From a virus, in IMG/VR virus record IMGVR_UViG_3300020418_000005, positions 1-64,000 of that record: a stretch of 64,000 bases of DNA; one strand, 5' to 3'. The notes beneath the pieces are model-generated. The model had not been told where the DNA came from. It worked only from the letters and a program-made list of their open reading frames with translations, and made no database searches. The position numbers and the translations under genes are program-made. Shown here in pieces: positions 1 to 64,000 of the stretch (position 1 is its first letter; each line of letters opens with the position of its first letter).

Positions 1-554
1 TAGTTAGCTGCAGTTGTACCGCCACCAGTAGCATCGTTAAGTAAACCTGGGTTAGCATCTGTTGTACCACCGTCTCCTAGAGGAGAGATAGGATCGTTGA
101 ATGCTGCAGGTCCTTGTGAGTTACCTGAGAAGTTTGCATCTGGTTCGTTGTAAAGTGCTTCGTTACCAGCTCTTAGTGCTGCACCATTTTGCTGATAATG
201 TGACTTCATCGCAAAGATTAGTCCTGTAGGACCGCTCATTGGTTGTACACCACATATGTCGTATGCTACCAAGTTTGGCATAGCACGACGGATGAGGCTG
301 ATCATTACTGGGTCGAAACCAGCTAGACCGCCTGTTTTTGTATCAAGTCCAGAACCTGAGAGTGCGTTTGTACCAATGGCACCAACTGTGTTGGATGCTT
401 CATTGATCATACCACGCTCTTCTCTAAGTTGAGACTCTGTGTTTTCTAACAAAACAGCGGTAACTGCCTTTCTATAATTGTCTTTGATGGCACCAGCACC
501 TTCATGACTTAGAACAGGGTTCCACTTTTCTGTTAGAGCTTTTGAGTTAAACAT
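1..554 (-). CDS. gp23: Major capsid protein gp23, N-terminal part
   Basis: This is the start of the major head protein that forms the hexamers of the T4-type capsid after cleavage by the gp21 protease. The reading frame begins with MFNSKALTEKW and runs open to the window edge, so about 184 residues are visible and the C-terminal two thirds are missing. The early segment with NPVL, the helix LENTESQLREE and the later motif AMPNLVAYDICGVQPM are typical of gp23 in cyanomyoviruses. It is the last gene visible in the order 20-(67-like)-21-22-23, as in T4. The 32-bp gap before it contains an AT-rich ATAAAT core 30 bp upstream on the minus strand, a weak candidate late promoter. Confidence 0.96.
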   Translation of the reverse strand, partial: MFNSKALTEKWNPVLSHEGAGAIKDNYRKAVTAVLLENTESQLREERGMINEASNTVGAIGTNALSGSGLDTKTGGLAGFDPVMISLIRRAMPNLVAYDICGVQPMSGPTGLIFAMKSHYQQNGAALRAGNEALYNEPDANFSGNSQGPAAFNDPISPLGDGGTTDANPGLLNDATGGGTTAAN

Positions 555-586
555 TTGCTCTTATGAGAAAAATTGGGGGATATAAT

Positions 587-1762
587 TTATTGCCAGCGAT
601 TCATAGCATCAAGGTATTGTGCCATTGCTGGACTAATATCCTTATCTGATGCTCCTTCTACTGGAGTTTCGTCTGCAACTTCACTTTGTGTTACAGTTTT
701 TTCTGTGAAGTAAGACTCTTTGATAGTTTTCACTTTCTTAGAGAACTCCTCCTCAGTTGTAAACTCAACACCCTCAGCGAGTGCAGCGAGTTTGTCCTTC
801 TGAGTATCTGCCAATCCTTCTGAAACAGTATTCAGAATATTTGTTTTTGCAGTCTCATTTAGACGGGATTGTAATTTCACATTAGCTTTGACCTGTTCGT
901 CAAGCTTGGTTTCCATCTCACGAATAGAGTCAGCCATACCTTCTACCACATCAACTTTATCATCTGGGATAGAAATGTAGTGCTCCTCAAAGAGACCCTT
1001 AAGACCCGCAATGAAGTCTTCGGTGATCTCATTTCTTATTCCACGGTCAACAGCAACTTGATTTTGCTCCATCCATTGACCTATGGCGTAGTTCACTGTG
1101 CCATCTACTTCCTCGGAAAGCTCTGCCTTAGCAGTATCTACTTGCTTTTCGAGTTCTGTAGCAAAGTGTTCTACAAGCTTGTCGTACTCTTCAGAAAGTT
1201 TTGCCTTGATTGCTGCTTCAAAGATAGTCTTTGCTTTCTCGGCAAACTCTTTTGAGAGTTCTGTTCCCTCTAATAGGGCGTTGACATCATCGGAGACATC
1301 AAGGTCTTCGTATGATGGTTTGATTGGATATGTAACCTGAGAACCTGTTCCAGTTCCGTATGCTGCATCAGCACCAACTGTAGGTTGTTTACCCATATCA
1401 CCAGCATCACTAATGTTAGATGTTTGAGCAGACCCATCGCTTTGTGCTGCCTTGTCTCCTACAGGAGCGGCTGCCTTAGCACCTGGATTGTCTTCTCCAT
1501 CATCATCATGCTCATTAGGAGTTGTGGATGTACCACCTAAATCTGCAGGAGCAGATTGTCCATATGATTGACCAGCATCAACTTTAGGTGCAGGATCTTT
1601 TCCTGTACCATTTGATGTCTGTGCATCAGAAACTTGAGATGGTTCGCTACCTGTGCCTGGTATGACGTTTGCGGAAACAGTCGGCATAGGGTCGCCTTCC
1701 ACGATAGTCACTTTTTGCTCGGTAGCAAACTCTTCAAATTTTTCGTTAAGTTTATCTGACAT
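587..1762 (-). CDS. gp22: Prohead scaffolding core protein gp22
   Basis: This protein forms the internal scaffold on which the prohead shell assembles and which the gp21 protease later degrades. Identity comes from position between gp21 and gp23 and from composition: a highly charged helical central part (about residues 155-345, rich in Glu, Lys and Ala) with coiled-coil character, and a short conserved-looking C-terminal tail ending in AMNRWQ. It has 391 residues, against 269 in T4 gp22. The excess matches a low-complexity Gly/Ala/Ser/Thr/Asp-rich stretch at about residues 28-150. A Shine-Dalgarno-like AAGGT lies 9-10 bases before the ATG, and a perfect TATAAATA late promoter motif lies 41 bp upstream. 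Confidence 0.9.
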   Translation of the reverse strand: MSDKLNEKFEEFATEQKVTIVEGDPMPTVSANVIPGTGSEPSQVSDAQTSNGTGKDPAPKVDAGQSYGQSAPADLGGTSTTPNEHDDDGEDNPGAKAAAPVGDKAAQSDGSAQTSNISDAGDMGKQPTVGADAAYGTGTGSQVTYPIKPSYEDLDVSDDVNALLEGTELSKEFAEKAKTIFEAAIKAKLSEEYDKLVEHFATELEKQVDTAKAELSEEVDGTVNYAIGQWMEQNQVAVDRGIRNEITEDFIAGLKGLFEEHYISIPDDKVDVVEGMADSIREMETKLDEQVKANVKLQSRLNETAKTNILNTVSEGLADTQKDKLAALAEGVEFTTEEEFSKKVKTIKESYFTEKTVTQSEVADETPVEGASDKDISPAMAQYLDAMNRWQ

Positions 1763-1802
1763 TAGAGTTTACCTTAATAATTTTCCGTATAGTGATATGA
1801 AT

Positions 1803-1810
1803 TATTTATA
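1803..1810 (-). promoter_or_regulatory. T4-type late promoter motif TATAAATA for gene 22
   Basis: The minus strand reads TATAAATA, the exact T4 late promoter element recognised by host RNA polymerase carrying the gp55-type sigma factor. It lies 41 bp upstream of the gp22 ATG, in the 51-bp gap between genes 21 and 22. Confidence 0.75.
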
Positions 1811-1813
1811 GAA

Positions 1814-2458
1814 TCAAAGATTTGAGAGGAAATGCTCAAAAACTTGGAGCGTTTTTGCCTCTACATCACGGCGACTTGCGTCACTCATTATCTGTTTATA
1901 TTTAGCAACTTCAGTTTCCTTTAGTATACCATTACACCAAACCCATTCTTTACCTTCCATGATTCCATTAACGAAAGCATCGGGTGCGGAGGGGTCTGCT
2001 ACTATATCTGCAGCAGTGGTGAGCATGAAGTCATCACGCACAACATTGCAACTTTCTGTTTTGTCGATGCTTCCCATACCACGTGAGGAAACACCTAACT
2101 GAACACCTTCACCAAGTAAGTTCTTAGCGATGTTACCCATTGGTGTATCTAGGATCTGTGCCTTACCAATAAAATTATTTCCCTCTGCTTTGAGTGAAGT
2201 AATTCTATGAGATACTCTATCAAGATTGATAGTAGGACCATCGGGATGTCCAAGTTCACCGAGAGCACGTTTTGATTTTACATACTCCTCATTGTATCTC
2301 TTAACCTCACGGTCAAGAACAGCGAAGGGGTACATACGACCATTGCGATTTTTTAACTCAGATTGTAAGAACACTCCTTCAATATAAAGAAGTTTCTTTC
2401 CGTTTTTCTCTTCTGTTATGAGTTTAACGTCTTCAATCGTTTCCGTTATCAGTTTCAT
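1814..2458 (-). CDS. gp21: Prohead maturation protease gp21
   Basis: This serine protease cleaves head and scaffold proteins during capsid maturation. The start chosen is MKLITETIEDV (214 residues, close to the 212 of T4). A longer upstream reading exists, but its extra residues overlap the preceding gene and do not resemble a prohead protease. Catalytic features visible are His71 in ELGHPDG and Ser124/Ser125 in LGVSSRGMG, the usual arrangement in the herpesvirus-assemblin-like protease fold of this family. The start codon overlaps the end of the upstream 74-residue gene by 26 bases, suggesting coupled translation. The context (portal, core protein, protease, scaffold, capsid) is that of T4. 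Confidence 0.95.
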   Translation of the reverse strand: MKLITETIEDVKLITEEKNGKKLLYIEGVFLQSELKNRNGRMYPFAVLDREVKRYNEEYVKSKRALGELGHPDGPTINLDRVSHRITSLKAEGNNFIGKAQILDTPMGNIAKNLLGEGVQLGVSSRGMGSIDKTESCNVVRDDFMLTTAADIVADPSAPDAFVNGIMEGKEWVWCNGILKETEVAKYKQIMSDASRRDVEAKTLQVFEHFLSNL

Positions 2459-2657
2459 TGCTTGGTATCTCTGTCTCGGTTGGTTCATCAAAGAATGTAT
2501 TAGCAACCACTTTCTTGTAATCTGCCATTGCTTGAGAAGCTTTGCCAAATAACATGTCATGGATTGCATCAATTGCAGATGCTCGTTGGTTATTGTCAAT
2601 CTTATCGACAATATCTACAGCACCAAGTTCTTTGTTAACATCTGTATTTTCAGTCAT
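2433..2657 (-). CDS. Small prohead-core-like protein (gp67/gp68 position)
   Basis: This 74-residue acidic protein begins MTENTDVNKEL and sits between the portal and the prohead protease, the place of genes 67 and 68 in T4. It is mostly helical: an N-terminal region with VDKIDNNQRASAID, a central segment with the motif MADYKKVVA, and an acidic tail rich in Glu, Thr and Asp. Small charged proteins at this position in T4 are internal prohead core components. The function is inferred from position and composition. The sequence itself is too short for a firm homology call by eye. The longer upstream reading was rejected because it would extend into gene 20. Confidence 0.7.
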   Translation of the reverse strand: MTENTDVNKELGAVDIVDKIDNNQRASAIDAIHDMLFGKASQAMADYKKVVANTFFDEPTETEIPSNETDNGND

Positions 2658-2676
2658 AATATTCTTGTAGCATTTA

Positions 2677-4368
2677 TTATTTATTATTATTTGTTGGTTT
2701 AGATGCGGAAAGTGGTGGTTTAGGTGCACGTTTCTCCTTATCTAACTCCCTTTCTACAGCGTCATCAGCCTGTTGTGCTTGAATTTCTGGAGCAAATGCA
2801 GTGTTCTGACGATCCATAGTGTCAAATGTATTGACATCTTGTGGTGACATAACTATACCAGCATCAATCTCTTGCTGCATCTCCTTATCTAACTCTCTCA
2901 TATCTCGATTAGTTTGACCAAGAACTTCCTTACGAATGTGTGCCACGGAGTAGTATTTGCCAACAAAAGGATCCATCTGTGTGACAGTTGCTATGCGTTG
3001 GTTAAACATCTCAATGTTCTTTAATTCATTGAAGTGATTGTCAAATAAGAAGTCATACTGTATATGCTCTTTCATATCTTCCCAATCTTCTGGAGCAATA
3101 ACTCCTTTTAGAATGAGTTGAGTCTTAAGCATATCTTGGAACATCTCACTAAATCTTTTGCGGAGACGACCAATGAACTTAGTAAACTTAAGTTCGTCAC
3201 GGAGAACCTCTGTTGTCTTACCAAGGTTAAATCCTTTGTTGTCATCTGTAAGACGAGATGGAGGTAAGTTTAAACTGTTGTATAATTTCTTTTTAAAATA
3301 CTCAACATCCTTGAGTTCACCTAAGTTCTGACCACCTGGCAATGTAGTAATCTCTGTTCCTCTGCCACCTTCTCTACGTGGTAACCAGAAGTCTTCGAGC
3401 ATACTCATATGCTTTTTGTCATCTCTCATCTCTCCAGTGTTAGCATCATATACTAACTTGTTCCTATAACGAGACATAACGTCACGGAGATACTGCTCCG
3501 CTTTTACCTTAGGTAAGTTACCTACGTCAATGTAGAATATTCTACGCTCAGGTGCACGAGAAAGTCTGTATATAACTAGAGAGTCCTCGATCATTCTCAA
3601 TTGATTGAGAGACTTGATTGCCTTGTGTAAGAAACCAAGAGTCATTCTCTTGTTTAAATCTTGTAGTCCAGAAGGGCAGAATGTAATAGAATCTATTGCC
3701 ATCTTGACACCTTGCGACAATGACATGTCACCAACAGGTCCTAAAACACCACCTTTATAAAAACCTTTTGGATTATAAAGGTAATAATCTACAAATGTTC
3801 CGTACTCAAACTCTAATGCTGTACCTTTTATTGCTTGACGTGCTAGAGAATCTTTTGGTGTTTGATCAATTTTTTGTCGAACCTTCTTGATCTTCATAGG
3901 ATCAATATAACGAAGTTCCGTAATACCTTTCTTAGGATTCTCTAGGTCTATAACTTTATGATAATATAATCTTCCGTCAATATACCAAGATCTGACAATC
4001 TCATGTGCTCGATTGTCAAAGTTTAAAAGTCTTTTGAGATATTCAAACTCATCTCTTACCTTCTTCTTGATACCCATTCCAGCATCAAGATTATCTAAAT
4101 TTATTTCAACGGGAGTGTCATGAGCATCACTCACAACAAACTCGTTTACTACTTCGTCTACTGCACTATCCACCTCAGGGTGTAGTGCCATATCACGATA
4201 ACGACGGATCATCTCATACTCATTACGAGCTTGATTGTCCGTATCCACATACGTTCCATAGTAGCCTCCTGCTGCTACAGCAATCGACTCCTCAGCATTA
4301 GGAGGGACAGGGGACTGACCCTTCTTTCCCTCCTTACGTTGTATTTGGAAACCAAATAATTGACTCAT
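2677..4368 (-). CDS. gp20: Portal vertex protein gp20
   Basis: The portal is the dodecameric ring at the head vertex through which gp17 pumps DNA and to which the neck attaches. It has 563 residues, against 524 in T4. Typical features are MIRRYRDMA and HPEVDSAVDEVVNEF near residues 55-75, the RYIDP segment, and the central RAPERRIFYIDVGNLPK followed by the MSRYRNKLVYDANTG region, which are hallmarks of T4-type portals and the basis of the g20 marker used for cyanophages. The C-terminal tail is charged, proline-rich and ends in an Asn/Lys run. A GCTAAATA late motif lies 30 bp upstream. Confidence 0.97.
   Translation of the reverse strand: MSQLFGFQIQRKEGKKGQSPVPPNAEESIAVAAGGYYGTYVDTDNQARNEYEMIRRYRDMALHPEVDSAVDEVVNEFVVSDAHDTPVEINLDNLDAGMGIKKKVRDEFEYLKRLLNFDNRAHEIVRSWYIDGRLYYHKVIDLENPKKGITELRYIDPMKIKKVRQKIDQTPKDSLARQAIKGTALEFEYGTFVDYYLYNPKGFYKGGVLGPVGDMSLSQGVKMAIDSITFCPSGLQDLNKRMTLGFLHKAIKSLNQLRMIEDSLVIYRLSRAPERRIFYIDVGNLPKVKAEQYLRDVMSRYRNKLVYDANTGEMRDDKKHMSMLEDFWLPRREGGRGTEITTLPGGQNLGELKDVEYFKKKLYNSLNLPPSRLTDDNKGFNLGKTTEVLRDELKFTKFIGRLRKRFSEMFQDMLKTQLILKGVIAPEDWEDMKEHIQYDFLFDNHFNELKNIEMFNQRIATVTQMDPFVGKYYSVAHIRKEVLGQTNRDMRELDKEMQQEIDAGIVMSPQDVNTFDTMDRQNTAFAPEIQAQQADDAVERELDKEKRAPKPPLSASKPTNNNK
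2678..2685 (-). promoter_or_regulatory. Possible late promoter motif AATAAATA
   Basis: The minus strand reads AATAAATA 21 bp upstream of the 74-residue core gene, within a run of ATT repeats at the very end of gene 20. It differs from TATAAATA only at the first base. The low complexity of the surrounding sequence makes a chance match likely. Confidence 0.3.
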
Positions 4369-4397
4369 CTACCTAGTCATAATAGTGCTCTTACTTA

Positions 4398-4405
4398 TAT
4401 TTAGC
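4398..4405 (-). promoter_or_regulatory. Late promoter motif GCTAAATA for gene 20
   Basis: The minus strand reads GCTAAATA 30 bp upstream of the gp20 start, in the 45-bp gap after gene 19. CTAAATA is one of the two recurring variants upstream of structural genes in this window. Confidence 0.6.
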
Positions 4406-4413
4406 AGAGTTAA

Positions 4414-5082
4414 TTATATGACTTTTCCGTTAGCGATCTCAGTCCTAGTTGATGCTGGTGCTTGTGATCCGCCTTTTGCCTTTTCTGCAGTGAAGTATGA
4501 GTACTGCCATTCAACAGTAAATTCTTCAATCTGATCGTTGCTGTCATATGCAAGATCAATCTGAGAAACATTAGTTGGGAAGCAATGATGCAATTGATAA
4601 GTTCTGATTGCAGAACCACCTTCTGTATCATCTTTTTCTAGTTGTGTGACAAATAGATTTGCCATGTAACCATCTCCACCACCATCTGGAAGAAATCTCT
4701 CAGCAGTGTTACCAGCGTGAGTATTGATTTCATTTGCCCATGACTCAAATAGAGCACGGATCTTGAAGTTTTTATCGTTAAAGAATGTAGCAGTCCATGT
4801 ATCAAAGGTGCGGTCACCAGCGATCTTAACTGTTCTACCTCTAAAAGGAACTTCGATTACACCCAAGTTTGATCCTGGTAATGCTGCAGACTTACAAAGA
4901 ACAGAAGTTAGTTCTTTACCCATAAGAACGCCAGCACCATCAGATGCTAACTCTCCTCCTGCTAGATCATTGATAGTTGCATCACTGAATCCTGCAGGAA
5001 ATTGGATGTCCACTGTGAACATATTAGGCTTAACGCCTTGACCAATGACTTGGAGAAACGAAGATACGTTGTTAGTTGCCAT
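4414..5082 (-). CDS. gp19: Tail tube protein gp19
   Basis: This protein polymerises into the inner tail tube. It has 222 residues, against 163 in T4. The N-terminus MATNNVSSFLQVIGQGV and the central PFRGRTVKIAGDRTFDTWTA are typical of T4-like tube proteins, and the C-terminal part carries FTVEWQYSYF, the usual last beta strand. It lies directly downstream of the sheath gene with a 21-base leader. The Shine-Dalgarno AGAGGT with an 8-base spacer is almost the same as the leader of gene 18, which fits matched high expression. No late promoter motif is seen in the short gap, so it is probably read through from gene 18. Confidence 0.95.
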   Translation of the reverse strand: MATNNVSSFLQVIGQGVKPNMFTVDIQFPAGFSDATINDLAGGELASDGAGVLMGKELTSVLCKSAALPGSNLGVIEVPFRGRTVKIAGDRTFDTWTATFFNDKNFKIRALFESWANEINTHAGNTAERFLPDGGGDGYMANLFVTQLEKDDTEGGSAIRTYQLHHCFPTNVSQIDLAYDSNDQIEEFTVEWQYSYFTAEKAKGGSQAPASTRTEIANGKVI

Positions 5083-5103
5083 TTGTTTTTACCTCTTGTT
5101 TAA

Positions 5104-7017
5104 TTATCTACCAACGACTTCGGCGAATGATACGCCTGTCTTCGTTGCTGTAACAGTCACGGTTACATAGTTGATAGAACGAGTTGGTTTCACATATATT
5201 TCTGCGACAAACTCATTTCTATCTATAATTTCAGCAGTATTGTTAGAGTCATCACAAACAACTAAGTAGTCTGTAACTCCTCTACGTGCTTGAACTTCAC
5301 TTAAGTATCCACTAAGTGCAGCGTTGAAACTTGCACGAGTTATACTATCGTTCTGCTCAAACAATACACCTTCTGCAAGTACTCTTGCTCTCTTCTCTAT
5401 GTTAAGGAAGAGACGTCTTACGTTGATACGATCAAACGCAGATGGAGAAGCGAGTGCAGTCTTGTCACCAAATAGGATAGGACCTGCACCAGGAAATGCT
5501 ACAACAGGGTTGATTGCTGAAGTATAAAGATCATCTCTTTGTGCTTTGTTAGGATTGAATGCAAGTTTAACTACATTTTGTAATCCACCTCTTGCGGTTC
5601 CTGCTGGAGAAATCCAGTCGTCACCAATAGTAGAAGTAGAAACACATAAACCAGCAATGTCTCCATTACATCCAATGTAACGATACTTGTCATTGAATCT
5701 ATCGTATGTGTATTTGATTCCACTGTCCTTAACAACATAAGAACTAGAACCAATACTCTCAAAGAAATCAATAGTCTTTGATAACTGAAGTGCAGGAGTT
5801 AGTGCGGAACCACCAGATGTAGCAACCTGAGCACCATTCCATGGTGAGATGAATGCGATGCAGTCTTTTCTTGTATTTGCTACAGCAGCAACACTACCAG
5901 CTTTAACTTTAGTGTCTGCCTCTGATCCCATTGATCCACCCATAAGAACAAAGTCTAAATCTGTTTCTTCTGTGTCTTGGAACAATGTATATGCCGCAGA
6001 AATTTCTCCTGTAGTATATGCGTAATCATCAGTACCACCTGATAATGCTCCACCAGCAGTCTTAAGAATTCTTGCAATCTTAATAGGAGCAGCAGATGTA
6101 GCACCGTAAGAAGCAACAGCACCACCAGGATCTTCTCCTAATGTAGTAAACTCAGCAGATGTCAATGCACCAGCGTAAATATATCCAGAGAATTCGTTAA
6201 CGTAATCCTTCCAGTAGATTGAAGAACCTTCTGGAGACTTAGCGTCAGATATCTTAGAGAGATATGTCATTCTCTCGACAATTGTGTTAGTTGATGTATC
6301 AACGATTGCAACGTGTACCTCATCCATTGTGATGTAGCGTTCTGTTGCAAATGCGGAACTACCTGGTCTAGGACCTACTTCTTTATATGTTAAACCAGTT
6401 GTACCAATTTGAGTTGCGTTCCAGTCTGAGTTAGTAAATGCTGCGGATGTATCTCCAGCTGCTGGAGTAGGAGCAGCAGTTCCTTGAATAATTCTAACTG
6501 TGTTTGCGTCAACAACTTCTACAACCTCATGTCCAACAGCAGCATCGTCAGTGTATGTACCACCAACTGATAAACCGTGTCCAGTTTTTGTAATTGTAAA
6601 GTCGGGACCTTTGTCCACAATAACAACATGAAGATTATTTCCGTCTGCACCAGCAGTACGAGCAATAAACTTTTCTGATGAACCAGCACCAGCATCATAA
6701 TCTTCTTTTGATCCAACTAATACTGCTGAACCATCTAAAGTTGCGTTGAGTACACCAGTTTCTGCACGAACAACAGAGAGTTGTCCACCGTAGCGGAGGA
6801 ACTCAGATGCTACTAACCAGTCACCAGCATTAGCCTCAGCTGGTGCTCCGAAGATATCAATTAATTCTCTTTCGGATCCTATATTTGTAATTTTGCCTAC
6901 AGGTCCACTGCGAAATGATGATGCAAATCCAGCACGAAGACCAGAAACACCAACCAAGACACCAGTAGATAGATCACGTTCTCTAATAACAACACCAGGC
7001 GAGACTTGACTTGCCAT
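5104..7017 (-). CDS. gp18: Contractile tail sheath protein gp18
   Basis: The sheath surrounds the tube and contracts at infection. The 637 residues compare with 659 in T4. The N-terminus (MASQVSPGVVIRERDLSTG) is the linker strand found in T4-like sheath proteins. The C-terminal third (LFLNIEKRARVLAEGVLFEQ and the following TRASFNAALSGYL, QARRGVTDYLVVCDDSNN) is the conserved sheath core. The variable middle includes an inserted outer domain. The leader has AGAGGT with an 8-base spacer before the ATG, and a TCTAAATA motif 37 bp upstream. Confidence 0.97.
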   Translation of the reverse strand: MASQVSPGVVIRERDLSTGVLVGVSGLRAGFASSFRSGPVGKITNIGSERELIDIFGAPAEANAGDWLVASEFLRYGGQLSVVRAETGVLNATLDGSAVLVGSKEDYDAGAGSSEKFIARTAGADGNNLHVVIVDKGPDFTITKTGHGLSVGGTYTDDAAVGHEVVEVVDANTVRIIQGTAAPTPAAGDTSAAFTNSDWNATQIGTTGLTYKEVGPRPGSSAFATERYITMDEVHVAIVDTSTNTIVERMTYLSKISDAKSPEGSSIYWKDYVNEFSGYIYAGALTSAEFTTLGEDPGGAVASYGATSAAPIKIARILKTAGGALSGGTDDYAYTTGEISAAYTLFQDTEETDLDFVLMGGSMGSEADTKVKAGSVAAVANTRKDCIAFISPWNGAQVATSGGSALTPALQLSKTIDFFESIGSSSYVVKDSGIKYTYDRFNDKYRYIGCNGDIAGLCVSTSTIGDDWISPAGTARGGLQNVVKLAFNPNKAQRDDLYTSAINPVVAFPGAGPILFGDKTALASPSAFDRINVRRLFLNIEKRARVLAEGVLFEQNDSITRASFNAALSGYLSEVQARRGVTDYLVVCDDSNNTAEIIDRNEFVAEIYVKPTRSINYVTVTVTATKTGVSFAEVVGR

Positions 7018-7053
7018 TTAATTTTACCTCTAAGATATCATTTTATCTAGAAG

Positions 7054-7061
7054 TATTTAGA
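7054..7061 (-). promoter_or_regulatory. Late promoter motif TCTAAATA for gene 18
   Basis: The minus strand reads TCTAAATA 37 bp upstream of the gp18 start, in the 84-bp gap that separates genes 18 and 17-side small genes. Confidence 0.6.
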
Positions 7062-7101
7062 TATTTCTATCCCTCCACAGGGGAAACAACACACGAACAA
7101 C

Positions 7102-7335
7102 CTACCAGTCTGGATAGTGACCTTCCTTTATTTTCTTTTTACTCTTTCTTTTTGCTACTATTCTTTTGATTGTACAGTCCTTACACTCGTAAGAATATGC
7201 AGATGGTAAACCTTTCTTTTGTTTTCTTGACATGTAGAAATCTTCCAGTAGATTCTTGATCTGATTACAAGTTCTACATCTTCTATCTTTGAATAGTAAA
7301 TGTTCTAACTCAAATTGACTATCAAGATCCATCAT
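7102..7335 (-). CDS. Small zinc-ribbon-like basic protein between terminase and sheath genes
   Basis: This 77-residue basic protein has two cysteine pairs, CRTC at about residues 20-23 and CKDC at about 51-54, separated by a segment with DFYMSRKQKKG. That spacing suggests a single treble-clef or zinc-ribbon fold. A similar N-terminal zinc module occurs in phage HNH and recombination-endonuclease-VII-like proteins, but no His-Asn-His catalytic core is present here, so a nuclease call is not supported. The tail is very lysine-rich. The start is an ATG-ATG pair whose first ATG overlaps the stop of the upstream 26-residue gene (ATGA). A nucleic-acid-binding role is an inference from the zinc module and charge. 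Confidence 0.75.
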   Translation of the reverse strand: MMDLDSQFELEHLLFKDRRCRTCNQIKNLLEDFYMSRKQKKGLPSAYSYECKDCTIKRIVAKRKSKKKIKEGHYPDW

Positions 7336-7412
7336 AGTATTCTACCGCAGTTACATTTTTTTCCTTTATATTTTGAACATTTCCATTTTTTGCATTTCTT
7401 TTTCTTTTTCAC
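7332..7412 (-). CDS. 26-residue Lys/Cys-rich peptide coupled to gene 17
   Basis: A GTG start overlaps the gp17 stop (GTGA) and its TGA stop overlaps the ATG of the next gene (ATGA). The peptide has five consecutive lysines after the start, then CKKWKC and a later CNC, with 11 lysines or so in 26 residues. Four cysteines in a CX4C...CXC pattern could bind a metal. It is too short for homology by eye and could be spurious, but exact overlaps at both ends are hard to explain unless the frame is translated. No function can be assigned. Confidence 0.5.
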   Translation of the reverse strand: MKKKKKCKKWKCSKYKGKKCNCGRIL

Positions 7413-9058
7413 AGATCAGGAATCATGTAATCAACTGTTTCTTCTTTATCTCCATACCAGAAAGATCCATCCGCATCCACAAATGTATCATCTCCTAGAC
7501 CATCATCTATAAAACCAAATGGTGCCATGTCTTGTTCTATTTGATTTCGTTGTTCTTCATAAATTCTTCTTCTGACATCTTGGTCAGTCATTTCTTTAAA
7601 GTAGTCTTGCATGACTAACCATGCAAACAATACCATACACATAACAAGATCATCATGGTAACCTTCGTCTGCCTCCCATGCTTGCTTTCTTTGTATGAAT
7701 GTAGTAAGTTCTTGAAGAATATCGAAATCGGTAAACGTTAATTTATCTTCTTCTATAATTGCTTTTAGATTGGCACATCCAATTTTCTTGACAGTAATAC
7801 TCATCTTAACACCTAACTGTGTCTTTGTTCCTGAGAATCCTTGTCCTACTATCTGCCCTGCCCTACCTCTCATAGCACACATGAGTACGTTAGGATATTC
7901 TAGATCATAGTTAAGTGTTGCTGCTATCGAGTCTCCTATGTCATTTACCTCAACAAGTATATAAGGATTGTTATATTCCTTTGCTACTTGAAAGATGACC
8001 GAGGGAAACAGTACAGGTTTAATCTCATTATTTCTGTACTTCGCAACGATCTTGTACGGGAGAGTGGTGATATCAAACACGATGAAAGCAGAATAGTCGC
8101 CACCAATTCCTCTGGCAACATCAACAGTAATAATATATTCGTGATCCTCTTCTGCTCTCGCAAAAACATCAAGTCCTGCATTTGAATTAATTGGGTCATT
8201 GAACGGAATGCATTGTAATTTTGCTGGACTGATAAGTGTATCAGCAGACCCCAAGAAGTCGCATTCAAACTCTTGTGCAAATTGTCTCTTAGATGTATTC
8301 TTTATTGTCTCTTCTTTCCACTTCTTATCTCTGCCAGGTACTTGTGACCAATGAACTTCGTTTGTTATGTAACCGTTCTTATCGTTTCTAGCATCTTCCC
8401 ACATCTTATAGAAGTGGTTCATGCCATTAGGAGTGGATATGATTATGACTTTAGTTGATTTACCAGAAGTAATAGTAGGATATACCGATGCAAAGAATTG
8501 TTCTGCGACGTGGTTAGGGACGAATGCAAACTCGTCAAGGAATAGAATGTTGAAGGACATACCTCTAACTGCACTAGCAGACGTAGAAGCAGCCAATATT
8601 TTTGATCCGTTTTCGAGTTCGACATTACCCTTGTTCCATACTAAAATACCGTGTTGCATCCACTTTGGTAGATTTTCGTATGCTAGTTGGAGTCTTCCGA
8701 GTAGTTCCCTTGCAGTTGAAGCTTTGTTAGCGAGTATACCAATATTAACACTGTCATAGAAGATAGCGTAATATAAAAGGTAGGCCACAACAGTAGTACT
8801 TTTACCTGTTTGCCTAGGGAGTTTAGCAATGTTAAATCTATTTTCATGAAAGTCCTGTAAGATTCTTTTTTGAAAATCATACATGTCAAAAGGAACTAGA
8901 CCTTCATCAAGTGAGATGATTTTTATATAATGGGTAGCAAAATATATTGGATCTTTTCTACATTTGATCCATTCTTGTACTTGCTTCTTTGTAAATTGTA
9001 TAGGTGTACCCGCCTTCTTTAGGTTGGGATTACCTAGATATACATCATTAGTTGCCAT
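7409..9058 (-). CDS. gp17: Terminase large subunit gp17
   Basis: This packaging motor ATPase and headful nuclease has 549 residues, against 610 in T4. The ATPase part shows Walker A at residues 82-88 (RQTGKST), Walker B at 171-177 (ILFLDEF, with the catalytic Glu176) and the coupling motif STP at 208-210. The C-terminal RNase H-like nuclease begins near 309, with Asp313 in TVDVARG as the first metal ligand, and continues through LVEVNDIGDSI and DEGYHDDLVM, which carry further acidic ligands. The gene is separated from gp16 by a block of small and auxiliary genes, unlike T4 where 16 and 17 adjoin. Confidence 0.97.
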   Translation of the reverse strand: MATNDVYLGNPNLKKAGTPIQFTKKQVQEWIKCRKDPIYFATHYIKIISLDEGLVPFDMYDFQKRILQDFHENRFNIAKLPRQTGKSTTVVAYLLYYAIFYDSVNIGILANKASTARELLGRLQLAYENLPKWMQHGILVWNKGNVELENGSKILAASTSASAVRGMSFNILFLDEFAFVPNHVAEQFFASVYPTITSGKSTKVIIISTPNGMNHFYKMWEDARNDKNGYITNEVHWSQVPGRDKKWKEETIKNTSKRQFAQEFECDFLGSADTLISPAKLQCIPFNDPINSNAGLDVFARAEEDHEYIITVDVARGIGGDYSAFIVFDITTLPYKIVAKYRNNEIKPVLFPSVIFQVAKEYNNPYILVEVNDIGDSIAATLNYDLEYPNVLMCAMRGRAGQIVGQGFSGTKTQLGVKMSITVKKIGCANLKAIIEEDKLTFTDFDILQELTTFIQRKQAWEADEGYHDDLVMCMVLFAWLVMQDYFKEMTDQDVRRRIYEEQRNQIEQDMAPFGFIDDGLGDDTFVDADGSFWYGDKEETVDYMIPDL

Positions 9059-9061
9059 ACC

Positions 9062-9265
9062 TTATTTATCGTCAGGGTCTTCTAATCCCTTAAACACCAA
9101 TAACTCATCGCCATCTTGCACCTCTTTCATCTCAGGATGCATTTTTTTCTGTGGTTTCCTTACGTCTTCTAATACAGCACCTGTCATCCTCCACATAAAT
9201 GCAAAGGTTGCACCAACAACTGATGCAAACATAATACCAAATATGAATATGGTTATGTCATTCAT
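9062..9265 (-). CDS. Small single-pass membrane protein
   Basis: The 67-residue product has one N-terminal hydrophobic segment at about residues 5-24 (FIFGIMFASVVGATFAF), then a charged cytosol-like tail with KPQKKMHPEM and an acidic end LEDPDDK. I do not recognise a function. It overlaps the preceding 66-residue gene by 8 bases and ends 3 bases before the gp17 ATG, so it is likely co-translated in a small-gene run. Its stop overlaps a GATAAATA string that is too close to gp17 to act as its promoter. Confidence 0.7.
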   Translation of the reverse strand: MNDITIFIFGIMFASVVGATFAFMWRMTGAVLEDVRKPQKKMHPEMKEVQDGDELLVFKGLEDPDDK

Positions 9266-9458
9266 GATCTATATGAGTAAAAGAGTATTCTAATAACATA
9301 GCATAAAATTGACTCTTCATTTCCTCTAGATATACTTTATCATCCTTGTCGTATCCATTCTCTAGAGCAAAAGTAATTAGACGATGCATTGTTCTAGCAT
9401 CAGTAATGCCAATCTCTAAATGGATATTCCAATCATCAATAGGATCTTCTATGTTCAT
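9258..9458 (-). CDS. Conserved-looking small hypothetical protein
   Basis: This 66-residue acidic protein starts MNIEDPIDDWN and appears helical, with the segment ARTMHRLITFALENGYDKDD. No motif or catalytic residue is recognised. Its ATG overlaps the stop of the upstream 77-residue gene (ATGA), and its end overlaps the next gene by 8 bases, so it belongs to the compact cluster between the nuclease-like gene and gp17. Confidence 0.7.
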   Translation of the reverse strand: MNIEDPIDDWNIHLEIGITDARTMHRLITFALENGYDKDDKVYLEEMKSQFYAMLLEYSFTHIDHE

Positions 9459-9688
9459 GAGTATTTGAAACAGTTGTTCTTTTCTCTTCCTTCTACATAT
9501 TTTTCTAATGCTTCTAATCTATCATCTTGTTTCGCAATACCATCTAGTTCTTGCTCAACTGCTGCCATAATATTAGAGTGCTCACCAATACCAACAGGAT
9601 TGTGTAAGTAAACATCAATATTAACTAGGTGTTTTTTGATCTCTCCATTAGCGGATGCTTTGAGAGCTTCAATCATTCTACTTTTCAT
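9455..9688 (-). CDS. Small helical hypothetical protein
   Basis: This 77-residue protein is basic at the N-terminus and helical in its second half (VEQELDGIAKQDDRLEALEKYVEG), which could form a short coiled coil. The middle reads VYLHNPVGIGEH. I do not recognise a family with a known function. It follows the nuclease-like gene after 5 bases and overlaps the next gene by ATGA. Confidence 0.7.
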   Translation of the reverse strand: MKSRMIEALKASANGEIKKHLVNIDVYLHNPVGIGEHSNIMAAVEQELDGIAKQDDRLEALEKYVEGREKNNCFKYS

Positions 9689-9693
9689 AATAG

Positions 9694-10155
9694 TTATTCA
9701 TTAAGTGTACCGAAAGACCTTCGTATTTCACGAAGTTCCTCGAAGTTCTTTTGTTTTGTACCCCCATCATATGCCCAAGCATATCCTTCTTCAATCATAT
9801 CTTCATTTAATGAAACTTCCTCATCACCCACATATAACCAACCAAGCAAGCGACCATACTTACCAACCCCGCCTTTAAGTTCAGTTCGTATAGTAAGTTC
9901 ATATTCTCCATCAATAGTATCCTCAAGTTTTTGTTTTAACCAATTAGTAGCATCTATTCCCAATGCCTTTTCTTCCAGATTTCTTGTTCTTTTCTCTGGC
10001 GTATCAACTCCTGCAACTCTAACTCTTTCTTTCTTGTATAAGTCAAACCCAAGATCAATGGTGACATCAATAGTATCGCCGTCAACAACACGATTTATCT
10101 CCGTAACTCTAAAATTGTAGCAGGATTTCCTACTTGGTGGTGTCATCGCTCCCAT
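9694..10155 (-). CDS. Staphylococcal-nuclease-like (TNase) protein
   Basis: The 153-residue product has the thermonuclease fold signature. DGDT lies at residues 25-28. The segment RVAGVDTPE supplies Arg46, Asp51, Thr52 and Glu54 with the same spacing as Arg35, Asp40, Thr41 and Glu43 of staphylococcal nuclease, and KYGRLLGW supplies Arg102, matching Arg87. All catalytic and calcium-binding positions are therefore present, so it is probably an active calcium-dependent phosphodiesterase. No signal peptide is seen, which suggests action inside the host or virion. The start may be either the first ATG or the one three codons later, which is preceded closely by GGGAG. Both overlap the upstream membrane-protein gene. 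Confidence 0.88.
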   Translation of the reverse strand: MGAMTPPSRKSCYNFRVTEINRVVDGDTIDVTIDLGFDLYKKERVRVAGVDTPEKRTRNLEEKALGIDATNWLKQKLEDTIDGEYELTIRTELKGGVGKYGRLLGWLYVGDEEVSLNEDMIEEGYAWAYDGGTKQKNFEELREIRRSFGTLNE

Positions 10156-10255
10156 CGTTCATCTCCATAAATGACATCTTTAGTATATAGTAGATGTACC
10201 AAGTCACTATTGCGACCAGTATACCAACCATCCATACGACTCCCCATACTACCAT
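10130..10255 (-). CDS. 41-residue single-pass membrane peptide
   Basis: A short frame begins MVVWGVVWMVGILVA and carries one strongly hydrophobic, tryptophan- and tyrosine-rich segment at residues 2-26, then an acidic tail ending DDTTK. It overlaps the end of the upstream oxygenase gene by 7 bases and the start of the nuclease-like gene by 26 bases, and fills what would otherwise be a 93-bp gap. Function is unknown. Hydrophobic frames of this size can arise by chance, so the call rests on context and the clean membrane segment. Confidence 0.5.
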   Translation of the reverse strand: MVVWGVVWMVGILVAIVTWYIYYILKMSFMEMNDGSDDTTK

Positions 10256-10767
10256 GATTTAATATTAATGTCATACGCTATAGATATCCTTTCATCACTG
10301 GATAGTTTTGCTCTATGGTAGAGCATTGAATTAAATATTAATAAGTCTCCAGATCTAACTGGTAACTCGTAGAAACTAGAGTTGTAACAGTTCATATCAT
10401 ATACATCTTCAATAGGAACTTGTGATAAAAAATAATCTGAGAATGGAGAAAAGAATTGTATTACTCCATCTGTAGATAGTGGATAGTAAATAGCAGACAA
10501 AAAACTATTTCTATGATTGTGTGGTTCCTCTATATCTTTATTGATATTATAGTTGCACCAAATTTTTTTAATGTATAACTCTTTACTTTTACAAGTTGAG
10601 TTTAAAATAAGTTTGCCTTCTTTTAAGATACGAGAATTTAACTCTGACAATAATGGATCAGAGGTATCCAAATATCTTTGCTCTTTAAACTTAGATAATT
10701 TTTCGTTATCAATATCACTGAGGTGAAATTGAGATAACCCAACTCCAAATAATAAAGTATTAAACAT
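10249..10767 (-). CDS. 2OG-Fe(II) oxygenase-like protein near ho1 (HxH type)
   Basis: The 172-residue protein fits the double-stranded beta-helix oxygenase pattern of the putative 2OG-Fe(II) oxygenase family typified by Pfam 2OG-FeII_Oxy_5. His83-x-His85 in EPHNHRNSFLSAIYYP is the first metal pair, His151 in MLYHRAK the distal ligand, and Arg160 in SSDERISI the likely 2-oxoglutarate-binding residue. The second ligand is His where classic members have Asp. It is separated from the seven-gene oxygenase array and lies after ho1 and a tiny membrane peptide. The substrate is unknown. Both heme oxygenase and this enzyme would need O2 and iron chemistry, but a shared pathway is only a guess. Confidence 0.8.
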   Translation of the reverse strand: MFNTLLFGVGLSQFHLSDIDNEKLSKFKEQRYLDTSDPLLSELNSRILKEGKLILNSTCKSKELYIKKIWCNYNINKDIEEPHNHRNSFLSAIYYPLSTDGVIQFFSPFSDYFLSQVPIEDVYDMNCYNSSFYELPVRSGDLLIFNSMLYHRAKLSSDERISIAYDINIKSW

Positions 10768-10872
10768 TTACACTAATATAGGATGTGCCCACGCTTGTGG
10801 TATGAGGAACGTTGCTGTTCCTATTATTAGACCAAACACTACACAGGTAGATTTAATTGGTAAGTTTTTCAT
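10768..10872 (-). CDS. 34-residue signal-like or membrane peptide
   Basis: A short frame begins MKNLPIKSTC, has a hydrophobic core VVFGLIIGTATFLIP and ends AWAHPILV. The AWA followed by HP looks like a signal-peptidase cleavage site, but only five residues would remain after it, so it is more probably a membrane peptide. It starts 5 bases after the ho1 stop and its stop directly abuts the ATG of the next gene, which supports translation. Function is not known. Confidence 0.5.
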   Translation of the reverse strand: MKNLPIKSTCVVFGLIIGTATFLIPQAWAHPILV

Positions 10873-10877
10873 TTTTG

Positions 10878-11570
10878 TTAATTGGTAATGGAACCAGTAA
10901 TTACTTTCCAGAAACCTTTAAGTGCTGTCAATGCAGGGTATGGATCTTCAGATTTGATCTCATCAAACATGTACATATTCAATCTAAATGCATAGTTTGC
11001 CTCAGCAAATATAGCATTCTTCTGTGATTGATTTAGATTTAACACATCAAGTATTGCCCTGTAATTTGTTTTCCATTCTTTTGCATCATGAATCTCAGGA
11101 AACTCATAGAAATTTAGACCTTCTCCCGCAGGAGGATTAAGTGCACTCTTTGCTATTTTACATAGAATTTGTCCACCTGATAGATCACCTATGTACCTAG
11201 TATAATGATGAGCAAGCAGAAGATATGGATCTTGCTGTGCTAATTCACTAAGTCTAAAACAATAAGTATCACACGCTGGTGAAGGACCTATCTGTTCTTT
11301 CCAATAAGGACCGTAATAATATACTAGATCTTTTTCTAATGCCTGACTACGATCAAGTTGTGATTGCCATCCCTGTAATACTCTTACAGTTGGGTCATCA
11401 GCATCATGAATTAGTCTTTCCATGGTACTGTAAACATACCAGAAATTGGCAATGAGTTTACGATACTCCTCAGGGTCAACAACACCTCTAAGAAATCCTG
11501 CAACAAATTTTGTATTTTCTGCTGCTGAATGAGACTCCTTAGTTGCCTCTTTTAATTCTTTACTGAACAT
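10878..11570 (-). CDS. ho1: Heme oxygenase
   Basis: This auxiliary metabolic gene opens heme to biliverdin IXalpha with release of CO and iron, the first step of phycobilin synthesis. It acts in the host cytosol. The 230 residues include His14 in ESHSAAEN, the proximal heme ligand, and the distal-helix motif GDLSGGQ at 128-134. The size equals cyanobacterial HO1. Phage ho1 genes are known from marine cyanomyoviruses, where they may keep bilin production going during infection or scavenge heme. No bilin reductase (pebS, pcyA) gene is seen in this window. A TATAAATA string ends 13 bp before the ATG, probably too close to serve as its promoter. Confidence 0.96.
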   Translation of the reverse strand: MFSKELKEATKESHSAAENTKFVAGFLRGVVDPEEYRKLIANFWYVYSTMERLIHDADDPTVRVLQGWQSQLDRSQALEKDLVYYYGPYWKEQIGPSPACDTYCFRLSELAQQDPYLLLAHHYTRYIGDLSGGQILCKIAKSALNPPAGEGLNFYEFPEIHDAKEWKTNYRAILDVLNLNQSQKNAIFAEANYAFRLNMYMFDEIKSEDPYPALTALKGFWKVITGSITN

Positions 11571-11585
11571 AATATTAATAGGTAT

Positions 11586-11762
11586 TTATACTACTTTGCC
11601 TGGCATATAGTCCATTTTATCTAAACATTCTGACAACATCTTCCCATACTCGTTGAACAGTTTATCGCCAGCAATATAACTTCTTTGTCTTCTCCAGATT
11701 GCTTCTGAAAGCATCTGTCTTTCTCTTTCAGAGAAAGTTTCAAATCTTGTTTTTATTTTCAT
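11586..11762 (-). CDS. 58-residue basic helical hypothetical protein
   Basis: This short frame begins MKIKTRFETFSERER and ends MDYMPGKVV. It is helical and charged, with a run of arginines WRRQRS in the middle. Its ATG overlaps the stop of the upstream 51-residue gene (ATGA), which supports real translation. No family is recognised. It ends 15 bases before ho1. Confidence 0.6.
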   Translation of the reverse strand: MKIKTRFETFSERERQMLSEAIWRRQRSYIAGDKLFNEYGKMLSECLDKMDYMPGKVV

Positions 11763-11914
11763 GATTCAGATGGGGATAAAACTTGATCAGAATAAACTCT
11801 AAGTTTTTCTATCAAGTCGGCATATCTATCCCATATGTCCTCAGATCCTGTCTGTTCTTGAGCGATTAGACAAGCTCGTATTAGACAATGGATATCGCCA
11901 TTATTAAAACGCAT
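11759..11914 (-). CDS. 51-residue hypothetical protein
   Basis: The frame begins MRFNNGDIHCLIRACL and continues as an amphipathic helix with EDIWDRYADLIEKLR. The ATGA overlap with the next gene and the lack of any competing frame support it. No function can be assigned. It is the first gene of the group leading into ho1. Confidence 0.6.
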   Translation of the reverse strand: MRFNNGDIHCLIRACLIAQEQTGSEDIWDRYADLIEKLRVYSDQVLSPSES

Positions 11915-11972
11915 AGTTCTACAGTTATTATACTATAATTATAGTCAAAAAGATAGTGTAGTTTACGCTTTG
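11915..11972 (-). promoter_or_regulatory. AT-rich leader with possible -10 elements
   Basis: This 58-bp gap lies upstream of the 51-residue gene. On the minus strand it contains TATAAT at 11927-11932 and a second TATAAT at 11938-11943, with TTGACT overlapping the second one at 11943-11948. The spacing of TTGACT to the first TATAAT is only 10 bp, so a standard sigma-70 promoter is not complete. It may be an early or middle promoter for the small-gene and ho1 group, but this is weak. Confidence 0.25.
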
Positions 11973-12284
11973 TTAGCAATTCCAAGCTCTTAGTGATTTG
12001 TTGATCCTACTATCAGGATCACTGGCAGTTTTCTTTGAAGTTAATTTCTTTTTCATTCCTTTCATTCTAGCACAAAAGGATGTCCGACGGGGATTTCCAA
12101 CCTTCTTGCTTGGTGCTTTAAGGTCAGATCCAGGATTTGCTCTTTCGTAAGACTTCCTTCCTTTCTCATTAAGTCCACCTTCTTTGTTCTTGCCAGCCTT
12201 CTTTGTCCAGGCTGCACCTTCTAAAATTCCGTTATCCTGCACATTGGCAGACTCAGCGAGTCTTTTAAATTCTTTGTATCTCAT
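11973..12284 (-). CDS. Basic conserved cyanophage protein (KGGLN/DUF6321-like)
   Basis: The 103-residue very basic protein carries KEGGLNEKGRKSYERANPG, then the segment LKAPSKKVGNPRR and FCARMKGMKKKLT, and ends with DPDSRINKSLRAWNC. This series of motifs is a well-conserved small family widespread in marine T4-like phages, which I recall as DUF6321. Its biochemical role is not known. The strong positive charge suggests nucleic acid binding. It follows gp16 with a 35-bp gap that contains a CATAAATA late motif 25 bp upstream of the start. Confidence 0.82.
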   Translation of the reverse strand: MRYKEFKRLAESANVQDNGILEGAAWTKKAGKNKEGGLNEKGRKSYERANPGSDLKAPSKKVGNPRRTSFCARMKGMKKKLTSKKTASDPDSRINKSLRAWNC

Positions 12285-12308
12285 ATACCATGTCAGGGTC
12301 TATGCATT

Positions 12309-12316
12309 TATTTATG
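12309..12316 (-). promoter_or_regulatory. Late promoter motif CATAAATA
   Basis: The minus strand reads CATAAATA 25 bp upstream of the basic KGGLN-type gene, between it and gp16. The same variant at the same 25-bp distance precedes the 428-residue fibre gene. Confidence 0.55.
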
Positions 12317-12319
12317 CAA

Positions 12320-12721
12320 CTATCTCTTGCCACCACCCATTTGTTTAAGCATTTTTTGTAATTCAGCAGTGCTACCAACGAACATAGCATTGTTAGTAAC
12401 ATTCTTAGGACCTTTTATTTCTTCATCAAGATCTTTCATTTTCTTATGTAAGTCTTGTAATTTCTCTGTCATGTCTGCAACATGTTTCATCGCCGCTACA
12501 GCAACTTCATATGCTCTAGGGTGACCACTTTCTTGTGCTACTTCCAATGCACCCTTCACCGCTTCTTGACCTTGGTCTATCAAAGAATATAATTCACCAC
12601 GAGTATATTCATAATCTTTTTGTTGATCATCTTCTTTTGATTTTACCTTTGGCAAGTTAGGTTTCTCAACATGTTCTACGTCCATGTTAAGAAGTTCCTC
12701 CATATTATCTTCTAGGTTCAT
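12320..12721 (-). CDS. gp16: Terminase small subunit gp16
   Basis: This ring-forming regulator of gp17 in DNA packaging has 133 residues, against 164 in T4. Recognition rests on the central helical region HPRAYEVAVAAMKHVADM, matching the SPRHMEVFATLM region of T4 gp16, followed by LHKKMKDL (T4: LHKDMKDI) and the C-terminal motif NAMFVGSTAEL (T4: ATVFMGSPTEL). The ATG overlaps the gp15 stop (ATGA). The N-terminus is acidic. Confidence 0.9.
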   Translation of the reverse strand: MNLEDNMEELLNMDVEHVEKPNLPKVKSKEDDQQKDYEYTRGELYSLIDQGQEAVKGALEVAQESGHPRAYEVAVAAMKHVADMTEKLQDLHKKMKDLDEEIKGPKNVTNNAMFVGSTAELQKMLKQMGGGKR

Positions 12722-13518
12722 AAGAATTCAATCCCTTCATTAAATCCAAAGTCGTCACCAGCATCGACCAATGCATCATCTGCTGCATCAATGACACCAT
12801 CAGTATTGATATCAGTTTTTGCTTTGGGTGTATATGTTCTAGTGATAGCTCTACGACTAACTGCTGTATCACCAAGTGTTTCGTGTATGATTGCTTTCTT
12901 GATAACATCTGATGTGTTGTAAGGACCGTATAGATATGTCTTCATCTGGAAGTTAAGAGTGTAAACAATATATCTACGCTCGTAGAAACTATCATCCCAT
13001 GTATCCTCATATGATACATTGTTTAGAACAACAGCAATATCTTTCTTCTCATTCATATCAGGTATCATGTTGAGAGTAACACTGAATGATGGTTGGAAGT
13101 ATGGTAATATTTGCTCGGTGATTTGTAGGGCGTCGTCTTGTGACTTAGCAATTACGCCAAGTTCAAATGATAGGTTGTATGGTACAGGAACATACTGCAC
13201 TCTTACTTCACCACCATTGTTATTAATTATTGTTTTATACTTCTGAATAGGAGAAGTTTTACGGGTAGGATCGTAGTCAATGCTAGTCATTTCAAAGTAC
13301 AATCTTGGTAGAGTGATTGCTACTTTTCTATTGCTAGTATTTTCTTCTAGTCTTACAATAAATTTTTGTTTAGGACCGTATGCTAACGGTACTTTCATTT
13401 CTTCCAATACAGCACCAGTGCTTGGATCTGTACTCTTCATCGTAATATTATTGAAGAGTGTACCAAATGCTATTATGTTCTTACGAACTATCTGGTTGTA
13501 AAAGTGATTACCTAACAT
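12718..13518 (-). CDS. gp15: Tail sheath stabiliser / tail completion protein gp15
   Basis: This protein caps the finished tail and joins it to the neck. It has 266 residues (T4: 272). The start MLGNHFYNQIVRKNI, the central PYNLSFELGVIAKSQDDALQ and the SFSVTLNMIPDM segment are typical of gp15. The C-terminal tail contains a perfect EF-hand-type loop at residues 236-247 (Asp236, Asn238, Asp240, Gly241, Ile243, Asp244, Asp247) followed by an acidic end, which is unusual for this family. Its ATG overlaps the gp14 stop (TAATG), and its stop overlaps gp16 (ATGA). Confidence 0.94.
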   Translation of the reverse strand: MLGNHFYNQIVRKNIIAFGTLFNNITMKSTDPSTGAVLEEMKVPLAYGPKQKFIVRLEENTSNRKVAITLPRLYFEMTSIDYDPTRKTSPIQKYKTIINNNGGEVRVQYVPVPYNLSFELGVIAKSQDDALQITEQILPYFQPSFSVTLNMIPDMNEKKDIAVVLNNVSYEDTWDDSFYERRYIVYTLNFQMKTYLYGPYNTSDVIKKAIIHETLGDTAVSRRAITRTYTPKAKTDINTDGVIDAADDALVDAGDDFGFNEGIEFL

Positions 13519-14408
13519 TATATGCTACCTGTAAAATTACCAAACTCACCGAATGGATTACGCTCTGACCAATCAACTATATTGTCAGCAGCATCTTCGA
13601 TTTGTCTATTTGCATCATACTCACTATTTGTATCCTGTAGTGTATCGAAGGTTGATACAACCCATACAGCACTACTGGTATTACCAGTAAGTGATTCGTT
13701 TGCTGCAAATGTTCCAGTTCTATTGATTACCTGTAGTATTCTTGTAGAACTATCCCATGACTTGACTTCTGCTGTTGTAGAAGTAGTACCACCAGTAACA
13801 GTCTCACCAGTAGTAAAGTCTCCTGTACCACCAACTCCCATTGTAAGAGCAATAGCAGTATCGAACAACTCTTCTATAGCATCTATCTCTGCAACACCAG
13901 TAGCAAGATCGTCTGAACCAACCTCGTATAGTTCTGCAGTAATTGCATAAAATTGAATCTTACCAAACTGGAAGAATGGTTCTTCCTTTCCGACATACTT
14001 AATTTCATACAAATCTTCTGTGAGAGGATAGTATAATAAATCCCCTTCATTAGGTCTACTAGGAACTGTGAGTTTTGCAGCCATACTATGTTCCGCTACT
14101 TCTTCATCCCATCTATTTGTAGACACACGAAAAATTATTTCGTCTGTAATACGTAAACCAAACTTACTTATAAATTCTGCATTGTCTCCAAAACCCATTA
14201 CATTTACAAGTAACATTTCAATTTGAAATTGATCTTGGAATTTAGTATATCTAACCTCGTCTAACGTGCCATCTGTTATAGCTGTTTTGGGTAGATAGTA
14301 TATGTCAGAACCAAAGAGTTTGATTTGCTCATCCACAAGATTCTGAACCAAAGTTTGTTCGCCACTGTGACCTTGGTGATAAGTTGGGAAGTAGGGACTT
14401 GTAGGCAT
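13518..14408 (-). CDS. gp14: Neck protein gp14 with inserted beta module
   Basis: With gp13 this forms the neck that joins head and tail. The N-terminal 165 residues (SPYFPTYHQGHSGEQTLVQ, then DIYYLPKTAITDG, DEIIFRVSTNRWDEE) and the C-terminal NPFGEFGNF are typical gp14. The protein has 296 residues, about 40 more than the 256 of T4. The excess fits a beta module at about residues 196-255 that contains TTGETVTGGTTSTTAEVKSW and then ESLTGNTSSA, of a kind also seen in gp8 and in the giant proteins of this window. Confidence 0.94.
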   Translation of the reverse strand: MPTSPYFPTYHQGHSGEQTLVQNLVDEQIKLFGSDIYYLPKTAITDGTLDEVRYTKFQDQFQIEMLLVNVMGFGDNAEFISKFGLRITDEIIFRVSTNRWDEEVAEHSMAAKLTVPSRPNEGDLLYYPLTEDLYEIKYVGKEEPFFQFGKIQFYAITAELYEVGSDDLATGVAEIDAIEELFDTAIALTMGVGGTGDFTTGETVTGGTTSTTAEVKSWDSSTRILQVINRTGTFAANESLTGNTSSAVWVVSTFDTLQDTNSEYDANRQIEDAADNIVDWSERNPFGEFGNFTGSI

Positions 14409-14409
14409 T

Positions 14410-15222
14410 TTATCCGATCATATCCATTGGTGGTATAGCGTACTTACTGAGAACCTCACCTTCGATTTTCTCAATTTCTGCTAATGCGTCCATATAAAGT
14501 TCTCTACCATTAAGTGTTACACCGCCAGGTAATTGAACATTGTTATACTTGATCAAGTTCTGACCCCACTGTTTCTTCAACAATGAAGTAGCATATCTCT
14601 TTACAAATATATCATTATACATTTCGGTTGCATCATCTGGGTCTATCATACGATGAGCCTCTATCAACAGATTCTGTCCTTCTTGTAAGAAGTCCTTATC
14701 TATATCTAGATACAAACGATCACGACGCTGAGTATATCTAAACTGCTGGAATGAACCATTGTTTAAAACCATATCTAGAGTCTCTAGATATTGCTTGGTC
14801 ATATAGTAGTTTAAGATATCAAGAGATCCAAAGGCATACAAATCATTTAAGAATATTCTATATTCAATACCAAATAAGTTAGAACGAATAGAGTTACCTA
14901 CCATTCCAAATACCTTACTAATACCAGATACATGTGCTGGTATAGGTATAAAGTTTGTTGCTTCTTTCCAAGTGGTAGTTACACCAGCATCTACTTTAGT
15001 TGTATCAGTAGTTGCTGCAAGACGAGTTTTATCATCTGCAGTTATCTCGTGTACTAGATAACACCTCTCCATACCATTGTAACAATTCTCTTGAAAGAAC
15101 TGAAATGTGTCGTCAATTACATTGTTTACTTGCTCATCATCTACGTTAACTTGCAAGACAGGTTCACCTAATTGCCTCTTAGCATATGTAATCAATTCTG
15201 CTTTTGTACTTGGAGATGCCAT
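14410..15222 (-). CDS. gp13: Neck protein gp13
   Basis: This head-completion and neck protein has 270 residues (T4: 309). Its N-terminus ELITYAKRQLGEPVLQVNVD and the following DDTFQFFQENCYNGME are typical of the family, as is the later LLKKQWGQNLIKYNNV and the segment with PGGVTLNGRELY. One base separates its stop from gp14. A CCTAAATA motif lies 25 bp upstream, so neck genes 13, 14 and 15 with gp16 are probably one late transcript. Confidence 0.95.
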   Translation of the reverse strand: MASPSTKAELITYAKRQLGEPVLQVNVDDEQVNNVIDDTFQFFQENCYNGMERCYLVHEITADDKTRLAATTDTTKVDAGVTTTWKEATNFIPIPAHVSGISKVFGMVGNSIRSNLFGIEYRIFLNDLYAFGSLDILNYYMTKQYLETLDMVLNNGSFQQFRYTQRRDRLYLDIDKDFLQEGQNLLIEAHRMIDPDDATEMYNDIFVKRYATSLLKKQWGQNLIKYNNVQLPGGVTLNGRELYMDALAEIEKIEGEVLSKYAIPPMDMIG

Positions 15223-15246
15223 TACCCACTATAATCCCTTCATAGT

Positions 15247-15254
15247 TATTTAGG
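15247..15254 (-). promoter_or_regulatory. Late promoter motif CCTAAATA for genes 13-16
   Basis: The minus strand reads CCTAAATA 25 bp upstream of the gp13 start, overlapping the stop of the upstream 69-residue gene. Confidence 0.55.
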
Positions 15255-15459
15255 AAGGATCAACGTTTGCGGGTGCTGCGTCAGGTGCTGGTGGTGTTTC
15301 TTGCTCTAAAAGACCTAGTGTTTCTAGTCCTCCTACAAGTTTTAATTTATATTCTTTTGCTTTTGCTAAATTCGTTTCTAACTCTGTTATCTGACTATCA
15401 GTCTTAGCAATTTGTTCTTCAAAGTTAGTTTTTAGTTGTGCTGGATCCATGGTTATCAA
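15250..15459 (-). CDS. Small coiled-coil protein before gp13
   Basis: The 69-residue product is an amphipathic helix (residues 5-50, with TDSQITELETNLAKAKEYK) and a proline/alanine-rich tail ending NVDPS. It looks like a short two-stranded coiled coil with a disordered end. Its function is unknown. The position next to the neck genes suggests a structural or chaperone part, but its ATG overlaps the stop of the last oxygenase gene (ATGA), tying it to that chain. Confidence 0.72.
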   Translation of the reverse strand: MITMDPAQLKTNFEEQIAKTDSQITELETNLAKAKEYKLKLVGGLETLGLLEQETPPAPDAAPANVDPS

Positions 15460-15998
15460 GGTAAGAAATTAAAGTTTATTACGAATCGAGGTTTCTTTGT
15501 GGGTACGCTACTTGAATGATATCGTAGACCATCAAAGAAAACGCATCTACCTTTTACAGGAGATACTGTACTATTTATAGGGTATTCAGCAAGCGGTTCT
15601 CCGTACATTCTTTCGCTGAAATACGTGTCACCATCACTGTCTGATGCATAGTATAGACATACCAAATGTGGATCTGGTAAGTCAACATGCATAGAATCAT
15701 ACTCTTTTGTTCTCACACCTGGCGTCTGTAAAAAACATCTGCCACGTATGACTTTAGATATTGATATGCCTGTATTATAACATGCTTCAAATACTAATGG
15801 AAGAAACATTCCAGAGTATTTACTTGTAGAATTACCATTCAATATAAACATATGAGAGAAACCTACCAACTGACTCTCACCATCTTCACTAAGATTATCA
15901 TGATACACCCATCTAAAATCTGTATCATATCTCATAGTGCTTTCTAAAAGATTCTGATAGTTAGGATTGATGCAGTTGTCCTTAATAATGTTCTTCAT
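15456..15998 (-). CDS. 2OG-Fe(II) oxygenase, array member 7
   Basis: The 180-residue protein is the last of seven consecutive 2-oxoglutarate and iron-dependent oxygenase-like genes. The metal pair is His104-x-Asp106 in DSMHVDLPDPHLVCLYY, the distal ligand His161 in LRYHSSS, and the 2OG-binding basic residue Arg171 in KKPRFVINF. An iron-facing strand YYASDSDGDTYF resembles prolyl-4-hydroxylase-type folds. The gene overlaps its upstream neighbour by 17 bases. The substrate is unknown. Confidence 0.85.
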   Translation of the reverse strand: MKNIIKDNCINPNYQNLLESTMRYDTDFRWVYHDNLSEDGESQLVGFSHMFILNGNSTSKYSGMFLPLVFEACYNTGISISKVIRGRCFLQTPGVRTKEYDSMHVDLPDPHLVCLYYASDSDGDTYFSERMYGEPLAEYPINSTVSPVKGRCVFFDGLRYHSSSVPTKKPRFVINFNFLP

Positions 15999-16578
15999 CT
16001 ACACCCTCCACATTCCATATCAAGTTACCAGATACTGTTACCCTTTCTTTTTGTGTAGACTTAAAAGGATATACAGCATGTTTGGTTGTAGATGGAAACA
16101 TAAGTATTACACCGTTCCAAGTTTTATCTACTGGCAATACATCTGCTTCTAATTGAAACGCACCATTACTATTATGTGACTCTCTTTCTTCAGAACCATA
16201 TGGTATGTCTGTAAAAATTACAAAACTTACTATACCAGTGTGTGTATGTATAGGATTGTATTCATACTGTTGCTGGTAATTTACCCACAGGTTTCTCAGT
16301 CTTATAAAAGGAGTTACGTTTTTTGCTTCTTGAAAATCCCACGGGCATGTTTGATATACCTGTGACCACAACTGTGTAGATAGTCCAACAACATATTCTT
16401 CAAACTGTGGACTCCAATCAGATAGACTTGACTGTTGTTCTAATGCACCAGCAAGTTTATCATTGTAATTCCAAGTCTCTTCCTCCCTTCTTCTCTGTGT
16501 GTAAGAAAGTAATTCTTGATATAAATTTTGTGGCATTTTCTCTGATAGAAAAGAGAAACTATCTTGACTGTATATCAT
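15982..16578 (-). CDS. 2OG-Fe(II) oxygenase-like protein, array member 6 (HxH type)
   Basis: The 198-residue protein has the arrangement of the putative oxygenase family Pfam 2OG-FeII_Oxy_5 or a close relative. The motif pair is His111-x-His113 in NPIHTHTGIVSFVIF, the distal His167 in STTKHAVYPF, and Arg179 in QKERVTVS. The first half is helical and includes LRNLWVNYQQQYEYN, the conserved strand leading to the metal site. Its ATG overlaps the stop of member 5 (ATGA). Having His as the second ligand is a known variation in this group. Confidence 0.83.
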   Translation of the reverse strand: MIYSQDSFSFLSEKMPQNLYQELLSYTQRRREEETWNYNDKLAGALEQQSSLSDWSPQFEEYVVGLSTQLWSQVYQTCPWDFQEAKNVTPFIRLRNLWVNYQQQYEYNPIHTHTGIVSFVIFTDIPYGSEERESHNSNGAFQLEADVLPVDKTWNGVILMFPSTTKHAVYPFKSTQKERVTVSGNLIWNVEGVDEEHY

Positions 16579-17090
16579 GCGTATAAATCTGCACTTAAAC
16601 TATATCGTTTTTGATTTTGAATACCTTTGCCAGGTAAGTGTGGTAAGTTAGATGGAAAGATAAACCAAGTCAATTCTTTTTTAGGTAAAAAATATGGATC
16701 TCTTTTTGGCATAGGAAACATAGTAGTTCCAGACTCACCTAGTTTTATATACATTATACCAGATAATGTGAAAGGATTGTCTGGATTGTGTGAATGCATA
16801 TATGGTTCTATTGGATTATTATTCCAATCCACATACACCCATGAATTTATTTGGAAATCAAATATATCCATACCCCAATACCTAGAACAAGCATCATGAA
16901 ATGTCCATTTTAATTTTTTGATAATAGGTTCATCATACTCTAAGAAATCATCTTTACCATCAGTAAAGGTAAGTTTAGATACATGAGCCATGTTTTGAGT
17001 AAGAGAATCGTTTTCAATATTAGTATCAATAAACTCTATAAGTTTATCTGCGTCAATATCTACTGGATACTCTCTAATTCCTAATACCAT
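16575..17090 (-). CDS. 2OG-Fe(II) oxygenase-like protein, array member 5 (HxH type)
   Basis: The 171-residue protein has His99-x-His101 in YMHSHNPD followed by LSGIMYIKL, the distal His151 in NLPHLPGKG, and Arg162 in QNQKRYSLSADLY. The strand FQINSWVYVDWN before the metal pair is the usual one in this group. It overlaps member 4 by 10 bases. The substrate is unknown. The fold assignment rests on the ordered set of motifs, not on overall similarity. Confidence 0.82.
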   Translation of the reverse strand: MVLGIREYPVDIDADKLIEFIDTNIENDSLTQNMAHVSKLTFTDGKDDFLEYDEPIIKKLKWTFHDACSRYWGMDIFDFQINSWVYVDWNNNPIEPYMHSHNPDNPFTLSGIMYIKLGESGTTMFPMPKRDPYFLPKKELTWFIFPSNLPHLPGKGIQNQKRYSLSADLYA

Positions 17091-17662
17091 TTTCTTGTAT
17101 TCTGTGCAATTATCTTATCGTGAATCTCAGGATCACAAAATGAGAAAGCAATAGTAGTTCTAATCTCATTACCTATTAGTGTGTTTGGTGGTTGTCCTTT
17201 ATGTAACCAGTTAGAAGGAATCAATGCACCTGTATTAGGTACGTATGGTGTGTGATGATATTCATCATCTGGTGTTTGACATACAAACTCACCACCCCAT
17301 TCTTGATCCCAATGTGGTTGATTAAAGTATATAAATGTCCAGACATTATGTTCTTCCCAGTCCTTATGAAACATTGTATTCTGTCCTGCTGTCTGTCCAT
17401 TAGCATGTATCTTACAGAGTTTGATATCTCTCCTAAGAAATTTCATTATCTTTAATCTAACTGTAGTAGCACACTTAGTAAATATCAAATCAGTTCTTAG
17501 TGGATGTTGCCATGATACTGGATCACCCTGTCCATAAGATGCATTATTAAATGTCCATGTAGCAAGTGAGTTCATAGATGGTGATCTACGATCAAAGTAA
17601 TCCCATAATGATATTCTCTCTTCTTGAGATAATACATTACGAATAACGTGAGGTTTATTCAT
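17081..17662 (-). CDS. 2OG-Fe(II) oxygenase, array member 4
   Basis: The 193-residue protein has His99-x-Asp101 in MFHKDWEEHNVWTFIYF, the sheet strand EWGGEFVC, the distal His154 in SNWLHKGQ and Arg168 in GNEIRTTIAFSF. These are the full set of iron and 2-oxoglutarate ligands in their usual order and spacing. Similar phage and bacterial proteins are described as 2OG oxygenases of unknown substrate. The ATG overlaps the stop of member 3 (ATGA). Confidence 0.85.
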   Translation of the reverse strand: MNKPHVIRNVLSQEERISLWDYFDRRSPSMNSLATWTFNNASYGQGDPVSWQHPLRTDLIFTKCATTVRLKIMKFLRRDIKLCKIHANGQTAGQNTMFHKDWEEHNVWTFIYFNQPHWDQEWGGEFVCQTPDDEYHHTPYVPNTGALIPSNWLHKGQPPNTLIGNEIRTTIAFSFCDPEIHDKIIAQNTRKWY

Positions 17663-18192
17663 GCATCACCCCATATCTGAATTGTATATCTAAACTCAGG
17701 TGTATCATGTGCAACAGTAGTTACTAAGTGACTCTCACTACAGTCATTTAATACTAGCATATTTTGTTCTGGTAGAACTGCTCTGTAAACATCAGTTTTG
17801 TTTGGATCTTCATCTAAATTAAGATCAGCATGATCCATCCATACAAACCAACCACCAGCATTTGGATGCCAATGTTCATTTAGATATAGTGTTGCACCAA
17901 ACAAATGATGAGTGTCAGAGTGTACTCCAATACCAGCACCTGGTTGCCATACATTATATCTACATGTCAACTTTTTAAACTCTGGTGCGTGTGGTTTTAA
18001 ATGTCTTGATATTTCATCACTGAATACTTTAGGAATAGCAGTAGCAATAGTTGATCCATGAACACCTTGTCTTAAAAATGGTTTCCATGCAAAGTTACTA
18101 GAAGACCAGCAGTCAGTATTCAACTTAGATCTAAAGTCGTCTACACATGCGTCAAGTAATGATTTAGGTAAAAAGTTCTTTATAATTTTCAT
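17659..18192 (-). CDS. 2OG-Fe(II) oxygenase, array member 3
   Basis: Start chosen at MKIIKNFLPK (177 residues), because that ATG overlaps the stop of member 2 as ATGA. The metal pair is His91-x-Asp93 in GIGVHSDTHHLFGATLYLN, the strand NAGGWFVW follows, the distal ligand is His155 in SESHLVTTV and Arg168 lies in PEFRYTIQIWG. All expected ligands are present. The N-terminal helix with LLDACVDDF is typical of small phage members of this family. Confidence 0.86.
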   Translation of the reverse strand: MKIIKNFLPKSLLDACVDDFRSKLNTDCWSSSNFAWKPFLRQGVHGSTIATAIPKVFSDEISRHLKPHAPEFKKLTCRYNVWQPGAGIGVHSDTHHLFGATLYLNEHWHPNAGGWFVWMDHADLNLDEDPNKTDVYRAVLPEQNMLVLNDCSESHLVTTVAHDTPEFRYTIQIWGDA

Positions 18193-18752
18193 ACCCACCA
18201 AAGCCATCCAGTTATAATATATTTTTCATGCTCCTCTGATATCACACCTCTATGTTTATGTGTTAATCCAGCAGGAAAAATTAATGTTTTTCCTTTCTTT
18301 GCCTCTACAGTATATTCCTGATAAAAGAATTCAGTTCCTCCATTAGGAACATCATTTAGATATGTGATGTATACAAATGCTCTATCACACCCATCAGATC
18401 CTGATGCATCCACATGCCAAGTATAAAAACCATCACCTGGTTTATAGTATTGAATCTGTGGTAGTCTTTGCATTACAAATTCTTGATTGTGAATAGTCAA
18501 AGAGTTCAAGTAATTATCAATAAATCCATTTAACTCTTCTTGGTATAAATCAAATTTATAATCACTAGGTTCTCCTAGAGGACCTGCATCTTCAATAAAA
18601 AAATCTCTACTCTTTTTTACCTCAGGCATGACACTCCCACCACCTACACGACCAGCATAAGTCAAATCTATTTTATCGGCGTCTTTGTATAGATCTATAA
18701 GACGATCACATATACTAAGATCACTCAATGTATATTCTTTTATAAATCTCAT
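18189..18752 (-). CDS. 2OG-Fe(II) oxygenase, array member 2
   Basis: The 187-residue protein resembles prolyl-4-hydroxylase-type proteins: His113-x-Asp115 in FYTWHVDASG, the strand TYLNDVPNGGTEFFYQ, and distal His167 in THKHRGV. The usual 2OG-binding Arg is replaced by Lys177 (HEKYIITGW), which is known in prolyl hydroxylases. The upstream sequence VMQRLPQIQYYKPGDGF is the canonical strand leading to the metal. Overlap ATGA with member 1. Confidence 0.88.
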   Translation of the reverse strand: MRFIKEYTLSDLSICDRLIDLYKDADKIDLTYAGRVGGGSVMPEVKKSRDFFIEDAGPLGEPSDYKFDLYQEELNGFIDNYLNSLTIHNQEFVMQRLPQIQYYKPGDGFYTWHVDASGSDGCDRAFVYITYLNDVPNGGTEFFYQEYTVEAKKGKTLIFPAGLTHKHRGVISEEHEKYIITGWLWWV

Positions 18753-19315
18753 TTATATGCAGGTCCTTGTGTCCACCCAACAAGAGAATGTCTAACACCT
18801 TTAGTCACTGGTTTAACTCTGTGTGGAGTATCAGCATGAAATATTATAACATCTTTCTTCTTTAATTGTACCACATTTTTTTCAGTTGTCTGTATCTCAA
18901 ATTCACCACCTTCAAAATCATCATTTAACATAACTGTAAAACTTATTTTACGTATCCTATTGTTAGGTCTTTTACCTTTTGTCCAACCCATCTCATCACA
19001 ATGCCAATCATAGAAATCACCTACATCATATTTTGTACGTTGTAGAGGTTCCATAAAATTTACATCTAAATTCCAATCACATTTGGTATTAGCAAAATGC
19101 ACAAGACCATCCATCATTGCATAGACTTCATCATTGTCTATCCAGCATAACTTTGAACTTCTATCTTTATTATGTTGTGCTTGATATTTGTTACCATCCC
19201 ATTGATCTGTCTTACCTGATTCATAATCTTGATATGGTTTTATTGCTTTTTCTAATTGTGGAAAGAAATCATCATCAAGATGGACTACCATGTATTGATG
19301 TTTAAATGAATTCAT
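18749..19315 (-). CDS. 2OG-Fe(II) oxygenase, array member 1 (PKHD-type)
   Basis: Start chosen at MNSFKHQYMV (188 residues), because that ATG overlaps the stop of the 560-residue gene as ATGA. The region RTKYDVGDFYDWHCDEMG gives His105 and Asp107, FTVMLNDDFEGGEFEI is the following double strand, HADTPHRVKPV gives distal His165, and GVRHSLVGW gives Arg175. This order closely follows PKHD-type hydroxylases related to prolyl-4-hydroxylase. It is the first oxygenase after the U32/methyltransferase fusion gene. Confidence 0.9.
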   Translation of the reverse strand: MNSFKHQYMVVHLDDDFFPQLEKAIKPYQDYESGKTDQWDGNKYQAQHNKDRSSKLCWIDNDEVYAMMDGLVHFANTKCDWNLDVNFMEPLQRTKYDVGDFYDWHCDEMGWTKGKRPNNRIRKISFTVMLNDDFEGGEFEIQTTEKNVVQLKKKDVIIFHADTPHRVKPVTKGVRHSLVGWTQGPAYK

Positions 19316-20994
19316 TTTTGTAATACCATAACATGTATACCATTCCACCAACCATTAGGATCTTCTGGAACTTTAGTTAGTATTTTTCTCTCAAATAATA
19401 AATTGAGTTTATGTTCTTTTATCCAGAACTCAGATGATTGCACAACACCCATAAAGTTTGCATCGTCAACAACAAGAATAAACTTGTCTGCAAATGCAGG
19501 AATTAAGAATGTAAGATTATCATACTGAGCTTGTGGATCGTGGTCTGCATCATAGAAAATTACATTAGGTTGTTTGTGTAAATCTCTAGGAGTTAGATCT
19601 TGAATTGTCTTAGCACAAAAATATTGTTTCTCTTGTAGTCCTGCCCAAAATATTTTCTTAGGATCTTCATATCCTTCTACTTCTACTTCATCTCTAAAAG
19701 GTGATATCTCTTTCTCAGAATAATTATCTATAGCAAATGATTCTACATCTCTATTCATAGTAGCAGCATAAAATGTGCTACCAGCATGAACTCCTAACTC
19801 CATGTAGATTGCATCAGGTTTAGATAATAAATTATTTAAAAAATGTCTTACTATATTAGATGACAGACCTTCATACTTATATCCTTCCTCTATAAAATTA
19901 CTTTCTCTCCTTGCTGCCTTATCAATAGATTCTAATACTAATTTAATATCGTCATCAAAATGTCTGTCGTTCTTTTTCATTCTAGATTGAACAACAGAAT
20001 CACAATAATTACAATCCCAACAGTCAAACTTACATGTCTTTATTTTTTCTCGCCATATATCAATTGGTCTCTCTTCTAAAGAAACGTCTTCAATATATTC
20101 ATTAAACTGTGGATGTAAAAGTTCTTCATTAGTTTTCCATCTATTAATAATAGACATACTTTCATAAAGACGCATAGCATTTTCTCTACCATGCATCTTG
20201 AATACATCTATACCAAGATCAATAAATTCTTCCCAGTCTTTCCTCCATGGAGGTATAGTTGCTGCTTTCAATGATGCTGCAGGATCTTTCTCATCCCATG
20301 TAGAACAAGATACTCTACTGATACTATCGTTAAAATATTGTGGGTCATCTTTCTCTCTTACCATATTATAATGGTAATGCTCTGGCATGATCGGGCATCC
20401 ACCCCAACACCACTCATTAGAAAGTAATGATATCTTGACAGGTTTACCTATAGATGCACAGTATTCTTTTGCTTTCTTAATTTTAAGTAGAGAATCTCTA
20501 TCACGCATAAGATCTCTGTCTAGATTGATATAATAGAATCCTGCCTTTGCAAGATTTACAATTTCATTTGGTCTAGTAACTTCTCTGAGTATAGTATTCT
20601 TTACTTTTAATTCTGGAAACTCTCTCTGTATCTGCCCAGTCAACATCCATGTTGTATGTGGTAGGGTAACTATACGAACACCATTGTCATACAAGAATCT
20701 AAAATTCTCAATAAAAATATCCAAGTTCTCTTGTGTAGGAGGAACTTGGATATTATTAAATGTTGCAGACAAAGGTATCCCAGTCTCCTGTGATACAAAC
20801 AAAGCATTTAAAGTTGTTTCTCTGATGTCACCATCAATTACGTCACCCATTGCATCTTGCGTAAAGGGTGGCATACGACAGGTAAAATAGATATCGTAGA
20901 TATATTCCTTATGTTCTTGTAGAAAAGGAATGAATTGGTTTACTACAAAATCCTCAGGTAATTTAGTATTAAGAGGTAGCGAGAAACTTGCCAT
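19312..20994 (-). CDS. U32-like Fe-S protein fused to a class I methyltransferase
   Basis: This 560-residue protein has two parts. Residues 1-340 resemble a peptidase-U32-type TIM barrel, with GIPLSATFNNIQVPP, GVRIVTLPH and AGFYYINLDRDLMRDRD as successive strands and helices. Cysteines at 39, 179, 196 and 200 follow a pattern close to the [4Fe-4S] ligands that I recall for UbiV (39, 180, 193, 197). A second cluster lies at 321, 325, 328 and 331. Residues 380-560 look like a class I SAM methyltransferase of the Methyltransf_24 type: MELGVHAGST (motif I, 399-407), acidic Asp423 after strand 2, FYDADHD (480-486) and VVDDAN (508-513). Substrate unknown. It overlaps the upstream gene by 26 bases and member 1 of the oxygenases by ATGA. 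Confidence 0.7.
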   Translation of the reverse strand: MASFSLPLNTKLPEDFVVNQFIPFLQEHKEYIYDIYFTCRMPPFTQDAMGDVIDGDIRETTLNALFVSQETGIPLSATFNNIQVPPTQENLDIFIENFRFLYDNGVRIVTLPHTTWMLTGQIQREFPELKVKNTILREVTRPNEIVNLAKAGFYYINLDRDLMRDRDSLLKIKKAKEYCASIGKPVKISLLSNEWCWGGCPIMPEHYHYNMVREKDDPQYFNDSISRVSCSTWDEKDPAASLKAATIPPWRKDWEEFIDLGIDVFKMHGRENAMRLYESMSIINRWKTNEELLHPQFNEYIEDVSLEERPIDIWREKIKTCKFDCWDCNYCDSVVQSRMKKNDRHFDDDIKLVLESIDKAARRESNFIEEGYKYEGLSSNIVRHFLNNLLSKPDAIYMELGVHAGSTFYAATMNRDVESFAIDNYSEKEISPFRDEVEVEGYEDPKKIFWAGLQEKQYFCAKTIQDLTPRDLHKQPNVIFYDADHDPQAQYDNLTFLIPAFADKFILVVDDANFMGVVQSSEFWIKEHKLNLLFERKILTKVPEDPNGWWNGIHVMVLQK

Positions 20995-21217
20995 AATCTA
21001 CGATCACTGCTTCCATATATAAATGTTCTTCACCAGGTTTATCTACTAAGATACCCTTGTGTGTCTCTGCTAGTTGCTCCAACTTTGATTGATCCAATTG
21101 TGGATATGTAATAGTGTCGCCACTTGTATCCCCTAATTCATACCTTTGCCATATAGCATGATGAATTACAGGCAATAGATCAAGATGTCTACTTGTTGGA
21201 TTAAAAAATCTATCCAT
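20969..21217 (-). CDS. 82-residue hypothetical protein
   Basis: The start chosen is MDRFFNPTSRHLDLL. The protein has PVIHHAIWQRYELGDTSG in the first half and an acidic, mixed second half ending VDYGKFLATS. I do not recognise it. It overlaps the preceding gene by 8 bases and the 560-residue gene by 26 bases. A CATAAATA string lies 42 bp upstream inside the previous gene (21259-21266) and could be a further late promoter for the modification genes. Confidence 0.65.
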   Translation of the reverse strand: MDRFFNPTSRHLDLLPVIHHAIWQRYELGDTSGDTITYPQLDQSKLEQLAETHKGILVDKPGEEHLYMEAVIVDYGKFLATS

Positions 21218-22046
21218 TTTCCCCTTGTAATTTGTATTGGTTTTCACCCTGTCCACTATATTTATGTTCTAACAGTTTAGGCATTACTATACCATCCTGT
21301 GCTAACTGTGCTTGTAACTTCGGTGCGATCATTTTATTTAGTTTGTCAATACCACCACCAATCATACCAGAATACTGAACAGCAACACCAAGTGTTTCTA
21401 CCTGATCTTCCTCTGGCATATCCATGATTGTAGTCATGTTACCAGAACCAATTCTACCATAAGAAATAATATCCATTGCTGCTTGTTTGCCCATACGAGC
21501 AATCCAATACATTCTTACTTCCTGATGATTCTCTTGACAATAATACTCTAAAGGATGCTCGTCGTCAACATATTTGTCAACAACATTTAAGAAATACTTT
21601 AACTCTAGTTCAGATTGCCTGAGTTTCCTTTTCCAAATACCAATATCATAATCATTTTTTTCCATATCAATTTGCATCAACTCTCTATCAAGTTCGTCAG
21701 GAAGCAATGGCATGTCCCTGTTCAATCTTTTTCTAAGAATCTCTGCCTTTCTAAGACTATTTCTATTCTCCATGTATGCATGATATCTAGTTTCTAGTTC
21801 CATCAATGCTTGACGGACTTTTCTCCATGGAGTTAATTGAGGGTCAGCAACAAAGTGCTCACACTCATACTCTGTCATACCACTATCAAAACGCATAGAT
21901 GCAGACAAGACATCAAAGTCTTTTTTAGTGAGTGCGAACTCGTCTACAAATGACTTTGATAAATGTATTTCGTTTGTGTCTGAACTTATTATATTTTTTA
22001 CGTCTGCAATTATATCTGAAAAATTAGCGTCAGAATTTAAAGACAT
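21210..22046 (-). CDS. Hypothetical helical protein in fibre/modification chain
   Basis: This 278-residue protein is largely helical and charged, with a long helical region at about residues 80-165 (ALMELETRYHAYMENRN, then RLNRDMPLLPDELDRELMQ and KRKLRQSELELKYF) that could form a coiled coil, and a C-terminal part with MIGGGIDKLNKMIAP. No known domain is recognised. Its position three genes after a tail fibre gene makes a fibre chaperone or assembly factor possible. It overlaps the 269-residue gene by 17 bases. Confidence 0.65.
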   Translation of the reverse strand: MSLNSDANFSDIIADVKNIISSDTNEIHLSKSFVDEFALTKKDFDVLSASMRFDSGMTEYECEHFVADPQLTPWRKVRQALMELETRYHAYMENRNSLRKAEILRKRLNRDMPLLPDELDRELMQIDMEKNDYDIGIWKRKLRQSELELKYFLNVVDKYVDDEHPLEYYCQENHQEVRMYWIARMGKQAAMDIISYGRIGSGNMTTIMDMPEEDQVETLGVAVQYSGMIGGGIDKLNKMIAPKLQAQLAQDGIVMPKLLEHKYSGQGENQYKLQGENG

Positions 22047-22839
22047 AGGGTTCTACCTCATACTCTGGTTTGCGATCCCAGTCAGTATCAGATTTTGTTC
22101 TCCCCATCTCAATCGCTTGCTTTTGAGGCAACATGATACCAATGTGATCTTCATATAATATATTTAGGTCCCAAATTTCAGTGCAACTTTCAAATTTCTT
22201 TATTAGGATTTGATATTCTACTAGCATTGTAGATAGTTTATCTTCCCATGCTTCTGCATTTGCAAGTATCTTATTTGAAAGAGTGTCTTTGTCAATATGT
22301 CTTTCAGCAGATAGGTAGTCTAAGAAAGGAGTTTTACTACCACCTAGTCCTTTATTTTCTAACCATTCTCTTGCTTCATGCTTTTGGATTTCCCAAGATG
22401 CTACTTCTAGATCTGTAGTGTTCTTAAGATTCTTAAGACGTGTGTTGTATTCATCTTCAATAATTTCTTTTGCAAAATATATCATGAAGTCTACAACTTC
22501 TTTCTTAATTTCTGGTGTAAGTTCGATAGGAACTTTTAAAACTGGGTTAGCAGGAGTCCATGCATAACCAGCTGAATCAACCGATGCAGCAACCTTACCA
22601 AACGGTCTAATTTCTGAGAAGAAGTTTGATCCGTTATATGCTTGTGCTTTTGTAACTTCTAAGTATTTGTGTTCCCATTCTTTAGATATAGTTTGGAAAA
22701 CTGTTTCACTGACCTCTACACATGAGAAGTGCATCAACGAAAACATTTCGCTGTAGTGCAGTCTGGTATCCCCAGTAGCAGTCATGTTTACAAACTGTTC
22801 TGGATTGATTTCTTTTTCGTTGACGATTAAGTATCTCAT
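22030..22839 (-). CDS. Hypothetical protein coupled to the fibre gene
   Basis: This 269-residue protein begins MRYLIVNEKEINPEQF and is a mix of a short N-terminal beta/alpha part and a long helical middle (residues 115-235, e.g. FMIYFAKEIIEDEYNTRL). It has no recognised domain. The ATG overlaps the stop of the fibre gene (TAATG), so the two products are probably made together. A role as a fibre-specific chaperone or fibre tip partner is inferred from that coupling only. Confidence 0.68.
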   Translation of the reverse strand: MRYLIVNEKEINPEQFVNMTATGDTRLHYSEMFSLMHFSCVEVSETVFQTISKEWEHKYLEVTKAQAYNGSNFFSEIRPFGKVAASVDSAGYAWTPANPVLKVPIELTPEIKKEVVDFMIYFAKEIIEDEYNTRLKNLKNTTDLEVASWEIQKHEAREWLENKGLGGSKTPFLDYLSAERHIDKDTLSNKILANAEAWEDKLSTMLVEYQILIKKFESCTEIWDLNILYEDHIGIMLPQKQAIEMGRTKSDTDWDRKPEYEVEPYVFKF

Positions 22840-24125
22840 TATTGTGCTCGTTTAGCAGTTACAGAAGCGGATGCTGAACAGCAACCACCAGAAGATGTTC
22901 CATAATGTCCTTTTGGTCTAGTAGCAGCTGGCATATTTGTTTCAACGTCAGTGGAGTAATCCCACTTAGTTGTATGGTTGTTCTGCTGACCATCATATTG
23001 TCCCATCATGTATCCTTTGTCTTGACCCATCATCATATTTTCTTCACCATAAGCACGAACTTTAGTTCCGTTCTTAAGACCAGCTCCAGATGATCCACTG
23101 TATTTAGTCCAAGGTGATGTAACATTGTTACCAGTTCCACAGTAGAAGTGACCATACTTAGAAGGAAGTGGTTTACAAACTCCGTCAGGAGACATGTTAG
23201 ATGACCAACCAGCCCAACTATCGTTGGAATGATTGACGTAGTATCTACTACCACGGAAGGATGCCCAAGATCTATTCTCATCACCACAAGATGCAGTGTG
23301 GTCAGAACCAGAAGGTGAGTTACCTACCTGATACATGATCTCAGATGAGTAGTGAAGTTTACCTACAGCAGAGTTACCTCCACCTAAGTTGTAACCAAAC
23401 TGTTGTACCTGTGCAGTAGCAGTTGAGTTTCTATCTCGGTTAACTGGCATATTCCAACCACCAACAGTTGTATATCCCATAACTCCTCTAGGATCGTCTC
23501 CTTCCCAACCATATGGTGAGGTTGGAGAGTAAGTACCACCGCCTGGGTTTGATCCAGTAGTACCAAACATTCGTCTCATACCTGTGTGTAGGTTGATCGA
23601 GTCTGTAAAGTTAGAAGATCCCGTGAAAGAGTTAACGCAACCATGACCATACCCGAAGTAATCACTCCATGTACAGTCAGCGTAAGTAAGTGCTCTAGTT
23701 AGTTGTTCTCCACAATAGAAAGTAATATCATTTGCATGCCATGTTTTATTAACCGTTCTCCAAGGATTAGATCCTTTATACCCCGCCACCAGATAACCGT
23801 GTGTTATCAAACTTCTATATCTGAATCCTGTAAGAGGAGCAGATGCAACAGTCTGACCAGGATACGCCCAGAAAACACCGTTGCTTCCATCAGATACTAG
23901 ATAAGAACCTCTAGTTACATCAGCTGGTTCTGGAATACCACCACCAACTTCATCCCAGTCTGAACCATTCCAAATCTGTGCCTTACCTTCAGATGTATTG
24001 AAGATTAATTGACCTACGTTTGGTGATGCTGGTCTATTCGAGTTATTAAAAGATGGCAGTTTAAGACCTTGCGTCGTTAAACTCGCATTACCTGTTAAAA
24101 CTGTTCCAACTGTTAACTGAGACAT
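22839..24125 (-). CDS. Tail fibre protein (428 residues)
   Basis: The N-terminus LTVGTVLTGNASLTTQGLKL and the following GQLIFNTSEGKAQIWNGSDW form a fibre attachment module common in cyanophage and other phage fibre proteins. The rest is Gly/Ser/Asn/Tyr-rich and beta-like, with SYRG-type aromatic segments. The end carries MMGQDKGYMMGQYDGQQNNHT and then a PKGHYGTSSGG segment before a double cysteine, which look like a conserved receptor-side tip. It is preceded by a CATAAATA late motif 25 bp upstream and followed by a TAATG-coupled gene. Confidence 0.8.
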   Translation of the reverse strand: MSQLTVGTVLTGNASLTTQGLKLPSFNNSNRPASPNVGQLIFNTSEGKAQIWNGSDWDEVGGGIPEPADVTRGSYLVSDGSNGVFWAYPGQTVASAPLTGFRYRSLITHGYLVAGYKGSNPWRTVNKTWHANDITFYCGEQLTRALTYADCTWSDYFGYGHGCVNSFTGSSNFTDSINLHTGMRRMFGTTGSNPGGGTYSPTSPYGWEGDDPRGVMGYTTVGGWNMPVNRDRNSTATAQVQQFGYNLGGGNSAVGKLHYSSEIMYQVGNSPSGSDHTASCGDENRSWASFRGSRYYVNHSNDSWAGWSSNMSPDGVCKPLPSKYGHFYCGTGNNVTSPWTKYSGSSGAGLKNGTKVRAYGEENMMMGQDKGYMMGQYDGQQNNHTTKWDYSTDVETNMPAATRPKGHYGTSSGGCCSASASVTAKRAQ

Positions 24126-24149
24126 GGTTACACTACTTTCCTATAAGTT

Positions 24150-24157
24150 TATTTATG
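24150..24157 (-). promoter_or_regulatory. Late promoter motif CATAAATA for the fibre and modification chain
   Basis: The minus strand reads CATAAATA 25 bp upstream of the 428-residue fibre start, overlapping the stop of the assembly-like gene. It would drive the long overlapping chain that ends with the 69-residue gene. Confidence 0.55.
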
Positions 24158-24506
24158 GTTTGGGATTGTTTTCTTTAACTTCTTTCACTTTCTCAAACCA
24201 CTTGGATGTTTCTTTGCCTGGTATAATACCAGCATCCATGTCATGATATAGCATATCCAATTGTTCTGCAAAATCTGGATACTCTTGTTTGCGAGCAAGA
24301 TCGTATGCAGTTGGTTCACGAACTATTTTTTGTAATTCATTTGTTGCTCGGTTGAATTCATAGTCAGCCTCGCCTAAACCTTTATCTATTTCTTCTAGAT
24401 ACTGCACCCACATGAAATCTTCATGTACCTCAAACTGGTCGTCTGATCCACCTTTCACGAACTGAAGTACAGTTCCGTTATGTTTATTTACAAGTACTTG
24501 ATACAT
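24153..24506 (-). CDS. Tail fibre assembly-like protein
   Basis: Start chosen at MYQVLVNKHNG (117 residues), because its ATG overlaps the stop of the glycine-rich protein as TAATG. The C-terminal half reads YDLARKQEYPDFAEQLDMLYHDMDAG and then KVKEVKENNPKP, a pattern (EYP..eQLDmlyHD..aG...W...ik.vK..nPKP) found in many small phage proteins next to fibre genes and believed to help fibre assembly. Its pairing with the glycine-rich gene fits a chaperone or tip role. Confidence 0.75.
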   Translation of the reverse strand: MYQVLVNKHNGTVLQFVKGGSDDQFEVHEDFMWVQYLEEIDKGLGEADYEFNRATNELQKIVREPTAYDLARKQEYPDFAEQLDMLYHDMDAGIIPGKETSKWFEKVKEVKENNPKP

Positions 24507-25261
24507 TAGGTATACTCCCATACGATTACGCAACCAGCACCACCGTTGCCATTATTATGTGCATATCCATTTTGTGAATAATATCCATAAGCACCACCAG
24601 AACCCCATTGTCCATGTGTGCTCTCTGCTCCATCGCTAGAGTTATGATGGTTAGATCCTGCCTTATGCCAAAATGTAGATCCACTACAACCTTCTCTATT
24701 AGAACCGTGTGACATTTCGCCAGGTCCGCCAGGTAGGTTTATATCTCCACCAGAGGCATCTCCACCTCTTCCTCCTTCATATGGGTTATCAGTGTAACCA
24801 CCTTGTCCACCAGAAGCAGAGCAATAGTTACCAAAAGATGAAGTTCCTCCAGATCCTCCTCTACCACCATTACGAGCATAACCACCGCCACCACCATATG
24901 TGTAGTTAACGCTGTTTACACCAGAAACATCAATGTATTTAATAGCAGTAGCTCCACCGCCACCACCAGCACCACGATAGTTGTTGTCATTACAACGACA
25001 ACCTCCACCACCACCAGTGACGTAAACTAATACATGATTACAACCAGATGGTTTTGTCCATGTACCAGATCCACCAGAGGTTGATCTATCTGCCCAGTTT
25101 CCATTCTGTGATGTATATGTTTTGATGCCAATTAAAGCACCAGGAGTTGTCATTTCAGAATAACCACTTCCATTCCATATTCTCAAATTATCGTTTTGCA
25201 GATCCATTATATTAACACCAGCGGTGTTTTGGATCTGGTCTACTTTTAAAATACCTGCCAT
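24506..25261 (-). CDS. Glycine-rich tail adhesin-like protein
   Basis: The 251-residue protein starts with an attachment-like ILKVDQIQNTAGVNIMD. A beta region with GTWTKPSGCNHVLVYV follows at about 66-82, and then glycine-rich motifs (GGGGGCRC, AGGGGGATA, YGGGGGYAR, GGRGGSGGT, GGQGGY, GGRGGDASGG) up to the C-terminal CVIVWEY. Such glycine-rich motifs are seen in adhesins of the T2 gp38 type, where they pack as polyglycine II helices at the fibre tip. Here the role is inferred. Several cysteines and histidines in the C-terminal part may matter. A TATAAATA motif lies 39 bp upstream, inside the end of the giant fibre gene. Confidence 0.78.
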   Translation of the reverse strand: MAGILKVDQIQNTAGVNIMDLQNDNLRIWNGSGYSEMTTPGALIGIKTYTSQNGNWADRSTSGGSGTWTKPSGCNHVLVYVTGGGGGCRCNDNNYRGAGGGGGATAIKYIDVSGVNSVNYTYGGGGGYARNGGRGGSGGTSSFGNYCSASGGQGGYTDNPYEGGRGGDASGGDINLPGGPGEMSHGSNREGCSGSTFWHKAGSNHHNSSDGAESTHGQWGSGGAYGYYSQNGYAHNNGNGGAGCVIVWEYT

Positions 25262-25273
25262 CTTTAGATTCCT

Positions 25274-28200
25274 TTATACAATAGCCCAGTTACCACCACT
25301 ATTTATAGTGACTGTATAACCGTTAGCAATGGTGATAGGTCCTGCACTAACACAGTTAATGTTTGCAGGAATTGTTATATTCTCAGCAACAGTATTACTG
25401 TTTGACTTGAATATACCATAAGAGTCGATCCACTGTTTAACGCCATTAGCATATAGGAAACCGTTCTCTATGTTAGTATCTCCAGAAATATGTAACTGAT
25501 ATGTTGGATTAGTTCTATTAATTCCAACTCTAGATAATCTGTAAATATCTAGATTGTTAGATGCTTCTGTCCATCTAGATGTTACGAACTCAGAGTTGTT
25601 CTGGAACAACTGTCCGTTAATGTTCATATCACCTTGAACATTTAGATAGTAACTTCTAGTTGTGTTTGATTCAGAGTCAACACCAGATATTGCTGATGTA
25701 TTAATAGCAACTCTTCTGTCACCTCTAACATAAATTGCAGGAGTGCTATCCCAGTTCTGACCACCATTGTTTGTAGATGGTGTTATCTCAAACGCATTGT
25801 TATGACCAATCTGGTTACCAATTCTAAAGTTTCTTTGTGAGTTAGAACCTAAGAAGTATATTGGTGCACCAGAGTTATCATTAGCAGAATCTATATATGC
25901 ACCAGTAGTAAATCTTGCATTACCACCAACATCAAGAGTGTAACTTGGATTGTTATTATTAACACCAAGTCTTCTTTCAGCAACGATATCTCCAAATACT
26001 TTAAATCCAGTGAGTGCTTCTGATCCAAACAATTCCCATCCATCGTTCCATGGAGTACCAGAAATAGATCCATCTTGATGCTTATACTGGAATGTTCCTT
26101 GTTGAGTGTATCCTCCTTGATGATCACTAAATTTAATCTTAGCACCAACACCGTTACTACTGGTGCGAATTAGGATACCATCATTACCCTGTACGTGAAG
26201 TGTTGATGCTGGATTTGTAGTATTGATACCAACCTCATAAGCAGATACATCAACAAACAAAGCACCAGAAACATTAAGATCATTATTAACGTTAGTGAAA
26301 TTATTGAGGTTTGTAATACCAGCGACTGTAAGTCCAGAAGTACCACCAGTGATGTTCAATGAACCAGTCATTGTATCACCAGTCTTCAATACGTTAAGTG
26401 ATGCAGAACCAACTAAGTTTGCTGTAATTGTTCCAGCAGAGAAGTTACCAGATCCATCACGTTGTACAGCATAATTTGGTGTGTTGGAACTTGAGAATTG
26501 TATGTTACCTTGGTTCCAAACAACTTGGTTCTTAATTGTAAATCCGTCAGCATTTACAACATCAACGTTAAGAGAACCAGATCCTGCAGATGCATTACCA
26601 CCTGATGCTTCTATCTTAGCGTTGTAACTAGCAGCGAGCTGAGATGAGTTGAATAATATTCTAGGTGTAGTTGCGTTACCATCTTTTCTACCTAGTTGTA
26701 ACTGTCCAACACCACCATCACTATGTAAGTTACAAACTTCTAGTGTGTTACCATCTTCAATAGTAAAGTCATCAAACTCTACTCTGTTAGATGCAGTACC
26801 AACTGTTAGAGCACCAGCAAAATTACCAGATGTAAGTCTACCAATTAAGATTGTAAAATCATTGAAGTTATCATTAACATCATCATTTGTGATAACGTTG
26901 TCAATAACAAAACTACCAACACCCTGTGCGTTAGCATTGTAAAGGTTTACAGATGGGTTATTAGGATCGCCAGGTATGAATGGTGCTGTATTTAATATTT
27001 GACCTGAGACATATATTCTAAACTTAGGATCACCAGCAAATGCTTTGATCGTGACCTTATCTCTAAACTTAGTCTCACTAATAAATCTAGGAAGTCTATT
27101 ATCAGATAATGTTCCGTAGTTAATGTTTAATGCATTCTGATACCAAGCACCTTGTCTGTTGTCTAGTTTATCAGCATCCATTCCAGAATCAACACCATCA
27201 CTTAATGATGTCCATACCTTCGCCCATGAATTCCATGTGCTGACTCCATTACCAGAACCACGAAGATACATGTTGTCATCATTAGCAAATGCAAGTTGTC
27301 TTACACCACCAAACGATGCGTCAAAACCAGAGGCACCATTTCTTATAGTTAGAACTAAGTGCTTAGTAGATGTTCCAGTTCCAATACCTGTGTTAACAGA
27401 AGGATATGCAGTTCCTAATCCATTAGAACTGTTGAATACTGTGTTAGAAATAACACCCTCAACGAAACTGTTTGGATTTGGGTTAGAGGTTGGGTTGTTA
27501 GTACCAGTTTGTAATCTAATTGTGTTAGCAGAAGATCCACTAATATCAATACCATATATACCACCTAGTCTATCTTGTGGAACTTGTCCAGCGAATAAGT
27601 GGTTTGCATTGGTATAGTAATTACCTTGCTGTCCATCTAATAAGTCAGCATCCAATCCACTATCAGGACCAGTCTTAAGTTCAACAGATCCGTTTCCTGC
27701 TTGACCAATATTAAATTGTGATTTTTTATATCTGGAAACACCAATTGTTCCGTAGAGGTCAGCAGAAATTGTTAGGTCAGTAACCCTGTTAATATCAAGA
27801 GAAACGTTTGCATACTGTCTATTGACTGTACTTACTTTTGCATTTAATACTAAACTAGATCCACCACCAATTGATGATGGTGCAACTGTAATTGAGAAGT
27901 CAGCATTATATCCAGTACCACCATCAGTAACAGTAAGTTCTGTAACTGTATTACCAGAAACAACAATATTTGCTTTGAGTCCTGTACCAGTACCACCCTG
28001 TAAAGGTTGGTCAAAATATTGTCCGTTTGTAAATCCTGATCCGCCGTTTGCAATGATAACATCATCAACGAATCCACCCTGTGTAAAGGTAGACTCAAAT
28101 GTCATTGGTGATTCACCACGCTCAAACTCAATGATTGTTCCTAATGGAATATTTTGAGTAACTGGATTGTTCAATGCTATGGTTGTTAATCCAGCGGCAG

Positions 28201-31200
28201 TAACAACACCAGTGATACTTGTGTTTGCTTGAATACCAGCAATTCCTTGTAACACATCATGACCAATGAGAACGTCAGAGTTCGTGGTAAATACCATGGA
28301 TGACGATCCAGTATTACACTGTGATGCTAGTTTAGCAAAGTATCTTGTTTCAGCACCCTTAACTGACTGAACTGCTAATGCAAAGTTCTGGTCACCTCTT
28401 AAGAATGTGAATGAGTTTGCAGCACCACCTGATGCTAATCTATCTGTCTCAATAACACCTGATGTAATATCTGATGCAGCAATCTGGTTGGATGATAGAG
28501 ATACCCAGTTATTAACATTGAATGAAGATGTATTAATCGTTCTATTAATATTAACTGTATTTGCACTTGGTGTTGAACTATCATCAACAGTGTCTGTATC
28601 TTCAATCTTGATATTATTAACGATGTTACCATATAATCTACTCTCAATTAAAGGACTACCCTGTGCTTGTGTACCAGCACCTGGAGGAGCAGAGAATGTA
28701 ACAGTAGGTTGTGTGGTATATCCTTTACCACCTTTAAATCCATTGAACTCAACAATAGTAACAGTAACAACCTGACCATTTGCAATCGTACAAGTTGCAG
28801 CTGCTGATACAGCACCAGCTGCAGGGTTACCACCTGAGAAACTAACAGTTGGTGCAACAGTATATCCAGAACCACCATTCGTGATGTTGACTGTGTATAC
28901 AACACCTTGTCTATATTCTGTTGACTGTATACGACCACCAGATATACTACCCTCGAAGATATCTCCAATTGTAAATGCGAGACTGGTATCTACTGCAAAT
29001 CCTAAGAATAAACTTTCTAAGTCATTGTTCAAGATGAATGACTGTGATGTATCCTGTTGGATAGCGATGTCACCAGCAAGTGCACCCTCTAGAGATGTTC
29101 TTTCTGCTTGGTTAGCAACTGTAAATACACTGAATGGTCTTAGAGCAGGAATCTGGTCAATAGATATCTTACCAGAGTCAGTCAATTCAACTAGTGCTCT
29201 AGGAACAGCGTTGGTAGAATATGGTTTGTTGATGTAAGGTCCTAAAGAGTTAGTGATGTAGTCTCTAACCGCTTTCTGTGTAGGTAGTTTAGAGTCACTA
29301 GAGTTAGCACCACCCAATGTGTTAGATGCGTCAAAACCAGTAACAACAACGTCACCACCTTTTAGTTTCAAGAATTCAACTTCAGAGATTGTAACCGTAC
29401 CAGTGAAGGTAATAGCACCAGTTCTGTTTTCAATTCTAGCGAATGTACCAACCTTGAAGTCTCCAAGTTCGTCAGTACCAGAAACATATACACGACCATA
29501 TAATTCAGAAACCTGTTCATATGCCTCAATCTTAGTACCACCGTTCTCAGGTAGTGCTAGGTAGTTAGTACCTGATCCAGCAAATTCCCAAGTGTGTGAT
29601 GAGGAGTTAACGATAGATGGTCTATGTAACTTGATATTTTTACCAAGAAGAACACCAGTAGATACTGGGTTTCCTGTGTTCAGATCAGTAAGATCCATAC
29701 CTTGACCAGTACCATCATCAAATGTTAACTGTGCAGAGAATGGAGGACCTACAGTAACACCAGCAACAACATCAATAAAGTATTCTATATTTGTATTTGT
29801 ATTTCTATATCCGTCAATCTTACCAACATAATGCTCTAGTGGTTCTCTTCCTAATCCACTAACTGTAAGAATTGTTCTACCTGTAGGTGTAGCAGATACG
29901 TTACTGATTATACCTTGGTCAAATTCATAACACTCTGCTCTATATCCAACACCACGGAGAGCATATGTACCGAAGTTTGTAGCAGAGTTAGTAATGGAAC
30001 AATAACCACCTGACTCAGCAAGTACACCATCTTGACAGAAGATAACAAACACAGAAACCAACTGTGTATAACCATCGTTAATAACTTTATATCCAGTACC
30101 ACCAAAGGAGACAATCGTGAATGCAGATGCAACCATCGACTTACCCTGATTAGGGAAGGATGCAGTTCCATCTAGTTCAAGACCAGGAAATGGGCAGTTG
30201 GGTTGTTTAACTTTAGATCCATCAACCAGTGCACCACCACCTCCTAAGAAAGAGATAACAGATGCGTTCTGTGTATATGGAGATGCCTCAATAATTGGGA
30301 AGTCATCAAAGTCACCACGAATTGCTACTCTCCTATTAAATTCATCATATAAGAAACTATCAGGGTATGTAAAGAGTAGTGAAGCATCAAATAAAGTTCC
30401 ATATGTTCTTGGTGTAGAACCAGCAGCAGTTGTACCATCCAACACATCAGTCAATGTGCTCATGATTGTGTTGATAGATGTAGCAACTCCAGCACATAAT
30501 GGTGCAGCTCCTGCAGCGTATACAGATACAGAATTTGCATCCATTCTCTTAAACGTATGAGCAGCAGATGGTTGATGAATTATAGCACCAGTGCTTGCAC
30601 TTACAAATGTGTGAACAGATTGTGGATAATGTTGTATTGCATCAGCAGCTGCTGCTACAAACGTATGATTGGTTGTGTTAGATGATGTACCAACATTGAC
30701 TGTTAAAGTTCCTGTCTGTCTCTTAAGACCATTTGATGTTGCAGTAACGAAAGTATGTGTTCCTCCAAATGCAGTAATACCAACATTAACTTCAAATGTA
30801 TTATTAGTTTTGTTGAAAATTTGTAACCATCTACCACTAGCACGGTCTGTAGCACGTGGATATGTATGGTTGGTTGCATTACCATCTAGAGAACATGTAA
30901 ATGTTAATGAGTCATCATCAAATTTAACATAATCACCATCACTAAATCCATGACCATTACTGGTAACTACCATTACACCAGTGCTAGGTGTATATGTTGC
31001 ATTTGAGACTGTATGCTGTGATTCACTTACAGCAGTAATTGTTCTAGAAGTTCCAGATGCAGGATCAGAAGGTCTTGGATATGAATGGTTTGTAGCATTA
31101 CCATCTTGAGCACATGTGAATACCAATGAATTATCAACAATTACGATACCACGCCCAACTCCTAAACCATGCTGACCAACGGTCAAAATCATGTCACCTG

Positions 31201-34200
31201 TATTAGGATCATATTGTGCGTTTGTTGGAGTTAATAATTTATTAGCACCAGCTGCTCCTACATCAACAGTAATAGTTTCAGCTGATGTTGCTATGATTGG
31301 AATAGATCTTCCAGAAACATAATCAACTGATGCACGAGGATAAGTCTTTTGACTTTGATTACTATCCATCGTACATGTAAATGTAAGTGAATCATCAGCA
31401 ATAACAATTCCTTCATCTATAGTTAAATTATGAGATCCAATAGTTAAAACTAATAGACCAGTTGCAGAATTATAAACAGCGTTTGTTGGAGTAAATGTTT
31501 GGTTTGCTCCTGCTACACCAACATCAACTGTGATTGTAGTTGTAGTTACTGCAGTTACAGGTCTATTATTACCAAATGCTGGTTGTCCTTCTTGTGGATA
31601 ACTATGCTCTGTAACATTATTATCCATCGCACAAGTCATTGTTAATGCATTTTCAGCAATTCTAACTTCATTAGATGTCGTTACGCCATGACCAGAACCA
31701 ACTGTCAATTCTAATTCACCATTTGCTGGATTGTAAGAAGCATTTGTTGGAGATAATATTCCAGATGCAGCACTTGAAGTAGCATCAAGAAGTATATTCC
31801 AATCTTCAAACTTAGGAATAGGTGATGAGAGTTGCGTTGGATTGTAAATTATGATTGTTCCATTAGTTACAGAACCTACGTATGTGTGAGCAACACCAGC
31901 AGCAGGACCTGCATCTCCAACATTACATGTAATTGTTGTTGTAGTTCCGTTACTTACAAGGTTTGATATGTTAAAACTTTTTCCATAGGATGGATCTGTT
32001 TTTGCAGGACCAGGATGGTTTGCTGTTACACCGTTATATGTACATGAGAAATTAAGTGCCTCTTCTTTGAATGCGATTCTATCTCCAATCGAAACTGGAA
32101 TCAAAGGAGCAGGGAATGAAACAGTTAATTCACCTGATGTAGAATTATATGTTGAGTTATTTGGTGTAACCTCTAATACGTTTCCATCAGTCCAGTTACG
32201 CATTGCTGCGATAGCATATACTTTTGCTCTTCCAACAGCATATAAAGTTGGTGCACGTTGTGCTTCTTGAACACCAGTTAATTGTGTTCCTGTAAAGTAT
32301 GATTCAGCAGCAGTTAAAATACCATCATTACCACCTAACACTAAGTCTCTAATTAGACCATCTAATATTTTTCTAACATCTCTACGACATTTTCTTTCTG
32401 ATGTGTCATCAAGATTTAAAAATGGGAAGTAATTTACTGTATCACGTAATGCTTGATCTGCAATAAGAACTTTGTTTCTAGAAATTAGATATGCAGCATC
32501 TAGATATGTTCCACTAGCATTGTTAGCAATGACATCATTCCATAAGAATGCTAGAGTATCAATAGCAGATGTTACATCATTACAAGCATTTCCACTATTG
32601 TTAACACTACCATCTGCATTTAACAAAGCGGTATTTGTAATTACAGTGTCATCAAAGTATCTTGTTAGACTAGAATATTTTGGTGTATAGATTGGTTCTG
32701 TAGGAGTTCCAGTTCCAGTTCTCCAGTTTCTTACGCAATATATTGCTAACTGTCTAGCATATTCAATAGCACGAACATTTTCTATAATTTCATCATCAAT
32801 ATATGTTATCTTACCACCAACAATATACTTCTGAGCACCTTCAATAATGTTATGGTTTGTACCAAATTCTAAGTCTCTTATAAGAGCGTTGATAAAGTGA
32901 ATAACATCTTGCTTACATTGTGTATCACCATCATCTCCTGATGCACTATATGCACTGTATGCAGGATATATTTTATTACCAGCACTACAGGATAGAGTCA
33001 TTCCCTCTAGTTTTATGACATCATCTTCTGCTAATCCTGCTATGGGTGACGCAGTTGTAACAGTAGCATTACCTGTAACGATATTATCGTAAACAAAATT
33101 AGTTACATTAACAGTGGTTCCACCAAATGTTACTGTACCACCAGAAACATATGTGTGTTCTTGTCCAGTAAGTCCAACAAATATTTTAAATGTACTTCCA
33201 GAAATATCATAAACAGAATAATGGAATCTTGCAAACTGATTATTAACCTCACCAAGAACTTCCTCAGCAATAAACTCTCTGTTGTTACGAAGGAATGTAC
33301 AAGCGTCTTGGAATCTTCTTTCTACAGGAGTAGATAGCGGGAAACTGTTTGGAGAGTTTAGAAGTGAAAGTGTAATAGACTTTGAAAAAGTTTTTACAAC
33401 AGCAAATTGACCAGGATCTAGATTACCATCTGTGATCGCTGGCATCTTTTTAGGAATTACAAATCGTCTGCAACGACCATCAGCATCTTCAATTACTTTG
33501 TAAATTCTTTGCTTACCATTTAATACTGATAAATCAGGACTAGAAGTTGGTAGTCCTTCAATTAAAATTTCTTGACCTTCTTTAAACTCGTGAGTGTTAT
33601 TTCTACCAACCAATGCGTTTGTATAGAATACAATACCACCTAAATCTTCTGCATTACCAAACTGTGCATTTTGAAAACCACCTTGAGCAATACTAGGATC
33701 ACCTTGTAATGAGAAATCAATTCTAGAAATAGGTAATGATGAAACGTAATCTTCGTCAACAGATACAACTTCACCCTCAGCTCTAATTGATTTAAGAGAA
33801 TTTGTATTTAAAGTATTGACTGTAGCATTTCCTGTAAAGGTTTCTATTTGTGCTGTGAATGCATTGTTCCAACCAGTAGCACCTAGAAGAGGTACAAATG
33901 TTACTTCCCATGCTGTAGGAGTGTTGACATCATTAGGTTCAATTAAAGCAACTTCGTAATATCCAGTTGATGCAGTAAATGCTGGATTACCAGCGTCGGA
34001 AAGATATACATATGTTCCTGTAGGAATTGCACTTGTAGGATCTTGAGTATATGTAATTTTATTAGCAGCTGTTGTACCTGATGTTGTCAATGATTGTTGA
34101 GCACCAGTCGTAATTGAAACTACGTAATTAAATTGTTCACCTTCTACAAAAGAACCACTGACTAATTTAACATCAATAGTACCAGAGACATATGCACTAG

Positions 34201-35647
34201 CACCAGTTGTTTGAGCAAAATTAACAGCAATAATATCTGCCCTTGCACCAGTGTTAACACCAACAACTTGTAAACCAGTAGCTAAATTTGCTAAACCAGT
34301 GTTATCTTGGAAACCAACACGGAACTGTTGAGGTCCGAATATCTGATGACCTATAGGCCAAGATGTTCCAGCATCTCCATTTGCTTCTTTATCAATTATG
34401 ACTCTTTGCTTATCGTCAAAGACCATAGCAAAGTCCCAAGTAGCAACAGGGTCACCGTTAGAGTCAATCTTATCTCTATAGGTAACACCAATCACATAGT
34501 TCTTATCACCAAACTTAAATATATGTTTCTGTGGGTTAGCAGGACGAATGATAACCAAACGTAAGTTATCTCCAACAACTGATGCATCAGGAGGTAGTGA
34601 TATTGGGTTATCTTCTACATAGTCACCACCAGATACAATAATAGTTTCTTTAACGCCAGGTGTTGCCCATGCTAATTGTGCAGCTTTTTTAATACTTCTA
34701 ACTGGGTTTACAGCAGATCGACCATCGTTAAGGTCAGAACCAATCTGTTGTGAAACGTAAATACGACCACCAACGTCATTCGTTGCTAAGTTAAGGACGT
34801 ATTCTGTAGTTGCAATCTTGTCTGATCTGTCACCTAATAGAGGTGTAATAGATCTTGGAAACTCTCCTGCAGGTCCTGTCTCACTATATCCAAATGCATT
34901 AGTATCTACAACACGGAAACCAATATGTTTGAACTGTACTTCACCATTTAATGCAATACCATCTGTATGTACAGGAGCATCAGAACCTGTCTGTCCAGAG
35001 TTTAATGCTTGGTATACGTTTGCTCCAAAATATCTGTAAGCATTTGTCTGTAGAATAATATTTGGAGACCAAAGAGTACCAGAGTTATTAACAAATGTTT
35101 TTAAAGATGGTGCTCTAAATGCTGCGTTAGGAGTAACAAAATTGTCAATATCAAGGTTTAGGATTCTCGCAGTATCTGAGATGATAGAAGTTGAGGTTCT
35201 AATCGCACCGTTAATGTCAAGTTCAAAGTCTACAGTATCAAGAACTGCTGTTGCAGCAGCACCAACACCACCACCGCCTGATAAAGTAACAAGAGGTGCT
35301 TGTGTATATCCACTGCCTGGTTCGTTAACAGCAACAGAAACAACTTGTCCGTTAAAGATAAAGGCAGAACCTTGTGCTTGTACACCTCCACCTGGTGGTG
35401 CAGCAATTGTTACAGTTGGTGGTGATATGTATCCAGAACCACCAGCATCTATCTGAACGTCATTAACTCTCTGACCCGTTCTGTTGATACCAACACGTGG
35501 CAATCCTGTACTAGCGTCTAACTGCGTTCTTAGTATTTCTTTTTCATCAGAACCAGTCCCGCCTCTAACGGTAAGTTCATTGTCGCCGATAAGTTTCGGG
35601 TTGACGCCCCTAAACTTTTCTTTATCGGAATTAATATGAATTGCCAT
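25274..35647 (-). CDS. Giant tail fibre-like virion protein (3457 residues)
   Basis: A modular structural protein, probably a long fibre or baseplate-attached fibre. Domains in order: a small N-terminal region with two GSGY-type beta modules (residues about 45-135); a right-handed beta-helix-like part beginning with GRIYVSQQIGSDLNDG near residue 292, of the pectate-lyase-like fibre kind; two C/DV..I..GL.RDL helical modules near 930-1160 ending in RNW; five about 85-residue beta repeats (near 1160-1640, each with a SLTFTC-like core); further GSGYT modules near 2250 and 2500; and a C-terminal shaft with three VGI..NP..LHV.G motifs. The last 28 residues (IPANINCVSAGPITIANG and onward) match the terminal tip motif common in phage fibres. 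Host-binding function is inferred. Confidence 0.85.
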   Translation of the reverse strand: MAIHINSDKEKFRGVNPKLIGDNELTVRGGTGSDEKEILRTQLDASTGLPRVGINRTGQRVNDVQIDAGGSGYISPPTVTIAAPPGGGVQAQGSAFIFNGQVVSVAVNEPGSGYTQAPLVTLSGGGGVGAAATAVLDTVDFELDINGAIRTSTSIISDTARILNLDIDNFVTPNAAFRAPSLKTFVNNSGTLWSPNIILQTNAYRYFGANVYQALNSGQTGSDAPVHTDGIALNGEVQFKHIGFRVVDTNAFGYSETGPAGEFPRSITPLLGDRSDKIATTEYVLNLATNDVGGRIYVSQQIGSDLNDGRSAVNPVRSIKKAAQLAWATPGVKETIIVSGGDYVEDNPISLPPDASVVGDNLRLVIIRPANPQKHIFKFGDKNYVIGVTYRDKIDSNGDPVATWDFAMVFDDKQRVIIDKEANGDAGTSWPIGHQIFGPQQFRVGFQDNTGLANLATGLQVVGVNTGARADIIAVNFAQTTGASAYVSGTIDVKLVSGSFVEGEQFNYVVSITTGAQQSLTTSGTTAANKITYTQDPTSAIPTGTYVYLSDAGNPAFTASTGYYEVALIEPNDVNTPTAWEVTFVPLLGATGWNNAFTAQIETFTGNATVNTLNTNSLKSIRAEGEVVSVDEDYVSSLPISRIDFSLQGDPSIAQGGFQNAQFGNAEDLGGIVFYTNALVGRNNTHEFKEGQEILIEGLPTSSPDLSVLNGKQRIYKVIEDADGRCRRFVIPKKMPAITDGNLDPGQFAVVKTFSKSITLSLLNSPNSFPLSTPVERRFQDACTFLRNNREFIAEEVLGEVNNQFARFHYSVYDISGSTFKIFVGLTGQEHTYVSGGTVTFGGTTVNVTNFVYDNIVTGNATVTTASPIAGLAEDDVIKLEGMTLSCSAGNKIYPAYSAYSASGDDGDTQCKQDVIHFINALIRDLEFGTNHNIIEGAQKYIVGGKITYIDDEIIENVRAIEYARQLAIYCVRNWRTGTGTPTEPIYTPKYSSLTRYFDDTVITNTALLNADGSVNNSGNACNDVTSAIDTLAFLWNDVIANNASGTYLDAAYLISRNKVLIADQALRDTVNYFPFLNLDDTSERKCRRDVRKILDGLIRDLVLGGNDGILTAAESYFTGTQLTGVQEAQRAPTLYAVGRAKVYAIAAMRNWTDGNVLEVTPNNSTYNSTSGELTVSFPAPLIPVSIGDRIAFKEEALNFSCTYNGVTANHPGPAKTDPSYGKSFNISNLVSNGTTTTITCNVGDAGPAAGVAHTYVGSVTNGTIIIYNPTQLSSPIPKFEDWNILLDATSSAASGILSPTNASYNPANGELELTVGSGHGVTTSNEVRIAENALTMTCAMDNNVTEHSYPQEGQPAFGNNRPVTAVTTTTITVDVGVAGANQTFTPTNAVYNSATGLLVLTIGSHNLTIDEGIVIADDSLTFTCTMDSNQSQKTYPRASVDYVSGRSIPIIATSAETITVDVGAAGANKLLTPTNAQYDPNTGDMILTVGQHGLGVGRGIVIVDNSLVFTCAQDGNATNHSYPRPSDPASGTSRTITAVSESQHTVSNATYTPSTGVMVVTSNGHGFSDGDYVKFDDDSLTFTCSLDGNATNHTYPRATDRASGRWLQIFNKTNNTFEVNVGITAFGGTHTFVTATSNGLKRQTGTLTVNVGTSSNTTNHTFVAAAADAIQHYPQSVHTFVSASTGAIIHQPSAAHTFKRMDANSVSVYAAGAAPLCAGVATSINTIMSTLTDVLDGTTAAGSTPRTYGTLFDASLLFTYPDSFLYDEFNRRVAIRGDFDDFPIIEASPYTQNASVISFLGGGGALVDGSKVKQPNCPFPGLELDGTASFPNQGKSMVASAFTIVSFGGTGYKVINDGYTQLVSVFVIFCQDGVLAESGGYCSITNSATNFGTYALRGVGYRAECYEFDQGIISNVSATPTGRTILTVSGLGREPLEHYVGKIDGYRNTNTNIEYFIDVVAGVTVGPPFSAQLTFDDGTGQGMDLTDLNTGNPVSTGVLLGKNIKLHRPSIVNSSSHTWEFAGSGTNYLALPENGGTKIEAYEQVSELYGRVYVSGTDELGDFKVGTFARIENRTGAITFTGTVTISEVEFLKLKGGDVVVTGFDASNTLGGANSSDSKLPTQKAVRDYITNSLGPYINKPYSTNAVPRALVELTDSGKISIDQIPALRPFSVFTVANQAERTSLEGALAGDIAIQQDTSQSFILNNDLESLFLGFAVDTSLAFTIGDIFEGSISGGRIQSTEYRQGVVYTVNITNGGSGYTVAPTVSFSGGNPAAGAVSAAATCTIANGQVVTVTIVEFNGFKGGKGYTTQPTVTFSAPPGAGTQAQGSPLIESRLYGNIVNNIKIEDTDTVDDSSTPSANTVNINRTINTSSFNVNNWVSLSSNQIAASDITSGVIETDRLASGGAANSFTFLRGDQNFALAVQSVKGAETRYFAKLASQCNTGSSSMVFTTNSDVLIGHDVLQGIAGIQANTSITGVVTAAGLTTIALNNPVTQNIPLGTIIEFERGESPMTFESTFTQGGFVDDVIIANGGSGFTNGQYFDQPLQGGTGTGLKANIVVSGNTVTELTVTDGGTGYNADFSITVAPSSIGGGSSLVLNAKVSTVNRQYANVSLDINRVTDLTISADLYGTIGVSRYKKSQFNIGQAGNGSVELKTGPDSGLDADLLDGQQGNYYTNANHLFAGQVPQDRLGGIYGIDISGSSANTIRLQTGTNNPTSNPNPNSFVEGVISNTVFNSSNGLGTAYPSVNTGIGTGTSTKHLVLTIRNGASGFDASFGGVRQLAFANDDNMYLRGSGNGVSTWNSWAKVWTSLSDGVDSGMDADKLDNRQGAWYQNALNINYGTLSDNRLPRFISETKFRDKVTIKAFAGDPKFRIYVSGQILNTAPFIPGDPNNPSVNLYNANAQGVGSFVIDNVITNDDVNDNFNDFTILIGRLTSGNFAGALTVGTASNRVEFDDFTIEDGNTLEVCNLHSDGGVGQLQLGRKDGNATTPRILFNSSQLAASYNAKIEASGGNASAGSGSLNVDVVNADGFTIKNQVVWNQGNIQFSSSNTPNYAVQRDGSGNFSAGTITANLVGSASLNVLKTGDTMTGSLNITGGTSGLTVAGITNLNNFTNVNNDLNVSGALFVDVSAYEVGINTTNPASTLHVQGNDGILIRTSSNGVGAKIKFSDHQGGYTQQGTFQYKHQDGSISGTPWNDGWELFGSEALTGFKVFGDIVAERRLGVNNNNPSYTLDVGGNARFTTGAYIDSANDNSGAPIYFLGSNSQRNFRIGNQIGHNNAFEITPSTNNGGQNWDSTPAIYVRGDRRVAINTSAISGVDSESNTTRSYYLNVQGDMNINGQLFQNNSEFVTSRWTEASNNLDIYRLSRVGINRTNPTYQLHISGDTNIENGFLYANGVKQWIDSYGIFKSNSNTVAENITIPANINCVSAGPITIANGYTVTINSGGNWAIV
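25300..25307 (-). promoter_or_regulatory. Late promoter motif TATAAATA for the glycine-rich adhesin gene
   Basis: The minus strand reads TATAAATA 39 bp upstream of the adhesin start. It lies inside the last codons of the preceding giant gene. Confidence 0.6.
30735..32175 (-). repeat. Five-copy about 85-residue beta repeat inside the giant fibre gene
   Basis: The protein encoded here contains five tandem copies, spaced about 80-90 residues except for the first, which is longer. Each has Y.P.TG...LT...HGL, then a SLTFTC.xDGN..N H.YPR..D..SGR core, and ends near ITVDVG..GAN. The first copy (near 32020) is diverged. It is a protein-level repeat; the DNA copies have drifted and are not identical. 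Confidence 0.8.
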
Positions 35648-35687
35648 GTCGCAGTTTAACTCCCAGAACCTGTATTATCCTCAGTTA

Positions 35688-35695
35688 TATTTAGC
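35688..35695 (-). promoter_or_regulatory. Late promoter motif GCTAAATA for the giant fibre gene
   Basis: The minus strand reads GCTAAATA 41 bp upstream of the 3457-residue gene, in the 52-bp gap after the 166-residue gene. A GGGAG Shine-Dalgarno lies closer to the ATG. Confidence 0.6.
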
Positions 35696-35699
35696 ATCA

Positions 35700-36200
35700 T
35701 CAAACCCAAGCTAGACTAGTAACTCTGGTAGATGCTGCCCATTTAATTGTGGCAGTAGTACCAGCTCTAACTGTTGAATATGAAAATCTATTTGCAGCAC
35801 CTACGGGAACGATAGACCAAGTTTGACCTGAGGGAATGTCATCTTTAATCACAGTCTCCATTGTAGACATGACAGAAACGTTGCCACTACCATCGCAATA
35901 GACTGCAGACTCTAGTTTGTTAGTAAAAACAACTCCAGAATCATTAACTGCAATAATGTGACCAGTCACAAAATTCATAGTATTATTAGCAATAGGAATT
36001 TGAGTTCCTACACTATCCAATGCTAGAGATGCAGTATTAACACCTCTCAAAATATATGTTGTTGTATTGCTATCTGAGTATTGTGAATTTTTAATTTCAA
36101 GTGTGTTGAAATCTTTACCATTCCTAAGTTCATCAATAACTGCGGTTCTAGCAATAGAAAAACCACCAGTTGAATCAAACTTGTCTATAGTAGTTGCCAT
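35700..36200 (-). CDS. Small virion structural-like protein (166 residues)
   Basis: The product begins MATTIDKFDSTGGFSI and is rich in Thr, Ser, Asn and Val, with no hydrophobic segment, so it looks like a soluble beta protein. Motifs such as FNTLEIKNSQYSDSNTTTYIL and a C-terminal TATIKWAAST are typical of cyanophage structural proteins, but the specific role is not known. It starts two bases after the stop of the 1833-residue gene and lies between two giant fibre-like proteins, so it may link or cap them. Confidence 0.72.
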   Translation of the reverse strand: MATTIDKFDSTGGFSIARTAVIDELRNGKDFNTLEIKNSQYSDSNTTTYILRGVNTASLALDSVGTQIPIANNTMNFVTGHIIAVNDSGVVFTNKLESAVYCDGSGNVSVMSTMETVIKDDIPSGQTWSIVPVGAANRFSYSTVRAGTTATIKWAASTRVTSLAWV

Positions 36201-36202
36201 TT

Positions 36203-39200
36203 TTATTTCTTAGTGATTGTTGATGAGAAGGTAATCTTCACTGAGTTAGTAGCAGGAACGTTTGCTCCTAACACTATATTTAACCTTGCTTCATTACCAG
36301 CGGTAAATTCAAACGAAGGAACAATGAGTTGATAATCTGTTCTCAAGTTACCATACTCAGTATGGAATACATCTGTGCCATCATCTGTGACACCAAATTC
36401 AATGAACTCTTTTTCACCATCTTGTAAGTTTTCTGCAACAACAACTACCTTCGCTCCTTTCGCAGTTGCAACTTCATATATGTTAGATCCACCATTGTTT
36501 GATGATCCCTTAGTTAATGTTATTGTCTCAGATAAGATTTTAACATCAGCAAGTTCAAACTCTTTTAGATCTCCATCAAAAACTTTAACACCATTATAAT
36601 TACCAGTTCCAAAACCAGTATTCAAATACACATCACCTTGATCATCTAATCTAAGAATAGGATCTACATAAACACCTGTAGAAACACCAAGATCAAAATA
36701 CTGTTTTGAAGTATGTAGGAATGTGCTTAGTGTATTTGTATTATCAAATGTAGTTTCTGCATTATTAAATGTCATCAAGTTTGCAGTAATCTCAAACTGT
36801 TGACTTGTCAGAGATCTAATTGTATCTACTGAATAGAAATCAAGTGCAGTTGTTGTTAACTGCATTGTATTACTTCCATCATTGTAGAAATACAAGGTGT
36901 TCTCATTTGCACCAGGTGCAGTCTCAGGAATTATATAAGTGTTTTGATCAACGTCTTTTACTCCACCAAGTGAACCCCAGTTAGTTCCATCATAACCTTC
37001 GTAAGTTAGAGTTGTAGTATTATATCTGATAGATCCTTGCTCAGCTGTTCCTCTCTCAGCAGTAGTTCCATTTGGAATTACAAGAGATGTTGGAGCATCA
37101 ACAATAACTCTCTTACCAGAGTTAGGTCTAAGTAACAGATCACTGATGTCTGTATTAATTACATTGTCAAATAATCTTAAATCGCCATTAATACTTAATG
37201 GAAGATCTCCTAGAGGTCCTATTCTTAACTCCTCAATATCTTCAAATGTTAGAGGAGCAACCGCTAATTGTGAATATGTAAGTTCTGCAGAACCATTTTG
37301 TAATGCACCAGATGTGTGAACTGGTTCATTACCACTTGTAGCGGTAGTACCAGCACCTGTTACTTCATATAAGTTATTTTTGTACTTAACATATTGACCT
37401 AAAGTTACAGGAGTATTCGCATTCCAATCAACATATGCAGGAGCAGATACGTTCACAGAACGCATCTTCTTCATGTTTACAAATTCTAAATGATTTGGTG
37501 TAACTCTAATTGTATTAATATTATCATTAATAAACCATAGAGTATTATCATTAGCACCAACAGTTTCCTCTGCTAAGATTGTAGTATTTCCATCTAAGTC
37601 TCTTACACCACCTAGAGATGACCATGATAAAGAGTTAGTACTATATCCTTCATACTGATTCGTATCTGTGTTATATCTGATACAACCATCTTTTACAATA
37701 CCAGCAGTAGGTCTCTCTGCTGTATTACCAACAGGAATAGCAATAGCAGTGTTGGTTAAGACATCAGCAATTCTTCCTGTATCAGGAACAACTAGAACAT
37801 CATATCCACCAAGAGATGATAGACTATTGTTAGAACTTAATAATTTAAGATAATCACCAACAGCAACAGCATCACCTTTTATTTCTCCAGTACCTGTAAT
37901 GTTACCACTCGTTGCTGAAATTTGAATTGTAGATCCTATATTAAGACCAGCAGCATCAACGACAAGACTATTTGTTAATGGATCTGTAACCGCAAGAGAT
38001 AGGTTTTCATTTGAAGCCGCAGTAATAGAACTTGTTACAGTAGCAGCAAGAGTTGCAGTCGCACTGACAGTTGCATTTGCAATGAGGGCAGCAGTTATAT
38101 CTGCATCTGGTGATACTAATTTTTGTACACTAAATTCACCATCATCTACTTTACCTTTTACAACTTCTTCTACAACAACATCAGTAACTGTTATCTCTAG
38201 ACCACTACCAAATGTCTTAGGGTTGTTTGTGCTGACAGTCATCACTGCCTCATCACCATCATCACCACCCTCGTTAATATGATCTGCGTTTTCTGTAGCA
38301 CAGAAATAGTAAAGATTAGGTGTGTCGTCAGCGATCTTAATTGTATGATTTGTTCCGTCTACAGTTACACCATTTGTGTATGTTGCACCAAAGAAATTAA
38401 ATACGACTGCTCCAGCAGTAGTTGGGTTTGCACTTAACGTAAGTGTGGTTCCGTTGACGACTGATAGTACAGTTGTACCATCAGGAATAATACCATCTCC
38501 AGATACTTTCTCAACAGCAAATCCTGCTTGAATACCAGTTGTCGAAGCGACTGTAATAGTTGGTGTATTAGCACTTAATGTTGTACTTACATTTTCAACT
38601 CTACTAGGTGCCCATCTACCATCAGGGAATTGAGATAAAGCAAATACATGACTACCATTTGAGTTATCACTTAAATCAAACGTATAACTGTTACCAGCAT
38701 ACACTGTCCAAGAAGGAGTCATTACTGCTCCGTTACCATCGTTAAGATCTATAAAGTAACGATATTCAGTAACAGCAGTATTAATATTATATGCTACTGT
38801 TGGGGCAGAGTCTTTTACAAGAGTAAATCCATCTTGAAAACCAAATGTATCACAAACAATATATGAAATATTATTGTTGGCATTGGTTTTAACTTTTTGA
38901 ACTTTAACTGGAGTACCAGCAGAAGTAATTGATGAAATTGTTAGCGTAATGTTATCAGCAGGAGTTGCTCCACCAACAGATGCACCTGGTAGTGTAACTG
39001 TATCATTCACTGCATAGAAGTAACCTTCAGATCCTGTGGTAACAGTTGCAGATAACACATCACCCACAGCGTCTCTAGTAACATCAAACGTTGCACTACT
39101 ACCATTTCCAGATGTTTGACTAGGTGCTACTGCAGTATATGTTTGGTTTGCACCACCAGCTACAGTTGTTGATGATGCAATCGTGCTTGCAAGTATTCCA

Positions 39201-41704
39201 CCACCCGCATCTCTAACTAAATCTCCTACACTAAATGTATTAGCTGGAAGAGAGGTGCTTGTAAATACAATCTTATCAACCTGTAAGTTAGTAACAGCAT
39301 ATACTTCTGGTTGTACAAGATCAAATGCACTTACATTTAAGACATCTCCTATTGTATAACCATTACCACCATCTACTATGGTTATTTCACTAGCAAAACC
39401 TAGAGTTCCAACAGTATACTGGAATCCAGTACCACCACCATACTCAGGTTCAAAGTTAACAACCATCGAACCAGCTAAAGTTGGTAGAATTGATATCTCT
39501 ACAGTTGTAGCATCTACAACTTGTGTAACTGTAGCTCCAGCAATAATTTCACCATTACCACTTTGTTTTACTACAACCATTCCAGCAACGATACCAGCAC
39601 TACTTGGAACTGTTAAGTAAGTTTGATTTTGATTAACAACCTTTAAATCTGCCTGACCTGGTTGTGTAGGTCCTGCAGACATCGTAAACTGTGTTGCACT
39701 GTCAACACTAGCAACAGTAACACCAGCAGGAATTTGTGCTGTGTTATTAATATTCTGAATTAACTCAACACCATCTCCTACTTCAATACCTGTTGTACTA
39801 GCAACAGTAACTTGTGGACTTCCTGCCTCAATAGTATCAACACTAATTGCAAGGTCGTTACCACCAGAACCTGGTTGAGCACCAGCAGCACCACCAAGTT
39901 GATTACCTGGTATATACAGTGTATCGCCTGGTAAGTATCCCTGACCCGCTGCAACAATGGTTACAGCATTATATGAATTATTTCCTTGTGCAAATATAAC
40001 CTCAACATTAACACGCAATCCAGAACCAGAGGAGTTTATATTTGAAACTAAAATATTGTTATATGTATTAGCACCACCCGCTGCAATACCACTATATTGT
40101 AATGCTGTTACACCAGCGTTAGAGTTGAATGTAACACCTAAAAATTCGAGTTCTCCTCTAGCATATGTTGAAACATTATTGACTGCAGTAGCAAGACTTA
40201 ATATTTCACCAGTTTGATATCCACTACCAAATGCAGATATCTGATCCAGTGCAGCAATCGCACCAAAGTTACCACCAAGAGTAATCTGTAAACCAGAACC
40301 TAATGTTGCAGCATCTGCACCGTTTACATCATATAAATCTGCAGCAGCAATGCTAATTACATCACCTACTGCATAACTCCCATCGCCAGGTGCGTTAACA
40401 ATAAACTCAGATACTGTACCACCAATAGTATCAACAACTAATTGGAATCCTGCCTGTTGTGAATTTGGATCAGTAAGAGTTAATGCACCACCTTGATTAG
40501 GGTGAACACTACATCCATAATATACAGTTAAATTATTAGGATTACTAGGGACTGCAAATGTTATTGTTTTTGTTGCCGCAGCAAAATAACCAGCAAGAAA
40601 GTTTGCTCCAGTTACAGTAACACCATCTAGTTCATATGTAACACCATCTGCAGCATCTAGAATAGTACTAGAATCATCTTGTACAGTGGATATAAAAGCT
40701 GGGTGTTGATTGTTTGTACTATCATCAAGATTGAAGACGTATGTTTTTCCTTTTAATAAGTTAAAATCTCCACCTTCAAATCCATCTATGAAATATTTGT
40801 TACCTAAAGAAGATTTAACTATAAATGTTTGTGTTCCTGCAAGAGGAATAGATCCTGTTAATACATCTCCTACTGTATAATTTGATGTTACAGATACAAA
40901 TTCACTACTATCAACTCCTCCAAATGGTTGTACACCACCATTCTGTACGTTGAGGTTAACCAACATACCAGTTCCATTACCACCTGTTAATGGAATACTC
41001 TTCCATATACCACTAGGATAGTTTGAACCAGACGTAACAGTAGCAGCAAAGGCAGATACAACCACATCAGCAGTCATCTGTGTACCACTACCACCTGTTA
41101 CATTGAGGTTTGTATATGAACCAGGAAAGTAGTTAATACCACCGTTTGTAATTGCACCCGATATCTGATCAACAGTAAAGTCAATAGTAGCACCAGTACC
41201 ACTACCACTACTAATAACAGGAATGTTTAAATAAACGCCAGGTGTATATCCACTACCTGGTTGAGTTATACTTCCACCAAATCCATCTATTGTTACACCT
41301 ACAGTTGCACCATCACCAGTACCACCTATAGCAGGGATTGCTGTATAAGTTCCTCCATCATAGTTAGAACCAGCATCTGTAAGTGAAATACCTAATGTAT
41401 CAAGACTGTTTTTCTCAATTACAAAGTCTCTATAATATTTGACACTTGCAGCAGCAAGATCTGATAATTTCTTTCCTGCACTAGCAAAACCTAGTATACC
41501 TGTACCATTACGGTATATTCCAAGCGAGACATCATTTACAAATGCTAAACTAGGAGCAGATACTAAACCATCTCCTAGTTTTAAGTTACCTGTTGAAAGG
41601 TCAGAACCTCCAGCAGTAACTGTAAATATTTGATTTCCTATTTCGTTTATCTTGACCCTTTGCTGTTCAAAGGTGTCAGTACGTGCTACATTAACTGCTG
41701 GCAT
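36203..41704 (-). CDS. Giant virion protein with cupredoxin-like domains (1833 residues)
   Basis: A modular baseplate or fibre protein. The N-terminus (FVNDVSLGIYRNGTGILGF near 53-71) is a fibre attachment module. A run of GSGY.PG-type beta modules follows at 105-275. A cupredoxin-like domain lies at about 281-410: NNQHPAFIST supplies a His and YYGCSVHPNQGG a Cys-x2-His, but the Met position is Gly. A second, split copy lies near 978-1165, with SHVFALS and YYFCATENADH, in which a TTGI module is nested. TTGI/SSAGI modules recur. Two about 85-residue fibre modules with SIRYNT..YEGY..WGSLGGV lie near 1315-1410 and 1535-1630. No enzymatic role is claimed. Confidence 0.8.
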   Translation of the reverse strand: MPAVNVARTDTFEQQRVKINEIGNQIFTVTAGGSDLSTGNLKLGDGLVSAPSLAFVNDVSLGIYRNGTGILGFASAGKKLSDLAAASVKYYRDFVIEKNSLDTLGISLTDAGSNYDGGTYTAIPAIGGTGDGATVGVTIDGFGGSITQPGSGYTPGVYLNIPVISSGSGTGATIDFTVDQISGAITNGGINYFPGSYTNLNVTGGSGTQMTADVVVSAFAATVTSGSNYPSGIWKSIPLTGGNGTGMLVNLNVQNGGVQPFGGVDSSEFVSVTSNYTVGDVLTGSIPLAGTQTFIVKSSLGNKYFIDGFEGGDFNLLKGKTYVFNLDDSTNNQHPAFISTVQDDSSTILDAADGVTYELDGVTVTGANFLAGYFAAATKTITFAVPSNPNNLTVYYGCSVHPNQGGALTLTDPNSQQAGFQLVVDTIGGTVSEFIVNAPGDGSYAVGDVISIAAADLYDVNGADAATLGSGLQITLGGNFGAIAALDQISAFGSGYQTGEILSLATAVNNVSTYARGELEFLGVTFNSNAGVTALQYSGIAAGGANTYNNILVSNINSSGSGLRVNVEVIFAQGNNSYNAVTIVAAGQGYLPGDTLYIPGNQLGGAAGAQPGSGGNDLAISVDTIEAGSPQVTVASTTGIEVGDGVELIQNINNTAQIPAGVTVASVDSATQFTMSAGPTQPGQADLKVVNQNQTYLTVPSSAGIVAGMVVVKQSGNGEIIAGATVTQVVDATTVEISILPTLAGSMVVNFEPEYGGGTGFQYTVGTLGFASEITIVDGGNGYTIGDVLNVSAFDLVQPEVYAVTNLQVDKIVFTSTSLPANTFSVGDLVRDAGGGILASTIASSTTVAGGANQTYTAVAPSQTSGNGSSATFDVTRDAVGDVLSATVTTGSEGYFYAVNDTVTLPGASVGGATPADNITLTISSITSAGTPVKVQKVKTNANNNISYIVCDTFGFQDGFTLVKDSAPTVAYNINTAVTEYRYFIDLNDGNGAVMTPSWTVYAGNSYTFDLSDNSNGSHVFALSQFPDGRWAPSRVENVSTTLSANTPTITVASTTGIQAGFAVEKVSGDGIIPDGTTVLSVVNGTTLTLSANPTTAGAVVFNFFGATYTNGVTVDGTNHTIKIADDTPNLYYFCATENADHINEGGDDGDEAVMTVSTNNPKTFGSGLEITVTDVVVEEVVKGKVDDGEFSVQKLVSPDADITAALIANATVSATATLAATVTSSITAASNENLSLAVTDPLTNSLVVDAAGLNIGSTIQISATSGNITGTGEIKGDAVAVGDYLKLLSSNNSLSSLGGYDVLVVPDTGRIADVLTNTAIAIPVGNTAERPTAGIVKDGCIRYNTDTNQYEGYSTNSLSWSSLGGVRDLDGNTTILAEETVGANDNTLWFINDNINTIRVTPNHLEFVNMKKMRSVNVSAPAYVDWNANTPVTLGQYVKYKNNLYEVTGAGTTATSGNEPVHTSGALQNGSAELTYSQLAVAPLTFEDIEELRIGPLGDLPLSINGDLRLFDNVINTDISDLLLRPNSGKRVIVDAPTSLVIPNGTTAERGTAEQGSIRYNTTTLTYEGYDGTNWGSLGGVKDVDQNTYIIPETAPGANENTLYFYNDGSNTMQLTTTALDFYSVDTIRSLTSQQFEITANLMTFNNAETTFDNTNTLSTFLHTSKQYFDLGVSTGVYVDPILRLDDQGDVYLNTGFGTGNYNGVKVFDGDLKEFELADVKILSETITLTKGSSNNGGSNIYEVATAKGAKVVVVAENLQDGEKEFIEFGVTDDGTDVFHTEYGNLRTDYQLIVPSFEFTAGNEARLNIVLGANVPATNSVKITFSSTITKK

Positions 41705-41897
41705 TTTGGATTAACTCTCTTAATAAGGACTTAAGTTCAGAGACTTCATTCTTCAACTTATTTATGTCATCCAATGCGGAACTCAGTTGTTTTGATTTGC
41801 GTCTAGACTCTATGGCAGAATCATCGACATTGATGATAGCACCAGTGTTTTGGTCTCTTACTAGACCATCATGTCCAGAAACTTTCACAAATTTCAT
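41691..41897 (-). CDS. Small coiled-coil structural protein
   Basis: The 68-residue protein has an N-terminal VKVSGHDGLVRDQNTGAI region, which recurs in small proteins of T4-like phages, then a coiled-coil helix SSALDDINKLKNEVSELKS. It overlaps the 1833-residue gene by 14 bases, so the two are probably translated together. A CATAAATA string inside it (41759-41766) lies 55 bp upstream of the 1833-residue gene and could serve as a late promoter. The exact role is unknown; a trimeric structural pin is possible. Confidence 0.75.
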   Translation of the reverse strand: MKFVKVSGHDGLVRDQNTGAIINVDDSAIESRRKSKQLSSALDDINKLKNEVSELKSLLRELIQNASS

Positions 41898-41906
41898 ATG
41901 CGGAAA

Positions 41907-44900
41907 TTAGAATGCAGCGACTGCTCTTATATCTTGAACTTTAGGAACGTAGGAGGGATCTACTCCTTTCATTACAACCTTGATAGCGAATGATGAATAT
42001 TCTGGTAAATTAGAAGCACTATATTTTAAATCTTGATAAGAAGATTGTTTCTCTACAATACCTGATATAGTATTCTCACTTGTTGCTATATCAAAGACAT
42101 CTGGTTCTCCTGATGTATTGAAATATATCCAATCAATATCTTCAAAGTTCTCTTGACTAGAAGCTTTCTTAAATTTATAGAATACTTGAAGATCACTAAT
42201 ATCTCTAACATTTGCTAATAGATGTACATCAATAGCAGTTGCAGGACTTTGTATAGTAACTTCTTTAGTTACATACTTAGCAATAGCAGAACCATTTTTA
42301 GATGTATCCTCAGCAACAAAGTCCAATCCATCTGTATATAATACCTTTCCAACCTCAAGATATGCATTCTCTTCATCTGGTTGAGTAGGATATTTAATAA
42401 AGTCCCCTACACGGAATATATCAGGAAGTTGATCTCCAGTTACTGCATTTCTATTATAAAGAGCACTGTCTATAATTCTATCAGTAAAACTATCATTGAT
42501 AGGATTTACATCAACTCTTAATGTTAACTGCTGTGTTTGAGTATTCCAAATAGTTGCTTTACCAGTAATGACGTTATCATAAGTTTCATTCAATATGTTT
42601 GGATTACGTGCAACAATAGTAGATGCATCAGCGATAGTTGCAAATACTTGTGATGGATTTGAATCTACAGTAACACTTGTAAGATCTAATTGATTTCCTA
42701 ATGTTACTGTTTCTCCTTTCTTGAAGAATTGACTTGTTTTAACTCTAACATATACAACACTACCATTAACTCTTGCAATAGTACCAGTTGTTTTTGTAGT
42801 TAAACCTTTAATTGTTTGATCTGCTTGTAATTGTGTTGCACCATTACCAGCAAGATTAAATTGATATACAGGGAAGAATTCTATAATTTGATCTCTTCTA
42901 CCAAATCTATCTTCTTGTCCAGTAGCATTTTCAATTCTATTGCTTACTGTTTTGACAGTAGCACTTGACAAGTCTATTGCTGGACTTAAATGAGACACAT
43001 TAGACGATAAAGTCATTTTATATGTAAGTGACTGACTTACACTATTCAAAGTTTCATTAATACTAGATGCAATAAATTTTTGATTAGTAAAATAGTGTGG
43101 TTCATTTAAGAATGTCTTTTCATATTCTGATTCTGAATATGAAGTATAATTTGTTGTTGTAGAATCAACAGGAATAACATTAGTTGTCTTAACACTAGTA
43201 TCTAAAGTAGTTCCAGTAAATGTTAAGTATGATACTTGTGGATATAATGTTTCATATTTTCTATTGAAAGAAGCATACACAAAATCTCCACCTCCAACAG
43301 AGTTGCCAGCAGCTTGAGAACTTGATTGTATGTTATATGTGTCAACACCAGAATTACTTACTTGGAATAGTGTGCTATTTAAAATAGATGCAGTCACACC
43401 ACCAATTTCTGATGCACTTCTATAAAATACATATGACTTACCACTATCTTCAAATCCATGATCTCTATGAGATACTTTAACGATAGAGTTATTATTTTTG
43501 AATAGTTTAGAAGTAGAATTTGTATTTGCACTTGCATTAGTTTCAAATGGATTACTCTCTAACAATTCATATCCAAGACTTTCATTCTTAATTAAAAGTT
43601 CTGCTGGTCTAGATGTATTAAACTCTGCACGATACATTGTGAATTTAAGATCCTCAAATATATCCTCTGTCCAACTCTCAGTGTTTTGTGATCGGTAAAC
43701 CGAACCTAGTGAAGGTTGGGTTGTAATGACCGTACTTGTTGCTATGTCGGTTTCCCCTAACTTAGATGACCATAATTCATAGTCAATAGAATCTGTCTCA
43801 ATTACGAGAGCATATTCTGTATCATTTTGTAGATACACTGGATAATCAAATCCAAAATGTGTAGGAGTTGTTGATTGTGTAACACCCTCTGTATCAACCG
43901 CTACACCCATTCTAACTGCTGGTGTATCTATTTCTATAAAGGTTTCTATTTCACACCCTCCAGCACCATTTCCGACACCTTTCACAACAACTGATGGTGC
44001 TTCTGTATATCCAAATCCACTAAGTGCTATTTCAGCATTGTAAATTTTACCACCAGATACTTCAATACTTGCTGTAGCAGTAGATCCACCAGGTAATTGT
44101 GGACTTTCTATTGTTAGAATTGCACTGTCATAATTTTGACCAGGATTTGTAACTCTAATATCAGATAACTTACCACTATCCTTTGCAATAGCAAGAACAA
44201 AATCTGTACCGTCAGTTGCATTAGCAAGAGTTACAGATGGAATAATTAGATCTTCGTTTGGTAAGAATGATTTACCATTATGATTACTTAGAACAACAGT
44301 ATAACACTGTTCATTAGTGAGACTATATTTACCAGAGGCAGTAGCAACTAACTCTACATTATTTTTATCAAATACTTTAAGTATAGGACCTGATGCAGTA
44401 GAAGATGCACCAGTAACACTTTCATTTTTGTAAATTGCCATGTTACCACTAGCAAAACACTTAAGGAAAGTATTTGGTGTTAATGTTTTTTCACTGCCAG
44501 GTACAATATTTTTTGCTGGTTTTTCAGCATCTACATTTGTGATGTATGTTTTTACTGGTATGGTTGCACTTTTCTTATTAAAGTAAAGATCAACACCAGT
44601 TATAAAACAACCACCATCTAAGTTTTCTATCTTAAATGTTTGTGCAAGAGGATTAGGTCTTACAGGATTATCAGTATTACTTTCAATTAACTGTACACCC
44701 TCGTTAGATTTAAAGATAGATGGTTTTGTAGATACAATACTAGAAGGATTTTCTGGAAGAATACCAGTAGCATAGTACTTAACTTCTGTATAACTATCAA
44801 CATCTGTTTTTAATGCATTAGTAGCACTAGATGTAAATCTAAATGTTAAAGTTCCAACAGTAAAGTTTAATTCTTCTGCTGATGAATCATATCCAACAGT

Positions 44901-47900
44901 ATCAATATCTCCACCCCATATAGCATTTTCATTAGGAGGCGATCCTGCTGGTAAAATAATTAAACCAGATGCGTTACCATATTCATCTGTAGTTATAGGA
45001 CCGTTGAATGCTGATAGAGAGTTTCCTGCAATACCAGTATATCTAAGATCAGGATTAACCCAACGACTAATATCTCTACCCTCTAAGAAAACATATAGTC
45101 TTGTATTAGGTTTCATTCTACCAACCTTAAATTTGATAGGTTTACTTCTTGCAAAGAATGATAGAGATGTTGAAACTATATTATCACCAACAGTTTTAGT
45201 TTGTAATCCTTTACCAACTTCGTTATTTGATGGACTAATATTGGAAGAACTTCCAACTGAAGCACTTTGTACAGATGTATTAGCAACTTGTGTATTAACT
45301 TCTCCTAATGAATTAATTGCAGTAAAGGAAGATGATGCACCTACCCAGTTAATAACAAATGAATTATGTAAACTAGAGAAACTTTCTTTTACACTTTCTT
45401 TTGCCAAGAATATATTGAATAGATCTGTATTTGTATCTACAACAACTGGTTCTATACTATCGTCATACCATTGATCAATTGATGGAGACACATCACCATC
45501 ACCAACATATTGTAAAACAACAAATGGGTTTGGATTTACTGTAGCAGAAGCAAAACTATTTCCTAATAAAGATAGTGGAGAATATGGTAATGTCACCATA
45601 TGTCCTGTTTTCTTATATCCAGATACTGCTCTTTGATCTTCTCTTGTATTAACCTCTACCAATCCTACAGAATCTTCTTTAGATTGTGGACGTAAAACAG
45701 ATTGTTGAGCATCAATAGCACAACGATAATCTAATGATCTAAGACTACCAACTTTATGTGCTTCAAAATTATCTACAAAGAATCCAGACTTAAATCTGTC
45801 TAGACCAATCTCATCCTTAACTTGCATGTTAAGTGCTTGCTGTTCTAGTATGCTAAGTGTGGTGTAGTATTCTAATCTTTCAATACGCTTCTCTAATTTA
45901 CCAATGTCACGCATTGTGTAACGACGATTGTCTACAGGAGTAATTCTTACATCTTTACTTGTCTTAGTAAATGCAGGAATATATGCGTAGAATAAGGGTA
46001 CAGCATCTTCTAATGTATCTGGTTTGGTTGGATTGAGTGATGAGTTACCTTCTTTAACTATAAACTGACCTTTCTTATCTAAGAATATACCATCAATACG
46101 ATCTAAGTATTGTACTTGACTGAATGAGAATGTGTATTCTAAATTTCTATCGGGAGCAGGACTACTAGAAACTATAGCACCAGCACCAGAGAAAGATCCA
46201 GTTGTTACTTCTAAAGTAGAAGTATCAAGAAAACCAGGTATAATAGTGGAACTATCAACTTTAGGTCTGAAGTCTATTACATTTTTTAATTCTACAATAC
46301 CAAGAACAGATGAATCAAATGTTGGAATCTCATCTTCTGCGACTCCTGCTTCATGTAGATAACTATCAATAGTACAGAAATCACCTTGTGAATGTTCAAA
46401 GTAATCAAATGATATAACAAGTTGACCTGTAGTCTCTTCAAAACCAGGTTTTAAAACTATTCTAGAAACATCGTAAATTGTATCTCTTTGTCCATCATCA
46501 AATGTATATCTAGATGTTACATCAGTACCAGAAATTATATTACCAGCAGTGTCAATCTCAGGAGGTTGTGATGATGTTCCTTCATATATGTAATTTAATT
46601 TAAACGCATCTGCATAAGATAAAATTTCTACAACCTCTGTGTCATAATCTGTACCTCTTAATGGCACAACACGATCACCAGCAGATGTAACTGTAATTCT
46701 TTTGTTTCTAACTACAGTTTTAAGTCTTGGTTTTGCATTAGATACTTCTAAAGTTGCAGTCAACTTAAGTTTAGGGAATGTTCCGTTTGTAGGAATAGTA
46801 CCAAAGTATGTTGTTGGTAAACTTAAACTAATACTACCAGATGTAAGACCACTAGCAGTATCAGTAGCAGATGAGATACTTACAGAATCTTCACTAACAT
46901 ATACAATGTCACCTTCAATAATGTCAGGTGCATCGCCAGGATCTAAAACAGTAATAATATAATTCTCTTCACTAAATGCAGCAAATCTCTGTGTACCAAA
47001 TGGTAACTGTGCAGCAAATGTAATTGTACCACCACCTGTAGTTGCAGTAGTCACAAAATCTCTACGGAAATAATATTTAATCTTAGTGTCATTTCCACCA
47101 GCAGAAATTTTAGATACTTGTTTACTACCAGTTGAGTATAGTAATGTGCCACTTGTAGAATTGTCTACCTTTGGACGTAATCTAACAATACTTGCATTAG
47201 TGACTGCAGCGGGTAAAGCTGTATCTAGATAAATTCTAGATTTGTATGACCCTTCCTGTTGTGTAGCATACTGTACAATTGCTCTAACAAGATTATTGTT
47301 ATCATCAGAGAATTGTACAAGATCACCTTGTTGTACTTCTGTTGATGCATCTGCACTAAAACTTGTTGATTCAATAAATGTAGATCCTACTGAACCAAAA
47401 AATGAGTAGTCGGTTACAGTTTTAATTTCAGAGTATAGTTGACTATCAACAACAACGTCTGCCGAAAAAGTGTTTGCATTACCAGAACCATAAGAACAAC
47501 CTATAGATTTTACATTTTGAGGTGTATATGTTGTTACTGTATCTCTGTATAATACTACTTCAAGATTAGCTGCAGCAGAAGGATTAGCTGCTCCATCAGG
47601 ATTTATTGCAGATACAGCAGGAGGTTGTGCATATTCTATGTTTACAGCAGATCTATTACCAATAGCTGCTTTATAAATTTTACCATCTGTAGTTCTAGAT
47701 AATACAATTTTAGAACTATCAAATTCAAGACCATTAATTAATAAAGAACAACCTTCAGCATAACCTAATCCCCTATCTTGTACAACAAAATGTGATATTG
47801 TATTTTCTCTTGCAATTCTTACAGTGCTACCACTTTCATCTCTAATTGTTTCACCAGGTAAGAATCTACCAGATAGAGTTTTTACATATAGTAGTACACC

Positions 47901-50012
47901 TGTACTATAAACACCAGATGCAGTACCTTCTACAACACCATATGCACCACTGTTAATACCAAATACATACTTACCTTCATCAAATGCACCAGTGCCACTA
48001 GGAACTGACTCTAAAACTATTTTAGTAAAGAACTGTGGGTCAAAGTATGAAAATCCAAATGTTGTATTGTATGCACTAGTTCCTGCAGCAAGACGACCTT
48101 TAGATATCACAATGTCTGAATCTGAATTAAAACCAGATCCTCTTTGCTTTAAGAAGAAATTATTTGGTTTTACTTTACCAATTACAGGTGTGATAGTAGG
48201 AGAGTAATCTACAATAAATCCAAATTCATCTCCAGAGTTGTTAGTTTGAGCGTCTGCTTCAGTCAAAAATATTTTTCTATTAAATTCACCATCAGATAAA
48301 TCATATTCTAATAATAACTGTTCTAATTCATTCTTAGGACCATATACTGTGAGTTCTAAAAACTTAATGTTTGTCGATGAATTAACAAGTGGTTTATTTG
48401 TTTTGGCAAAAGATAATGTTTTAAAAGAACCAATTGCTGTTGGAGTGCCAACATCACTTCTTGTCTTGATATAATACAGAGTTCCAAATGTAGTTTGGAA
48501 ATTTGCATCTGTTACAGAACCTATAAGTGTAGTTGTGTTGGTTATCTGAAGTGTGATAGTTTTGATACCATCATCAGGAGTAAAGTTAATACCTCTTCTA
48601 CTAATTGTCTGTCTATGATCTGTAGATAATTCTGTATTGTTCAATCCCACAGAACCATCGTTAAATGTGCTGTATAAAAACACATCAGGATATGCAGTAA
48701 GATCGGATCCCTCTTTGTTTAAAGGAACACTACCAAATACATTAGTTACACTGAATGATGGAAGACCTTTAGATTTTAAATTTACATTGTCAGTAGAAAG
48801 ACTTTCTCTTGCCTTATTAATCTCAAGATACTTAGTTTCCTTATTAACTATCTCATAACCCTTGATGTATGCTTTACCTGGTCCTATGCTTGCAACCATT
48901 TTTTTAGCAGACTCAGATGCGTTATATCCGTTATACAAACCAAAAGCATCTAAGGCATATAAACCTCTATTACCATCTTTCTGTGCCCATTCTCGAACAT
49001 CCACTGAGAAATTATCTACAACATAATCTCCAGATTCATCAAATGTTCTACGAGCAAGTGTTTGTTCTAATACACTGAAATCTGTTGATTCAATTTTTCT
49101 CTGGATTACTCCTCTTGATACTGTAAGAAGTTGTATAAAATTCTTATCAGTAATTGCATTAAGAGCAAATTCTTTTAATACTAAGGATATTTTTAATCTA
49201 TGTCCGCCAGGTGCAGTATAGTTAGAAGAACCTATTGCATTGTCATATAAAGATGCATCTTCTTCTGGAGTTACAATTTCTTCTTTAATTGTAAAACCAA
49301 CTTTAGCAGATGGTAGATCAAAGTATTCATCTATAACTAATAGTTCTGAATCACAACGAACAAAATAACCATTAACAAAGTAAATACCTTCTTCTACCTT
49401 AACAGCAGAACCAAATCCCATGGCAGGACTTTCTAATGAAGTTACCTCACCTGAGTCAGGATCAGTTATTTTAATACTAGTCGGTAGAACACTACCATCT
49501 GTACCTACAACGAGTAAAGGAGTATTGACACCATCAACTACCTCTAGAGTCTCACCTTGTCTAAATGTAGTCTCAGTGTTAGACGAACCACTATTGACGT
49601 AATTTACAAACAAAGTATCTGCTGTGCTTTCTGTTGCCAGTTTCGTAGAAACTATTCTTCCCTTGACACCAGAAGTTAACCCAATAAGTTCTTCACCAAC
49701 TAATTGAGTTATATCGTATTTTTTATAAACAATATTGTTACTACCATCGTTTACTGCAACTTCTGAAACAGATGATAGTTTTACGTAATCTAATTTTGTG
49801 TTAAGTCCTACTTCACCAGGAATAACAAGTTCGCCTTGCTTAAAGGCATATTTTCCAAAGCTCTCTACTTGGTTTTGAAGAATTGATTGAACCTGTGTTA
49901 GTTCTCTACCTTGGATAGAATAGCCAGGTCTGAAAAGAATCTTATAAAAATTCTTTTTCGCATCAAAATCTTCGTAATATGGGCTTACGTTTAGGTTCGT
50001 CTTTTGAGGCAT
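41907..50012 (-). CDS. Giant virion structural protein (DUF4815-type, 2701 residues)
   Basis: The N-terminus KTNLNVSPYYEDFDAKKNFYKILFRPGYSIQGRELTQ is the typical opening of phage structural proteins of the DUF4815 type, found with T4-like baseplate genes. A helical stretch near 1340-1370 (KLEKRIERLEYYTTLSILEQQ) probably forms a trimeric coiled coil. The rest consists of many beta modules, including GEELIGLTSGVKGRIVS near 105 and SGFGYTEAPSVVVKG near 1990. Two to three proteins at this position in cyanomyoviruses replace T4 gp9 to gp12, so attachment of fibres to the baseplate is a likely role. A late promoter motif lies 37 bp upstream. Confidence 0.8.
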   Translation of the reverse strand: MPQKTNLNVSPYYEDFDAKKNFYKILFRPGYSIQGRELTQVQSILQNQVESFGKYAFKQGELVIPGEVGLNTKLDYVKLSSVSEVAVNDGSNNIVYKKYDITQLVGEELIGLTSGVKGRIVSTKLATESTADTLFVNYVNSGSSNTETTFRQGETLEVVDGVNTPLLVVGTDGSVLPTSIKITDPDSGEVTSLESPAMGFGSAVKVEEGIYFVNGYFVRCDSELLVIDEYFDLPSAKVGFTIKEEIVTPEEDASLYDNAIGSSNYTAPGGHRLKISLVLKEFALNAITDKNFIQLLTVSRGVIQRKIESTDFSVLEQTLARRTFDESGDYVVDNFSVDVREWAQKDGNRGLYALDAFGLYNGYNASESAKKMVASIGPGKAYIKGYEIVNKETKYLEINKARESLSTDNVNLKSKGLPSFSVTNVFGSVPLNKEGSDLTAYPDVFLYSTFNDGSVGLNNTELSTDHRQTISRRGINFTPDDGIKTITLQITNTTTLIGSVTDANFQTTFGTLYYIKTRSDVGTPTAIGSFKTLSFAKTNKPLVNSSTNIKFLELTVYGPKNELEQLLLEYDLSDGEFNRKIFLTEADAQTNNSGDEFGFIVDYSPTITPVIGKVKPNNFFLKQRGSGFNSDSDIVISKGRLAAGTSAYNTTFGFSYFDPQFFTKIVLESVPSGTGAFDEGKYVFGINSGAYGVVEGTASGVYSTGVLLYVKTLSGRFLPGETIRDESGSTVRIARENTISHFVVQDRGLGYAEGCSLLINGLEFDSSKIVLSRTTDGKIYKAAIGNRSAVNIEYAQPPAVSAINPDGAANPSAAANLEVVLYRDTVTTYTPQNVKSIGCSYGSGNANTFSADVVVDSQLYSEIKTVTDYSFFGSVGSTFIESTSFSADASTEVQQGDLVQFSDDNNNLVRAIVQYATQQEGSYKSRIYLDTALPAAVTNASIVRLRPKVDNSTSGTLLYSTGSKQVSKISAGGNDTKIKYYFRRDFVTTATTGGGTITFAAQLPFGTQRFAAFSEENYIITVLDPGDAPDIIEGDIVYVSEDSVSISSATDTASGLTSGSISLSLPTTYFGTIPTNGTFPKLKLTATLEVSNAKPRLKTVVRNKRITVTSAGDRVVPLRGTDYDTEVVEILSYADAFKLNYIYEGTSSQPPEIDTAGNIISGTDVTSRYTFDDGQRDTIYDVSRIVLKPGFEETTGQLVISFDYFEHSQGDFCTIDSYLHEAGVAEDEIPTFDSSVLGIVELKNVIDFRPKVDSSTIIPGFLDTSTLEVTTGSFSGAGAIVSSSPAPDRNLEYTFSFSQVQYLDRIDGIFLDKKGQFIVKEGNSSLNPTKPDTLEDAVPLFYAYIPAFTKTSKDVRITPVDNRRYTMRDIGKLEKRIERLEYYTTLSILEQQALNMQVKDEIGLDRFKSGFFVDNFEAHKVGSLRSLDYRCAIDAQQSVLRPQSKEDSVGLVEVNTREDQRAVSGYKKTGHMVTLPYSPLSLLGNSFASATVNPNPFVVLQYVGDGDVSPSIDQWYDDSIEPVVVDTNTDLFNIFLAKESVKESFSSLHNSFVINWVGASSSFTAINSLGEVNTQVANTSVQSASVGSSSNISPSNNEVGKGLQTKTVGDNIVSTSLSFFARSKPIKFKVGRMKPNTRLYVFLEGRDISRWVNPDLRYTGIAGNSLSAFNGPITTDEYGNASGLIILPAGSPPNENAIWGGDIDTVGYDSSAEELNFTVGTLTFRFTSSATNALKTDVDSYTEVKYYATGILPENPSSIVSTKPSIFKSNEGVQLIESNTDNPVRPNPLAQTFKIENLDGGCFITGVDLYFNKKSATIPVKTYITNVDAEKPAKNIVPGSEKTLTPNTFLKCFASGNMAIYKNESVTGASSTASGPILKVFDKNNVELVATASGKYSLTNEQCYTVVLSNHNGKSFLPNEDLIIPSVTLANATDGTDFVLAIAKDSGKLSDIRVTNPGQNYDSAILTIESPQLPGGSTATASIEVSGGKIYNAEIALSGFGYTEAPSVVVKGVGNGAGGCEIETFIEIDTPAVRMGVAVDTEGVTQSTTPTHFGFDYPVYLQNDTEYALVIETDSIDYELWSSKLGETDIATSTVITTQPSLGSVYRSQNTESWTEDIFEDLKFTMYRAEFNTSRPAELLIKNESLGYELLESNPFETNASANTNSTSKLFKNNNSIVKVSHRDHGFEDSGKSYVFYRSASEIGGVTASILNSTLFQVSNSGVDTYNIQSSSQAAGNSVGGGDFVYASFNRKYETLYPQVSYLTFTGTTLDTSVKTTNVIPVDSTTTNYTSYSESEYEKTFLNEPHYFTNQKFIASSINETLNSVSQSLTYKMTLSSNVSHLSPAIDLSSATVKTVSNRIENATGQEDRFGRRDQIIEFFPVYQFNLAGNGATQLQADQTIKGLTTKTTGTIARVNGSVVYVRVKTSQFFKKGETVTLGNQLDLTSVTVDSNPSQVFATIADASTIVARNPNILNETYDNVITGKATIWNTQTQQLTLRVDVNPINDSFTDRIIDSALYNRNAVTGDQLPDIFRVGDFIKYPTQPDEENAYLEVGKVLYTDGLDFVAEDTSKNGSAIAKYVTKEVTIQSPATAIDVHLLANVRDISDLQVFYKFKKASSQENFEDIDWIYFNTSGEPDVFDIATSENTISGIVEKQSSYQDLKYSASNLPEYSSFAIKVVMKGVDPSYVPKVQDIRAVAAF

Positions 50013-50048
50013 CTTACTCCGCCAATAATACTAGTATTCTCGTCATAT

Positions 50049-50056
50049 TATTTAGC
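50049..50056 (-). promoter_or_regulatory. Late promoter motif GCTAAATA for the 2701-residue gene
   Basis: The minus strand reads GCTAAATA 37 bp upstream of the start, in the 59-bp gap after gp8. A 12-bp palindrome (AATACTAGTATT, 50027-50038) lies between it and the ATG, and GGAG is the likely Shine-Dalgarno. Confidence 0.55.
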
Positions 50057-50071
50057 GAAGTTTTTTAATGC

Positions 50072-51886
50072 TTAGAATTCAATTACTAACTTGATATCTT
50101 CGATCTGGTCAGGTGCACGAGTAATTAGTCTTCTATTCTCAACATAAATTACCTCACCTGAGTTATTTTCAATCTCAGGAGCAGCAAGTCCAGATGAGAA
50201 TGTAACACCTAATAGTGTAGAACCATATGAAGTATCTACGTTACCAGATGCAGTAGAAAGTTCTCCAGTAATTGCATTAGAACCATTAGACTCAAATGCT
50301 TTTACCACACCAGAATCTGTGTGTGCATCGTTTGTTTGGATATACTTAAGAACACCAGCAGTTGTAGAACCACTATCTAATGTCCATGATACAACTGTAC
50401 CATACGCTGTACCACCAGTTACAGTCTGAGTAATTTTCTCATCAACTGTGTAATCTGCAGAAGCACCTGTGATCTTGATTGCTTTCAATCCAGATAATGT
50501 GTCAGCAGTAGCAAATGTTGTAGTACCCCAGTTAAATGGATCTGAAATAATACCTATTCTACGGAAGTCGTTGTCTACAGGGAAGTCTCCAGAACCTTCA
50601 GAGTATGTAAGACGAATGTTAGTCATAACACGCTTACCATTGAGTTCTACTTCTTGATCAGAACCATGACCACCTTCTGGAGCCATGACTACTTCAATAG
50701 CACCAACAGCAGAAGCACCAGTTGTTACAGCAGATGATAAACCAGCATTAGAGAATAGGTTACCATTTCCTAATAGTACGTTACCATAAGTGTAACCTGA
50801 TCCACGTGCTTCGATCTCAGCAGATGTGATTGTACCAGCACCATTTGTTACAAACTTAACCTTACCACCTGTTCCGTCACCTTTAATACTTGTGTATAGA
50901 GTCTGTGAAGCAGGAAGACCTGATCCAGCATTCTCAATAAGTGCAACATCAACTGCACCAGCAACAGCGATACCAGCAACTGCAGTTCTACTTACGTTAG
51001 CAGGAAGAACGATTGGCATAAAGTCTGATGAAAGGAACTTAAGAACATCATCAGTAGGGATAGTATACATATACTTCCAGATGTATCCTGCACCAGTTGA
51101 CTCTGTGTAAAGACCAGTTGCTGAGTCATAGTTTCCACCAGCTACATATGGTTCTTCTGTTGCGTTCTGTCCTGTAGTGTTGCTAGGGTTCTCTCCATTA
51201 TAGAGACACTTAAATACTTCGTAGTATGAGTTCATTACATAGAACTTAGCTTCTGAAATGCTTGTAGCACCAGTTGCAGTTGATTTACCAATCTGTCCAC
51301 CGCCACCAGGTGTAGCAGAGTAATCTGGTTTCCACATATCAAACTTGGGGTTAGCAACTAAATCCCAGTTATAACGGCGGATAACTGTTCTTGCAAAAGA
51401 ATCAGTAATACGTTTGGCAGCAATTAATTCGTCGTATAGAGCAATCTTCTCTCTCTGATTATCTAGAGGAAGTGGTGGAACATCTTCTGTAGCGTAACGA
51501 TATACACCAGAGACTGCTGTAGCACCTGTGTCAGAACCACCAGATCCACCTGTTCTACCTTTTAATGCAGATCCTAGAGGAGGAGCAGAGTTAACACCAT
51601 TACTTCCAAAAACGTCGGTTAATAATAAAGCGGTGTCATATACTGCTGCAACTGTGGCACGAAAAGCAGTTGATCCATATGTACCCACATAGACTTCATT
51701 CCCGACCACGAAAGCCGTAGAGTTCTTGGTATGTATTTCCAGATATGCTTTCCACGGTTGTGGTCTACCCACAAAGAAATACATTCTTGATCTTTCCGCA
51801 CTGGTGTCTGTCGCACCTTCGGTTAAAGATTCTAAAAATTGTTTAGCGTTAAAAATTCTAAACTTATCAGAGATAATAGCAGCCAT
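50072..51886 (-). CDS. gp8: Baseplate wedge protein gp8
   Basis: gp8 is a wedge component that binds gp6, gp7 and gp10 in T4. Recognition rests on the N-terminus (SDKFRIFNAKQFLES, then YFFVGRPQPW at about 36-45, equivalent to the SKFR and FGRSEPW of T4 gp8), on the region LYDELIAAKRITDSFARTVIRRYNW, and on its position after gp6 and the gp7-like gene. It has 604 residues, against 334 in T4; the added C-terminal part includes GSGL/GSGYTYG beta modules near 315-365 and a KITQTVTGGTAYGTVVSW module near 478. Two TATAAATA late motifs lie 41 and 53 bp upstream. Confidence 0.9.
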   Translation of the reverse strand: MAAIISDKFRIFNAKQFLESLTEGATDTSAERSRMYFFVGRPQPWKAYLEIHTKNSTAFVVGNEVYVGTYGSTAFRATVAAVYDTALLLTDVFGSNGVNSAPPLGSALKGRTGGSGGSDTGATAVSGVYRYATEDVPPLPLDNQREKIALYDELIAAKRITDSFARTVIRRYNWDLVANPKFDMWKPDYSATPGGGGQIGKSTATGATSISEAKFYVMNSYYEVFKCLYNGENPSNTTGQNATEEPYVAGGNYDSATGLYTESTGAGYIWKYMYTIPTDDVLKFLSSDFMPIVLPANVSRTAVAGIAVAGAVDVALIENAGSGLPASQTLYTSIKGDGTGGKVKFVTNGAGTITSAEIEARGSGYTYGNVLLGNGNLFSNAGLSSAVTTGASAVGAIEVVMAPEGGHGSDQEVELNGKRVMTNIRLTYSEGSGDFPVDNDFRRIGIISDPFNWGTTTFATADTLSGLKAIKITGASADYTVDEKITQTVTGGTAYGTVVSWTLDSGSTTAGVLKYIQTNDAHTDSGVVKAFESNGSNAITGELSTASGNVDTSYGSTLLGVTFSSGLAAPEIENNSGEVIYVENRRLITRAPDQIEDIKLVIEF

Positions 51887-51926
51887 TGTTTTTCTGTTCC
51901 GACGTTATTGTAATATGTGCCTGAGT

Positions 51927-51934
51927 TATTTATA
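51927..51934 (-). promoter_or_regulatory. Late promoter motif TATAAATA, proximal copy, for gene 8
   Basis: The minus strand reads TATAAATA 41 bp upstream of gp8, followed upstream by a second identical copy 12 bp away. Confidence 0.65.
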
Positions 51935-51938
51935 CGTT

Positions 51939-51946
51939 TATTTATA
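51939..51946 (-). promoter_or_regulatory. Late promoter motif TATAAATA, distal copy, for gene 8
   Basis: The minus strand reads TATAAATA 53 bp upstream of gp8. It overlaps the last codons of the 3663-residue gene. Tandem copies of the late element, about one helical turn apart, are seen only here in this window. Confidence 0.55.
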
Positions 51947-54900
51947 CGATTGATATAGGTACTATCTCAGATCCAGACGCAATCTGATTATCACCATTAT
52001 GTCTAGTACAACCAGTGAAGCTGTTAGCAGTCTTACCAGTATACTTGATTATGCCAGTATATGTACCATTGTTATGTAAAAGATACCCTGTTGTTGGGAA
52101 GTAAGTTGTGTCTTGTACAACAATATCTCCGCCAATAGTTCCTACTGTAGAACTAATAGCAACAGGATTTTGTATTGATGGTAGTGCAAGATTAAACTTA
52201 TCTCCTGCCTTTGTAAAGGTAGATTTTGCTCTATCTACAAAGTCACCAAGAGTTAATGATGGGAAGTATGTTGATATATCAGAGATTGTTAGGTTAGATA
52301 CATCACAGGTTCCATCATCAAATGATATGTACTGCCAGTTTCCTATGTTAGGACCTACAGTAGTCTTAATGTAAGAACCGACATATTCGTTAGTTCCAAA
52401 TTTTTCGTTTCTTATCTCAATAATTGTTCCATCACGTTGAGTAACAGTATAGTTACCAAGAGCATTCTCAATCAAATCAACTTGGTTTTGATTTCTCTGT
52501 TGTACAGGATCATTGATGAATGCTGTTTCCTCATAACCATCTATTGCACCGCCAGGTGGAGGTACGATAAGAACTTCTACTGCTTCCTTAGTAATTTCTA
52601 AATCACTAGGACTGGTTACTTGTCTCTGTACTTTTCTTTCAAATCCAGAATCAACAAATCCAATGTTAATCATCTTAACATCACTTTCAGACTCAACCTG
52701 TAGTAATCCAGCAGATATAACTGTTACATCTTCAATCTGTCTGAGGTATGTTCCTGCAACCCAATCTTGTTCAGTAGTATTTTCATAACCTCTGATAATT
52801 TGATAGAATCTATCAGAAAGTTTCTTATTATAATAGACAATCTCATTACCAACCATCAATCTACCCATAGGAGCAAACTTAAATGTATCAGGAATGTAAG
52901 CGATGGTATCACCAATATTAAAGTCAAGATCCAAGTAAGCAGCATTCTCAAAGTAGTTAACATTGCTAATTGCATTGTTAGGAATCTCAATCTGTTGAGT
53001 TGCTGTGATTGCCTTAGATACAGTAGAAATAGAATTGAGAGATACAATATCTTGAATCTCTGCAGAGACAACAGTTGCTTCGTACGCAGGACCTTCAAAG
53101 ACTTGTACATCAGCAGCTGCGGTTGGTCTATTAGTATTAATTTCTACATAATCTCTTTCTGGGTCTAATGCACCACCAATAGAGAATACCTCTATTTCAT
53201 CAGGAGTAAACTCTCTTTCAAATTGAATCTCTGCACCACCATCAGGTGCTCTTACTGATAATGTACTAATACCTGTAATAGAACTAAGACCAGACTCATC
53301 AATCTCAGTAATGACTGAGAAAGCACTCATTCCACCACTTTCAACAAATGGACTAACCGCTACATTGATTAAAGAAACACCAACTTCCCTATCACTTAGT
53401 ATATCAAATCTTCTAGTTGTAATAACTTTAGGTGCTTTAGTATATCCAGAACCACCATCAATAAGATCAACACTAATAACTTGACCTTTACTTACAAGAA
53501 CATTTGCTCTTGCACCACCACCATTACCATCTAATGATTCAAACTTAAGTACAGGAGGTGTGAAGTATTGATATGCAGTTGGTTGTGTAAGTGGATTATA
53601 ACTACGCTGATTCCATGTAAGAGATATTACAGACCCATTTTCAATTTCTGCAACCACAGAAAGACCTTCTCCTCTCGTAATTCCAGTATAAGTCTCAACT
53701 GAGACTGCACCAAAGATATCATCAGATGTTTGTTCATTAGGTCTTCCATCTTTACTGGTAGTTTCAGTAGGAAGTTTTTTGATTCTCCTAAATTTATCCT
53801 CACCTTCAACTCTAATATTATCTTGATTAGAAAGATAAACAAAAGGTGCTTTATATGTTTTACCATAATTTGTTCCAGACCAATCAGCATTAGCATCTCT
53901 TAATATCTTTCTACCATCAGCATCTTTTTTAAAGTTTAAAATCTCATCTGCTATTTCTCCATCTGTTAGTACAAATGTATTATTATAGTTTCCTTTAGAT
54001 GCAAATGTATAATCTAAACCAGCCTCTATATTAGAGTTATGGCATTTTAGAGTAAACACCACTGTATTTCCAGTTCTGATTGGATTTGTAATCTCACCAA
54101 TTATATTTTTAGTATTATCTGCCCTTGTTTGCCAAACATGAATAGGATTACCAATTTTCTCATTCATCCAAGAATACTTAAGTAAAGTATCCATATTTTG
54201 TTGAGATGCAGTAAATGAGAATGTACCTTGACCAAAATAAGAATCTGGTGCAAAATCATATATGTTTAATATTTGACCTACGTCTCTACCATAGAGATAA
54301 CGTATATCAATTCTCATTTCTTTTTTGATAGAATCATGGAATGTGATGTTAGGACCTGATACTGTATATGCTTTTCCTTTTACTTGCAACACACCATCCA
54401 AGAACACATAGAGACTGTCTTCAGATTCTATGTTTTGTACAGTCATATCTTCCACATCAAGAATTAAGAAAGGACCGTTTCTAACACCATCTACTAAATC
54501 AAAATCAATAGTAAGTCTCTTGTAATTACCTACACCTATACCCACAACTTTTTCTACAGCAGTTGGTTCACCAATAGTCTTAGCACCTAAATCTTGATCC
54601 CATATAGGAGCAACATCAAATTTAACTACGTTAGGAATAACAGTTCTATCAATCCAGTATGCGTCTTGTAAAGGATAATTTTCTGTAAACTTAGGTCTTT
54701 GTAATACAGAATTTATAGTCAAGAATAAATCTTCATCCTCTTCTGTGTCTACTTCAGTATTATCATCCCAATATAATTCAAAATCTGTAGTCTCACCATC
54801 AATATAGTCAGGTAGACTTCTTGTTGTAGATTCTTCTTTGATAGTACCACTCAAATTATCGTATAAAGAATCCATCGCAGAGATTACAGTAGTACACTCT

Positions 54901-57900
54901 TCTGCAGGAAGTAAAGGATCACCAAGTATATTGTAATTAGAATATGTTACTGTGCCAGTCCAATTACCAGACTTATTCTGATTGACTGGTGTTTTCTCTA
55001 TTAGACCACGCCCTTCTGTAAGGATAGTATTGACAATACTATGGTATGTGTTAAGTGTACTCTCTACCTCTGCACATACAGGACTTAGTGAATCTACAAT
55101 AGCATTGGGATCAGTGGTTGGTAACTGGTTTCTCATTGCCTGTACCATTAGATCCTTAGCATAATTAAATGTCGCAACTGTCTCAGTTAGAGATCCAGTG
55201 ATATAATATAATTCTTCTCCATAAGGATATTCTTTCTTCTGATAATATAACTGTGCTGCTTCTACAATTTTGAAGTTACCACCCATCTTAAGATGATACA
55301 CATATGCGTCTAATATGAGACCAATGTCTCTACCACATTTACTACTGATAGTTCCCCAGTTTAATGATGGGTACTGTGCTTGTGCCCATGCGAGTGATGT
55401 AGAAATAATATATGCTCTGTTAGAACTAATCAATTGTCCTGCTTTATAGAACATACCTTTGTTCAATGCACTCCAACCAAACTTAGCTTGTGTTGTACCT
55501 GAGAAAGAAAGAGGTACTGTGACAGTTGCACCAGGTGGCACACTGAATGTAGATCCTAATGGAACTTGTGCAGTGCTAGTAGCAATAGAACCTGTGCTAC
55601 CTGTTCCAGTTACAGGAGTGGTTCCTGCTGGAGCACCTCCACCACCACCAGAGTTTGCTAGTGCTGCATTGTTTAGTGTTATTTGAGTCTCACTATCAAT
55701 AGATACAATCTTAGTTCCTGTTGGATATGATCTACCAGAACTTACAAATAGACCAATAGCAAGATTCTTAGTGCTACTGACAGTCATTGTTTTCTGACCT
55801 TGAACATATTCAATGTTTACATCAACAAAGTCCCAGTTTCTAATTGCAAGTTTTGCTAACCTAGTTGCGTATTCAAATATGTCATTAGACTCTGTTTTAT
55901 AATTCCTGATGTAAAGATAGGCACTACCAGAACTAAAGATAGATGCATAATCAATAGTTTTAACATTACCACCAAATCTTATATCATGTTGATAAGCATC
56001 TAAGATTGCTCTGATGTTTGCTTCATAGTCATCTTGTTTTGTTGCCCAATCTAATGATGGGTGTGTCGCTTTACCATATCCAACAGTCTCATTAACAATA
56101 AACTGCACATTTCTTTCTATTTGATTTGCAGCATCAATCCATGTTCCACCACGTTGGAATATATTTCTTACTTTTTTGAAGTATTTTGTGTTATATTGTT
56201 CTTCTTTAAATTTAAAGACCTTACCATAGAAAGTAACACCAGCAAGAGGTGGTTGAGAAAATACAATACTTCCAGAACTTAAACTATATGCAACGCCAGG
56301 TTCTTGTATAACTCCGTCAAGAGTTACAATCATATTTTTTTGTTTGTTGTCTGCTAGATTAAATGCTACACCATCTTTCTTAGTAGTGAATGTTGTAGTT
56401 CCTTGTAATCTTCCATCATTATCAAAATAACCATCAAATGATGCATCAAGTGTAAATTCAAATATCTCTGCTTCATTAAAATTAAAGTCACTTGTTGCTG
56501 CAGTACCAAAACCTTTACGTATTCTTTGGTTCTCTATTTTTTGTACAGTTTGTGTAACAGTTCTTCTAGAATTCTCAACTGTAATCTTATTCTTATCAGG
56601 ATCCCATAATTGTACAACACTAAAATGTGATGAGTCAGGAATACGTTTCTTAGGTAACTCAACTAAAGAACCTTGATCTGTTGTTTCTAAATTAGCAGTT
56701 GCTTCAAGATCTACTTGACCAAATAGTTTAAATCCAGCAGGGTGTGTAGTAGCTTTAATTAAATCACGCCACTGTTCAATAGATGTTCCTGATTTTATAA
56801 CATAAGAATAGTCTTGATAGAATGTGCTATCCAATATCTTTTGATTTTGTACACCTAGTTTTCCTTTGTCTGATTGATAGTAACCTAAGTTATCATAGAA
56901 ACTAGAAATCTCTTCATTAAATGTAGTTACAAAAACAGATTGAACAATTCCTGATACAGGCATCAATACAGATTCTATAGAAATGTTTTGACGAATGATG
57001 CCAGTAGAATTTGCTACCTTAAGTAAGTTAGATCCAAATCTCCATTCTACTACTGTTGCTCTGAATACTTCTACACCATTAATTTTTTGTACTACTTGCT
57101 CACCAATTCTAAAATTACCATTATAATCTCTAAGAGAAAGAACATAGTTAGAACGGAATGTAGATGATACAGTTTCATCTAAGTGGAATGCTCCACCATT
57201 AGATGTTATCCTTACACTTTGTGGTACACCTATAGTAGTGCTTTCTGCATATGCTTCGACATCACCTTCCACAATGAGAATTTCTGGTGCATATGTGTAT
57301 CCTTTACCTGTTTTTTCTACAGTGATAGATGTAACTTTTCCATCTCTAACTAAAACTTTGAACTTTGCGTCTGCACCATCTGATTTAGTAACTACAATTT
57401 TAGGATTTACATAGTTAGATCCTTCATTTGTAATGTCTACTCCTGTTATTGTCTGAGATGCTGTATCAAATAATACAGTCGCTGTTGCTCTGTAAGATTC
57501 ATTAGGATCAATACCAGTAATAATTGGAACTTTTTTATAATTGAGTCCTAAATTTATGATGCTGACCTTATCAATCTTACCGATAGCAAACTGACCAGTA
57601 GTAGTGTAAGAAATGGATCCAGAACCATCCCATAGAGGAGTGTTGATAACATCATAAACGAAACGATTTGGTGTAACATAATTGATAGTCTTAGTTCCTT
57701 GTAGAGGATCAGTTACTATTTTAAAGTATGCTCCTTCTGCATTTACTACATTCTTATTATCAAAGTAATAGAAGTTTGTAAAATCTGTTCCAACTTTTGT
57801 TTGGTAGTTATTAGTAGCAAGTCTAGAACCAAATCCAAACTTAACATCTGTAAATGCACCAGAGTTGCCAGGTAATACAGTAGATTCTAATTTCTCTACT

Positions 57901-60900
57901 GTAATTAAATTGTAGTTTCTACTTGGACTAATATCAAAGTAAGTCCCAGTGAGACTAGAATGAGACGTATCAAACTTATATTTGTAAAATTCTTGTAGAT
58001 CTATGTTAGGGTTAGGTACAAATGTACTATTGTCTTCTGAGAATTCAAATTTGTATACTACATCTTCAGCAGATCTAACAGAAACTAATCTTTGTGGTGA
58101 ACTTGTATCAAAGAAACTAGAACTTAATACAACCTTATTTGCATTAGTGTTCAATGTTGCATAATCATATACAATGATTATCTTATGTGTTACAGGATCA
58201 TATGATTGTATGTAACCTGATAATGAACCAGTAAAAATCTGATAATTGTTTGTGAAGTTATATTGAGCTTTGTAAAGAGATACTTCTTGTCCATCAAAAT
58301 GATCTACATCTGTAGTTCCTTCTTGTCCTCTTATTACAGAAATATCATTTGCATTAATACCAGAAATTTTTAAAATTTCTTGACCTATTTGTATAAGATC
58401 ATTTTCTGCAAATCCTTGTGCACTATCTACAGTAACTTTTGTTGCACCAGCAGCAATACCAACATGTCCAACATATAGAGTTAATCTTGCTGTTGATGTA
58501 GATGCACCAGACCTTACTAGATCTTCATCAGCAACTGATAGATAATCACCCTGTGCATATCCAACACCAGCATCTTGTATCTGTATGTCAGAAATTACCC
58601 CTGCATCAGAAACAGTAAAGATAGCAGTTGCTCCAGATCCCGATCCACCAGTAAGAGCAACACTAGTGTAAGTACCAGCTGTATAGTCAGCACCACCATT
58701 AAGGACTTCATATCTTCCTATTCCTGTAAAATTAATTTTTGTTTTTGCACTAGGAGGTAATAAAATTGCCTCTTGATATAACCTCTTTCTTACATAGTAA
58801 TTTTTGGTTTTAGTATTATCATTAGGATTAATTTCTATATCTACATTATCTCCAATTCCTAATCCATGTGGTGATGTTGTTTCTATTAAAGCAACACTTT
58901 GATTAACTTCAAACGGATTTAATCCATCACTAAGAGATGTAAGTCTTACAATTCTAGTTCCAGAAGTATTGAACAAATCACTAGACTGTAAGAAATAATT
59001 ATCATCTACAATCCATGTACCTGTCAAAACCTTGATCTGGACTACGTTTTGAGCAGAAGTTCCTTCTAATACCTCAGCAGTTGCAATAGGTGCATTGACA
59101 CCATCAGTCAAACTTAATGTAGCACCTTTTGTATAAGAACTTCTTTGATCTAGTAAAACATCAAATGTCTTAATTGCAGCAGAGAATGTACCAGTATTAT
59201 CAAACGTACCAGTTACATTTTTTAGTACAATTGTACTATCATTCTTAACTGTACCAACAATAGAACCAAATGCACCAGATGAAGGTTGAGTTAATGTATC
59301 ATCTGCAAACAAATATGCATTTTGAATAACTGTTAACTTAACAACCTTATCTTCTTTTGACTGTAAGTAGGATACAGTTTTACCTTTTACAGAAGATATA
59401 ATTGCTTCTGCTTCTGAACCTTGTGTTCCTGTATTATCAAAATATACTTGTGAATTTATAGAGAAGTTAGCAGAAGAATCTACTACTCTAACACTTTCCA
59501 CATTACCCTGTTTTACTTCTTCTATTTGTGCAAGGAATCCATCTCCATTACGTGGCATTCCTGCTTGGTAAAAACGTCTTGCTTTTTTAGGAATATCGTT
59601 TTGATTGATATTAGAATTGTAATTACTATCAACAGGTAACGAGTAAAAATTCTCTCCTAGAATGTATGGATATTGCGGTACTTGATTGCTATCAATAGTA
59701 AGGAAATAAGCATAAGTTCCTTGCGGAAAGTCTGGGGTAATACAAAATCTTCCATTGTTTTCATCTAGTGTGCCACTTTTGTGGGTATAGGTATAGTCAT
59801 TGACAAAAGTTCCAATAGGATATCTTGTCAAATCAGGTCCTTCAGAACGATTACCATTGATAGAATAACTAGATGTCATTCTAATAATAGATGACGTAGA
59901 ATCTAAAGGATTCTCATAACCAAACGCACCATATATTGGATTGCCATCATATGCAAAACCAATTATAGGTGAGTGTGATTTAGATGCTGGTTCTGTTCCA
60001 GCACTGTTTATATTGTCACTGAGTGAGACACGAAGTGCTTTCGGGTTTGCAGCATAACCATAACCATATTCTAGTACGTTATTATAGTTATCAAATACAT
60101 AACCGTTTTCTGTATCTAGTTTAGACTCTAATTTTTTGTATCTATTGAAATTCCATTCTTTAAGAAGAGGTATACCAGTCGCTCCATTACCTACTGGAAC
60201 TATGTCAACTATTACAGTATCTTGACTATAGAAATTACCTTCTGCAATTTTATTAAAACCAGTAATCTGTCCATCAGTATTGACTATTGCTTCAAACTCA
60301 GCAAATCTACCTCTACCAGCATTATCTCTAATTTCAATTTTTGGAGGAGAAGAATAAAACTCACCAGCATTATCAAGTATTAGACTTGTTACCTTACCAC
60401 CAGTAACCACAGCACGAACAGCAGCATTTCTACCAGATGTAATTATTATATCTGGAGTTCTAGGAAATACATCACTGGTGTCTACAGTTATGCTTTCTAC
60501 GACCTGTCCTGCTAATATTGCTCTTGCTTTATTAGGCACTTGATCTATCAATACAAAAGGTGGTCTTACATATCCAGTTCCACGAAGATCAACCTTGATT
60601 TGTTCTAACTTACCATATCTAATGCTTTCTGGATCTTTGTAACCATAGAAAGGTACACCATTTAATCCAATACCAACATCTCTTTTAGGTGTGGGATATG
60701 TTTCTGTAGTTCTAGTTGCTTGCTTTCTAATAATACGAAGAAGTTTCTGATCTAATACTGTTTGATTGACAACAGAACCATCTAAAATTTTATGTGATGG
60801 AAAACTAGAACTAGCAATATAATAATACTGATCGTCAGCAAGTATAGCAGATACATTTGTTGATACTTGATCTAATGATGTAGAGACTGCTGGTAACGTG

Positions 60901-62933
60901 GGAACATTAACTGCATTACCAGTTCCTAGTATCCATCTAGTCTGGTTTGTACCTACATTTACAATTTTAGAATCAGAAGTTTCAAAACCAGGATTTGATA
61001 CTTGTATCTTATCTCCTACAGCAGAGTATGGATGTGAATCTGATGGTTGTAAATTATATACAATACCCATTGTCAACAATGTGACACCAGAACCACTGAT
61101 GGTCACTGGTTTGTATACTGGTGTACCAACATCATGCTGTACAGCACTAAATGCTGATCTATTGTCTATAATAAATTGATTTACAGTCTTATCACTAAAT
61201 GTAATTGTTTCATTACCTATTAATACTGATCCTGTAGTATCCCAACCAATAGTAGAGAACACATCAACTCTATCTCCTGTTGATGCAGTTCCTGTTAATA
61301 CTTTCTCAAGTTGAGTCTTAGTTGAGACACCAAATGTACCATTAACTGTTTCTGATGCTAAAACTATGTTATAGATTATTTCACCATCTCTAGTTCCATC
61401 TGCATATACGTTATCTACAACAGCATCTGCATAGTCATATTCTTCTGTATCAGACTGAACAATTCTCTTTCCTATTAAACTTTTTACATCACCAGATACA
61501 ACCTTACACTTTAGTGCATATACATTTATCCAATCTGCATTAGATGATTTGTATGTAAAGTCTCTTGGTTTATATACCTCAGGTTTTATAATTTTTCTTG
61601 GTCTTGTATTAGCAACCAACTCCATATAACCTTCATCACCATCAAGACCTGACATGTAGCGATGATAAGCACAATAATAGTAAATCTTATTAGACTCATC
61701 AACATCCATCATGAACTCTGGTTGGAATTCATTATCGTAGTTTGTCTTAACTCCAAGAACAGGTTTGCTATTGTAATATAACTGACCACCAAGTAATGTA
61801 CCTTCTCTAGTGGTACTAAACTTCATAGGATGACCATCTGGATGGATAGGCATTGGCAAGTTAGAAGGGTCAGATTGATTCCATATAATTTGCCAGTTTT
61901 GGAAGATCCTTATTCCTTCTGGTGCAAAATAATATTTGCCATATTCAAAGTTACCAAATAACTGTGGTAATTTACCAAAGTTAATGTAGAAAATACCATT
62001 AGGGAATGTGTATACTGTACTAGCAGTAAATGTTGATCCTGTAGGACCTGTAACACTATCTCCAAGACTAAAACTGTTTGATACTTGTCTTAGATATACT
62101 CTTGTTATTTCGTTCTGATCATTTCTAACAACCTTTGCAATTTCACCACTAGCACCAGTTGTTTTAATTCTTTCACCAACTACAAATTGACCATTTGGAC
62201 TTGTAACGTCTATAGCGATATTATCAAACTCAGATTTTATAAACCATTCAAATTGTGCTAGATTGGTACGATCAAGAGGATCAAAGTCTTTATCAATAAG
62301 ACTATTAAAAATAAATTTAATAGAACTATCAGTTCCTTTTGCCTTATAAAAATTCTGTATGTTTTTTATTAAGGTTCTCTTATCAACACTCTCTCTAAGA
62401 TATTTCTCAGGAAAAGAACCTAGATACTGTTTCTCAAAATTCTTGACAAACGCATATAAGAAAAGATTACTGATATTGTAAACTTTTTGACCAGCAACAT
62501 GTGCAGATGCAGTTGTAGTCTCAAATTGAGTCTCATGATACAAATCACCAAGTTTTGTGTTACCACTAACACCTCGTGTGCAACCTTGTAGTGTAGTATC
62601 AGTTCTAGTTGCGTAAAATATTATCTCATCATCTATTCTGATATATCCTTCTGCCTTTGGAAAACTCGTTGCATCTTGTAATACAATTGTGTCGCTAGTA
62701 TCAGTGATACTAACATCCAAAGTATCAAACTGTCTAAGTAAGTTTTGTTCATAGTAATCAATGTCTGCGTATTTTTGAAGATTGCTAATAACATCTAACG
62801 TACCACCCTGTACCTCCTGATGCTCGTAATACTTTTCTACGAACTTAGTAAAAAGTTCATATTCTGTACTAATAAACTCAGGAAGTTGAGTCTCAATTAG
62901 AGTCGAGATTCGCTTTGTCTTAGCAACAACCAT
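51942..62933 (-). CDS. Giant baseplate-associated protein in the gp7 position (3663 residues)
   Basis: This protein takes the place of T4 gp7 between gp6 and gp8, but is over three times its length (T4: 1032) and no direct similarity is visible. The N-terminal helix STLIETQLPEFISTEYE and FVEKYYEHQEV is typical for cyanophage proteins at this site. It is followed by FYKAKGTDSSIKFIF near 190. A cupredoxin-like domain lies at about 314-436, with HPDGHPMKFS and a YYYCAYHRYM end (Cys-x2-His-x2-Met). Modules of the kind I..GNEIV.Y...RG recur at least four times from near residue 90 to the end. Two helical modules (ILDAYQHDIRFGGN and ILDAYVYHLKMGGN) flank a Gly/Pro-rich hinge near 2440. Most likely a wedge and fibre-network protein. 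Confidence 0.78.
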   Translation of the reverse strand: MVVAKTKRISTLIETQLPEFISTEYELFTKFVEKYYEHQEVQGGTLDVISNLQKYADIDYYEQNLLRQFDTLDVSITDTSDTIVLQDATSFPKAEGYIRIDDEIIFYATRTDTTLQGCTRGVSGNTKLGDLYHETQFETTTASAHVAGQKVYNISNLFLYAFVKNFEKQYLGSFPEKYLRESVDKRTLIKNIQNFYKAKGTDSSIKFIFNSLIDKDFDPLDRTNLAQFEWFIKSEFDNIAIDVTSPNGQFVVGERIKTTGASGEIAKVVRNDQNEITRVYLRQVSNSFSLGDSVTGPTGSTFTASTVYTFPNGIFYINFGKLPQLFGNFEYGKYYFAPEGIRIFQNWQIIWNQSDPSNLPMPIHPDGHPMKFSTTREGTLLGGQLYYNSKPVLGVKTNYDNEFQPEFMMDVDESNKIYYYCAYHRYMSGLDGDEGYMELVANTRPRKIIKPEVYKPRDFTYKSSNADWINVYALKCKVVSGDVKSLIGKRIVQSDTEEYDYADAVVDNVYADGTRDGEIIYNIVLASETVNGTFGVSTKTQLEKVLTGTASTGDRVDVFSTIGWDTTGSVLIGNETITFSDKTVNQFIIDNRSAFSAVQHDVGTPVYKPVTISGSGVTLLTMGIVYNLQPSDSHPYSAVGDKIQVSNPGFETSDSKIVNVGTNQTRWILGTGNAVNVPTLPAVSTSLDQVSTNVSAILADDQYYYIASSSFPSHKILDGSVVNQTVLDQKLLRIIRKQATRTTETYPTPKRDVGIGLNGVPFYGYKDPESIRYGKLEQIKVDLRGTGYVRPPFVLIDQVPNKARAILAGQVVESITVDTSDVFPRTPDIIITSGRNAAVRAVVTGGKVTSLILDNAGEFYSSPPKIEIRDNAGRGRFAEFEAIVNTDGQITGFNKIAEGNFYSQDTVIVDIVPVGNGATGIPLLKEWNFNRYKKLESKLDTENGYVFDNYNNVLEYGYGYAANPKALRVSLSDNINSAGTEPASKSHSPIIGFAYDGNPIYGAFGYENPLDSTSSIIRMTSSYSINGNRSEGPDLTRYPIGTFVNDYTYTHKSGTLDENNGRFCITPDFPQGTYAYFLTIDSNQVPQYPYILGENFYSLPVDSNYNSNINQNDIPKKARRFYQAGMPRNGDGFLAQIEEVKQGNVESVRVVDSSANFSINSQVYFDNTGTQGSEAEAIISSVKGKTVSYLQSKEDKVVKLTVIQNAYLFADDTLTQPSSGAFGSIVGTVKNDSTIVLKNVTGTFDNTGTFSAAIKTFDVLLDQRSSYTKGATLSLTDGVNAPIATAEVLEGTSAQNVVQIKVLTGTWIVDDNYFLQSSDLFNTSGTRIVRLTSLSDGLNPFEVNQSVALIETTSPHGLGIGDNVDIEINPNDNTKTKNYYVRKRLYQEAILLPPSAKTKINFTGIGRYEVLNGGADYTAGTYTSVALTGGSGSGATAIFTVSDAGVISDIQIQDAGVGYAQGDYLSVADEDLVRSGASTSTARLTLYVGHVGIAAGATKVTVDSAQGFAENDLIQIGQEILKISGINANDISVIRGQEGTTDVDHFDGQEVSLYKAQYNFTNNYQIFTGSLSGYIQSYDPVTHKIIIVYDYATLNTNANKVVLSSSFFDTSSPQRLVSVRSAEDVVYKFEFSEDNSTFVPNPNIDLQEFYKYKFDTSHSSLTGTYFDISPSRNYNLITVEKLESTVLPGNSGAFTDVKFGFGSRLATNNYQTKVGTDFTNFYYFDNKNVVNAEGAYFKIVTDPLQGTKTINYVTPNRFVYDVINTPLWDGSGSISYTTTGQFAIGKIDKVSIINLGLNYKKVPIITGIDPNESYRATATVLFDTASQTITGVDITNEGSNYVNPKIVVTKSDGADAKFKVLVRDGKVTSITVEKTGKGYTYAPEILIVEGDVEAYAESTTIGVPQSVRITSNGGAFHLDETVSSTFRSNYVLSLRDYNGNFRIGEQVVQKINGVEVFRATVVEWRFGSNLLKVANSTGIIRQNISIESVLMPVSGIVQSVFVTTFNEEISSFYDNLGYYQSDKGKLGVQNQKILDSTFYQDYSYVIKSGTSIEQWRDLIKATTHPAGFKLFGQVDLEATANLETTDQGSLVELPKKRIPDSSHFSVVQLWDPDKNKITVENSRRTVTQTVQKIENQRIRKGFGTAATSDFNFNEAEIFEFTLDASFDGYFDNDGRLQGTTTFTTKKDGVAFNLADNKQKNMIVTLDGVIQEPGVAYSLSSGSIVFSQPPLAGVTFYGKVFKFKEEQYNTKYFKKVRNIFQRGGTWIDAANQIERNVQFIVNETVGYGKATHPSLDWATKQDDYEANIRAILDAYQHDIRFGGNVKTIDYASIFSSGSAYLYIRNYKTESNDIFEYATRLAKLAIRNWDFVDVNIEYVQGQKTMTVSSTKNLAIGLFVSSGRSYPTGTKIVSIDSETQITLNNAALANSGGGGGAPAGTTPVTGTGSTGSIATSTAQVPLGSTFSVPPGATVTVPLSFSGTTQAKFGWSALNKGMFYKAGQLISSNRAYIISTSLAWAQAQYPSLNWGTISSKCGRDIGLILDAYVYHLKMGGNFKIVEAAQLYYQKKEYPYGEELYYITGSLTETVATFNYAKDLMVQAMRNQLPTTDPNAIVDSLSPVCAEVESTLNTYHSIVNTILTEGRGLIEKTPVNQNKSGNWTGTVTYSNYNILGDPLLPAEECTTVISAMDSLYDNLSGTIKEESTTRSLPDYIDGETTDFELYWDDNTEVDTEEDEDLFLTINSVLQRPKFTENYPLQDAYWIDRTVIPNVVKFDVAPIWDQDLGAKTIGEPTAVEKVVGIGVGNYKRLTIDFDLVDGVRNGPFLILDVEDMTVQNIESEDSLYVFLDGVLQVKGKAYTVSGPNITFHDSIKKEMRIDIRYLYGRDVGQILNIYDFAPDSYFGQGTFSFTASQQNMDTLLKYSWMNEKIGNPIHVWQTRADNTKNIIGEITNPIRTGNTVVFTLKCHNSNIEAGLDYTFASKGNYNNTFVLTDGEIADEILNFKKDADGRKILRDANADWSGTNYGKTYKAPFVYLSNQDNIRVEGEDKFRRIKKLPTETTSKDGRPNEQTSDDIFGAVSVETYTGITRGEGLSVVAEIENGSVISLTWNQRSYNPLTQPTAYQYFTPPVLKFESLDGNGGGARANVLVSKGQVISVDLIDGGSGYTKAPKVITTRRFDILSDREVGVSLINVAVSPFVESGGMSAFSVITEIDESGLSSITGISTLSVRAPDGGAEIQFEREFTPDEIEVFSIGGALDPERDYVEINTNRPTAAADVQVFEGPAYEATVVSAEIQDIVSLNSISTVSKAITATQQIEIPNNAISNVNYFENAAYLDLDFNIGDTIAYIPDTFKFAPMGRLMVGNEIVYYNKKLSDRFYQIIRGYENTTEQDWVAGTYLRQIEDVTVISAGLLQVESESDVKMINIGFVDSGFERKVQRQVTSPSDLEITKEAVEVLIVPPPGGAIDGYEETAFINDPVQQRNQNQVDLIENALGNYTVTQRDGTIIEIRNEKFGTNEYVGSYIKTTVGPNIGNWQYISFDDGTCDVSNLTISDISTYFPSLTLGDFVDRAKSTFTKAGDKFNLALPSIQNPVAISSTVGTIGGDIVVQDTTYFPTTGYLLHNNGTYTGIIKYTGKTANSFTGCTRHNGDNQIASGSEIVPISIV

Positions 62934-62937
62934 TTAC

Positions 62938-64000
62938 TTACTCTTTATATGCAGTGAAGGATGAATTAGCAACGTCAACGTCAAGGTATACCTCACGCAT
63001 TGCTTTGATATCATTAGAAAGGGGTTTTACTCTTAGTGAAATACGATTATCAAAGAAACTTCCTTTAATAATTGTTAAGGCATACATCTTTAACTCACCT
63101 TTTACATAATCTATGTCGCCAATATCGCTGTCAAGGACAACCTTTTCACCAGTTACGCTATCTAGTCTATATAGGACAATTTTCTTATCCCTATCCTCAA
63201 CGTAAACATCAAAATTAGGATATTCAGTTACCCTAAAACCAGTAGATGACAATACAGGATCATCACAGTCCTCATCAAAGGCATTTTGGAAACATACCTC
63301 GTAATAGAATGTAGAATTTAACTGTGGGTAGAAGTCTTTTCTCATTATGACACTGGTGAGATTAGAATTGATACTCACATCAGCATCATCTATTACACCA
63401 ACAAATTTACTATACCTAAACTTGCCATTAAACTTCTCAGTATCACTTATATCAATATAAGACTGTATACTAGAAATTGTCTTATCTCTAATTTGTGCTG
63501 GTCTTTGATCAGTCATACCACCATTGTAAAAAATCTTACTTGTCATTTCAATATACAAAATAGATGGATCTACAATCTGTGGTTCTACAGATGCAACAAC
63601 ATACTTCTTAAGATCACTAACAATTTGTGATTTTGTTAATGATGTAAGGTAACTTGCGTCATTTGGTTTTAATACAATGAATACTTTTCCATATTGTGGA
63701 GGATCCTGATCCTCTCCACCAAATATAATGATATCACTTGTTGCTGGATATACTTTTCTTACAATTGCTTCATAGTCCTGTGCGGTCACTGCACGGTCTT
63801 GTGTGCCATATGCTTTTGGAGCAGTGTATTTTATCTTAGAAGTACTTTCTACTGCTTCACCACCCGAAGAGGCAGTGCTTGATGTAACTGTAGTTGTAAA
63901 AGCGTTAGGACTTACACCATTTGGATTTTGTACAACACCAGTAAAGACAAATGTCTTAACTCCATTACTTTCAGGACCTGAAGTTGTAACATATGATACT
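62938..64000 (-). CDS. gp6: Baseplate wedge protein gp6, C-terminal part
   Basis: The frame is open to the window edge, so the N-terminal part lies outside. About 353 residues are visible. The segment TAPKAYGTQDRAVTAQDYEA, then IVRKVYPATSDIIIFGGEDQDPPQYGKVFI, is the hallmark of the baseplate J/gp6 family, and the C-terminal beta part ends SSFTAYKE. An internal GTG near 63789 is not the start, since homologous sequence continues upstream of it. gp6 forms the wedge ring that contracts with the baseplate. The stop lies 4 bases before the next gene. Confidence 0.93.
   Translation of the reverse strand, partial: VSYVTTSGPESNGVKTFVFTGVVQNPNGVSPNAFTTTVTSSTASSGGEAVESTSKIKYTAPKAYGTQDRAVTAQDYEAIVRKVYPATSDIIIFGGEDQDPPQYGKVFIVLKPNDASYLTSLTKSQIVSDLKKYVVASVEPQIVDPSILYIEMTSKIFYNGGMTDQRPAQIRDKTISSIQSYIDISDTEKFNGKFRYSKFVGVIDDADVSINSNLTSVIMRKDFYPQLNSTFYYEVCFQNAFDEDCDDPVLSSTGFRVTEYPNFDVYVEDRDKKIVLYRLDSVTGEKVVLDSDIGDIDYVKGELKMYALTIIKGSFFDNRISLRVKPLSNDIKAMREVYLDVDVANSSFTAYKE

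Follow-up and report, generated by a model that had tools for sequence, protein, structure and literature searches.

The fusion gene and its surroundings

The window analysed here (64 kb of a 74,825-base IMG/VR virus record) carries T4-like genes for the neck protein gp14 and the tail sheath stabiliser gp15, together with a large terminase-like ORF. The gene under study is listed with its surroundings in Table 1. It is a real and conserved ORF, for whose product an initial annotation, made from the DNA letters, proposed a U32-like Fe-S domain joined to a class I methyltransferase.

Table 1. Features of the fusion locus, with positions in the window
Feature	Position	Strand	Remarks
Glycine-rich protein	24506..25261	-	matches Pfam Gly_rich_2; precedes the fibre gene
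Fibre-like protein (T4-GC 351 homologue, "sericin-like")	22839..24125	-	candidate substrate
p1604 (phrog_1604, label: unknown)	22030..22839	-	constant upstream neighbour
p1409 (phrog_1409, label: unknown)	21210..22046	-	constant upstream neighbour; record count equal to that of the fusion
Small ORF, 82 aa from its ATG (20969..21214)	20969..21256	-	between p1409 and the fusion, overlaps both
U32-like / putative O-methyltransferase fusion protein	19312..20994	-	560 aa, ATG start, phrog_1458
Predicted N-terminal U32-like barrel and Cys4 tail, residues 1-346	19957..20994	-	fold of 5d88, phrog_5757/PF01136 homology, invariant residues, alignment to UbiU/TrhP/RlhA
Predicted class I AdoMet methyltransferase domain, residues 358-560	19312..19923	-	Methyltransf_24, fold, invariant residues
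Seven overlapping 2OG-Fe(II)-oxygenase-like ORFs	15456..19351	-	directly downstream of the fusion; number differs among phages
Heme oxygenase	10878..11570	-	Pfam, 223 bits
Eighth 2OG-Fe(II)-like ORF	10249..10767	-	

The whole protein belongs to phrog_1458 (E 7e-229), a family labelled in PHROG as of unknown function, and gave no matches in NCBIfam. It is present in 123 cyanophage records (each match covers at least 80% of the protein, with identity below 60%), as well as at 476 or more IMG/VR loci, and all of its closest sequenced relatives are encoded by phages of Synechococcus and Prochlorococcus. One scan of cellular genomes detected the fusion on two contigs only (L164 and L165), both phage-like in appearance and placed in MAGs labelled Euryarchaeota UBA439 and Dehalococcoidia RS371; these are probably phage sequences misassigned in binning, and neither MAG yielded a PF01136 match. 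A putative separate family consisting of the N-terminal half alone (phrog_36869) was dropped, since the viral contigs examined carried either the full fusion or a copy cut by the contig end. When the whole protein, each of its halves and a T4-phage relative were searched against PDB sequences, nothing usable was returned, the one match (E 0.005) being a fragment of a cyclopropane-fatty-acid synthase.

We surveyed the neighbours of the gene in 161 fusion-bearing loci, using as denominators the loci with enough flanking sequence. Upstream of the fusion, the fibre-like gene was found in 95 of 97 loci, p1604 in 90 of 97 and p1409 in 118 of 127 (for six of the nine others, BLAST-level matches exist). 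The small ORF between p1409 and the fusion is conserved in 65 loci (25-100% identity by tblastn) and is diverged or missing in the remoter cyanophages. The initial annotation had emphasized the placement of the fusion directly before seven O2-dependent oxygenase genes. This is the case in the window, but elsewhere the number of 2OG-oxygenase genes within 4.5 kb of the fusion varies from 0 to 7 per locus, and a gene of this family lies no more than 1.5 kb downstream in 102 of 125 loci, so that the upstream fibre, p1604 and p1409 genes are the steadier companions.

The fusion and p1409 were each found in 123 records, with an identical split among genera by organism name (77/38/8; counts were compared, not accession lists), the full-length fibre protein in 121, and the tail gene gp15 in at least 438 cyanophage records. 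Since many of these records are isolates that barely differ (S-RIM2, S-RIM12), the co-inheritance counts are inflated and reflect far fewer than 123 independent events; synteny is strong among cyanophages in any case. In phage S-ShM2, the fusion and p1409 lie 6 kb apart and both have been retained. Within the window, all genes from the fibre gene to the seventh oxygenase overlap or almost overlap, which is consistent with their forming one late operon.

Several features of the neighbouring genes may be added. The N-terminal segment of the fibre-like protein is common to many cyanophage proteins, and its C-terminal part is repeat-rich (Gly, Ser, Asn, Tyr and Trp being abundant) and possibly β-propeller-like; in its full length, the protein is conserved almost only in fusion-carrying phages. 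The product of the glycine-rich gene recalls phage adhesin tips. The eighth 2OG-Fe(II)-like ORF and a clear heme oxygenase gene are located in the interval that separates the neck genes from the terminase. Proteins that match 2OG-Fe(II) oxygenases (compare 15456..19351 of the window and L082:10686-11195) go under the name "DNA endonuclease V" (denV) in several cyanophage records and in phrog_274, which is probably a propagated misannotation.

Fold and conserved residues of the two halves

No direct match to the Pfam U32 family (PF01136) was obtained with the cyanophage N-terminal half. Two independent lines of evidence nevertheless assign it, at the level of model and sequence, to a divergent branch of this family: (i) its predicted fold and (ii) sequence homology that runs through T4-phage intermediates. 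An AlphaFold model of residues 1-346 (43 sequences in the input; mean pLDDT 81, pTM 0.81) has as its best solved fold the U32 protein Mk0906 (5d88; Z 15.8, rmsd 3.4, 221/247 residues), followed by methylenetetrahydrofolate reductases (MTHFR; Z 13.8, rmsd 4.2). The nearest structure is thus a U32 protein and not an unrelated fold, although Foldseek by itself places 5d88 second, level with MetF; with the full-length model, 5d88 (Z 15.2) is the sole U32 entry among the matches listed. As for sequence, tblastn connects the N-terminal half with the RB69ORF050c-type "peptidase" of T4 phages (E down to 2e-4, 24% identity, 90% of the half covered), and profile-profile comparison by hhalign connects it with phrog_5757 (probability 93%, E 2.9e-7, 295 columns). 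These T4-phage homologues match PF01136 (Peptidase_U32) at 42-45 bits, the cut-off being 22.4 bits, and UbiU weakly.

UbiU, TrhP and RlhA have a KIEGR motif (VKIEGRQ, LKIEGRT and FKIEGRY in the alignment), whose counterparts are FKMHGRE in the cyanophage fusion and FKVSGRT in the T4-like phages. In the fusion, its residues K266, G269 and R270 (K266-x-x-G269-R270) are invariant across the 129 distinct fusion homologues in which conservation was counted.

The C-terminal half is, as judged from model and sequence, a class I methyltransferase of the COMT/TylF clan. The match of Methyltransf_24 to this protein (residues 399-511) scores just under the cut-off (23.6 versus 26.3 bits); 20 of 36 homologues are matched, with a best E of 3.9e-7, and the fold bears out what the initial annotation had claimed. 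The model is confident (pLDDT mostly 80-97), and comparison of residues 358-560 by VIA-align gave Z scores of 16.0 for TomG, 15.9 for TrmR, 15.8 for MycF and 14-15.6 for COMT relatives. Since these scores tie, TrmR cannot be preferred over COMT or the sugar O-methyltransferases. The AdoMet motif E/D-x-G-x3-G-x-T is conserved throughout the fusion homologues, and G401, G405, T407, D423, D482, D510, D511 and N513 are invariant in all 129; D482, D510, D511 and N513 are candidate metal-site positions, as would be expected of a metal-dependent O-methyltransferase. The fusion shares with TrmR and the O-methyltransferases of the COMT/TylF clan the fold (Z 14-16), the AdoMet motif and the invariant acidic residues, but sequence identity to them is just about 10-17%.

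A different picture from that initially drawn emerged for the cysteines. Residues 39, 179, 196 and 200, which had been grouped as a site with UbiV-like spacing, are indeed all cysteines in this protein. However, they are not one conserved site: among the 129 homologues, position 39 is occupied by Cys in 78, Thr in 33, Ser in 17 and Arg in one (i.e. in 40% it is not Cys), whereas C179, C196, C200, the previously unlisted C230, C321, C325, C328 and C331 are invariant in every one. As eight cysteines are kept in all of these distinct proteins, conservation of the fusion at the sequence level is far beyond chance. C39 was rejected as a UbiV-like ligand on account of its limited occurrence.

The proven cluster ligands are C169, C176, C193 and C232 in UbiU and C39, C180, C193 and C197 in UbiV (PMC6747719). 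In an alignment of 11 sequences of low identity, which included UbiU, UbiV, TrhP and RlhA of E. coli, C200 and C230 form the two Cys columns common to all 11 (UbiU C176 and C193), and C196 adjoins UbiU C169. UbiV C180 and C193 fall in the columns of C200 and C230, respectively, and not in those of C179, C196 and C200. The resemblance to UbiV, itself a U32-type cluster protein, is therefore a coincidence of residue numbers; moreover, UbiV lacks the KIEGR motif, and its pattern CXnCX12CX3C does not occur in the fusion.

TrhP, RlhA and UbiU have in common with the fusion the U32 barrel, three aligned Cys positions (C196, C200 and C230) and a KIEGR-like motif. In contrast to them, the fusion lacks the CX6C and the terminal CX3C, and has C179 and a second group of four cysteines. 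The canonical cluster spacing of the RlhA/TrhP type (CX6CX15CX3/4C) is not kept, and the fourth canonical U32 ligand (CX3C) is absent from the phage branch; the invariant C179 probably completes a U32-like cluster site in its place. The second group, C-x3-C-x2-C-x2-C at positions 321, 325, 328 and 331, lies ahead of the methyltransferase, in agreement with the initial annotation. The T4-phage proteins have a counterpart (C-x4-C-x3-C-x2-C) and the four aligned E. coli proteins have none, which is why this putative second metal site seems to be characteristic of the U32 proteins of phages. At the cysteine loops the confidence of the model is low (pLDDT about 41-68).

U32 relatives in T4-like phages

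The relatives of the N-terminal half (phrog_5757, RB69ORF050c, "peptidase U32") are found in the T4-like phages EcS1, X20 and Marfa and in the RB69 group. They are homologous to the whole of the half and have C179, C196, C200, C230 and the Cys4 tail in common with it. They differ in being stand-alone proteins that lack a methyltransferase, in their cysteine loop (C-x10-C versus C-x3-C in the fusion) and in their company, which consists of chorismate mutase and thymidylate-synthase (TS)-like genes, unlike the fibre genes that accompany the fusion.

In the T4-like phages, the U32 gene is part of a cluster situated between the DNA polymerase gene and uvsX, which also contains genes for D-arabinose-5-phosphate isomerase and sugar-nucleotide genes. 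In several of them it is immediately followed by a small gene, identified here as that of a type II chorismate mutase (36-47 bits; cut-off 27), and then by the TS-like gene. Examples of the three genes together are L167:7902-11021, L166:7908-11024, L171:5914-8907 and L183:3992-7108. The chorismate mutase gene is mostly labelled "hypothetical" in T4-like phages; in Erwinia phage Virsaitis27, the small gene beside U32 is already annotated as chorismate mutase.

The product of chorismate mutase is prephenate. This compound is required by TrhP for tRNA hydroxylation (PMC6599085) and supplies the hydroxyl group in anaerobic ubiquinone synthesis (PMC11574389). The T4-like group makes arabinosyl-hydroxycytosine DNA, and the formation of 5-hydroxy-dCMP has been credited to a TS homologue (PMC13390438). 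The pairing of U32 and chorismate mutase genes in the hydroxylation pathway of these phages lends good circumstantial support, by analogy, to the retention of U32 oxidase chemistry in the phage branch, and it suggests that prephenate-dependent U32 chemistry, as opposed to the TS homologue alone, may participate in their DNA modification.

We were able to detect chorismate mutase (CM_2) in both T4-like controls, but not in the cyanophage records searched (G000, P-SSM4, S-CAM4 and two large IMG/VR contigs). If the cyanophage fusion uses prephenate, this would therefore have to come from the host.

Proposed activity and substrate

We propose, giving the reading about an even chance, that the fusion is a bifunctional enzyme which carries out U32-type ring hydroxylation and then O-methylation, its likeliest substrate being a component of the fibre module. 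The N-terminal half would hold one [4Fe-4S]-type cluster through C196, C200, C230 and probably C179, and C321, C325, C328 and C331 would form a second metal site, occupied by either a second cluster or zinc. On the model of TrhP, RlhA and UbiU, this half would hydroxylate an aromatic or pyrimidine-like ring independently of O2, with prephenate as the probable source of oxygen. The C-terminal half, acting as a metal-dependent class I O-methyltransferase, would then transfer a methyl group of AdoMet to the hydroxyl just formed, thereby capping it. The order of the steps is modelled on TrhP and TrmR, which act in succession in B. subtilis, and the presence of two sites in a single chain may reduce the loss of the intermediate.

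In B. subtilis, the trhP1-trhP2-trmR operon makes mo5U34, and TrhO-TrmR gene fusions also exist (PMC6599085). Both arrangements resemble the cyanophage protein in that a hydroxylase and an O-methyltransferase working in sequence are linked, by operon or by fusion. They differ from it in that the eukaryotic TrhO-TrmR fusions use the O2-dependent TrhO, and the bacterial U32 genes are separate.

As regards the substrate, we tentatively place the fibre module first, because of the constant link of the fusion to the fibre gene within a late operon that encodes two other conserved proteins. A nucleic acid or nucleotide, a rather unlikely choice, comes next, and a glycan or small molecule follows. 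A more specific proposal, which we consider improbable, is that the U32 half hydroxylates aromatic side chains of the fibre (e.g. Tyr or Trp) without O2, that the same polypeptide O-methylates them, and that the neighbouring 2OG oxygenases add further hydroxyls. On the gene map, O2-dependent oxygenase genes do adjoin a member of a class known for O2-free work.

The fibre-directed reading has to be weighed against a role in nucleic acid or nucleotide modification, in which the protein would oxidise C5 of a pyrimidine (in a DNA precursor, DNA or tRNA) and the methyltransferase would generate a 5-methoxypyrimidine. The nearest homologues of the N-terminal half sit in a phage 5-hydroxycytosine pathway, beside chorismate mutase and the TS-like enzyme; TrhP and RlhA act at C5 of RNA pyrimidines, TrmR converts ho5U34 to mo5U34 (PMC6599085), and the structure of TrmR with bound tRNA ranks with the best fold matches of the C-terminal half. 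However, the fusion gene is located among late fibre and neck genes, away from the replication genes, there is no tRNA gene within the window, and 5-hydroxy-dCMP of the T4-like phages is credited to the TS homologue (PMC13390438). The lack of chorismate mutase in the cyanophage records searched and the different gene neighbourhood place the cytosine-cluster pathway of T4-like phages below the fibre reading, and we regard nucleic acid modification as a whole as possible but somewhat unlikely.

Less probable again is that the N-terminal half serves as a U32-like structural or electron-transfer module (a cluster domain or a fibre-assembly chaperone) with no hydroxylase activity, the methyltransferase alone being catalytic. 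Such a role would be in keeping with the altered cluster spacing, and the second Cys4 might hold an electron-transfer cluster or a structural zinc; in addition, the literature searched, the scope of which did not extend to Mahler 2025 (Cell Host Microbe) and Lee 2025 (bioRxiv), yielded no activity for a phage U32 protein. Against it stand the invariance of the KIEGR equivalent and of the eight cysteines in all 129 homologues, and the pairing of the T4-phage relatives with chorismate mutase, the maker of the U32 oxygen source.

The poorest candidate is a TylF/NovP/MycF-like methyltransferase acting on a sugar hydroxyl of the virion or host, with the U32 half performing an unrelated redox step: MycF, NovP and SpnH (Methyltransf_24/TylF clan) score as high as TrmR and COMT, and the invariant Asp-Asp pair D510-D511 is nearer to the TylF-type metal site than to the Asp-Asn of COMT, but no sugar-biosynthesis gene was recognised beside the fusion, Pfam gave no TylF match, and the known U32 oxidases have aromatic or pyrimidine rings as substrates.

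Only recently have the U32 oxidases been recognised as a class of enzymes; they insert oxygen without O2, using prephenate as an unusual oxygen source, and the chemistry of this reaction is unsolved. These oxidases, O-methyltransferases and the pairing of the two in operons are already known, while a single-chain fusion of U32 and O-methyltransferase is not described in the papers searched. The company of the tail-fibre gene hints at a two-step chemical decoration that would be new to that literature. A phrog_1458-type fusion is present in approximately a quarter of sequenced T4-like cyanophages and is common in the sea, and the proposed activity would supply a function for this family. In one phage lineage, a U32 protein has been fused to a presumed capping enzyme, and in another its partner is a chorismate mutase, within a gene cluster for DNA modification; this phage branch, with its probable second metal site, may thus offer compact new systems for probing U32 chemistry and substrates. 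If aromatic side chains of the fibre do prove to be the target, the cassette would be dedicated to the maturation of a receptor-binding fibre, and the fusion would be the first U32 enzyme with a protein as its substrate.
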